This document shows positions 1 through 38,039 of a DNA stretch of 38,039 nucleotides, one piece after another (within the stretch, counting starts at the first letter, position 1; the number at the start of each line of letters is the position of its first letter). A program made the position numbers and the translations under genes. Under the pieces are notes generated by a model. It was given only the letters and a program-made list of their open reading frames with translations. It was not told the DNA's origin and did no database searches. The DNA lies in NCBI GenBank assembly GCA_026127925.1, contig JAJSLM010000009.1:1-38039 (forward strand), in the 5' to 3' direction. The stretch comes from Thermoplasmatales archaeon. GTDB taxonomy: Archaea > Thermoplasmatota > Thermoplasmata > Thermoplasmatales > Thermoplasmataceae.

Positions 1-343
1 ATACTTATTACTTCTTTCACTACATCTAACTGGTCCTGCATAGTTTCGCCTCTTCAAATCCGAATTGTGCAGGACCTTTTCAATTTTACAGCAGATTCAG
101 TACACTATCCATTTTGTGTTACATGTCTATTCCAAAAGATTATTTTGTAATCTTTTGCCAATTATCACAAAAACAAAAATACTAATAAATCAAAGCGATA
201 AAGTGTTTGTGTATTTGAGGTCTGCTTCACGATGGAATTTACGGTTGTTGTTAAACACATATTTCATCGATCATAATTTGGGCAGACCTTTTTTCTTTCT
301 GAGTAAAAACAGAACGTTACTTAGAAAATGGAAGTGTATTTGA
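1..343. other. Non-coding stretch with two inverted repeats followed by T-tracts
   Basis: No convincing gene is seen. Two long-looped inverted repeats stand out on the plus strand. The first pairs GGTCCTGCA (32-40) with TGCAGGACC (68-76), followed by TTTT. The second pairs AGGTCTGC (218-225) with GCAGACCT (282-289), followed directly by a T-tract. They could be terminators of a transcript entering from the left, or structured leader or small RNA. A reading frame at 65-343 abuts the next gene but has no recognisable domain and reads like translated AT-rich spacer. Confidence 0.4.
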
Positions 344-1486
344 ATGGTAGCATCTAAGAGTGTTTTAATATTGGGCGATGGATCGGCTGGGATTACTGCG
401 GCAAACAAATTAAGATCACATGCTGGAGAAGATGAACTTGAGATCACAGTTATAGGAAAAACGTTCAGGCATTTTTACAAGCCAGATGGTCTTTTTATAC
501 CATTCGGTTACAAGAACTACAGGGACAGCGTGAAACCAATGAATTTCCTTCTTAACAATGGCATAGATTACATAGATGATGAGATCCTGAGGGTTAACCC
601 GGATGATAGCATAGTATTTTTACGCTCCGGAAAAAGTTACGTAGGCGATTACATAATAATTGCAACTGGCAACAGATACGCCACAGAAGAGGTACCAGGA
701 TACGACGGGGAGGCCAAGCATTTCTATAGCTTACAGAATGCGATGGAACTCAGAGAATACCTGAAATCGTTTTCCGGCGGAAACATTGTTGTAGGGAGTA
801 CAGGTCAGCCTATCCAGTCTCCACAATCTCTTTATGAATTCTCCTTTTTGCTCGATTCCTACCTGACTGACAAGGGGGTAAGGGCGAAATCAAAGATCAC
901 TTATCTGTCGCCATTTTCTGGTGTGACTCACGACGAACAACTTTCACAGATTATAGAACCGATACTAAAGAGAAAGAATATCGAATACAAAACAGGGTTC
1001 GCTGTCACAAGTATAAATCCAAAAAATAAGGAAGTAACAGGATCAGACGGTTCCAAACTCAATTACAATCTTTTAGTTCTTTCTCCTCCGCACAGAGGAC
1101 AGGAATTCCTCAAAGCGTCCGGCTTGACAGATGAGCAAGGGTACGTCAATGTCGATCCGTCCACGCTAACATTGAAGGGAAAGAGCAACATCTTCTGCAT
1201 TGGCGATTCGAATAATTTGAGTAACGCAAAGTCCTCAGCTTCAGGATACATGCAAGCTTCATTTGTTGTGGCCAGAATCATCTCTGAGACTGTAGGAGGA
1301 CTTTCTGATAGCGTTTTCCAGGGAACGGCCCCTCAGGTTGTAATAACGGGAAAAGATACTGCTTTCAGTTATGTAGAAGCTCCAGGGAAGAAGTTGAGGA
1401 CAATACAGGAAAATAAAGGTGACTTTCTGCTCAAGTGGTCTGCTTCTAATACTTACTTCTCAACAGTTTTAAGGGGTGTGGTGTAA
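344..1486 (+). CDS. SQR-like FAD-dependent oxidoreductase lacking the catalytic cysteine
   Basis: This 380-residue flavoprotein belongs to the sulfide:quinone oxidoreductase / flavocytochrome c sulfide dehydrogenase / NADH dehydrogenase II superfamily. The N-terminal Rossmann motif (GDGSAG, about residues 11-16), the IATGN strand (about 106-110) and the C-terminal FAD-binding IGD motif (about 286-288) are visible. True SQRs oxidise sulfide with redox cysteines, one in a motif ending CP..P.E. Here that site reads QPIQSPQSLYEF, with Ser159 where the cysteine is expected. The only cysteine in the whole protein is Cys285, beside the FAD motif. Sulfide oxidation by the usual mechanism is therefore unlikely, and the substrate is unknown. 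The DUF1641 gene starts 2 bases after the stop, so the two are almost certainly co-transcribed. Confidence 0.8.
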   Translation: MVASKSVLILGDGSAGITAANKLRSHAGEDELEITVIGKTFRHFYKPDGLFIPFGYKNYRDSVKPMNFLLNNGIDYIDDEILRVNPDDSIVFLRSGKSYVGDYIIIATGNRYATEEVPGYDGEAKHFYSLQNAMELREYLKSFSGGNIVVGSTGQPIQSPQSLYEFSFLLDSYLTDKGVRAKSKITYLSPFSGVTHDEQLSQIIEPILKRKNIEYKTGFAVTSINPKNKEVTGSDGSKLNYNLLVLSPPHRGQEFLKASGLTDEQGYVNVDPSTLTLKGKSNIFCIGDSNNLSNAKSSASGYMQASFVVARIISETVGGLSDSVFQGTAPQVVITGKDTAFSYVEAPGKKLRTIQENKGDFLLKWSASNTYFSTVLRGVV

Positions 1487-1488
1487 TT

Positions 1489-1986
1489 ATGGTTGACGAA
1501 CAGCAAGCAGATAAACAAGATGTTTCAAAGATAGATGACGACATTGAGCCACTGATAATAGGTTTACTAGAGAACAAAGATGCGCTGACTTCGCTTCTCA
1601 ATCTCCTTACCAGGATGAGAAAATCTGGCCTTATAGAGATCCTAGATGATCTGTCATCCGATTACCTCCCTAGTGATCTTGAATTTCTTACGACATTTCT
1701 TACTTCAAGGGATGCTCTGGTTGGCGTTGTAAAAATGGTGAACGTTCTCGCAGCCCTGTCACATTCTCTGTCCAGCGAGAGAGCTGGAGACACCTTAAAG
1801 GCAATAGCATTCAACAGCGATCTGATCTTTGATAACATGGTAAGCGGTGCAAAGAATCCTGAATCAATTGGCCTTATGGGTCTTTATGCATTACTTAAAG
1901 ATCCGGACATTTCTGCTGGTCTCTCAGCAATGATGGGTGCTCTAAAAGCTCTTGGGATTGCGCTCAAAAAAGTACCGGAAAAGTAA
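1489..1986 (+). CDS. DUF1641 family protein
   Basis: This 165-residue soluble, mostly helical protein matches the DUF1641 family in its central hydrophobic helices and in the glycine- and leucine-rich segment near residues 125-150 (around GLMGLYALLKDPD). As I recall, DUF1641 genes often lie beside SQR-like or formate-dehydrogenase-associated flavoproteins, and that arrangement is seen here. No catalytic residues are known and I can assign no activity. A G-rich stretch (AGGGGTGTGGTG) ending about 7 bases before the ATG can serve as ribosome binding site. Co-transcription with the SQR-like gene suggests it is a partner or accessory subunit of that flavoprotein, which is inference from context. 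Confidence 0.75.
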   Translation: MVDEQQADKQDVSKIDDDIEPLIIGLLENKDALTSLLNLLTRMRKSGLIEILDDLSSDYLPSDLEFLTTFLTSRDALVGVVKMVNVLAALSHSLSSERAGDTLKAIAFNSDLIFDNMVSGAKNPESIGLMGLYALLKDPDISAGLSAMMGALKALGIALKKVPEK

Positions 1987-2012
1987 ATATCCTATACACA
2001 AATAAACCTTTT

Positions 2013-2462
2013 ATGAAAGTTTCGTTTCAATACGAAAAGGGTAAATTTTTTCTTTCGCAGGATGGGAAACATGAGGTCAGATTGAAGGATCCACTTGCCA
2101 ATTCTGAAACATATTATTCCCCTACAGAGTTATTGCTCATGGCTATGGGTGGTTGCTCTGCTGCAGACATTGTTACCATGCTTCCTAAAATGCGAACGGA
2201 TTATGAGCGATTCAGGTGCGAGGTTACAGGCGAAAGGAGACAAGAATATCCGCAGACACTCACCAAAGTAAATATAAGCTATATCTTCGAGGGAAACGTA
2301 GATCTACAGAAACTAAAAAGGGCGATCAATCTTTCTCTCACAAAGTATTGCAGCGTGTCGATTATAGTGAAGCAAGGTGGGGCGGCCCTTACTTATTCCC
2401 TGATAGTTAATGGTGATACGATAGAAGACCACAAGTTTCCGGAAGAGGAACAAAATAATTAG
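2013..2462 (+). CDS. OsmC/Ohr family protein
   Basis: This 149-residue protein is of the OsmC family, whose members act as thiol-dependent peroxidases or redox proteins. The two conserved family cysteines are present: Cys48 in a GGCSAADI context at the start of the long central helix, and Cys113 in KYCSVS. An extra Cys69 is also present. A TATA-like GTAAATATCC overlaps the end of the DUF1641 gene about 26 bases before this ATG, so the gene may have its own leaderless promoter. The position after an SQR-like gene hints at a role in sulfur or peroxide stress, but that is inference. Its 3' end stops 1 base short of the convergent threonine synthase gene. Confidence 0.85.
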   Translation: MKVSFQYEKGKFFLSQDGKHEVRLKDPLANSETYYSPTELLLMAMGGCSAADIVTMLPKMRTDYERFRCEVTGERRQEYPQTLTKVNISYIFEGNVDLQKLKRAINLSLTKYCSVSIIVKQGGAALTYSLIVNGDTIEDHKFPEEEQNN

Positions 2463-2463
2463 A

Positions 2464-3492
2464 TTACAGGTTTTTTAGCCCATTTCCAGTCATTATCAAT
2501 AATGCTTCCTCAGAATGCCCAAGCTTTTCATATGCAGCAAGAACAGTCGCTGAACTGTATTCGACCAAAAAACCCATCAACGCAAGTTTCCTTCTTGCGT
2601 TTATTATCTGATCTTCGCTCACGGATAGGCATAATGACCCATGCTCCTTTATCTTCTGGATTATCATCTCTGCCAGTGCAGGTTTCCTCGAGACCAGGGC
2701 GTCTGCAATGGAATCCTTAAAATCAGTTTCATCTCGCTTGACACAGTTGATTACGGAACATATGGGAGAGACGTATTCAGGCTGGACAACGACAAATCTC
2801 GGAACACTTTCGATCTCACCTGATGAATAGAGATGCTCAAATCCTGAAACTATACCAAGGAATAGGGTGCCTGCCGAAAGAGGAACATAAACGGTAGGAA
2901 TCCTTGCTTGCCCAACCTGCTTGAATATCTCATAGCTTATCATGCGCATACCATCCCTGAATTCAGGATTAAGTACATGGCTTGCGAAATATCCCTCATA
3001 TTCCTGTGCAGCACGCGTGACATCCTCCCTGCTACCAGGAATTTTATGCACGTGTGCACCATAGGATTCTATCTGCGCCAATTTTTCCCTGACAGCGTGT
3101 TCAGGAACGAATATATGAGTCTCAAATCCTGCAGCATTTCCATAGGCTGCTATGGAAGCACCGGCATTTCCCGAGGAATCCTCTTTTATTATCGAGCCGT
3201 GTTTTAAGTTCTGGGATAGCCACGAGATGAGTGTGCGAGATCCGCGATCCTTGTAAGAATAGGTTGGAGAAAAATATTCAAGTTTCATAGACATATTATC
3301 AAATGAGACCATTGGAGTTTCGCATTCTCCCAGGCTATTTACCTTCTTCAGATATGGAAAATTCTCCCATAAGTTTTCACTCCTGAATTTGAAATCCGGA
3401 ATGATTGAAAATATACCTCCGCATTCGCATGTGACCTTATATGAAAACCCGCTTCTTTTTTTTCCACATTTGTTGCATACTACAGTTGTCAT
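2464..3492 (-). CDS. thrC: Threonine synthase (PLP fold type II)
   Basis: The 342-residue product matches archaeal short threonine synthases, which convert O-phosphohomoserine to threonine with PLP. An N-terminal zinc ribbon is visible (Cys6, Cys9, Cys22, Cys24). Lys81 in the SYKDRGS motif is the expected Schiff-base lysine, and SSGNAGAS (about residues 106-113) is the cofactor phosphate/substrate loop. The C-terminal phosphate-binding loop of the family is partly recognisable. A TATA-like ATTTATC lies about 30 bases upstream of the ATG on this strand. A related type II lyase with another substrate, such as a cysteate synthase, cannot be excluded from sequence alone. No other threonine biosynthesis gene is nearby. 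Confidence 0.85.
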   Translation of the reverse strand: MTTVVCNKCGKKRSGFSYKVTCECGGIFSIIPDFKFRSENLWENFPYLKKVNSLGECETPMVSFDNMSMKLEYFSPTYSYKDRGSRTLISWLSQNLKHGSIIKEDSSGNAGASIAAYGNAAGFETHIFVPEHAVREKLAQIESYGAHVHKIPGSREDVTRAAQEYEGYFASHVLNPEFRDGMRMISYEIFKQVGQARIPTVYVPLSAGTLFLGIVSGFEHLYSSGEIESVPRFVVVQPEYVSPICSVINCVKRDETDFKDSIADALVSRKPALAEMIIQKIKEHGSLCLSVSEDQIINARRKLALMGFLVEYSSATVLAAYEKLGHSEEALLIMTGNGLKNL

Positions 3493-3547
3493 GTTTAATG
3501 TTACATTAAGTGAAATCGATAAATAAACTCATTGAAATTGGCATCCA

Positions 3548-4747
3548 TTATTTCACTGGAGCATCCCTGAGTTCCTTCATGAAAAATATTCCAAAACCCG
3601 ACAATATAACGAGAGAGCCGATTATCAGAAACAGGTAAAAGATCGAAGTAAACTGTATTATCAGCCCGCCTATAGTTCCGGAGAAAAAAGTCACTGATAT
3701 TGCCATCGTATTGACCATCCCCATTGAACGCGCCATCATTTCTTCCGGTATTCTCTTGATCAGAACGGATTCGGTTGGCGGATTGATCATTCCGACGCAG
3801 AACCCAATGACCAATACTGGAATATATGTTAGGTATATGGACCGGAGAAACGCAATTGATACGAACATGGCGCCCGTCACCAGCAGGAGGGGTATAATTA
3901 TAAAGCCAAGTTTTCCTTTCACTCTGGAGCCAGGCATTGATCCCAGAACAATTCCAAGAGAGACCAATATGAATACGATGCTGAAATATATGGCATTCAG
4001 TTTAAAGATCTCTTCAACAAGAACGGTGAATGCTATTCCCATCATTGCAACAGCTAGATTCGCTATGATCATTAGAAAAATCATCTGCTGCATAATTTTG
4101 GTTTCTTTTAGAAATTTCAGCCCCTTCTTCATGTCGTTTTTGACAGACTGCCTTTCCCTTTGATCTGGTTTTTGTATGATAAATATTATCGGAACGCATG
4201 AAGCCACCAGAACCACGAAAAGGGCAGATATTCCTTTTAGAAATCCAATGTAAATGAAAATTCCGGAAGCGATGAAACCTGCCATTTCAGCGAGGGATCC
4301 GATGCCCATCATCCACGCGGAGCCTTTCTGGTATTCTTCATCCTTAAGGAACACTTTCACCCAGATGGCTCTTACAGAGTTGCTTATATCTGAGGTGAAT
4401 CCCATTATGACTACGCAGAGGAATATAAAAAACACGATTACGGCAAGAATGTGTGTGCTCACAGCAATGAAAAGCAGGAATATAGAAATGGAACGAATAA
4501 TTGACGCAATTATAGCTATCAATTTTTTGTCACGAGAACGGTCAATGAAGGAGCCGACGAAAAATGAGAAAAACAACGGAAGTGTAAACATTCCGTCTGC
4601 AAGGCCTGCAATGGCAGGGATATGGGTAAGCTGAAGCGTGATCCAGAGGATCATGAGAGAAAATGCCGAGGTGCCTGCACGCGATATTGCGAGGTTGGAT
4701 ACTGTGAGTTTGAAATTTTTTCTTCTAGTTTCTGAGCCCTCTTCCAT
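3548..4747 (-). CDS. MFS efflux transporter (MFS_3/EntS-like)
   Basis: This is a 399-residue major facilitator protein with about 12 hydrophobic helices. The loop-2 motif after the second helix (GSFIDRSRDKK) and a long central loop near residue 190 are visible. Its overall pattern resembles MFS_3-type exporters such as EntS or macrolide efflux proteins, but the substrate cannot be told. I set the start at the ATG at 4747 because GGAG lies 7 bases upstream of it. An upstream in-frame GTG at 4777 lies inside the promoter and has no such site. The gene is divergent from a winged-helix regulator at 4817, and the shared region carries a direct repeat that looks like an operator. The simplest reading is a locally regulated exporter. 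Confidence 0.8.
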   Translation of the reverse strand: MEEGSETRRKNFKLTVSNLAISRAGTSAFSLMILWITLQLTHIPAIAGLADGMFTLPLFFSFFVGSFIDRSRDKKLIAIIASIIRSISIFLLFIAVSTHILAVIVFFIFLCVVIMGFTSDISNSVRAIWVKVFLKDEEYQKGSAWMMGIGSLAEMAGFIASGIFIYIGFLKGISALFVVLVASCVPIIFIIQKPDQRERQSVKNDMKKGLKFLKETKIMQQMIFLMIIANLAVAMMGIAFTVLVEEIFKLNAIYFSIVFILVSLGIVLGSMPGSRVKGKLGFIIIPLLLVTGAMFVSIAFLRSIYLTYIPVLVIGFCVGMINPPTESVLIKRIPEEMMARSMGMVNTMAISVTFFSGTIGGLIIQFTSIFYLFLIIGSLVILSGFGIFFMKELRDAPVK

Positions 4748-4757
4748 AAAAGTTCTC

Positions 4758-4800
4758 CTTATACGTATTATTTTCACTTATACGTAGATATTTAATTGAT
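4758..4800. promoter_or_regulatory. Divergent promoter with a direct-repeat operator candidate
   Basis: The 10-base word CTTATACGTA occurs exactly twice, at 4758-4767 and 4777-4786, with a 19-base period. Each copy contains the palindrome TACGTA. Next to them an AT box (ATATTTAATTGAT, about 4788-4800) can serve as TATA for both genes. On the plus strand it lies about 25 bases before the regulator ATG. On the minus strand its expected start site is near 4767, leaving a leader that contains the exporter's GGAG site. Protein bound to the repeats would cover the exporter's start-site region and the BRE side of the regulator's promoter. Confidence 0.5.
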
Positions 4801-4816
4801 ATATAAATATACTCCC

Positions 4817-5464
4817 ATGGTGGAGCAAAAGAGATCCGATGTATTCATAAGCAATTTTAGGAATCCAACAAAGTTAGGTATAGTTCTGTTGCTTATGCAG
4901 AAAGGTCCCATGACTGTTACTCAGATGTCAAAGACCTTGCAGACAACCAGATCCAACCTTTATCAGGCGGTTGCAGAACTTGTTTCCGATGGATTTCTGA
5001 GGGAGCCCAGTGTTAAGGTTAAAAAAGGCTATGTCGAGAAGTACTATTCAATAAATGAAGCTGCATTTGATTCCATTTCCCAAAGTGAAGTGGATTTGAG
5101 CCTAGGGTCCCAAGATATTAACAATCTTAGGGAGGTTCTTTTCTCTTTTCTGAAGTCACAATCATTTCTTTTGAATCTAATAGCAGAAGAGGTCCTCTCC
5201 TCCGATGACAGCTATATGAAAAATGTTCAAGAGATGATACGAAAAAATTTCTATATCGCCAGCTTTTCGAAGCTCTCCGACGTTTCTTTCAATCTTGCCG
5301 TTTCAAAATTGCAGGGGCTTATGAAATCATTGACTGAAGTCGAAACTCCCGCTCCATTGGAAAAATCCAACAATATGCTATTGCTCATTGGAATCCCTTC
5401 CGTAGATTTTCTAAACTTTAACTCTGCTAAGGATACATTGGTGAATCAAAGAAGAAGAAAATAA
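4817..5464 (+). CDS. Winged-helix transcriptional regulator (ArsR/MarR-like)
   Basis: The 215-residue product has an N-terminal winged helix-turn-helix at about residues 12-75: a helix around NPTKLGIVLLLMQKG, then a typical recognition segment (TTRSNLYQAVAELVSDGFL) and a wing ending in KKGYVEKYYSI. The C-terminal part, about residues 80-215, is helical and unrecognised, and may bind ligand or dimerise. I chose the ATG at 4817 over an in-frame TTG at 4796 because the TATA-like box lies about 25 bases upstream of 4817, which fits a leaderless transcript. Being divergent from an MFS exporter with a direct repeat between, it is probably the exporter's local regulator. Confidence 0.8.
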   Translation: MVEQKRSDVFISNFRNPTKLGIVLLLMQKGPMTVTQMSKTLQTTRSNLYQAVAELVSDGFLREPSVKVKKGYVEKYYSINEAAFDSISQSEVDLSLGSQDINNLREVLFSFLKSQSFLLNLIAEEVLSSDDSYMKNVQEMIRKNFYIASFSKLSDVSFNLAVSKLQGLMKSLTEVETPAPLEKSNNMLLLIGIPSVDFLNFNSAKDTLVNQRRRK

Positions 5465-5503
5465 CATAAAATCAAGCTATCGCTTCCATGGCATTTCGCT
5501 TTC

Positions 5504-5534
5504 AAATTGAAGGACTCACCAAGTCCTCCAATTT
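5504..5534. terminator. Hairpin between convergent genes
   Basis: The stem is AAATTG (5504-5509) plus AGGACT (5511-5516) pairing with AGTCCT (5522-5527) plus CAATTT (5529-5534). It has one A-C mismatch and a 5-base loop. It lies 39 bases after the regulator's stop codon and could end that transcript or protect its 3' end. No strong T-tract follows. Confidence 0.4.
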
Positions 5535-5585
5535 ATATTTCCGAGTGAAAACATACCGTGGAATAAATTTGTGAGTCGTACAAAT

Positions 5586-5651
5586 AAAAAAATACACAGA
5601 TTACCTTGCGATTTTCAGAGTCCAGACTTAATTTTACTCACCAGGTAATCT
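5586..5651 (-). terminator. Likely hemL terminator: inverted repeat plus T7
   Basis: Downstream of the hemL stop on the minus strand, AGATTACCT (5651-5643) pairs perfectly with AGGTAATCT (5606-5598) across a 36-base loop. A T7 tract follows (A7 on the plus strand at 5586-5592). The T-tract alone would suit archaeal termination; the stem may add to it or be a 3' end element. Confidence 0.45.
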
Positions 5652-5669
5652 TTGCTTTAGAGCGATCTA

Positions 5670-6899
5670 TCAATCCATTTTTTCCGATATCTTGTCCAAA
5701 ATTTCCTTCGTCTGTCGCAGATCGGCCTCAGTATGTGAGAAGCTAACGAAACATGTTTCCAACTTTGAACCGGGGATGAAAATTCCATTTTCTAGTAAAG
5801 AATTAAAGAACCTCGCGTACATAGTATCATCACTTCGTTGGGCGCCTTCATTATCAGTCACTTCATTCTTTGTGAAAAATACTGTGAACATGCCTCCGAC
5901 TCTATTTACTGTTACATCCATTTCCTGGTTTTTGAACGTTTTTTTGATGTGCTCAACAAGAGAGGCGGTGTATTTTTCTAATTTTCCATAATCTGCATGT
6001 CTAAGTTTATCCAAAGTAGCTATGCCGGCAGCCATAACAAGAGGATTTGCTGAAAATGTTCCTTGCTGGTAGAATTTTCCCTCAGGGGCAACTTTGCTCA
6101 TTATGTCTTTCCGTCCACCAAAAAGACCGACGGGAAGCCCACCTCCTATTATTTTCCCCAGGGTTGTTAGATCTGGCTTAATTTTTACGATATCCTGGTA
6201 ACCACCGAAATGGAATCGAAACCCAGTGATCACTTCATCGAATATCAGTAGGGAATCGTATTGCTGGGTTACAGATCTGGCATGTTTGAGGAATTCTATC
6301 CTGGGTGGTACAACGCCTACGTTACCCAGAACCGGTTCAAGGATCAGGGCCGCTATTCGCTTTCCGTATTTTTTGAACACTGACTCTAGCGCCTCTGAAT
6401 TATTAAATGGCACTTCAATGGTAACGTTTTTCGCACTGCCGTCAAAATCCCTATCTGTATTGAGCGACATGTCATGCGAACCGTGGAATCCTCCAGATAT
6501 CTTGACAAGTAAATCCCTGCCGGTAAAGTATCTGGCGAGTCTCAATACATGCATGGTTGCCTCAGTTCCAGAATTTGTAAATCTCATGTTTTCTATCGAA
6601 GATATGGCTGAACGTATGGTGTCACCAAGGTCTAGTTCTCGTAAGGTAGGCGCGCCAAACAGCGAACCGTCCAACGATTGTTCCTTTATGGCTGCAATAA
6701 CATTTTCATCGGCGTGCCCTAGGATCATAGGGCCAAAACCAAGGCAATAGTCAATGTATTCATTTCCGTCAATGTCAAAGATCCTTGATCCCTTGCCCCG
6801 TTGCATGAATCTTGGAAATGGCTGGTAAAACCTTACAGGAGAATTTACTCCGCCTGGAAAAAGATCCCTGGACAAATCAAAAAGTTCCTGAGAATGCAT
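5670..6899 (-). CDS. hemL: Glutamate-1-semialdehyde 2,1-aminomutase
   Basis: HemL makes 5-aminolevulinate from glutamate-1-semialdehyde, the last step of the C5 route into tetrapyrroles. The 409-residue length is close to the family norm. The product shows the N-terminal PGGVNSPVR motif, a PLP-binding segment with DEV (about residues 221-223), and Lys249 in TLGKIIGGG as the Schiff-base lysine. The GTEA motif near residue 111 is also typical. The ATG at 6899 lies about 27 bases from a TTAATTAATT box on this strand, so the mRNA is probably leaderless. A palindrome sits between box and start. hemA, which supplies the substrate, is not in the window. Confidence 0.95.
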   Translation of the reverse strand: MHSQELFDLSRDLFPGGVNSPVRFYQPFPRFMQRGKGSRIFDIDGNEYIDYCLGFGPMILGHADENVIAAIKEQSLDGSLFGAPTLRELDLGDTIRSAISSIENMRFTNSGTEATMHVLRLARYFTGRDLLVKISGGFHGSHDMSLNTDRDFDGSAKNVTIEVPFNNSEALESVFKKYGKRIAALILEPVLGNVGVVPPRIEFLKHARSVTQQYDSLLIFDEVITGFRFHFGGYQDIVKIKPDLTTLGKIIGGGLPVGLFGGRKDIMSKVAPEGKFYQQGTFSANPLVMAAGIATLDKLRHADYGKLEKYTASLVEHIKKTFKNQEMDVTVNRVGGMFTVFFTKNEVTDNEGAQRSDDTMYARFFNSLLENGIFIPGSKLETCFVSFSHTEADLRQTKEILDKISEKMD

Positions 6900-6932
6900 G
6901 ATAGTGTATTACTATCTGAAATTAATTAATTC
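6900..6932 (-). promoter_or_regulatory. hemL promoter with palindrome at the transcription start
   Basis: On the minus strand a TATA-like TTAATTAATT is centred near 6926, about 27 bases before the hemL ATG. Between box and ATG lies the inverted repeat GATAGT (6900-6905) / ACTATC (6911-6916) with a 5-base centre, where a bound repressor would block initiation. No regulator is known from this window, so the operator role is inference. Confidence 0.4.
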
Positions 6933-6972
6933 GCTGAGAAAGTATTATTCTTGAATTGTCATCTCCATTCGT

Positions 6973-7911
6973 ATGGTCAATTCAGATAAGTTCGTAAAGG
7001 AAGCAGTGGATAACATTCGATCAAATCTTAAGGGAAGGGGAATCCTTGCCTGCTCTGGTGGTCAGGACAGTTCGCTTCTCGCAGTCCTTTGTGCCATGGC
7101 AGACAGAGAGAACATCCTTGCCGTCTTTGTAGACACAGGATTATTGAGGAAAAACGAATCTGTCAGGGTAGAAAAACTATTCAGAAAATACGATATAAAC
7201 TATAGAATCATTGATGCCTCCTCCATGTTTTTTGAAGCTCTTCAAGGGATTACGGATCCAGAGCAAAAGAGAAAAACTATCGGTAAACTGTTCATAGACG
7301 TTTTTGAAAAAGTAGCTAAGGAGTTCGAGGCATCCACACTTCTTCAGGGTACAATTGCGCCTGACTGGATAGAGAGCGGTGGATCTGTAAGAGATACAAT
7401 AAAGAGCCACCACAATGTGGGAGGCTTACCAGAACATATGAAACTGAAACTTCTAGAACCACTGAGAGACCTTTATAAGGATGAAATTAGAGCCGTTTCC
7501 GATTACCTGAAAATGCCCACGGATCTTCAACCGTTTCCTGGTCCTGGTCTGGCAGTTCGAATAATCGGGGAGGTGACGAAGGAGAAGGTCGAGCTTCTTC
7601 AGAAAGTTACAGAGATCCTGGAGGCCAGCGTTGAAAAAGAATATCTCGATAGCTCGAAAAGACCATGGCAGTATTTTGCTGTACTCCTTCCGGTAAAAAC
7701 AACCGGCGTTCATGGAGACAAGAGAAGCTACGGTCAGTCAATAGCCATAAGAATGATTGATACTACGGATGCGATGTCCGGAACCTTTTCAAGACCTGAC
7801 TGGGAATTTCTTGAGAGGGTATCTACAGAAATAACTAATTCTGTCCCTGCAATAAACAGAGTAGTATACGATATCACTGATAAGCCTCCGGGAACAATCG
7901 AATGGGAATAA
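6973..7911 (+). CDS. guaAB: GMP synthase, ATP-pyrophosphatase subunit
   Basis: The 312-residue product is the synthetase half of GMP synthase, which adenylylates XMP and aminates it to GMP with ammonia from a separate glutaminase subunit. The PP-loop SGGQDSS is at about residues 28-34, and the GuaA dimerisation domain fills the C-terminal third, ending in the typical KPPGTIEWE. Most Archaea encode the two subunits separately, and only the ATPase subunit is seen here. A TATA-like AGTATTATTCT about 27 bases upstream of the ATG indicates a leaderless transcript, divergent from hemL with 73 bases between the genes. Confidence 0.93.
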
Positions 7912-7987
7912 AAGCACTAGACAGTTAATCACCTATTTTGGGAACTTTTTATATCAAAATTATCGAAATGCTTACTTTCGTCGAAAA

Positions 7988-8030
7988 TGTAAATATATAA
8001 GCTACCAATAACGAGGAGTGCAGAAAGGAG
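7988..8030 (+). promoter_or_regulatory. rps2 promoter and Shine-Dalgarno site
   Basis: A strong TATA-like AAATATATAA lies at about 7991-8000. The expected start of transcription, near 8021, is followed by GGAG at 8027-8030, 8 bases before the ATG at 8039. This favours that ATG over the in-frame GTG at 8018. Confidence 0.6.
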
Positions 8031-8038
8031 ATATATCA

Positions 8039-8641
8039 ATGGAAGAAGAACCGATGTTACTTTCAGAGGAAGATTACCAGAAATCTGGTGTTCACATAGG
8101 GACACAGGTAAAATCGAAAGATATGCAGGATTACATCTTCAAGATCAGGAATGATGGCCTTTATCTTTTGGACATAAAGAAAACGAACAGGGCAATAATA
8201 ATAGCAGGAAAGATGCTTAGCCGGTTTAAGCCCAGCGATATTCTTGTCGTGGCTCAGCGCCAGTATGCGTTTAAACCAGTGTCTCGTTTTTCCGAGGTTA
8301 TAGGAGCAGTCCCCCTTACGGGTCGATTTATACCCGGAACTTTGACAAATCCACAGCTTAACAGCTACATTGAGGCAAAAGTTGTAGTGATCACAGATCC
8401 TCTTGCTGATACACAGGTTATGAAGGAGGCAAGGTCCATTGGTGTCCCAATTATTGCGCTCTGTGATGCCAATAACAAGACGGATTTTGTTGATCTGGTG
8501 ATTCCTACTAATAATAAAGGACGCAGATCGCTCGCTGTGATATACTGGCTTCTCGCAAGAGAAATCATGAAAGATCGTGGCACAATCAGAGACTACAAAG
8601 AATTCAGTAATACAATTGACGATTTCGAGGCTCAGGTCTGA
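8039..8641 (+). CDS. rps2: 30S ribosomal protein S2 (archaeal uS2)
   Basis: The 200-residue product is uS2 of the small ribosomal subunit. The family signature GVHIGTQVKSKDM is near the N-terminus, followed by the conserved FIPGTLTNP (PGTLTN) segment and the ITDPLADTQ / IALCDANN stretch. Archaeal and eukaryotic S2 proteins share these features and lack the bacterial coiled-coil insertion, as here. The start at 8039 is supported by a GGAG site 8 bases upstream. The gene stands alone, without the enolase or RNA polymerase genes that often flank it in Archaea, and its last 10 bases overlap the convergent endA gene. Confidence 0.95.
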   Translation: MEEEPMLLSEEDYQKSGVHIGTQVKSKDMQDYIFKIRNDGLYLLDIKKTNRAIIIAGKMLSRFKPSDILVVAQRQYAFKPVSRFSEVIGAVPLTGRFIPGTLTNPQLNSYIEAKVVVITDPLADTQVMKEARSIGVPIIALCDANNKTDFVDLVIPTNNKGRRSLAVIYWLLAREIMKDRGTIRDYKEFSNTIDDFEAQV

Positions 8642-9582
8642 TTCGAAAAGAAATTGTCCTTTACCCTATTTATTTTTATATATAATATTTTTCCACCCAT
8701 ATCCCCTGCGAAAATCATAGTCTTTCTGACACCCTGAGCAACCCGGACAGCCCTGCTGATCTTATACCATTCTTCCGGCTCCTCTATAACATGCAAAAGA
8801 AATTCGGCGTGATCATCCATACTCCTTGAATAGAGTCTGAAGTTTGCGCCATATTTGAATCCCGAACGAACTATAAATCCTCTTTGGACAATATCAGAAA
8901 ATGCGCCCAACGTAACGCTTCCAAGTGCTTTTTTCTCATCATCCCCGCCAGAAAGCAATGCAGCTTCAAACTTGTTCAGAATCTTTAGGTCAGAGAATCG
9001 ATTTCCAAACCAGTCAGGTAATTTTCTTTCCGATACTATGTTTGTCCCATTTATCTGCTCAACATGAATGCCATTAAAGTCAGGTGTTCCAACATTCCCT
9101 CTGAGTTCTACAATTTCAGACGTAAACAAAGTGATACCATAATCGTCATCTATTGCAGCATAAACGTGTCCTGAATTTTCAAGCAGATCCTTAAAACTCA
9201 TCTTCTGATCTTCCTTTATAACAATTAATGGGCCGTTCGTGGGTCTCCTTGAATTATTGTCCCAAAAGAAGGCTTTGTAAATTACATTGACGAATAAGCC
9301 CTTCGATTTCAGGAACGTGTAAACCATGAACCTATCAAGAAACCCTTCATCATCAACGACTACGCTGAGTATACCTGCAGTAGAATTGAGAATTTTATCA
9401 AGAGGGGAGATTACCTTTTTCAGATACAAATAGAGGCATTCGTATTCATCGAGAATTAATTTTTTTCCTGAGATGTGGCCAAGTTTCATCTTGTTTATTA
9501 TAAACTCAGGCTTCTTGTTTATGGATATTTCAAAGGGAATGTCTTTAAAGAGAACCTCTGTTTTACCGTCACTCTTTTGCAT
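8632..9582 (-). CDS. endA: tRNA-splicing endonuclease, two-domain (alpha2) type
   Basis: EndA cuts introns out of pre-tRNA at the bulge-helix-bulge. The C-terminal half carries the complete catalytic triad in its family contexts: Tyr251 (FRLYSR), His258 (DDHAEF) and Lys287 (VRKTMIF), together with the GFKYGANFR and ISRAVRVAQGVRK segments. At 316 residues the protein matches the duplicated type found in Archaeoglobus and Thermoplasma. In that type the N-terminal half (about residues 1-135) is a degenerate, inactive copy used for structure. The start overlaps the end of the upstream GTPase gene by 14 bases, so the two are probably co-transcribed. The stop overlaps the rps2 stop region. Confidence 0.9.
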   Translation of the reverse strand: MQKSDGKTEVLFKDIPFEISINKKPEFIINKMKLGHISGKKLILDEYECLYLYLKKVISPLDKILNSTAGILSVVVDDEGFLDRFMVYTFLKSKGLFVNVIYKAFFWDNNSRRPTNGPLIVIKEDQKMSFKDLLENSGHVYAAIDDDYGITLFTSEIVELRGNVGTPDFNGIHVEQINGTNIVSERKLPDWFGNRFSDLKILNKFEAALLSGGDDEKKALGSVTLGAFSDIVQRGFIVRSGFKYGANFRLYSRSMDDHAEFLLHVIEEPEEWYKISRAVRVAQGVRKTMIFAGDMGGKILYIKINRVKDNFFSNQT

Positions 9583-10087
9583 AATAATTCTCTTTCATAA
9601 TATTTACACAATAATTAAGCAGTTCAGGAATACCCTCCCCGGTCTTTGCTGAAACGATGAAAAATTCAGTTTCAAATTTTTCTTTAATGTATTCTAGGTC
9701 TTCCTTCCAGATCTCAGCCTCGTACTTCATGTCAGATTTGTTTCCAACGACAACAAGTGGAAGCTTTTTATTGCCCACCTTAAAATTCTTTATGGCTGAG
9801 ATTGCATAATCAACGCTCTCCTTGTTCAAGATATCGACCGCGACGATGATCAGATTCATACCAAAGTAGAGTTTTTCAGTGCCTTGATCATTCTCAATTT
9901 CCTGAAAGAATATATCGGCAGTAACATTCTTACTTTCATGCTTAAAAGTTACCGCCTTCTTGAAGAAAGGTTTTGCCCTTCCTCCGAGATCGAATGTGCC
10001 ATATACAATGCGTGAAATTATTGAGGATTTGCCTGAACCTTTCATTCCGGTTACCCCGATCTTCCACGCTATCTTTTCACTGAACAC
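9569..10087 (-). CDS. Small Ras-like GTPase with unusual switch II
   Basis: The 172-residue product is a minimal P-loop GTPase: Walker A GMKGSGKS at residues 14-21, guanine-specificity motif NKSD at 116-119, and SAK at 146-148. The G3 motif DxxGQ, which normally positions the catalytic water, is not recognisable: the region reads IENDQGTEK (about 64-72). GTP hydrolysis may therefore be slow or need a partner. The GTG start at 10087 lies about 25 bases from a strong TATA-like AATATAATATAAAG on this strand, which indicates a leaderless transcript. The gene overlaps endA by 14 bases. Whether it takes part in tRNA splicing or merely shares an operon is unknown. Confidence 0.75.
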   Translation of the reverse strand: MFSEKIAWKIGVTGMKGSGKSSIISRIVYGTFDLGGRAKPFFKKAVTFKHESKNVTADIFFQEIENDQGTEKLYFGMNLIIVAVDILNKESVDYAISAIKNFKVGNKKLPLVVVGNKSDMKYEAEIWKEDLEYIKEKFETEFFIVSAKTGEGIPELLNYCVNIMKENYYAKE

Positions 10088-10175
10088 TCATATTTGATAG
10101 GTAACTTTATATTATATTTTTTCCCTCCAAATGCTAGTCCATGTCATGACTTTCAGCATAGTTATTAATACGGGT

Positions 10176-11063
10176 CTAAACATTGCCGGCTGTATTACGA
10201 AGGACCGAAGAAACTATAGAAGATATGGTCGCTTCCGAGTCGTTAGGGAGTGGTACTCTTTGGAAACTAACTCCATCCTGGGCAAGTCTTCCTTTCAGGT
10301 CTATATCAAGGTCATATAGTACTTCGAGGTGATCGTAAATGAAGCCTATAGGTACCGCTACCACGTTCTCTATTGAGTTCCTGCGGCAGAAACTTCGGAG
10401 ATATTCAAAATCTGGGCCGAGCCAGTTCTTTCCAAACGGACCTCTGCTGTGATAGACGATAAAAGGCCTGTCAATACCGGTAGCTGAGCAGATAGCAGAA
10501 GCGAGATCATTGATGTTTTTCGGATAAGGCTCATAGCCGTTTATAGGTACGCTGTGGCTTGTGAAAATGAAAAGACTCTTTCTGTCGCCTGTATCAAAAT
10601 TTTCATTTATATTATTTATGAAATGCTGCTGAAACGGCTTGTTGGAAGAGAGGTCGCTGACTCTGATACTTCGCTCTGAACGAACAGAGCTCTCAAATGG
10701 TCCGAAGTAAGAAGAGAAGATGAAGCTGGAATATATCGGAAACAATGGAACCTCCACAGAAATTTCAGGATTGCCTATCATTTCTTTTGCCTCATTTATT
10801 GAGGGTTTGACATGCTTCGCTATAAGAACTACTTTATAATCTGGCAGAAGTCTGCTCAGCGAATCTTCGACCTTGTCCCTGATTGCGCGGACTATTTTAA
10901 TGGAAGGCGACGTCCCCCCAAGCATAGCGATCTTCTTTTCATTTTCTTTTACTACGAATTCCGGCGGTTCTTTTCCCTTAAAAATATCTCTCAGATAATC
11001 CATCAAACCATCGGGATTTTCTGGAAAACCATAATACATCAGAACTACATACTTCGATGACAT
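10176..11063 (-). CDS. hemH: Ferrochelatase (possibly coproporphyrin type)
   Basis: HemH inserts ferrous iron into a porphyrin. The 295-residue product is a short, soluble ferrochelatase with the catalytic histidine in TSHSVP (His170) and the conserved glutamate in the YDHLEVLYDLD segment (Glu247). There are no C-terminal membrane or iron-sulfur extensions. Its size and the EVLYDLD form resemble Gram-positive ferrochelatases that act on coproporphyrin III, so this organism may make heme by the coproporphyrin route. That would need a coproheme decarboxylase and a porphyrinogen oxidase, neither of which is in the window. The gene overlaps hemE by 19 bases and is probably translated from the same mRNA. 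Confidence 0.88.
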   Translation of the reverse strand: MSSKYVVLMYYGFPENPDGLMDYLRDIFKGKEPPEFVVKENEKKIAMLGGTSPSIKIVRAIRDKVEDSLSRLLPDYKVVLIAKHVKPSINEAKEMIGNPEISVEVPLFPIYSSFIFSSYFGPFESSVRSERSIRVSDLSSNKPFQQHFINNINENFDTGDRKSLFIFTSHSVPINGYEPYPKNINDLASAICSATGIDRPFIVYHSRGPFGKNWLGPDFEYLRSFCRRNSIENVVAVPIGFIYDHLEVLYDLDIDLKGRLAQDGVSFQRVPLPNDSEATISSIVSSVLRNTAGNV

Positions 11064-12025
11064 CTGAACTGCCTCACCCTATCTGAAATTTCAATAAGTT
11101 TTTTCACGTCCGTATAAGGGGGAATTCCATGGCCCAGGTTAAAGACGTGCCCCCGGAATCTTTTCCCTTCTTCCAGTATGCGATCTGTTTCCCTCATCAA
11201 CACTCCTGTGTCAGATGACAGCAGATATGGATCAAGGTTGCCCTGAACAGGCCTGTCGTTATCAATCTTTGAAAACTGGTCAAGTGTGAGTCTCCAGTCT
11301 ATCGATATACAATCATAGCTCAATTCTGTGATCTGGTTGTAGAGGTGCGATGCCCCCTCAGCAAAAAATATAACGGGCTTACCAAGTCTCTTTATGTCCT
11401 CTACAAAGTCCTTTTCCACGTCGTTTAGGTACTTTCTGAAAAGGTTGGAAGAGAGCGAGCCAATCCAACTGTCGAATATCTGAATTACCTCGACACCCGC
11501 ATTGACCTGCACTTTTGCATAATCAAGAATGGCGTCAATTACAGGATCCAACTGATCCTTCAAGGCGCCTTCTTCCAGTATCCTCTTTGTTTCGGGATAT
11601 CCCGTTTTTCTTCCGTCAAAAATATAGGAGGCGACAGTAAATGGTCCACCTACGAATCCAATCACTGTTTTTTCTGTCTGGCTGAGTTTGTTCAGCGCCT
11701 TTGATGTGGACCTGCTAATACGATCATAAAGATTCTTCGCTGTGTAATCCTCCGATATTCTGAGATTCTCATCGTAATGTATCATTCTACCGGTTTTTAA
11801 AAGCGGAACAAGCAGATCAGAGAAAATTATTATCCCATCAGGATCGTAATACCTTAATGGAAGACTGCTTACGGACGCCATAGTCTCGAAATTAAGGAGC
11901 ATGTTCAGGAAACCTTCTTTGCGGAATTCAGCAAATTCTGGGAGATATCGGCCAGCCTGCCTCATGTACCAAAACGGTACTCTTTCTGTTTCTTCCCCCT
12001 TTAAGGTCTGAAGTAAAATTTTCAC
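11045..12025 (-). CDS. hemE: Uroporphyrinogen decarboxylase
   Basis: HemE removes four carboxyl groups from uroporphyrinogen III to give coproporphyrinogen III. The 326-residue product carries the family signature WYMRQAGRYLPEF at about residues 19-31 and the second signature region with GFVGGPFTVASYIFDG. The translation start is a GTG at 12025, with a TATA-like TTATTTACTTATT about 22 bases upstream, so a leaderless mRNA is likely. It overlaps hemH by 19 bases and is divergent from hemC, with about 200 bases between. Most Archaea make heme from siroheme without HemE, so this gene marks the less common route. Confidence 0.93.
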   Translation of the reverse strand: MKILLQTLKGEETERVPFWYMRQAGRYLPEFAEFRKEGFLNMLLNFETMASVSSLPLRYYDPDGIIIFSDLLVPLLKTGRMIHYDENLRISEDYTAKNLYDRISRSTSKALNKLSQTEKTVIGFVGGPFTVASYIFDGRKTGYPETKRILEEGALKDQLDPVIDAILDYAKVQVNAGVEVIQIFDSWIGSLSSNLFRKYLNDVEKDFVEDIKRLGKPVIFFAEGASHLYNQITELSYDCISIDWRLTLDQFSKIDNDRPVQGNLDPYLLSSDTGVLMRETDRILEEGKRFRGHVFNLGHGIPPYTDVKKLIEISDRVRQFRCHRSM

Positions 12026-12243
12026 TCGCCATTAATCATAGAATAAGTAAATAACTTTGCCAGTGAATCCATAACAGCTTTAGATCCTGAAACGTTATAC
12101 AGTGCTCCTCGGCAACAAAAAAAGCTACGGATAGAACCAGGTACTGGCGTCATAGTGTTTTGAGTCATTTAACTTATAAGAATCGAGAGTTTCGCAACAA
12201 TGCATACAAATAGATTTTTACTGTGTTTAAGATGAGGGAACGG

Positions 12244-13095
12244 ATGCAAAAAGTCAGAATAATAACTCGGGGAAGTGATCTTGCACTCAGGCAAACCAGT
12301 GAGATTTCTAGGGCTCTTGAGGGCGCATCCATTGGTGTCGAGGTATTAACAACAAAATCCATTGGCGACATTAACAATTCTTCTCCTATTTATGACATGG
12401 GTAGTGACGGTGTCTTTGTTTCATCACTCAACAAAGCTGTTCTTGATGAAGAGGCCGATATTGCAGTCCACTCGGCTAAAGATATGCCGTCATTTATTGA
12501 TCCCGGGCTCGACGTTATTTATTTTTCCAAGAGAGGAGATCCCCATGATTTCTTCGTTTCCAAAACTCCATTGAACGAATTCAGGGGAACGATAGGAACA
12601 AGCTCCGTCAGGAGGAAGTCCTACATATCGCTGTTAGCAAAAGACGTAAAATTTTCAGTGATACGAGGAAATATAAACACCAGGATAAACAAGTGTCTCA
12701 GCGGAGAATATGACGCTACTGTCGTAGCAAAGGTTGCGCTTGATCGCTTGGGTCTGAATCCCCCAGGGTTCGTTTTCTCCGAGCGTGATCTTCCCCCTGA
12801 TCCAAACCAAGGTTTCATTGCAGTAGTAGCCCGCAAGGGAGATCCCATTGCTGATTTTTTTAAGAAAATCCAGGATCCTGTTTCACTTTGGGAGGCGTCA
12901 GCGGAGAGACGTGTTTTAAGAGAGCTTGGCCTGGGATGCAACTTTCCTGTCTCCCTTCGTGGTAAATTCCCGGACAAGAAAATGTACTTCTCTGCAGTAA
13001 TAGACGATTCAAGAGCTGATATGGATTTGGATTTTTCAGAGGAATCTCAGATTAAAGGCTCAATAGTGAAAATCGGTGATACACTTGGCAAATAA
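12244..13095 (+). CDS. hemC: Porphobilinogen deaminase (hydroxymethylbilane synthase)
   Basis: HemC condenses four porphobilinogens into hydroxymethylbilane. From the ATG at 12244 the product has 283 residues. It shows the N-terminal TRGSDLALRQ motif, the catalytic aspartate in HSAKDMPS (Asp80), the GTSSVRR arginine loop that binds the growing chain, and Cys232 in GLGCNFP, which anchors the dipyrromethane cofactor. Two earlier in-frame starts exist (GTG 12223, ATG 12232). I prefer 12244 because homologues begin just before the TRGS motif and GAGG lies 6 bases upstream. The end overlaps hemD by 20 bases. Confidence 0.93.
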   Translation: MQKVRIITRGSDLALRQTSEISRALEGASIGVEVLTTKSIGDINNSSPIYDMGSDGVFVSSLNKAVLDEEADIAVHSAKDMPSFIDPGLDVIYFSKRGDPHDFFVSKTPLNEFRGTIGTSSVRRKSYISLLAKDVKFSVIRGNINTRINKCLSGEYDATVVAKVALDRLGLNPPGFVFSERDLPPDPNQGFIAVVARKGDPIADFFKKIQDPVSLWEASAERRVLRELGLGCNFPVSLRGKFPDKKMYFSAVIDDSRADMDLDFSEESQIKGSIVKIGDTLGK

Positions 13096-13747
13096 CGAGG
13101 TTGCTTACGTTGGAGCAATGCCTGAATCAAAGCTTGAAGGAATTTTATACGTCCCTGTTCTCGATATTGAATACGTTAGGATCTCCGACATACCTGTGTT
13201 AACAGGCAACATCGTGATAATGTCAAAACGTGGAGTAAATTCCCTCAAGATGTCTGGAATCAGGATTGAGAATGCAAATGCCATTTGCATAGGGAACAAG
13301 ACTGCTGAATCGCTTTTAGAAAACTATGGTATTAGTTCAATTTATCCCGACAACATGAATTCACGTGGACTGCTTGAACTGATAATCGCCAAGGGTTGGA
13401 AAAGCCTGGAACTTATAGGAAGCGATCATACCTCACAATGGTTTCTGGATGGTTTGAAGAAAAAAAACATACTTGTTAACTATGTCAAGGCGTACAGGAT
13501 CATACCATCGAAATATACGGCATCAATGGACGAACTCTCAAAGGTTAAATCCATTCTTTTTGGTTCTTCTCTCTCCTTTAAATATTTCATAGATAAATAT
13601 GGCACACGAGCGCTAGGCGACAAGAAATTATTTGCTATCGGAGAGAAAAGTGCAGAAACAATGAGACAATATGGATATCCCTCCCGCAACGTGGAGGAAC
13701 ACCCTGATATAAACGCAATCCTGGAAAAGATTGAATCCGAGACATAG
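13076..13747 (+). CDS. hemD: Uroporphyrinogen-III synthase
   Basis: HemD closes hydroxymethylbilane to uroporphyrinogen III with inversion of ring D. The family is very divergent in sequence. The 223-residue length, the two-domain alternation of strands and helices, the segment FGSSLSFKYFIDKYG (family pattern of Ser/Thr then a hydrophobic helix) and the late IGEKSAETMRQYG motif (family pattern IGxxTAxxxxxxG) support the call. So does its place directly after hemC. The start is a GTG inside hemC with a 20-base overlap, which suggests translational coupling. A TTG a few codons later is an alternative start. Confidence 0.85.
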   Translation: MIHLANNEVAYVGAMPESKLEGILYVPVLDIEYVRISDIPVLTGNIVIMSKRGVNSLKMSGIRIENANAICIGNKTAESLLENYGISSIYPDNMNSRGLLELIIAKGWKSLELIGSDHTSQWFLDGLKKKNILVNYVKAYRIIPSKYTASMDELSKVKSILFGSSLSFKYFIDKYGTRALGDKKLFAIGEKSAETMRQYGYPSRNVEEHPDINAILEKIESET

Positions 13748-14023
13748 TTTTCTATTGTCTCCTCTCAAATTGAAATTTTTACCTTGCGGGAAGAACGCTA
13801 GTTAGACCATCATTACTCCCAAAAAGCATAAATGGTGACTGCGTCCGCTATCGCGTCTATTTAATCATCGAAAAGTATTTTGCGAATTATAAGCAGACTC
13901 CCGTTTCCAAACTGTTTCTTTGAGTGTTTCACAACAGTCATACTGATAAAGTTATCAGATTGATTGTTATGTGGGTATTGCCAGTGTACATAGTTTAAAG
14001 AACACCGCTGGCGATGATGATTT
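13748..14023. other. Intergenic region upstream of hemB with a perfect palindrome
   Basis: No gene is seen. CTGATAA (13943-13949) and TTATCAG (13952-13958) form a perfect inverted repeat around AG, about 65 bases before the hemB start. A TATA-like AGTTTAAAG lies near 13990-13998, about 30 bases before hemB. The palindrome is therefore upstream of the promoter, where an activator or regulator could bind. This is a candidate only. Confidence 0.35.
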
Positions 14024-15001
14024 ATGCCGATCTATCCTGAGATGAGAATGAGACGTTTGCGAAGAACAGAGAATTTAAGGGGAATCTTCTCTGAAAATGT
14101 TGTAAGAAGAGAGAGCTTGATAATGCCAATGTTTTTTGACGAGACTATAGGGGATAAGGAAGAAATTAGTACAATGCCGGGTATATATCATTATTCTCTT
14201 GATTCCGGCATTGAAAAGGCAAAGGAGTATGAAAGGACTGGAATTAGTTCAGTACTCTTATTCGGAATACCGAAAATAAAGGATTCGACAGGAAGTCAAT
14301 CCTACGCTACAGACGGCATAGTCCAAAGGGCGATACTGGAATTAAAGAAGAAAACTTCTCTCAACGTTTTTGCAGACCTCTGCATGTGTGAATATACGGA
14401 TCATGGTCATTGTGGCATCCTGTCCGGCGACTATGTAGACAACGACAAAACATTGGTGGAATACAGAAAAATTGCCCATTCTTATGCTGATGCTGGCGTC
14501 GATGTCGTTGCACCCTCTGGTATGATGGACGGCCAGGTAAAGGCAATCCGGGAAGAACTCGATCAGAGCGGATTCAAAAATACTATAATAATGGGATACA
14601 GTGCAAAGTTTGCAAGTTCCATGTACGCTCCTTTCAGGGAAGCGGCGCATTCTGCACCTTCTTTTGGAGATCGCAGATCATATCAGATGAACTTCGCAAA
14701 TTCCCGCGAAGCGATGCGTGAAATAGAAGAAGATATTTCGGAGGGCGCTGACATAATTATGGTGAAGCCAGCCATGTTCTACCTTGATCTCGTGCGTGAA
14801 GCTAGAAACACGTTCTCACTGCCTCTGGCTGTCTACAATGTGAGCGGTGAATACTCAATGATAATGAATGCTGCAAAATACGAGTTGATCGATAGAAAAA
14901 GCGTCGTGAAGGAACTGCTAACTTCGTTCAAAAGGTCTGGCGCAGACTTGATTATAAGCTATTTTTCGGAGTATGCGATAAAAGAAGGAATTGCGAGATA
15001 G
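14024..15001 (+). CDS. hemB: Porphobilinogen synthase (5-aminolevulinate dehydratase), zinc type
   Basis: HemB joins two 5-aminolevulinates into porphobilinogen. The 325-residue product shows both Schiff-base lysines, Lys195 in GYSAKFASS and Lys248 in IMVKPAMFYLD. The active-site zinc cysteines Cys120, Cys122 and Cys130 are in DLCMCEYTDHGHCG, so the enzyme is of the zinc-dependent class rather than the magnesium class, which has aspartates there. The ATG at 14024 follows a TATA-like box by about 30 bases. The gene follows hemC-hemD on the same strand, 276 bases away and with its own promoter. Confidence 0.95.
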   Translation: MPIYPEMRMRRLRRTENLRGIFSENVVRRESLIMPMFFDETIGDKEEISTMPGIYHYSLDSGIEKAKEYERTGISSVLLFGIPKIKDSTGSQSYATDGIVQRAILELKKKTSLNVFADLCMCEYTDHGHCGILSGDYVDNDKTLVEYRKIAHSYADAGVDVVAPSGMMDGQVKAIREELDQSGFKNTIIMGYSAKFASSMYAPFREAAHSAPSFGDRRSYQMNFANSREAMREIEEDISEGADIIMVKPAMFYLDLVREARNTFSLPLAVYNVSGEYSMIMNAAKYELIDRKSVVKELLTSFKRSGADLIISYFSEYAIKEGIAR

Positions 15002-15051
15002 ACCGCTTATCAATTTTAGGGTAGTTACACCTATCCCTCTCCAAATCTCAA

Positions 15052-15136
15052 TGCAGGGGGAGGGATTTGAACCCTCGTATCCCTACGGAACCAGACCCTC
15101 AATCTGGCGCCTTTGACCAATCTCGACAACCCCTGC
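15052..15136 (-). tRNA. tRNA-Leu (GAG anticodon)
   Basis: Read on the minus strand, the acceptor GCAGGGG pairs with CCCCTGC, followed by discriminator A; CCA is not encoded. The anticodon stem is CCAGA/TCTGG with loop TTGAGGG, giving anticodon GAG, which reads CUC and CUU. The variable arm is long, as in class II tRNAs, with stem CGTA/TACG. The T stem GAGGG/CCCTC closes the loop TTCAAAT. No intron is present in the anticodon loop. A TATA-like ATTTAATAAAG lies about 30 bases upstream (15160-15172). Confidence 0.93.
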
Positions 15137-15325
15137 TGGAAATGTGTGATTGGTATAATCTTTATTAAATTTCCGAGTTAAACCAGATTTCTGAGTCGTA
15201 GGTGAAATTGAATCCAGCACATATGTTTACAGCCGACATTTAAGCTATTGTCCGCAAGATTAAGTTCCGCTTTCAGGACAAACTTTGGTGTACAGAATCT
15301 ATTTTCTACTTGCCGTTAAGGGACT

Positions 15326-16528
15326 TCAATATATTGTTGCTATATCGGCGTAGAGTGACTTTATCAATTTGCCTTCTCTGAATCTACGCATGTTGAACGG
15401 TCTCCAATCAAAAATAGATTTTTCCGGATCTTCGCCATTTACCATATCGGCCACGATTTTACCGTAGGCTGGGGAAAGTTTGAAACCATGTCCGCTCAGA
15501 CCTGCACATACGTATACGCCGTCCAGGCCTAAGCCTGAAAGTGAATCTATTACGGCTTGTCCATCCGGGGTCATGTCGTATAGTCCAGTTAATGACGAAA
15601 TTACGGTCGCGTCACGCATTGAAGGCAATCTAGAGACGATTTTTTCAAGATATTCCTCCAGATATTCCTGGGTAACTGTCTCGGGGAGGAATTCATGTAT
15701 ATCAACCTCTTTCCGGTCTATCTCAGGGTCTAAACTCCCTAATGCAGTAACGGTCTCACCCTCCATCTTGTAGTATGCTGCGTGAGGTGGGTCCCAGAGA
15801 GTAGGTTTCATACCGACATATTGTTTTGGTCTCCTTATGTAAATTATACCATGCAATGAGGCTGAGATCGGTAGCAGATTGGATTCTGACACCCCTGACT
15901 GTGATAGCAGATCGTTGGTCCACACATTTGTCGCTAGAACAACCCTGTCTCCCGTGAGCTCTTTACCATCTACAAGAGTTACTGTAACTCGCTCTCCTTT
16001 GCTGTCCACTCTTAGTGCTTTTTTCTTCGAGAGCATTACGGCCCCAAATCCCTTTGCCTTTTCCATAAAGGAATTTGATGTTGCAACAGGGTCGGCATAT
16101 CCGCTTTCTGGCTCATAGGTTACGAAATCAAAGTTGTCAAGGTTCACGTCATCATAAAAATGTCGGATTTCAGCAGGTTCCATTATCTCTTCATCTATCC
16201 CGATGGACTTGAGCATACTGACGTTTCTTTTTGCAATTTCAACGTCTCTATCATGAAAGGGAAAAATCATTCCTGTTTTTCTAAAACCTGAGTAGCCTAT
16301 ACTTTCGAAGTCTGAAATCACATTGAACGAATAGAGGGCCATTCTCGCAATAATTTCGTTGCTGTAGTGCGTCCTTATGAGTGCGCTTGACTTGCCAGTA
16401 TTACCACCTGCAATGCCGCGCTGATCTATAACCGTAACTTTATTTCCAGTTTTTGAAAGATTGTAGGCAATGCTTGACCCTGTGCTTCCAGCACCTATGA
16501 TTATTACGTTCCGCTTTCCGTTTTCCAC
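15326..16528 (-). CDS. DAO-family FAD-dependent oxidoreductase (amino acid or sarcosine oxidase-like)
   Basis: The product, about 400 residues, is a D-amino-acid-oxidase-fold flavoprotein of the kind that includes sarcosine, glycine and dimethylglycine oxidases and dye-linked proline dehydrogenase. The FAD-binding GAGSTGSS and the following VIDQ acidic end of the second strand lie within the first 40 residues. The GLYDMTPDG segment and the GLSGHGFKLSP motif near the C-terminus are typical of this group. The substrate cannot be read from sequence. The GTG at 16528 lies about 27 bases from a TATA-like AAGATTAATG and fits a leaderless start; an in-frame TTG at 16537 is the alternative. An amino-acid permease lies directly upstream on the same strand, so uptake and oxidation of one amino acid or amine is a plausible pairing. 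Confidence 0.82.
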   Translation of the reverse strand: MENGKRNVIIIGAGSTGSSIAYNLSKTGNKVTVIDQRGIAGGNTGKSSALIRTHYSNEIIARMALYSFNVISDFESIGYSGFRKTGMIFPFHDRDVEIAKRNVSMLKSIGIDEEIMEPAEIRHFYDDVNLDNFDFVTYEPESGYADPVATSNSFMEKAKGFGAVMLSKKKALRVDSKGERVTVTLVDGKELTGDRVVLATNVWTNDLLSQSGVSESNLLPISASLHGIIYIRRPKQYVGMKPTLWDPPHAAYYKMEGETVTALGSLDPEIDRKEVDIHEFLPETVTQEYLEEYLEKIVSRLPSMRDATVISSLTGLYDMTPDGQAVIDSLSGLGLDGVYVCAGLSGHGFKLSPAYGKIVADMVNGEDPEKSIFDWRPFNMRRFREGKLIKSLYADIATIY

Positions 16529-16701
16529 AGAAACCAATGGATTACGAGGGCATTAATCTTGCTTCGTGTTAATGCGTTTCTAAAATTAAGTATACGGTTC
16601 AGGAAAGCAAGCAAATTTTCACCTTTCATAGCGTTACGTGCATCAACAAAATAGCACGCCGAAATTTGTTCCATTGAAATTTAATTTCTGCAATAAATTT
16701 C

Positions 16702-18327
16702 TCATTGCAGTACTATTGGCTCTTCATCCTCGAAGTTCCTCTGAGTTGAATATTCCGGCTCATTTAATTTGTGTTTTAAGCCAGACAGGATCCCAAGCGG
16801 GAAAAAGACTGCGACGGAAACCCCAACAACTACTGCCGTTGTGGTGTAGAATGGAATTATGTTAAGTCCTCCATCACTCCCTATGTAAGTCATTGCAAGG
16901 AGAAAACCGATGTAAACAATGTACCATATCGAGTTTTTTACACTTTTTAAATCTCTTCTTGACGTACCTCTTACCAACGGGAAAATCAGGCCAAATATTA
17001 TCACTGCTATTGTTAAAATCAATACTGAATAGTATACGGTCAACCATCCACTCCAGAAAACTATAAGAGAAGCCGATATGAACGCGAGTGGAGCAAAAAT
17101 ATAGCCGCCAGGGATGCGGTATTTTGTCGATCCCTGTCTTCTGGATACAACAAGCGCTACCGGATTTACTGCGAATCCAAGATAACCCGCCACAACAGCG
17201 TCTTCAATTAAGCCGTATATGCTTGGTATTGGTGCTGCTATGAACGCCAGGATAGCTCCAACAAGCGCAGTGATTAAAAGGGCCCAATAGGGCACTGAAT
17301 ACTTCTTGTGAATGTATTTTACAAGGTTTGGCATAATCTTTGTTCTACCCTGCGCAAAAACTACCCTTGATCCGCCTCCGAGATAAATGTAACCTACTAT
17401 GAATGGGCCAATTATACCTATAATCAGAGTAAGGATGAGAACAAATGGTGCATTATAGCTGTGTGCAAGAGTGATAAACGGATTCCCTTTTATATTCCCG
17501 ATAGACGCCCAGTCACCGGCAGCTATACCGAGTTTTGACCAGTTAATGCCAGTAACAAAAACGAAGTCTAACAAAAGATAAATTAGCAACTGTCCTACAA
17601 CGACAATTACTATTGCCAACGGGAGCTTGCGGAATTTCTTTGATTCTTCTGCATAGTCTGGGATCACCCTAATACCGCCGAAAGCGAACATGGCCAAAGG
17701 TATCGCCAGGAAAACTCCTGAAAAACCAAAAGGTAAAAAACCGTGATAATTAGTTAGGTTTCTAGCATCGAAGAATGTCACTGCTAAACCAATCGCTACT
17801 GCGATATAGAAGAACAATTTCACGATTCCAAAGCCGACAGTTGAGCGGCCGAATGATTTAACGCCAAAGTAGTTGAAAGGTATCATTATTAGCATAAGCC
17901 CGACAGCGACCAACCCCCCCATCAGAGTCGGTCCACCAGAACTCGTGACCAGACTCGGATCGAAAATTGAGAGTCCATCAACCACGGCAAATGCCTCTAT
18001 AGCTGGTATGAAGATATACCAGATCAGATCTGCGAGGGAATTAATAGTATTTGTAAACCATCCATGCGTATACAACGCATATCTAGACGGTCCACCCGCC
18101 TCCGGATAGGTGGTGACCAGTTCTGCATATGTGAGTCCAATGAAAAGATAGAATATACCGCCAATTAGCCAACCAAGCCAGCTTCCAGGACCTGCGATTC
18201 CCGTCATGCCAGCTGCACTGAACAGGATACCAGTGCCAACAGCGCCAACAATTCCGATTATTATCAAATCAAAAAAAGAAAGTTCCTTTTTTAATGGGGT
18301 TCCATGTGATTCGGTAACATCTGTCAC
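16702..18327 (-). CDS. APC-family amino acid permease
   Basis: This 541-residue integral membrane protein has about 12 to 14 hydrophobic helices. The first helix has the unwound glycine-rich segment typical of the amino acid-polyamine-organocation superfamily (GIVGAVGTGILFSA, near residues 26-39), followed by GPGSWLGWLIGG. The short hydrophilic C-terminal tail is acidic. Substrate specificity cannot be told. The GTG start at 18327 lies about 24 bases from a TATA-like TTATTAATATC on this strand, so the mRNA is probably leaderless. The DAO-family oxidase follows 164 bases downstream on the same strand and may use the same substrate. Confidence 0.88.
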   Translation of the reverse strand: MTDVTESHGTPLKKELSFFDLIIIGIVGAVGTGILFSAAGMTGIAGPGSWLGWLIGGIFYLFIGLTYAELVTTYPEAGGPSRYALYTHGWFTNTINSLADLIWYIFIPAIEAFAVVDGLSIFDPSLVTSSGGPTLMGGLVAVGLMLIMIPFNYFGVKSFGRSTVGFGIVKLFFYIAVAIGLAVTFFDARNLTNYHGFLPFGFSGVFLAIPLAMFAFGGIRVIPDYAEESKKFRKLPLAIVIVVVGQLLIYLLLDFVFVTGINWSKLGIAAGDWASIGNIKGNPFITLAHSYNAPFVLILTLIIGIIGPFIVGYIYLGGGSRVVFAQGRTKIMPNLVKYIHKKYSVPYWALLITALVGAILAFIAAPIPSIYGLIEDAVVAGYLGFAVNPVALVVSRRQGSTKYRIPGGYIFAPLAFISASLIVFWSGWLTVYYSVLILTIAVIIFGLIFPLVRGTSRRDLKSVKNSIWYIVYIGFLLAMTYIGSDGGLNIIPFYTTTAVVVGVSVAVFFPLGILSGLKHKLNEPEYSTQRNFEDEEPIVLQ

Positions 18328-18620
18328 ACAAATGAATCAACATGATATTAATAAATGTTTTGCACACTATTTTATTTTAACACTATTAAACTTCTACAAT
18401 ACTCTATAGTTCTTTGTGTAAGCCTGGCAATCGGATAATCAAACAAAGGACAAATAGCAGAAATTTGCAAATTAAACTATCGGTTCTAGTTCGATAGGCA
18501 TGTTACAAATGGAAGACTTGGTCAAAGTTTAAAAAGTGACACTCTTTACCATGACACTTATGCTCAAGTTTATATTTTAGATTGTACTTTGTATTTATTC
18601 TGGTGTGGGGGTAATGGTTA
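18328..18620. other. Intergenic region with a hairpin; promoters on both sides
   Basis: No gene is seen. The permease promoter (TATA-like box centred near 18351, minus strand) lies at the left end. CTATCG (18477-18482) pairs with CGATAG (18492-18497) around a 9-base loop. At the right end a TATA-like TTTATATTTTAG (about 18570-18581) is followed by a G-rich TGTGGGGGT just before the next gene, which can serve as its ribosome binding site. Confidence 0.4.
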
Positions 18621-19148
18621 ATGAGTCATACTGTAAAGTGGATGCTCGTATTTATTGTGATCCTAGCACTTCTCACACCAGCCCTTGTTTATGAGGCCGG
18701 GCCACATCCGCACAGAGTTACAACATTGGTTGCGGGAGATATCAACGGTTATTTCGCATCAAACGTTCCGGTATATTATGAAGATATAAATTCTGTACAA
18801 AAATCCACTTATTTATATGTGCAGCTCAATGTGTCTCCAGGTTGTGCTTTTGGCAGTTTTCCATTCGAATTTGAAGTCCGTGTGGTTGGTGTTTCTCTTG
18901 CAAACACATCAATGCTTTATGTATCATTACAAATAGCCAGCATAAACTATGAAAACGAATCGAGGAAAGCGATATTTATTAGCGAAAATAATTTTGACGG
19001 GACCGAATTGATTTATTTCTATGAGGCCATGGGATTCAACAAGAATTCCGGATCTGTTTCAGACCTATTCCTGAACGGTTCTATAGGCGTTTACTATTCA
19101 TATGGCCCATTTTCTCAAGCTGAGAAATGTTTTCCATTGGATCCATGA
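18621..19148 (+). CDS. Exported protein of unknown function
   Basis: I do not recognise this 175-residue protein. Residues about 6-25 form a single hydrophobic segment (WMLVFIVILALLTPALVY) after a short N-terminus with a lysine. This makes a signal peptide or N-terminal anchor with the rest outside the membrane. The outer part is predicted mostly beta, from its alternating hydrophobic pattern. It has four or more NxS/T sequons (for example NVS, NTS, NES, NGS) and two cysteines (in SPGCAFG and AEKCFP) that could form a disulfide. The upstream TATA-like box and G-rich leader support expression. It stands alone between two minus-strand genes. Confidence 0.65.
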   Translation: MSHTVKWMLVFIVILALLTPALVYEAGPHPHRVTTLVAGDINGYFASNVPVYYEDINSVQKSTYLYVQLNVSPGCAFGSFPFEFEVRVVGVSLANTSMLYVSLQIASINYENESRKAIFISENNFDGTELIYFYEAMGFNKNSGSVSDLFLNGSIGVYYSYGPFSQAEKCFPLDP

Positions 19149-19203
19149 GGAGACCGATGTAACACCACGTAACAAATAAAATAAAGATGTTTTTGTAAAA
19201 ATA

Positions 19204-21555
19204 TTATTTGTCGCATCTGCCCGTTGGGCAAGCAGGATCGAAAGTTGCATCCAGTTTCAAGTATTTTTCAGGGACTTTTGCGATAAGCTCAAGAGTTTGT
19301 CTTTCTGAATCTGGCCTTACCTTTTCCTCTTCTTTTTCCTTTCTGCTTTCTGAGCCAGAGTATAGGACCTGTTCACTCTTGCTTCGGTCCCTGTAGACGG
19401 TTATTCCCTTGCAATGAAGTTCATGGGCCATCATATATGCTTTAGCTATATCTTCTGGAGTTGCGGTCGTTGGAAGATTTATGGTCTTCGAGACGCCAGA
19501 ATCGCAATATCTCTGGAAAGTAGCCTGCATGAGGACATGCCATTCGGGATCAATCTCGTGTGCGGTCACAAATATGTTTTTTATGTCACCTGGTAGCTCG
19601 ATTCCATGGAGCGTTCCTGTCTTTGCAATTTCCTGCATCAGCCCGTCAGAGTAGAGCCCTCTCTCCTTCAAGATCTCCTCAAGAAATGGATTTGCCTCCA
19701 TTAATTCCTGTCCATTTAACACATGCCTTACGTAAGCGAGAGCAAATAGGGGTTCTATGGAAGATGAGCAGTTGGCTATGATCGAAATGGTACCTGTAGG
19801 TGCTATAGTCGTCGTTGTTGAGTTTCTCATAGTAATCCCGTTCTTTTCATGAAGCGATCCGTACCACCCTGGAAATACCACGCGTTCCTCAGCCAGCCTG
19901 TGTGATTCGTCATGTGATATTTCATCCAAGAAACTCATCACTTTCTCCCCGGTCTCCAACGCATCTCCGGTGTTGTAAGGAATCCTGAGCATTACGAGAA
20001 GATCGGCGAAACCCATGTATCCGAGACCTATCTTTCTTGTTGTTCTGGCCATTCGTTCTATCTTTTCTACCGGAAACTTATTGGCATCGATGACATCGTC
20101 CAGGAATCTAGTAGAGAGTCTTACAACATATTCCAACCGTCCCCAGTCTATTTCCCCATCCTTGACAAACTTATTCAAGTTTATCGAACCGAGGTTGCAT
20201 GGTTCGTAAGGCATAAGGGGCTGTTCGCCACATGGGTTTGTTGCTTCTATCTCTCCTATATGTTTAACTGGATTCTTCCTGTTCATTTCATCCAGAAATA
20301 TCAGTCCCGGATCGGCGGTTTGCCAGGCTTTATTTACTATCGTGTCCCACATTACTCTCGCCTTAACTCTCCTCACAACCTTGTGTGACCGAGGACTGAT
20401 CAGATCGACGTAATCATCGTTCTCCAGCTTTTCGAAAAATTCATCGGTCATACCCACAGATATATTGAAATTGCTGAGCACGGTATTTTCTGAATCCTTG
20501 CTCATAATGAAGTCCATTATGTCTGGATGATCATATCTGAGTATACCCATATTTGCTCCTCTCCTTTTCCCACCCTGCTTGATTACATCAGTGGTCGTAT
20601 CGAATATACGCATAAAGGAGACCGGTCCAGAGGCAACACCCTTTGTTGAACCGACGAGATCATCCTTTTCCCTTAATCTGGAGAAAGAAAAACCAGTTCC
20701 ACCACCGGATTTGTGTATCATCGCCTGGTATTTCAGGGCATCAAATATTTCCTCAATACTGTCACCTACTGGCAGCACGAAACATGCCGATAATTGCCCA
20801 AGTCTGGCACCCGCATTCATCAGCGTAGGTGAATTCGGAACGAATTCAAGATTTTTCATTACGTTGTAGAACTTTTCGATAGTCTCTGGTGCCGTTGTTG
20901 GTTTTGTCTGTGCAAAATCCAGGAATCCATCAAAGGAACCAGTTAATACATTCTCTTCTACGAGGTGATTAAACGCTCTTTTCAAGACTTCCATATGATA
21001 TTTATCGAAATTACCAAACAATTTGCCATTTTCAGGTAACTTGCCAGTTTTCTGAAATTTCATGTAATCGTACAGCAATTCAACAACGCCCACATGAGAT
21101 GCAACACGAGCAAACATCTGACTAGGTGTCTCAATGATTTTTCCATCTTCGTCTTTTAATAGATAGCGAGCTTCGAGGGTCTTGACCGCGTTTATAGACA
21201 GTTTAAGGTCGTCTGTTACTCCTAGTCTTAGTTTTTCTTCCCTTATTGCCTTTCTTCTCTCCCTGTAGAGTATGTACGTTCTGGCCACTTCATTGTATCT
21301 GTTCCCTTTTTTTGATAGTGACATTAATGTTGTTTCGACTTTATCCTGAATCTGTTCGACCGTAGGTTTTTCTGTTTCTTTTTCAAGATCCTTCACAACC
21401 CTTGTGGCTATGTCCTCAGCCTCTTTCATTGAACCAGTCTTAACTGAGAGCATCGCTTTGTATATTGCCCGTGAGATCTTTGATTGATCGAATTCTACTA
21501 CTGTTCCATCTCTCTTGATTATTTCCTTTATACTACTTTCTTGCTTAGATAACAT
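19204..21555 (-). CDS. nrdJ: Adenosylcobalamin-dependent ribonucleoside-diphosphate reductase (class II)
   Basis: The 783-residue product makes deoxyribonucleotides with a B12 radical. An ATP-cone fills the first 100 or so residues (IKRDGTVVEFDQSKI), so allosteric control by ATP/dATP is likely. Catalytic residues are visible: Cys258 (LSACFV), then Asn440, Cys442 and Glu444 (ATNPCGEQ), and Cys453 (EPCNLGSINL). The C-terminal tail ends in CPTGRCDK, with Cys776 and Cys781 as the probable re-reducing pair; a longer zinc-binding tail seen in many homologues is absent. No intein is present. A Shine-Dalgarno AGGTGA lies 5 bases before the ATG. T-rich sequence follows the stop. Confidence 0.95.
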   Translation of the reverse strand: MLSKQESSIKEIIKRDGTVVEFDQSKISRAIYKAMLSVKTGSMKEAEDIATRVVKDLEKETEKPTVEQIQDKVETTLMSLSKKGNRYNEVARTYILYRERRKAIREEKLRLGVTDDLKLSINAVKTLEARYLLKDEDGKIIETPSQMFARVASHVGVVELLYDYMKFQKTGKLPENGKLFGNFDKYHMEVLKRAFNHLVEENVLTGSFDGFLDFAQTKPTTAPETIEKFYNVMKNLEFVPNSPTLMNAGARLGQLSACFVLPVGDSIEEIFDALKYQAMIHKSGGGTGFSFSRLREKDDLVGSTKGVASGPVSFMRIFDTTTDVIKQGGKRRGANMGILRYDHPDIMDFIMSKDSENTVLSNFNISVGMTDEFFEKLENDDYVDLISPRSHKVVRRVKARVMWDTIVNKAWQTADPGLIFLDEMNRKNPVKHIGEIEATNPCGEQPLMPYEPCNLGSINLNKFVKDGEIDWGRLEYVVRLSTRFLDDVIDANKFPVEKIERMARTTRKIGLGYMGFADLLVMLRIPYNTGDALETGEKVMSFLDEISHDESHRLAEERVVFPGWYGSLHEKNGITMRNSTTTTIAPTGTISIIANCSSSIEPLFALAYVRHVLNGQELMEANPFLEEILKERGLYSDGLMQEIAKTGTLHGIELPGDIKNIFVTAHEIDPEWHVLMQATFQRYCDSGVSKTINLPTTATPEDIAKAYMMAHELHCKGITVYRDRSKSEQVLYSGSESRKEKEEEKVRPDSERQTLELIAKVPEKYLKLDATFDPACPTGRCDK

Positions 21556-21817
21556 TATTTCACCTAATGTCGGTAACCTTGCGATCTGTTAGAGGTATTT
21601 CATTCCATGTATTATCTATGTTGATTCAAACCCGTTAATAAATTGAAAAATATCTGGTTATTGACATGGTTATATAATTGATAATTCTACAAAATACTTT
21701 TCTTATACTTATGTTATGTGTATTCATATTACTAATAGGCGTCAATTTTCTCGTCAATCCCACTCTACGTTTGGAACGGATTTTAGTATTTCATGGAATC
21801 AAATTTACTTGTCAACA

Positions 21818-21830
21818 TTAATATTTACAT
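21818..21830 (+). promoter_or_regulatory. TATA box of the formimidoyltransferase gene
   Basis: A TTAATATTTA box lies about 25 bases upstream of the ATG at 21847. No Shine-Dalgarno site precedes that ATG, so a leaderless transcript beginning at or next to the ATG is likely. This argues against the earlier in-frame starts at 21793 and 21829. Confidence 0.5.
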
Positions 21831-21846
21831 GGGCAATCCTACATAT

Positions 21847-22743
21847 ATGAAAATAATTGAGTGTGTCCCTAACTTCAGTGAGGGTAGAAACGATCAGGTG
21901 GTATCTGACATTGTTTCTGTTATATCGTCTGTATCATCAATTCGGATCCTGGACAAGGAAATGGATGCAAACCACAACAGAAGTGTTATAACCTTTGTTG
22001 GAGAACCTGAAATGGTTCTTTCGGCAGCTTATTCAGCCATAAAACGCGCATCCGAGTTAATTGATTTGAACAAACACACTGGTGAACACCCACGGTTCGG
22101 GGCTACGGACGTTGTTCCGTTTATACCCCTGGGTGACGTCAAGATGGAAGACTGCATTAAGCTCTCAAGGGATCTAGGGGAACGAGTGGGATCGGAACTT
22201 GGTATTCCCGTATATCTTTACGGAGAAGCTGCAAATCTGGAGTGGCGAAAGGATCTCGGCAGCATAAGAAGCAAGAATTTTCAATACGAGCAGTTGCGCT
22301 CATCTATAAACGAACCTAAATGGAAACCTGATTATGGCCCATCCACGGTTGGTCCAGCCGGTGCGACAATTATAGGTGCAAGAGATTTCCTGATAGCCTA
22401 TAACGTAAATCTACGAACAAAAGATCTCGAAGTAGGGAAAAAAATTGCTCGTGCACTCAGAGCAAAGGATGGTGGTCTCACTTTCGTAAAATCATTGGCA
22501 TTCTATCTGGAGGACAAAGAGATGGTTCAGATATCCATGAACCTGACAAATTTCAGGAAAACACCAGTATACCGTGCTTTTGAGCTTGTCAGGCTTGAAG
22601 CGTCACGGTTTGGGGTAAGTATTGCCGAATCTGAAGTTGTAGGTCTCATCCCGCTTGACGCAGTTGTCGATTCTATAAAATACTATTTACAGCTGAATGA
22701 ATTCAGTTCCAGTCAGATACTTGAGAAAAGGATGTGGGAATGA
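21847..22743 (+). CDS. Glutamate formimidoyltransferase
   Basis: The 298-residue product matches the N-terminal domain of FTCD, which moves the formimidoyl group from formimidoyl-glutamate, a product of histidine breakdown, to tetrahydrofolate. The ECVPNFSEGR opening, the HNRSVITFVG segment with the active-site histidine, and the GEHPRFGATDVVPF motif are all present. In animals this domain is fused to the cyclodeaminase; here the two are separate, adjacent genes. The ATG at 21847 is preferred because homologues begin here and a TATA-like box lies about 25 bases upstream. The stop overlaps the next start as ATGA, which indicates coupled translation. Other histidine-degradation genes are not in the window. 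Confidence 0.92.
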   Translation: MKIIECVPNFSEGRNDQVVSDIVSVISSVSSIRILDKEMDANHNRSVITFVGEPEMVLSAAYSAIKRASELIDLNKHTGEHPRFGATDVVPFIPLGDVKMEDCIKLSRDLGERVGSELGIPVYLYGEAANLEWRKDLGSIRSKNFQYEQLRSSINEPKWKPDYGPSTVGPAGATIIGARDFLIAYNVNLRTKDLEVGKKIARALRAKDGGLTFVKSLAFYLEDKEMVQISMNLTNFRKTPVYRAFELVRLEASRFGVSIAESEVVGLIPLDAVVDSIKYYLQLNEFSSSQILEKRMWE

Positions 22744-23335
22744 TGGAATCTATGGATAGTTTCCTTGAAAGGTTGGCCCAGCCTACCGCAGCACCGGGTG
22801 GTGGTGCAGCTAGTGCATCAGTCACAATAATCGCATCGTCGCTTGTCTCGATGGTTGCGGGCCTCACCGTGGGGAAAAAAGGGTATGAAAATCATCAGGA
22901 AAAGATAGCAGAACTTCTTATACGTTCAAAGGAGATTCGGAGCGAGTTAAGAAGGCTTATGGAAGAAGATGAGAATTCATTTGGTCTCATTGTTTCGGCC
23001 TGGAAACTCCCAAAGAATACAGAGGAAGAAAAAAACAAGAGGTCTCTGGAAATAGCTCCCCCTGGAAGATTGCTTCGACTTCACAGGAAGTTCTGAGGCA
23101 GGCTGCCCTGATCGCCAGGATAGGAATAAAAAGTGCAGCGACAGATGCCGGATGTGCTCTAGAATTTTCCATGGCGGCCATAAAGGGTGCACTGGAAAAC
23201 ATAAAGATAAATCTAAAATCTGTCAAGGACGAGGGAATAAAGGAATCCGAGAACATGAAAATGAGGGTCTTCATGGAGGATTCCGAAACAACATACCGTG
23301 AAGGACTCAGTGTCGTTGAGGAAAGGATTGCGTGA
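22740..23335 (+). pseudogene. Formimidoyltetrahydrofolate cyclodeaminase, frameshifted
   Basis: This is the cyclodeaminase domain of FTCD, which closes formimido-THF to methenyl-THF and releases ammonia. The first part (22740-23062) carries the family opening PTAAPGGGAASAS. It then runs into a C5 run at 23058-23062 and stops early at 23096. Reading on in the frame shifted by one base from TGG at 23063 restores the rest of the family (KSAATDAGCALEFSMAAIKG, then NIKINLKSVKDE) and ends in TGA at 23333-23335. Restoring one C gives a protein of about 198 residues, the normal length. This may be a sequencing or assembly error, a real inactivating mutation, or less likely recoding. Start 22740 overlaps the previous stop. 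Confidence 0.85.
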
Positions 23336-23341
23336 TACACT

Positions 23342-24562
23342 TTGTCTACAAATCTACCGGACATCGGCGAAATTAAGAAAGCAGAAACGTACCTAGAGGG
23401 GAAGATCAACAGGACTCCCCTGCAGAGATCGGCAACATTCAGTACGCTTTACGATACCGATCTGTACTTTAAAATGGAGAACTGGCAGAAAACAGGTTCG
23501 TTCAAGAGCAGGGGCGCATTATACCGTATTTCAAAACTTAGCGAAGATGAGAGAAAACGCGGTGTTATCACAGCGAGTTCTGGTAATCATGCTCAGGGCG
23601 TTGCATTTGCGGCAAAATATTCCGGCATAAAGGCAAAGATCGTTATGCCAGAGACAACGATCCCAGCCAAGATAAATGCAGTATTGAACTATGGGGCGGA
23701 GGTGGTTCTCAAGGGGCAGGACTATTCAGATGCACGATCCATCGCCTCGGAAATACAGAAAAATGAGGGGCGTACTTTCATCGAGGCGTTCAACGATCCC
23801 TATGTGATTGCTGGCCAGGGCACTATAGGCCTGGAGATTTACAGGGATCTCAAAGATGTCGATACGGTGATAGTCCCAGTTGGTGGTGGCGGTCTTATCT
23901 CAGGAATATCCATAGCACTTAAATCACTTAATAAAAACATCAGGGTCATCGGCGTAGAATCCGAACTTTCTGACTCAATGAAGGAATCACTGGAAGCAGG
24001 CAAGATTGTAGCACACACATCGGGAAACAGCATTGCGGATGGTATCTCGGTAAAGTATCCGGGTGAACTCACTCTTGAAGCAGCAAAACAGAACGTGGAT
24101 GATATAGTTACTGTCAGCGACGAGACAATTGCAATGGCGATATACAAGCTGCTGGAGAGGAGCAAGATACTCGTAGAACCTTCTGGTGCAGCGGCATTTG
24201 CTGCGATCATGGAGAACAAGGTAGATGTTAAAGGGAGAAAAACTGTTGTTTTACTGTCTGGTGGCAACATAAATTTTCTGCTCTTGTCAAAGATAATATA
24301 CAAGTGCATGGAGATTGAATCTAAGCTTGTAAGGATTGAATTCAAGATTCCTGACCGCCCCGGATCGCTGCTGAAAATCTCTTCCGCAATTTCATCCGTC
24401 CTCGGGAATATTTACCATGCCGAAGTTGATAATCTTGCGAGGAACACACCGATAGGTTTCCAAACGGTCACGTTTTCTGTCAACCTAAGAGACGAGAATC
24501 ATCTTAAAATCCTCATTGAAAAGATCAAAACACTTGGTTTCGACTTCGAGATCGTTACCTGA
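23342..24562 (+). CDS. ilvA: Threonine ammonia-lyase with ACT domain
   Basis: The enzyme deaminates threonine (and usually serine) to 2-oxobutyrate (or pyruvate). The 406-residue product has the PLP lysine Lys55 in GSFKSRGA, the phosphate-binding SSGNHAQG loop (79-86) and the glycine-rich VGGGGLISG segment. A single C-terminal ACT domain covers about residues 325-406 (IEFKIPDRPGSLLKI), suggesting feedback or allosteric control. The start is a TTG at 23342, 6 bases after the cyclodeaminase stop; GTGAT just upstream may be its ribosome binding site. The position implies one transcript with the formimidoyl-glutamate genes. The last 8 bases overlap the convergent acylphosphatase gene. Confidence 0.93.
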   Translation: MSTNLPDIGEIKKAETYLEGKINRTPLQRSATFSTLYDTDLYFKMENWQKTGSFKSRGALYRISKLSEDERKRGVITASSGNHAQGVAFAAKYSGIKAKIVMPETTIPAKINAVLNYGAEVVLKGQDYSDARSIASEIQKNEGRTFIEAFNDPYVIAGQGTIGLEIYRDLKDVDTVIVPVGGGGLISGISIALKSLNKNIRVIGVESELSDSMKESLEAGKIVAHTSGNSIADGISVKYPGELTLEAAKQNVDDIVTVSDETIAMAIYKLLERSKILVEPSGAAAFAAIMENKVDVKGRKTVVLLSGGNINFLLLSKIIYKCMEIESKLVRIEFKIPDRPGSLLKISSAISSVLGNIYHAEVDNLARNTPIGFQTVTFSVNLRDENHLKILIEKIKTLGFDFEIVT

Positions 24563-24836
24563 TAACGCTGAAATCACAGTGGTTTTCCGTGGGTACATCT
24601 TCAATGTCTACACTATCAACTATGGCGGGAAAGAGTTCTGTTTTAGATCTTTCGATCATCTCCATAATGCGCTCTTCTTTTCCTTCGAAATGTGCCTCCA
24701 CTGTTCCATCAGCAAGGTTTCTGATCCACCCATTCAATCCAAGCGAAGTTGCGAGTTCAGAAGCATTTGCCCTGAAATTGACACCCTGCACTCTTCCATG
24801 GAATATCACCTTCTTTGCGATCACCATGTTCATCAA
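24555..24836 (-). CDS. acyP: Acylphosphatase
   Basis: The enzyme hydrolyses carboxyl-phosphate bonds such as that of acetyl or carbamoyl phosphate. The 93-residue size is typical. The signature HGRVQGVNFRANA carries the phosphate-binding Arg22, and Asn40 lies in GWIRNLADGTVEAHFEG, the second active-site element. The start overlaps the stop of the upstream DRG GTPase gene as ATGA, so the two are translationally coupled. An in-frame ATG three codons later (MVIAKK) is an alternative start that would fit the family's usual length. Confidence 0.92.
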   Translation of the reverse strand: MMNMVIAKKVIFHGRVQGVNFRANASELATSLGLNGWIRNLADGTVEAHFEGKEERIMEMIERSKTELFPAIVDSVDIEDVPTENHCDFSVIR

Positions 24837-25912
24837 TTCCTGCTTATTATTGTTATGACGTCCTCATCAAGCAAATCATAATCAAGACCAACCCTCAACT
24901 CTCCCTGTTTTCTATTAGGTCCGGAAATTATCGCGTACCTGTATGTCGATATCATATTTCTGCTGATCTTTCTTGCCACATCCCTTACTTTTGATCCTTT
25001 CCTCAGCACCATCGGTCTTTCCATGTCGACCTCGCCTGATTTCTTTCTCATATAGACTCTTATCAAATCCAGCGAATCGAAAATTAAGTCCTTTAACTCC
25101 GGAATATTTCGCCCTGTTTTAGCGGAAACCTGAATGTACGTACCAGGGAGCTGTTCCATGTTGTCGCTTGTGTGCGGCAGATCAACTTTGTTAACTATGA
25201 ATATCGCCGGCACATAAACGACATTCCCTTTAAGATAGTCGATCAGATCTTCCACTCTTACCGATTCCCTGATGTATATGTCCGCACTAACTATCTTGAA
25301 CTCTTTCAATATTAGCCTTACCTGTTCCTCGTCGATGTCGATCCATTTCGGTTTGTGCAACCGCATTCCGCCGATGTGTGTCTTTTTAACCTCAATACTC
25401 TTTTTCTTCTCATTCAGGACAATCCCGCTGTTGTGAAGTTCCCTGATAATCTTTTCAATGCCCTTCGTGTCAACATCCGTAACAATGATTACAAGATCAG
25501 CTCCACGAACGATGCTCAGGACTTCCCTCCCCCTGCCTGCACCCCTGCTCGCGTTCTCCACTATGCCTGGTAGATCAAGTATCTGTATCTGAGCTCCTTT
25601 GTAATTAAGAATTCCTGGAACAACCTTAAGTGTTGTGAATGCGAAATTTCCGACCTCACTTTCCTGCGACGTCAGAGCGTTCAGGAGACTGCTCTTGCCG
25701 ACGTTAGGGAATCCAACTAGCGCAACTGTAGCATCACCGCTCTTAGGAATGGCAAATCCAGAAGTGGACCCGCCTTTCTGGCTTTCCATTTCCAGCGTGA
25801 GCTTCGAAAGTTTTGCTTTCAGAAGGCCTATGTGCTTCTCAGTAGCTTTGTTATATTCGGTCTTCTGTAGTTCCTCTTCTATACTCTTTATTCGATCTTG
25901 GATTGTAGGCAT
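24833..25912 (-). CDS. DRG-family GTPase with TGS domain
   Basis: The 359-residue product is an Obg-superfamily GTPase of the archaeal/eukaryotic DRG type. An N-terminal coiled, lysine- and glutamate-rich helix (about 1-50) precedes Walker A GFPNVGKS (67-74), the T-rich switch I (FAFTTL), DLPG (113-116) and NKVD. A C-terminal TGS domain is visible over about residues 290-359, ending in DYDLLDEDVITI. DRG proteins associate with ribosomes and are linked to translation. A TATA-like AAGTTTTATTTAGG lies about 28 bases upstream of the ATG. The acylphosphatase gene is coupled to its 3' end. Confidence 0.93.
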   Translation of the reverse strand: MPTIQDRIKSIEEELQKTEYNKATEKHIGLLKAKLSKLTLEMESQKGGSTSGFAIPKSGDATVALVGFPNVGKSSLLNALTSQESEVGNFAFTTLKVVPGILNYKGAQIQILDLPGIVENASRGAGRGREVLSIVRGADLVIIVTDVDTKGIEKIIRELHNSGIVLNEKKKSIEVKKTHIGGMRLHKPKWIDIDEEQVRLILKEFKIVSADIYIRESVRVEDLIDYLKGNVVYVPAIFIVNKVDLPHTSDNMEQLPGTYIQVSAKTGRNIPELKDLIFDSLDLIRVYMRKKSGEVDMERPMVLRKGSKVRDVARKISRNMISTYRYAIISGPNRKQGELRVGLDYDLLDEDVITIISRN

Positions 25913-26013
25913 TTCTTACAAAGGTTATTGGACACCTAAATAAAACTTAAACTATTCCTGCTGATTCTTTAAAACTGATTATGCACAATAGAATTAACCT
26001 AACAAGTTTTCAG

Positions 26014-26145
26014 TGCGCAGGGAATAATGTTTTGTACTTACTATCAATGGTACAGTGGCGGATGAAATGTTGCACAATTCTGTCCAGAATTGCATCGTTC
26101 TGCATGCATAGACTACCTTTTCGGATTGACGGCTTTCCCTGCGCA
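26014..26145. repeat. 132-bp segment bounded by an 11-bp inverted repeat
   Basis: TGCGCAGGGAA (26014-26024) recurs as its exact reverse complement TTCCCTGCGCA at 26135-26145. Inside lies a second inverted repeat, CAATTCTG (26075-26082) / CAGAATTG (26085-26092). No matching target-site duplication is seen at the ends. It could be a regulatory region of the sedolisin gene, a small degenerate mobile element, or chance. Confidence 0.35.
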
Positions 26146-26158
26146 ACAATTATATACG
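26143..26158 (+). promoter_or_regulatory. Sedolisin gene promoter
   Basis: CAATTATATACG with its TATA core at about 26150-26157 lies about 28 bases before the ATG at 26181. It is preceded by GCGCAACAA as a possible BRE. No Shine-Dalgarno site precedes the ATG, so the transcript is probably leaderless. Confidence 0.55.
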
Positions 26159-26180
26159 TCTCACCTTATAACATTCCTTA

Positions 26181-29100
26181 ATGAGAAAAGCATTGCTTTT
26201 AAGCCTAGTAATTATTGTGAGTGTAGTTTTTATTGCCACATCGTTTGTAGTCCTTTCACACAGCACAGGTACGCCACAACAGAGTACTGGTGTACTGAAT
26301 GTGATCCCAGATTCTGCTGTAGGTGTTGTATCCAACATCCAGCCTTCTGGTCTAGAAAATCCTGCGAAACAGCTGAGCGTCATAGTTTCGTTAGCATACA
26401 GGAACCAGGGAGAACTTAATACCGTCCTATCTAACCTGCAAAATCCTTCTTCTCCGATATACCATCACTATCTTACCCAGCAGCAGTTTATAAGCACGTT
26501 CTCTCCAACAGTAAGCGAGTACGACAACTACATGGCGTACTTTGCCGAGCACGGACTCCTGGTGAAGGTTTATGGAGATCGTGTATCGCTCGTACTTACA
26601 GGAACGGTCAGCCAGTTTGAAAGCGTGTTCCATACCACCATTAGCTCGTTTAACAATGGAGAATTTTATGCCCCCTCTTCAGCTCTTTACATTTCTGCGA
26701 ATTTCGGCCCGATCTCAGGTATCGCCGGATTAAGTGATCAGTTCAAGGCAAAGATCTCGCCAATGTTTCAAGGCTCCGGAACATCCCAGACGCTGTACGG
26801 TGCAGACTTTCAGTCCGCATATCAGTTAAATCAGCTTTACGCAAAGTACGGATATCCCACAAATGAAACTATTGCGACAATCCTGTGGTCAGGAAACAAT
26901 TCTGCAGGACAGGATGTTGCACCCTTTGTACCGTCAGATATATCCTATTACTATGAGCACAACATACCGTCAAACGAACCCCTGCCTGTGGCATACGGGT
27001 ATCCTATCCTAGGCGCTCCAGCGCCGGGTCCTTCAGCGGCGAATGATAACACTGAGGCAGATTTCGAAAGCACACTGGATCTCGAGATGGCAGGATCTGC
27101 TGCTCCAGGCGCGCACATTGTCGAGGTGTACGGACCTTCTGCTACCGAATCGGATCTTGATCAGGCATTTGCCGCTGTTCTGAATCCAAATTATAACACA
27201 TCGGTGGACAACGCACTCTCTCATGTGGTCGCAATATCCAACTCATGGGGAGGTACAGATACAAATGATTCGACGTGGATGCAATATGAAGAAGAAGCAG
27301 CGGCGAGAGGCATAACAGTTCTTGCCTCTTCCGGTGACGATGGGGATACCAGCAGCCCGGCTCCAAGTTTCCCTGCGACAATGGCATATAACGACTTTGG
27401 AACGCTGGCTGTCGGTGGACTCTCTACCGAGTTGACCGGAACTGCAAGCACGAATGGCTCCGGCACCACCGGAATCCAGACAGAATCTGTGTGGTATAAC
27501 ACCCCGAATTCCGGTGATGGTTCACAAGGCGGAGTAAGCTCAGTATTTTCAGAGCCATCATGGCAGGTGAATTCATCGGACGCCAATTCTGTTATCACAG
27601 GTGCTTCAAGTACGACAGGTGTTTCTTCCGGCAGGGGAACTCCTGATGTCGCTGCGGATGGAGCGAACATGGAGATATATATAACATATAGCGGCTCCAG
27701 TGGATATCAAGAACTCTGGGGAACAAGCATAGCATCGCCCCTCACTGCAGGCCTAATAGCAGTAATGGATCATTCCCTTGGAACTCCGGAAGGCTTCATC
27801 GATCCGCTCATATACAAATTCGGGCAGGAACAGTATTCCGGGACATTCGGAAGACCTGCGGCTTTATACTTTGTGAGCAACGGTTCGAACGGTGCGTTTA
27901 GTGCTGAAAACGGCTATAGTCTTGCGGTTGGTTGGGGAAGCATAAATGCATTTAACTTTGTCAATGCACAGCTGAATGTCTCCGTCACACAGGCCAGTTA
28001 TCCTGTGGACTTCTCTGAATCGGGCCTTCCATCTGGGACTACATGGTCTGTGACGTTTAACGGCAATACGCAGAGTTCGTCCGGTTCTACAGTGTCCTTC
28101 TCGGCTGCAAATGGAACCTATTCGTACTCAATTGGTTCTGTATCGGGATATACCGCATCTCCCTCCTCGGGATCGGTAACTGTAAACGGAGCTGCCCAGA
28201 CCATAGGGATAACATTCGCCGCCAACTCCTCTCCACCTCCCTCAACGTCTGGTGTTTTTTCGCAGGTAAACGCGACGTCTTCAAACATTTACACATACAA
28301 CCTTCCAGAGGCTGAGGAGTTCACAGTGGGCTCAAGCAGCAGGACAATTAATTTCGTCACTCTTTACTTATCTGGCAGTAGCGGATCGGTGGAATTTTCA
28401 ATCGGGACCTCGCTGTGGAGTTCTAATATCGTTCCAGAGACCACTGTTAATGTCAATTCCAATCAACTCTGGTACAATACCTCAATTACACCAGTAAATC
28501 TCAGCGGAAGCACCGACTATTACCTTTCTGTTGAGGGATCCGGGAGTATACAATGGGGTTATACCTCGTCGCCTTCTGTAGATCTTAACGCCATTCAGGA
28601 CTATTGGTACAGTTCGCCACCAAGCAATGGAATGCCATCAGGTACCCCTACAAATGATAATTCATATCCCGATCTATATAGTATCGGTTATTTTACTTCC
28701 ACTCAGCCTGTCGTTGCCACTTTCGCCGTCGATTTCAGTGAATCTGGGCTTCCAAGCGGCACTTCTTGGTCAGTTACATTCAATGGAAACACAAAGAGTT
28801 CAACAACATCCCAGTTAAGCTTTTTGGTGTCAAATGGAACATATTCCTACTCCGTAGGGAGTGTTTCAGGGTATTCCGTGTCTCCCTCCTCGGGATCGGT
28901 AACTGTGAATGGAGCTGCTCAGACTGTTGATCTAAGCTTTTCTACTCAGACCAGCTCACATCCAAACGGAATTTTTGCGGAAGTAAATGCCACATCTTCA
29001 AACATTTACACATACAACCTTCCAGAAGCTGAGGAGTTCACAGTAGGTTCCAGCAGTCAGTATGTAGATTTCATAACACTCTATCTGGAAGGCGCAGGAA

Positions 29101-29483
29101 CAATCGATGTTGGAATCGGAACCTCCCTATTCAGTAACAACGTGGTTAACGTATCATCGGTTTCTATTGATTTGCCCAACGGTGGCTTTATGAACATATC
29201 GATACCTACGACAGAACTGTCAGGTGGAGCAGACTATTATCTCAACGTCGTCGAACCGTCTGGGAACACGAATGTGCAGTGGGGGTACACAATGTCACCT
29301 TCTGTTGACAATAATGCTTTACAGGATTACTGGTACAGTGGAACAAGCCTTCAAAGCGACAATAGTTATCCAGACATATTCACTATAGGCTATTCTGGCT
29401 TATCTGCGAGCAGCAGTTCATTTGCTCAATACTCCCCTTTTCTATCTATGACTGCTTTCTTCGCAATCCCGCGTCTACTTTAA
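26181..29483 (+). CDS. Secreted sedolisin (S53) protease with duplicated C-terminal domains
   Basis: This 1100-residue acid-type serine-carboxyl protease has a signal peptide (about 1-26) and a pro-kumamolisin activation domain (about 40-190). The S53 catalytic domain (about 205-600) shows the family residues Glu296 and Asp300 (DFESTLDLE), Asp386 (SSGDDG) and Ser516 (GTSIASP), with spacing like kumamolisin. Then follow two copies of a two-part unit. Part A, about 75 residues (from 608 and 848), begins VDFSESGLPSGT. Part B, about 145 residues (from about 690 and 930), contains NATSSNIYTYNLPEAEEF. The copies are also similar at DNA level, about 720 bases apart. Many NxS/T sequons suggest glycosylation. 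No clear C-terminal membrane anchor is seen. The role would be digestion of external protein at low pH. Confidence 0.92.
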   Translation: MRKALLLSLVIIVSVVFIATSFVVLSHSTGTPQQSTGVLNVIPDSAVGVVSNIQPSGLENPAKQLSVIVSLAYRNQGELNTVLSNLQNPSSPIYHHYLTQQQFISTFSPTVSEYDNYMAYFAEHGLLVKVYGDRVSLVLTGTVSQFESVFHTTISSFNNGEFYAPSSALYISANFGPISGIAGLSDQFKAKISPMFQGSGTSQTLYGADFQSAYQLNQLYAKYGYPTNETIATILWSGNNSAGQDVAPFVPSDISYYYEHNIPSNEPLPVAYGYPILGAPAPGPSAANDNTEADFESTLDLEMAGSAAPGAHIVEVYGPSATESDLDQAFAAVLNPNYNTSVDNALSHVVAISNSWGGTDTNDSTWMQYEEEAAARGITVLASSGDDGDTSSPAPSFPATMAYNDFGTLAVGGLSTELTGTASTNGSGTTGIQTESVWYNTPNSGDGSQGGVSSVFSEPSWQVNSSDANSVITGASSTTGVSSGRGTPDVAADGANMEIYITYSGSSGYQELWGTSIASPLTAGLIAVMDHSLGTPEGFIDPLIYKFGQEQYSGTFGRPAALYFVSNGSNGAFSAENGYSLAVGWGSINAFNFVNAQLNVSVTQASYPVDFSESGLPSGTTWSVTFNGNTQSSSGSTVSFSAANGTYSYSIGSVSGYTASPSSGSVTVNGAAQTIGITFAANSSPPPSTSGVFSQVNATSSNIYTYNLPEAEEFTVGSSSRTINFVTLYLSGSSGSVEFSIGTSLWSSNIVPETTVNVNSNQLWYNTSITPVNLSGSTDYYLSVEGSGSIQWGYTSSPSVDLNAIQDYWYSSPPSNGMPSGTPTNDNSYPDLYSIGYFTSTQPVVATFAVDFSESGLPSGTSWSVTFNGNTKSSTTSQLSFLVSNGTYSYSVGSVSGYSVSPSSGSVTVNGAAQTVDLSFSTQTSSHPNGIFAEVNATSSNIYTYNLPEAEEFTVGSSSQYVDFITLYLEGAGTIDVGIGTSLFSNNVVNVSSVSIDLPNGGFMNISIPTTELSGGADYYLNVVEPSGNTNVQWGYTMSPSVDNNALQDYWYSGTSLQSDNSYPDIFTIGYSGLSASSSSFAQYSPFLSMTAFFAIPRLL
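28004..29390 (+). repeat. Two tandem copies of a ~720-bp unit inside the sedolisin gene
   Basis: Stretches such as CCCTCCTCGGGATCGGTAAC recur at 28161 and 28884, and TCAAACATTTACACATACAA at 28281 and 28998, giving a period of about 717-723 bases. The middle of each unit has diverged more than these blocks, which suggests an older duplication with conserved or recombining segments. Confidence 0.85.
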
Positions 29484-29528
29484 AAATATAAAATGAATTT
29501 TCAAATTTTCTATAAATTTTAACTTTAG

Positions 29529-29535
29529 AAAAAAA
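29529..29535 (-). terminator. T7 tract after the small lysine-rich gene
   Basis: On the minus strand a T7 run (A7 on plus) follows the stop codon of the small gene by about 27 bases, as in archaeal T-tract terminators. Confidence 0.4.
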
Positions 29536-29561
29536 TTGTGGATCAGACCAAAATAGGAATA

Positions 29562-29720
29562 TCATTCTTCCTTATCTTTTTTCTTGAAACCTTTCTTCAT
29601 TCCACCGAATAGAGACTTAGTTCCGTCGACAGCCCCCCTTCCTATCTTACCTGTAGCTTCACCGGTCTTTTCAGCAATTCCTTTTTTTTCTTCTTTCTTT
29701 TTTTCCTCTTTTTCTGCCAT
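29562..29720 (-). CDS. Small lysine/glutamate-rich protein (52 aa)
   Basis: A short open frame runs from ATG (29720-29718) to TGA (29564-29562) and encodes 52 residues. The N-terminal 13 are almost all Lys and Glu. A more regular middle (GIAEKTGEATGKIGRGAVDGT) follows, then a short segment SLFGGMKKGF and a charged end. A TATA-like TTAATATATATTA (about 29745-29757) lies about 30 bases upstream and a T7 run follows, so the unit looks like a complete gene. I do not recognise the family. The charge pattern would suit binding to nucleic acid, ribosome or membrane surface; that is a guess. Confidence 0.6.
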   Translation of the reverse strand: MAEKEEKKKEEKKGIAEKTGEATGKIGRGAVDGTKSLFGGMKKGFKKKDKEE

Positions 29721-29835
29721 TTTAGATCAAAAACATAAGGTGATAATATATATTAATCTTTTATCGTATCGAAAGATATTAGAATTTCGAAGAAGCTTTG
29801 GTGCCAAATGTCCTATTTAATACGAACTAGAGGCG

Positions 29836-29865
29836 TGTGGTGCTTATATCCACATACTGTTTTTT
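29836..29865 (+). terminator. Possible hairpin terminator
   Basis: TGTGG (29836-29840) pairs with CCACA (29850-29854) around a 9-base loop, followed by T6 at 29860-29865. No plus-strand gene ends close by, so its use is uncertain. Confidence 0.25.
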
Positions 29866-29903
29866 AATTTTAAAATAAATAAGATACCATTATGATTTAA
29901 AAT

Positions 29904-30482
29904 TCATGGCCGTGAGAAGACATGGTACAGGAAAATGGTCTCAAAGAAATAACTCTCAGATGCAACAAGATTGAAAGAGTACTCTGGAAATTCTGAAATA
30001 AGGCTACCTATGTCGGTGAGGCTTGAAAGTATTAAATAAATTGAACCACTTATTTCTAAGAAAGTCTTTGCTTTCTTTAAGAATGGGCGTATAACGTCAA
30101 AACCTTCTTTACCGCCATTCCATTGTTCGGCACCTTCTATACGATCCTCTACTGGAAGGTAAGGCGGATTAAATATTATGGTGTCAAACTTTCCTTCAAT
30201 ATTATCGAAGAGGCTTGAATTGATAACCTCAACAAGGACCTTATTTCGTATGGCATTTCTCTCAGTGCAATCTAGCGCCGCATCAGAAATGTCACAGCAC
30301 GTAACGTTCCTGCCGAGTTTGGCACAATAAACCGATATGATCCCCGTTCCACATCCGATCTCAAGCACTCTGTTTCCTGGAATCAGATGATCCATTAATA
30401 GGTAGGTATCCTCCGCTGGTCTATAAACCGATTTGCAATCCTCAATGTCTATGTCAGCGTATTTGCCATAGTGGACTATCAA
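29904..30482 (-). CDS. HemK2/Mtq2-type protein N5-glutamine methyltransferase
   Basis: The 192-residue product is a class I SAM-dependent methyltransferase. The opening VYRPAEDTYLLMD is characteristic of the Mtq2/HemK2 branch. Motif I LEIGCGTGIIS (about residues 40-50) binds SAM, and NPPYLP is the catalytic motif that holds the amide of the target glutamine. Eukaryotic and archaeal members methylate the GGQ motif of release factor eRF1/aRF1, usually with the zinc protein Trm112 as partner, so this is the likely function. The short length without an N-terminal domain separates it from bacterial PrmC. Confidence 0.88.
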   Translation of the reverse strand: MIVHYGKYADIDIEDCKSVYRPAEDTYLLMDHLIPGNRVLEIGCGTGIISVYCAKLGRNVTCCDISDAALDCTERNAIRNKVLVEVINSSLFDNIEGKFDTIIFNPPYLPVEDRIEGAEQWNGGKEGFDVIRPFLKKAKTFLEISGSIYLILSSLTDIGSLISEFPEYSFNLVASESYFFETIFLYHVFSRP

Positions 30483-30568
30483 GGAATAGTTATTGCGTGA
30501 AGGAATAAATCTTTACTGGGATTCGATTTAATAAAAGCTTGTAGTTTAATTCAATATCTGAAGATTTC

Positions 30569-30604
30569 AAAAAAATTAATAAAAAAAGATTGTAAAAATA
30601 AAAA
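30569..30604 (-). terminator. Multiple T-tracts downstream of the 12-helix membrane protein gene
   Basis: On the minus strand, T5, T5, T7 and T7 runs follow within about 55 bases of the stop (A7 at 30569-30575 and 30581-30587 on the plus strand). This is the usual form of an archaeal intrinsic terminator. Confidence 0.55.
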
Positions 30605-30621
30605 TCCTTTTGTACAGCTGT

Positions 30622-32016
30622 TTATGTTACTGTTTTTTCTGTAGAAGTTTTTTCCGAAGACCTGCCCAAGGTAATTGTTATTATAATTATTGCTATCACC
30701 AAGAGGGAAAGTCCGATCGCCTCAGGAATCCAGAACAGGGTAATTACATAAGCTAGTAACCCAAACGCAGCAATGACTGTTCCTGCTACAATGAAATAAA
30801 CAATAATCCTTTTCTCTGTTTCGTGTCCTTCTATATAGTGGATTATAAGAAGTATTATGCCTGCCAATAACGGCATCATGAAAAAGGCAAAGAGTAAATG
30901 CCCGTCTGTAAACGCCATGTCATATTTGTATCCTGGACCACCATTTGGCGGTACTCCCGGTGAACCGAATCCGTAATAAGATTCATTGAATTCCATCGCA
31001 TAACCAACTCCGATCATCACGGCCATTGTTGCGATCCATGTTAATAATTCGGACAGCTGAACCAAACGATCGGTGGGTCTTTTCGAAAGGACATAATAGA
31101 GTCCGAGTATAGCTATCAACGCCCCCCAACCAACAATCCCCGTCTGGGTATCGTCCAGAGCCAGGCCATTCATTCCTCCGGGGCCAAATGGTGCAACGGC
31201 AGGGATCACATAAGTTCCAAAAGATGAAATCAGATAAAGATAAGTAAATGAAATAGTCCCAAGAACAGCTATGATCATCCCAAGATTTACGGCGTTACGC
31301 TTGAAATTCGATAGTTTTTCGTATCCAAAAGTTACTGCAGCAAGAGCGACGATCCCACCCATGACTGCAGGTAACATCTCATGAGAATGCGAAGTTATTA
31401 GGTTACCAAGAAAAACCTGCAGACCACCAATGCTCGAAATATAGTTGTTGAATACAGGCAAGGAGGAGAAACCGAATAAAGTCCCGTACTCATAAATCAT
31501 CCCCATTATTGCCGCAATGCCTGCCGAAAGCGTTGCAATCACGATGAGTGAATATGCCCCCCAGATTTTCTTGAATTTCTCTCTGTTCCTAAACGGTAAA
31601 AAGAGTAATTCAAGGAAGAATATTAATGCGAGGACGATCATCCAGAAGTCTCTCATCGCCTGGATCACATAATCCGCGGTTTGAGTAGAGGCTGGGTAAA
31701 ATAGAGCAGTTCCAAGAGCAGTCAAGAATAGGACCGGGTAGGTGCTAAGGTTTATAATTCTTCTTGATCTTGTTCCAAGTTCTAGTAGTTCAGCTGAATA
31801 CATAATCAACAGGAAAACAAATGGAATCATAACAGTATGATAGAAATTTACCATGTCAAGACTGAAGTCACCAAGCTTGAACCAGTTAACTCCTGGGAGA
31901 AGTGGGCTTATCACCAAAAGTGCTGATATAAATATTAGTATGGCAAAGATATTGTACTTCACGTTTAGTAACCCTCTAATCACTCCATTAGCAGGTAATC
32001 CTTTATTTTTTACCAT
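30622..32016 (-). CDS. 12-helix membrane protein with candidate heme-ligand histidines
   Basis: I do not recognise the family of this 464-residue protein. It has 12 hydrophobic helices. Its few histidines are placed suggestively: His60 in helix 2 (NFYHTVM), His210 and His212 entering helix 6 (TSHSHEMLP), His373 at the start of helix 10 (TDGHLLF), then His393 and His398. Heme-copper oxidase subunit I also has 12 helices, with heme or copper ligands in helices 2, 6, 7 and 10. The paired histidines expected in helix 7 are not seen. The divergent neighbour is heme O synthase. A distant, perhaps heme-b-only relative of oxidase subunit I or NorB is a reasonable inference, unproven. GGAGG lies 6 bases before the ATG. 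Confidence 0.6.
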   Translation of the reverse strand: MVKNKGLPANGVIRGLLNVKYNIFAILIFISALLVISPLLPGVNWFKLGDFSLDMVNFYHTVMIPFVFLLIMYSAELLELGTRSRRIINLSTYPVLFLTALGTALFYPASTQTADYVIQAMRDFWMIVLALIFFLELLFLPFRNREKFKKIWGAYSLIVIATLSAGIAAIMGMIYEYGTLFGFSSLPVFNNYISSIGGLQVFLGNLITSHSHEMLPAVMGGIVALAAVTFGYEKLSNFKRNAVNLGMIIAVLGTISFTYLYLISSFGTYVIPAVAPFGPGGMNGLALDDTQTGIVGWGALIAILGLYYVLSKRPTDRLVQLSELLTWIATMAVMIGVGYAMEFNESYYGFGSPGVPPNGGPGYKYDMAFTDGHLLFAFFMMPLLAGIILLIIHYIEGHETEKRIIVYFIVAGTVIAAFGLLAYVITLFWIPEAIGLSLLVIAIIIITITLGRSSEKTSTEKTVT

Positions 32017-32041
32017 TCACATCCTCCGATTATCTGACCGC

Positions 32042-32072
32042 TATATTTAAACGAGTGAACCGATATATTAGG
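32042..32072. promoter_or_regulatory. Divergent promoter region between the 12-helix gene and ctaB
   Basis: CGATATATTAGG (32061-32072) can act as TATA for ctaB, whose ATG lies about 32 bases away. Read in reverse it is a TATA about 50 bases before the 12-helix gene, leaving a leader with the GGAGG site (32023-32027). A second box, TATATTTA (32042-32049), lies closer to the minus-strand gene. Confidence 0.45.
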
Positions 32073-32097
32073 GTACACTGATTTACGGTTTACGGCG

Positions 32098-32988
32098 ATG
32101 AATTATAATCAAATGACTAAAGTGCTGAATCGAGCAATGGTTTATCTTAAATATACGAAACCAAGGGTATGGTTGCTTCTCGTTTTTGTAGGGGGAGTGG
32201 GCGCCATTCTTGCGGCCCAGACTTTTGGAGGGTATAATCTGATGATGATCTTCGTTGCTGTTGTTTCCCTGATCGCTGGCAGTGCCGGTTCAGAAGCAAT
32301 CACGAATTATGTGGACAGAGATATAGATTCGATCATGAATAGAACTAAGGACAGGCCATTAGTAACGGGAAAAATTGAAGCTAAGAAGGGTCTAGAACTG
32401 GGGATAATTCTTGTAATATCTTCCGTGCTGATACTGCTTGTTTTTAAGAGATTCCTGGCCTTTTGTTTCATTACCGCAGGGATCGTTGATAACGTTATTG
32501 TGTACAGTTACCTCCTGAAGCGTAAGACACCATGGAGTATCATCTTAGGTGGATTCTCGGGTGGACTGCCCGTCATAGTTGGATGGTACACTCTCACGTC
32601 CGTGTTTTCGATACTTCCCTGGTTCTTATTTGCGCTGATCGTAGTTTGGATACCAATACACATATGGAGCCTTGCTTTCCGTTATAAGGATGATTATCAG
32701 CGTGCAAAGGTGCCTATGCTTCCAGCGGTTTATTCAGACGGGATTTCCGCGAAATGTATATCATTTTCGGCAATTCTTCTCGTCGTATTCTCCGTTATTC
32801 CCTACTACTTTGGTGAAAACACGTTTATATACATCTTAATCGTAGCTATTGTATCCCTGCCAATGATTCTGTTGGCGGCTATGTTCGTAAAAATGAAAGA
32901 TAAAAAAAGTTCCTTTCGCCTCTTTAAGTATTCAAGTCCCTACCTCACTGTGATTTTTCTGTTGTTTCTCATCCTTAAATTCTTTTAA
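32098..32988 (+). CDS. ctaB: Protoheme IX farnesyltransferase (heme O synthase)
   Basis: CtaB attaches a farnesyl chain to protoheme to make heme O, the precursor of heme A, for heme-copper oxidases. The 296-residue product is a UbiA-superfamily prenyltransferase with about nine hydrophobic helices. It has the first aspartate motif NYVDRDIDSIMNRTKDRP (about residues 70-87) and the second, basic motif FRYKDDYQRAKVPMLP. LGGFSGGLPVIVGW between them is typical of the CtaB/COX10 branch. Its presence implies protoheme is made, in line with the hem genes of this window. It is divergent from the 12-helix histidine protein, with 81 bases between. Confidence 0.93.
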   Translation: MNYNQMTKVLNRAMVYLKYTKPRVWLLLVFVGGVGAILAAQTFGGYNLMMIFVAVVSLIAGSAGSEAITNYVDRDIDSIMNRTKDRPLVTGKIEAKKGLELGIILVISSVLILLVFKRFLAFCFITAGIVDNVIVYSYLLKRKTPWSIILGGFSGGLPVIVGWYTLTSVFSILPWFLFALIVVWIPIHIWSLAFRYKDDYQRAKVPMLPAVYSDGISAKCISFSAILLVVFSVIPYYFGENTFIYILIVAIVSLPMILLAAMFVKMKDKKSSFRLFKYSSPYLTVIFLLFLILKFF

Positions 32989-33047
32989 TAAGTACTCACG
33001 CTTTGTCGCTCTCGCCAGAAACGAAAATGAACTTTTCTTCAATGGAA

Positions 33048-34550
33048 CTAGTGGAGGAACACACGTTTTCCCGTGAAGTACATGGGGATTTTACTCTCAT
33101 TTGATTTAGCTATTACAACATCGTCCCTTATGGATCCACCGGGCTGAATTATAGCAGAGATTCCAGAAGAAGCAGCAAGTTCAACATTGTCCTCAAACGG
33201 GAAAAACGCATCCGACGCAAGGACAGATCCGTTCACTCTTTCTTTTGCTCTGGCAACCGCAATTCTAAGGGCTTCAATTCTGGACGTCTGTCCGGCCCCG
33301 ATCCCAACAGTCTGCATTCCCTTTGACAGGACTATGGCGTTGCTCCTGCAATGAGCTACAACTTTCCATGCAAAAATCATATCCTTTATCTGTTCCTCCG
33401 TTGCTGATCTTTCCGTTTTAAGAACAAGATTCTCTATATCTGCCCTGAGTGGACTCTGCAGCAGAATCCCGTTAGAAATAGATCGGGCTCTATAACTCAT
33501 ATCAGGTTCCATTGGAACTTTAAGAACCCTGAGATTCTTTTTCTTCGTCAGCAAAAGGAGGGCTTCGTCGGAATACTCCGGGGCAATAAGTACCTCAACA
33601 AACAGTTTAGATATAGCTTCAAATGATGATCTGTCAAATTCACGGTTTACCGCTATCACCGATCCGTAAGCAGATTCCGGATCGCCAGCTATGGCCCTTT
33701 TCAATGCCTCTGGCAATGTTTCAGCGCTTGCGACCCCACAGGGCGTATTGTGCTTCAAAACTACAGCTGTTGTGGCATTAAATTCCAGGATTGTTTCAAA
33801 GGCGGAATTGGCATCAAGAATGTTGTTGTAAGACATTTCTTTGCCCTGCAGAGGAACGGCATTAGCGATGCCTTTAGCAGAAAGGTCACTGTAAAGAAAA
33901 CCGTCTTGATCAGGATTTTCACCGTAACGTAATTTCCTGCCTCTGAATGATCGTAGGAATAGTGTGTCAGGAACTTCGTTTCCAAAATCCTTCGATAGTG
34001 AACCGTATATGGAGATATCATAATTTGATACCATCGAGAAAGCCTCAAGGGCTAATCTTCTCCGGGTCTGTTCTGAGATGGTCGAGGTTTCCTTAAGTTC
34101 CGCAATGACAGTCTCGTACTGAAGTGGCGATGAAAGAACAGTTACGCGATCGTAATTCTTTGCTGCAGCCCTGATGAGTGAGACACCACCGATGTCTATG
34201 TTCTCCACCATTTTCTTTAGGTCGTGTGATCTGGCTGCATCCTCGAACGGATAAAGGTTCGCAATAACCAGGTCGAACAGTGGAAAATTAAGATCTTCTA
34301 GCTGCCCCAAATCTCTTTCACTCCCCGTTGAAAGTATACCGGCAAATATGGCGGGATGTAGCGTCTTTACTCGGCCTCCGAGAAGTTCAGAAAATCCGGT
34401 CAAAGTTGACGTATCCTTGTTCTGGACACCGAGCTCATTAAGATATTTTGAAGTGCCGCTGGTCGCATATATCTCGGTAATAAACGGTTTTATAGCATTA
34501 ACGAGCTCAGAAAGATTCGTTTTATCATAAACACTGATTAAAGCTCTCAT
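33048..34550 (-). CDS. purH: Bifunctional AICAR formyltransferase / IMP cyclohydrolase
   Basis: PurH performs the last two steps of IMP synthesis. The N-terminal cyclohydrolase domain (about 1-190) shows ISVYDKTNL, TSGTSKYL and GGRVKTLHPAIFAGIL. The C-terminal formyltransferase domain shows the catalytic KHNTPCGVA and the late SDAFFPFED and IQPGGSIRDD segments, ending in FTGKRVFLH. The full length of 500 residues is slightly shorter than bacterial PurH. Many Archaea use PurP and PurO instead, so full PurH points to 10-formyl-tetrahydrofolate-type chemistry here. A CTTAAG box about 25 bases before the ATG suggests a leaderless mRNA. guaAB elsewhere in the window continues the route to GMP. Confidence 0.95.
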   Translation of the reverse strand: MRALISVYDKTNLSELVNAIKPFITEIYATSGTSKYLNELGVQNKDTSTLTGFSELLGGRVKTLHPAIFAGILSTGSERDLGQLEDLNFPLFDLVIANLYPFEDAARSHDLKKMVENIDIGGVSLIRAAAKNYDRVTVLSSPLQYETVIAELKETSTISEQTRRRLALEAFSMVSNYDISIYGSLSKDFGNEVPDTLFLRSFRGRKLRYGENPDQDGFLYSDLSAKGIANAVPLQGKEMSYNNILDANSAFETILEFNATTAVVLKHNTPCGVASAETLPEALKRAIAGDPESAYGSVIAVNREFDRSSFEAISKLFVEVLIAPEYSDEALLLLTKKKNLRVLKVPMEPDMSYRARSISNGILLQSPLRADIENLVLKTERSATEEQIKDMIFAWKVVAHCRSNAIVLSKGMQTVGIGAGQTSRIEALRIAVARAKERVNGSVLASDAFFPFEDNVELAASSGISAIIQPGGSIRDDVVIAKSNESKIPMYFTGKRVFLH

Positions 34551-34653
34551 TAAGTCATTAACGTAATCTTGCTTAAGTGTTTTTCATTATTACTGTTAAT
34601 AATTTTTTAATTAAATAGGTAATTTAGCTTGCTGGAATTACAAAAGGTTTATG

Positions 34654-34664
34654 TTATATTAAAA
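34654..34664 (+). promoter_or_regulatory. TATA box of the SAM synthetase gene
   Basis: TTATATTAAA at about 34654-34663 places transcription start near 34684. That is downstream of the first in-frame ATG (34672) and just before the ATG at 34690, which is therefore the likelier start. Confidence 0.5.
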
Positions 34665-34689
34665 ATGCCTTATGAAAGAGGCAAAACCA

Positions 34690-35895
34690 ATGCAGAGAAA
34701 TATTTCAGTAGAAAAGATATCTCAAACTACAACGGAATCTCGCGAAGTCGAGATCGTAGAAAGAAAGGGCGTCGGGCATCCTGATAGCATATCGGATGGG
34801 ATTGCCGAAGCCGTTAGCAGATCGCTAAGTAAGTATTATCTGAAGGAATATGGAAGGATATTGCACCACAACACGGATCAGGTAGAAGTAGTTGGTGGGC
34901 AATCAGCTCCACAGTTTGGAGGCGGCAAGATATTAGAGCCGGTTTATATTCTTCTGAGTGGCCGTGCTACAACAAAGGTTGGGAACGACAGAATACCTTT
35001 CAAATCGATAGCCATAAAGGCGACAAGGAATTTCCTTGGTTCCAGTTTCAAGCAGCTCGATATTGATTCGGATATAATGATAGACTGTCGCATAGGTCAT
35101 GGTTCTGTTGATCTTACGGAACTTTATGATACGTCAAAACTGAGGGCGAACGATACATCATTCGGTGTCGGATTTGCACCCTTTACAGACACAGAAAGGC
35201 TCGTTTACGAGACAGAAAGATTCCTCAATGGCCCAACAATCAAGTCCAAGGTGCCGGCAATAGGATATGATATCAAATGTATGGGTTTCAGGCAAAAGGA
35301 TACAATTAACCTGACTATAGCCGCAGCCAATGTTGATAGATATGTTGCAGATGCAAAGGAATATTCAAGTATAAAGGAAGAAGTAAGAGAACTTGTCAAG
35401 GATCATGTTTCTCCACTCACGCAGAAGAACGTAAACGTATTCGTAAACACAGCAGACGAGGAAGAGGGAAAACTCACAGGAGAATACCTGACAGTGACTG
35501 GTCTCTCAATGGAGAACGGGGACGACGGATCAGTAGGCAGGGGAAACAGGGTAACTGGTCTCATTACACCGTATAGGCCAATGAGCATGGAGGCCGCTGC
35601 TGGAAAGAATCCGGTCACGCATGTAGGAAAGCTCTACAACGTTCTTGCGATGCTAACTGCCCAGGACATAGTTCATGAGCACGAAGGAGACGTGAAAGAG
35701 GTCCACGTAAGGATCGTCTCGCAAATTGGAAGAAGGATAGATGATCCGCACGTGGCCAGCGTTCAGGTAATTTACGATAACAATGCGGACGTTTCCAAGA
35801 TAAACAACGATATAAAGAATCTTGTGGACAACAGGCTGGAAAACATAAATAAACTCACTAACATGTTCGTCGAGGGAAAAGTATCCGTTTATTAG
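34690..35895 (+). CDS. metK: S-adenosylmethionine synthetase, archaeal type
   Basis: The enzyme makes S-adenosylmethionine from methionine and ATP. The product has 401 residues from this start. It matches the archaeal family, very different in sequence from bacterial MetK but with equivalent motifs: [14 protein letters not shown] near the N-terminus, [21 protein letters not shown], the [11 protein letters not shown] segment and the late [27 protein letters not shown]. The ATG at 34690 is chosen because the TATA-like box puts transcript start after the other candidate ATG at 34672. Its last 4 bases overlap the convergent acetyltransferase gene. Confidence 0.95.
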
Positions 35896-36359
35896 ATTGT
35901 CCGCCACATCGTGAAGGCATCAGATGCGTCGCTATAATACGCACTGATCCTTGACGTTATTTCAAAATTAAATTTTTTATATAGATTTATTGCTTCGTCG
36001 TTATCTGTTTTCACCTCTAGTCTCACTGCAGAAAAATTCTTACTCATGCATAGATCGATAAAATTGGTGAGAAGGCTTGATCCTATCCCCATTTTCCTGT
36101 AACTTTTCTCGACAGCGATCATCAATATCCTTGCCTCTGAGGAAGAATATCTAGAACCTATAAGAAAGCCCGCGACTTTATGATTCACTTCTGCTACGGA
36201 GAATCCTTCCGGCCATTCCTCGTAGAGATCAACTATCAATTTTGGGGAATAATATTCAGTAAGGGAATTTTTTGCGATTTCTAGAACTCGATCAAGCTCT
36301 TCTGTGTCATTGACCTGGAACGGTCTCAAGAGAACAAAATTTGCATTGGAGACGCTCAC
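35892..36359 (-). CDS. rimI: GNAT N-acetyltransferase, RimI/Ard1-like
   Basis: The 155-residue product is a GNAT acetyltransferase. The acetyl-CoA pyrophosphate loop is YRKMGIGSSLL (about residues 90-100), preceded by the strand ILMIAVEKSYR. The C-terminal part has LEVKTDNDEAINLYKKFNFE, the usual end of RimI/Naa10 proteins, which acetylate protein N-termini. The archaeal members usually act broadly on N-terminal residues. The start is a GTG at 36359, with a TATA-like AGATAATAAAC about 27 bases upstream on this strand, so the mRNA is probably leaderless. No peptidase or Kae1 gene, a frequent neighbour in other genomes, is seen. Confidence 0.85.
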   Translation of the reverse strand: MSVSNANFVLLRPFQVNDTEELDRVLEIAKNSLTEYYSPKLIVDLYEEWPEGFSVAEVNHKVAGFLIGSRYSSSEARILMIAVEKSYRKMGIGSSLLTNFIDLCMSKNFSAVRLEVKTDNDEAINLYKKFNFEITSRISAYYSDASDAFTMWRTI

Positions 36360-36652
36360 TATTTTCTAAATGGCATCTTGTTTATTATCTTTGCTGTTTT
36401 ATTCTGGATCTTCACTCTAGGCCATTCTGTTCATAGTAGAGAAGCACTTAATCTCGGGTTTTTTGCGTGTCCAGTATTCTCTTCTTTCTAGTTGAGTTTG
36501 ATCTCAACCAAACCGACATCCATGCCTTAGAACTAATCGAATTGAAAAATGAAAGAAAAGATAACTTTCTAATCCAGCATAATTCTCATCTTTCAACCAT
36601 CGTAACTTTATTAGTTTTCCTCATGGTATACTATTTACAGTGAGTAGGTAAG
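36360..36652. other. Intergenic region with a short hairpin
   Basis: No gene is seen. GTTGAG (36491-36496) pairs with CTCAAC (36503-36508) around a 6-base loop. The left end holds the TATA-like box of the acetyltransferase gene (about 36381-36390). T-rich and A-rich runs at both ends could serve transcription termination of the upstream MFS gene. Confidence 0.35.
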
Positions 36653-37846
36653 TTATACCTTCCTGAAAAAGTAAATCATGGCAAGTATACCATATATCGG
36701 TATTAGCAGCAAAATTATAAAAACGAACCCAAATCCAATCGCGTAACCGATAGGAATCAAAATTAGTGGTGCCGCAATGTGCCCAAATGAACCAATTGAA
36801 CTGAATTCCCAGATACCTTTTGCAACGTATCCTTCCGGGTATATCTTTCTGGGAATGGAATATATCATGGCCACGACAAATGCACCAAATTGCGTAAGGA
36901 ATATTGCAAGCAATAATGAAAACCCAGTGAGTTTCAATGAAAGAAGTATAAATCCTGGAACAGATATAGCAAAGCCCGCTGCACTCACGATTATCAATGC
37001 CCTATAGCCCGAGGCCTTGTCATATAACAAGTAGGATGCCAATCCACCTATTATGGTTGATATCGCTGCCCAGATCCCGAATACCTCCATTGCGCTGAGC
37101 ACGTCTTTAGGATCATATTGGCCTAGGTATTCCGGTATTATCGTGGCCATTATGAGATTCACTGTCATTGTCATCCAGAGCGCACCCATGATCCATGTCA
37201 CTGGCATTCTCATTGTCGTTCCCTTCCTTTCATGTTTTAGCATGAACATCTTTTCTCTGTTCCTGCCTAGTAGAAAGATAAATGGAGCAAGCATGGCCAT
37301 TGATAGCACCCCCATTACGAAGTATGCCACAAAAGGATCCAAATTTGCCAAGAAAGGTATGGAGGAACCCAGTGTCACACCGGTAGGAATACCGGATATA
37401 GCAAATGTACTTGCCAATATTCTTGTGCGTTCCGAATAAACGTATGAGAAACTGATCGAGAATATCTCCATCAATATAGTCGCGGAGCCCTGAACGAATC
37501 GCAAAAGAAGGATTATTGGCATGGAGGTAACAAATGGCATTAGCACAATACTTACGGAAACAATTATGATTACGATTGTTGTTGTTAGGGTAATATTCCG
37601 ATGGTAGCGGAATAATCTGCCAAGAATCTTTCCGGCTGGCATACCCATAAAATACACTAATGTACCGAGGTAGAAGAGTTCATCAGAATTAGTATCTGTG
37701 ACTCTGGAGAAATATGGCAGAAATATAACAAACGACGAAAGGGAAGACAAAAGTATCGCAGCAAGGGCAAAGCCGGCAAGAGGTAGTAAGATTGAGTTTC
37801 CTTTCGACGTCTTCATGCTTTTAATAGCTTCATAACTGTCTTGCAT
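36653..37846 (-). CDS. MFS transporter
   Basis: This major facilitator superfamily protein of about 397 residues has 12 hydrophobic helices. The first helix begins about 18 residues after the chosen start. The loop between helices 2 and 3 has a GKILGRLFRYHRN segment in place of the usual G-x-x-x-D-R-x-G-R-R, and a cytosolic basic loop (GRNREKMFMLKHERKG) divides the two halves. Substrate is unknown. The start is uncertain: ATG 37846 lies about 21 bases from a TATA-like ATAATAATACTG, ATG 37816 lies nearer the first helix, and the frame is open up to 37906. I see no obvious link to neighbouring genes. Confidence 0.78.
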   Translation of the reverse strand: MQDSYEAIKSMKTSKGNSILLPLAGFALAAILLSSLSSFVIFLPYFSRVTDTNSDELFYLGTLVYFMGMPAGKILGRLFRYHRNITLTTTIVIIIVSVSIVLMPFVTSMPIILLLRFVQGSATILMEIFSISFSYVYSERTRILASTFAISGIPTGVTLGSSIPFLANLDPFVAYFVMGVLSMAMLAPFIFLLGRNREKMFMLKHERKGTTMRMPVTWIMGALWMTMTVNLIMATIIPEYLGQYDPKDVLSAMEVFGIWAAISTIIGGLASYLLYDKASGYRALIIVSAAGFAISVPGFILLSLKLTGFSLLLAIFLTQFGAFVVAMIYSIPRKIYPEGYVAKGIWEFSSIGSFGHIAAPLILIPIGYAIGFGFVFIILLLIPIYGILAMIYFFRKV

Positions 37847-37906
37847 CTTCAAGTAATGCTCAGTATTATTATCAAAACATGGAGTAACATATTGCCATAT
37901 TGTCAA

Positions 37907-38039
37907 AATTCAGAATTAACGAAAGAGGTGCAATGGACTATGATGTGCTCCCTTTATTATTTGTACAGTTATAAGAGAGATAATATACTACGATATAGAT
38001 ATAAGGGGGAGTCCAGAGGGGGTTTTTTGAAACTCCTGC
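37907..38039. other. Window end: intergenic sequence, possible promoter leading rightward
   Basis: No complete gene is seen. AT-rich GATAATATACTACG (about 37979-37992) could be a TATA box for a plus-strand gene beyond the window. It is followed by G-rich blocks (GGGGG at about 38006 and 38019) and T6. Confidence 0.25.

Follow-up and report, generated by a model that had tools for sequence, protein, structure and literature searches.

P0001, a predicted oxidase-fold membrane protein without CuB ligands, is encoded beside a heme O synthase in Thermoplasmatales archaea

The window analyzed here is a stretch of 38,039 nucleotides (positions 1 to 38,039 of the forward strand of contig JAJSLM010000009.1, assembly GCA_026127925.1). 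It belongs to the 1.73-Mb genome of a Thermoplasmatales archaeon, G000, whose relatives are Thermoplasmatales-type archaea. Two genes in it, P0001 and ctaB, diverge from a short spacer, and a set of heme biosynthesis genes lies on the same contig:

30622 to 32016, minus strand: P0001, a 464-aa protein with 12 transmembrane (TM) helices and a predicted heme-copper-oxidase fold (open reading frame list, AlphaFold, PDB fold search)
31837 to 31839, minus strand: codon of His60 in TM2, computed from the open reading frame start at 32016; conserved in 60 of 60 members
31381 to 31389, minus strand: codons of His210-Ser211-His212, the HxH of TM6, computed from the same start; H210 conserved in 60 of 60 members, H212 in 59 of 60
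30898 to 30900, minus strand: codon of His373 in TM10, computed from the same start; conserved in 60 of 60 members
32017 to 32097, no strand: divergent intergenic region of 81 bp between P0001 and ctaB, AT-rich and TATA-like by sequence, partially conserved
32098 to 32988, plus strand: ctaB (P0002), a heme O synthase of 296 aa (profile cut-offs), of the P0001-linked paralogue type and not COX1 linked (tree)
5670 to 15001, no strand given: heme biosynthesis genes (Pfam matches)

By Pfam, the heme biosynthesis genes run in the order of a class-III aminotransferase read as hemL, then hemH, hemE, hemC, hemD, and hemB. P0002 exceeds the curated cut-offs of two heme O synthase profiles, NF003349 (285 bits against 246) and TIGR01473 (275 bits against 210), and its start lies 81 bp from that of P0001, just as the original prediction of a protein divergent from heme O synthase had it. 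The TATA-like core of the spacer is partly kept in close relatives, and a control region common to both genes is plausible. Elsewhere in the window, positions 344 to 1986 encode a relative of type III sulfide:quinone reductase, whose best NCBIfam match (NF049943) falls below the cut-off, followed by a 165-aa open reading frame that reads like a putative DUF1641-type partner. Positions 26181 to 29483 encode a secreted protein of 1,100 aa, a putative sedolisin-type acid protease with repeated beta domains.

An AlphaFold2 model of P0001, made from an alignment of 27 sequences (mean pLDDT of 83, pTM of 0.85), contains exactly 12 TM helices, with the following residue boundaries by DSSP, where some helices are interrupted by one or two residues in the DSSP string:

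TM1 to TM6: 19-39, 53-77, 82-106, 109-143, 152-181, 199-230
TM7 to TM12: 237-266, 287-309, 314-348, 361-394, 399-426, 430-460

The model places His60 in TM2, His210 and His212 in TM6, and His373 in TM10, in agreement with the twelve helices and the histidines of helices 2, 6, and 10 that had been read from the DNA. The helix-7 histidine pair, which had been noted as missing, is indeed absent: TM7 (residues 237 to 266) of P0001 has no histidine, and no conserved histidine occurs there across 60 members of the family. Conservation of the four histidines in orthologues had been proposed as a check, and an alignment of 60 distinct members confirms it, with H60, H210, and H373 present in all 60 and H212 in 59, the sole exception being a tyrosine in I-plasma (L014/L077). 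This pattern of histidine conservation in the aligned sequences is far above chance. The remaining histidines of P0001, H393 and H398, fall outside the conserved columns, and helix 10 has only H373 of an HxH, as positions -2 and +2 are not conserved histidines in the 60 members. Further residues invariant in the same alignment (n = 60) are N205, Y232, Y261, P272, D288, D289, E342, E345, D366, and F378. On a positive-inside reading, the Lys and Arg residues counted in the termini and loops favor an N terminus on the inside, and the conserved histidines and acidic residues are all predicted to lie on the outer side of the membrane. The invariant outer-side acidic residues suggest a functional site.

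Neither P0001 nor its family profile has a match in Pfam (including PF00115), NCBIfam, or the PDB sequences, and weak matches scatter over unrelated families. Searched against the PDB, the P0001 model has matches with a probability above 0.9 only to subunit I of ba3 oxidase, quinol-dependent NO reductase (qNOR), cbb3 oxidase, mitochondrial-type oxidase, and cNOR. A second, independent AlphaFold2 model, of the bacterial family member L086 (27% identical to P0001; pLDDT of 81, pTM of 0.87), matched ba3, aa3, cbb3, and qNOR at a probability of 1.00, with E-values down to 3e-3. For these two models, most TM scores to oxidase or NO reductase subunit I are about 0.45 to 0.60 (0.43 to 0.60 for P0001), the Foldseek E-values of the oxidase matches range from 0.003 to 1, and RMSD values are 7 to 9 Å. 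MATE, MFS, and receptor folds reached TM scores below 0.3 in the same searches, and a viral structure library returned no meaningful match. Profile-profile comparison by hhalign gave weak scores of 31 to 37 for the P0001 family against pooled heme-copper oxidase or A-type profiles, versus 16 to 21 for MFS and CydA decoys and 18 to 24 for reversed profiles, and no signal against a profile of NO reductases only.

The predicted scaffold consists of 12 helices in three four-helix arcs, with no CuB site. Arc 3 of P0001 resembles arcs 1 and 2 (E-values of 4e-4 to 1e-3), and an MxP motif occurs in TM2, TM6, and TM10; arcs 1 and 3 of the oxidases are likewise similar to each other (about 2e-6 to 5e-6). 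The best match of P0001 arc 2 is to oxidase helices IX to XII, where H210-x-H212 aligns with the oxidase HxH (E = 0.0013), and a second match to helices IX to XII comes from arc 3, with H373 on the first histidine of the HxH (E = 0.013). These predictions support the view that P0001 shares the fold of heme-copper oxidase and NO reductase subunit I, the very layout that the original prediction had recognized and that both models reproduce. The suggestion of a "degenerate oxidase" holds insofar as P0001 appears to be a fold relative without the helix-7 pair. The term would mislead if taken to imply decay, since P0001 has an invariant set of its own (N205, Y232, Y261, P272, D288, D289, E342, E345, and D366), and the family is intact and conserved, not a decayed gene. 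Kinship with NnrS or CtaA, which had also been raised, finds no sequence support, there being no Pfam match. The earlier reading had the anatomy right and came close to the type of protein.

Of the 117 genomes in the order, 54 contain a homologue of P0001 (53 with an E-value of 1e-20 or lower, and one with a fragment). Other archaeal homologues come from records titled Hestiella, Acidilobaceae, Nitrososphaerota, and Thermoprotei, and bacterial homologues are found in Alicyclobacillaceae bacterium I2511 and another Bacillota metagenome-assembled genome, the most distant sharing 25 to 27% identity with P0001. The Alicyclobacillaceae genome (G061) carries three paralogues, 77 to 81% identical, on separate contigs (C161, C178, and C232), and the second Bacillota genome has one fragment; the gene neighbors of these bacterial members are not informative. 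A plasmid search for P0001 returned no matches. Interrupted copies, in two frames or in two pieces of one frame, were observed at L076 (9941 to 11527) and on contig C23 of G506 (103094 to 104635), suggesting occasional gene loss or insertion. The family is an undescribed membrane protein of acidophilic archaea, within the order and beyond it, and of a few Bacillota.

P0001 tends to occur near a CtaB gene. With 8 kb as the limit, 73 of the 142 strong CtaB copies in the order are close to COX1, 24 are close to P0001, none to both, and 45 to neither. The start coordinates are 0.9 to 1.9 kb apart for 22 of the 24 CtaBs near P0001, and chance proximity would be expected at about 1% per genome. The pair occurs in three arrangements, namely divergent (the window), with CtaB downstream (L056, L058, L078, and L081 to L083), and with CtaB upstream (L055), which suggests repeated selection for proximity. 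All but one of the 54 genomes with P0001 encode CtaB, and the lone exception is 76% complete. Among P0001-containing genomes that lack COX1 and are at least 80% complete, all ten have exactly one CtaB; five of these belong to the genus Thermoplasma (g6; 98 to 99% complete), where COX1 is absent by profile search and CtaB is kept. Moreover, the COX1-linked CtaBs form a single clade (support of 100/96) and the P0001-linked CtaBs fall outside it, in a tree flagged for long branches. The P0001-linked CtaB is apparently dedicated to P0001. Copy number was also considered as proof of a dedicated enzyme. Two CtaBs occur in 33 of 40 COX1-containing genomes with P0001 versus 14 of 36 without it, an excess with p = 1e-4 over all genomes, 0.007 at a completeness of at least 80%, and 0.39 at 90% or more, by a statistic that ignores phylogeny. 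This argument is weakened by the nonsignificant excess at the highest completeness and by at least six genomes (G009, G010, G018, G019, G026, and G034) that have two CtaBs and no P0001.

Linkage to heme genes extends to I-plasma-type genomes, where P0001 lies beside hemH, hemE, hemL, hemC, and hemD (hemH being a ferrochelatase by Pfam and the others being assigned from sequence and clustering). These heme clusters also include a small membrane protein of the CopD family (PF05425; L077, 17262 to 17768, and relatives), a possible candidate for the protoporphyrinogen oxidase step. The genome of the window has a canonical coxB-COX1-cupredoxin-like-ctaB cluster on contig C7 (L089, 7396 to 10956), which contains its second heme O synthase, and it encodes cytochrome bd, which is also found in Thermoplasma and others. 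Because this genome has both a full COX cluster and cytochrome bd, P0001 is an addition to its terminal oxidases and not a substitute for them. A complex-III-type cytochrome b (PF13631) is present in Thermoplasma and most P0001 carriers and could be a customer of CtaB. Another complex that contains heme a, though it is not complex IV, is the ba complex described from acidophilic archaea such as Acidianus (PMC12808453). Nevertheless, two genomes (G043 and G052) have P0001 and CtaB without COX1 or this cytochrome b. In two others (G046, C1:214768; G049, C163:5986), which are 88 to 91% complete, CtaB is an orphan without a known user, as no COX1, P0001, or PF13631 cytochrome b was found. No gene for a subunit II, a Rieske protein, or a cupredoxin adjoins P0001.

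We propose, with a probability of about 0.5, that P0001 is an oxidase-fold membrane heme protein without CuB, which probably holds two hemes with four histidines, probably uses a prenylated heme, and has a redox role. The two hemes would most likely sit at the four outer-side histidines of helices 2, 6, and 10, with the helix-6 HxH in the middle, the place that helix X takes in oxidases. Of the two, at least one is probably prenylated, as a product of the neighboring CtaB. The redox role would most likely be played in the respiratory membrane, where P0001 may be an electron-transfer cytochrome that connects the quinone pool to an extracytoplasmic partner or, as another option, a copper-free reducer of a small diatomic ligand; from the features above we infer the heme, its type, the pairing of its ligands, and the electron donor and acceptor alike. 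A more detailed proposal, tentative and in its entirety rather improbable, is that the family forms its own branch within the oxidase fold, where the helix-6 HxH binds both hemes, His60 and His373 supply the other ligands, and the protein works as a respiratory cytochrome or gas reductase that contains two hemes (prenyl-heme) and no copper and has a dedicated heme O synthase. If so, the helix-6 branch may put the pseudo-threefold scaffold of the oxidases to a different use, or may represent an older version of it. P0001 is a concrete candidate for the reason that Thermoplasma, with no heme-copper oxidase by profile search, keeps a heme O synthase, and it is a testable candidate for a new respiratory component of extreme acidophiles.

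The position of P0001 next to CtaB, and in other lineages next to hemH, hemE, hemL, hemC, and hemD, would also fit a role in heme O/A metabolism, with P0001 taking heme O from CtaB to carry, insert, or oxidize it, much as a heme A synthase or a heme delivery factor would. The near absence of full-length CtaA from 61 relatives (at the PF02628 level) points the same way. However, P0001 is missing from many near-complete genomes with COX1 (G003, G009, G010, G013, G019, and others), and it is therefore not generally needed for oxidase maturation; a heme A synthase required by COX1 was rejected as a simple account for this reason. Thermoplasma has P0001 without COX1, and P0001 is predicted to fold like oxidase subunit I rather than like the eight-helix CtaA. 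Compact "type 0" heme A synthases have been reported in Thermoplasmatales (PMC8239418, PMC12808453). We regard a role in heme O/A metabolism as possible but unlikely.

The predicted fold, the presence of P0001 in respiring genomes without COX1, and the pairing of an invariant outer-side acidic cluster with an HxH would fit another reading, that P0001 is a catalytic terminal oxidase or NO reductase in which His210/His212 together with D288, D289, E342, E345, and D366 form a new second metal site in place of CuB or FeB. We consider this distinctly improbable, given that helix 7 has no ligands, helix 10 has one histidine against two in the oxidases, no subunit II is encoded nearby, and H212 is a tyrosine in I-plasma; an extra oxidase is also not required, because Thermoplasma and others have cytochrome bd. 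Least probable of all is that this oxidase-fold protein has lost heme binding and serves instead to transport metals or protons or to act as a membrane scaffold. Heme binding is, after all, a deduction, no heme family matches by sequence, and clusters of histidines and acidic residues are able to bind metal ions. Yet the histidines keep the helices (2, 6, and 10) and the outer-side depth of their oxidase counterparts, and the gene is linked to heme genes.

Among known membrane heme proteins, NnrS, CtaA, and CydA were considered as homes for P0001, and none has profile support. NnrS is a heme membrane protein with 12 TM helices, as predicted for P0001, but its profile (PF05940) is unmatched in every member scanned. 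Cytochrome bd subunit CydA (PF01654) is a quinol-linked membrane heme protein from the same genomes, but PF01654 is unmatched, the hhalign score is at decoy level, and CydA is absent from the fold matches. CtaA/Cox15 (PF02628) has four conserved membrane histidines and a ctaB neighbor in common with P0001. It has 8 helices (or 4 in compact forms) in contrast to 12, it is absent from the PDB fold matches, PF02628 is unmatched, and P0001 is not required by genomes with COX1.

The closest likeness is to heme-copper oxidase and NO reductase subunit I, which P0001 resembles in its 12 TM helices, predicted fold, and predicted N-in topology. Histidines of helices 2, 6, and 10 lie close to the outer side, as in the oxidases, and helices 6 and 10 weakly resemble oxidase helix X by profile. 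In these enzymes, a helix-7 histidine pair holds CuB or FeB, the HxH of helix 10 (X) provides ligands for both hemes, and a helix-2 histidine serves the low-spin heme. P0001, in contrast, has no PF00115 match, no helix-7 ligands for CuB or FeB, and no adjoining subunit II gene; it has a single histidine in helix 10 and an HxH in helix 6 instead, together with invariant outer acidic residues. Because the CuB ligands and the helix-10 HxH are missing family-wide and PF00115 is unmatched, we do not class P0001 as a heme-copper oxidase, and these missing features do not weaken the claim of fold kinship or of a role as a heme protein. A conserved metal centre is the hallmark of the oxidase/NO reductase scaffold, and a widespread family that keeps this fold and the heme-type histidines without that centre would show that the scaffold has other uses.
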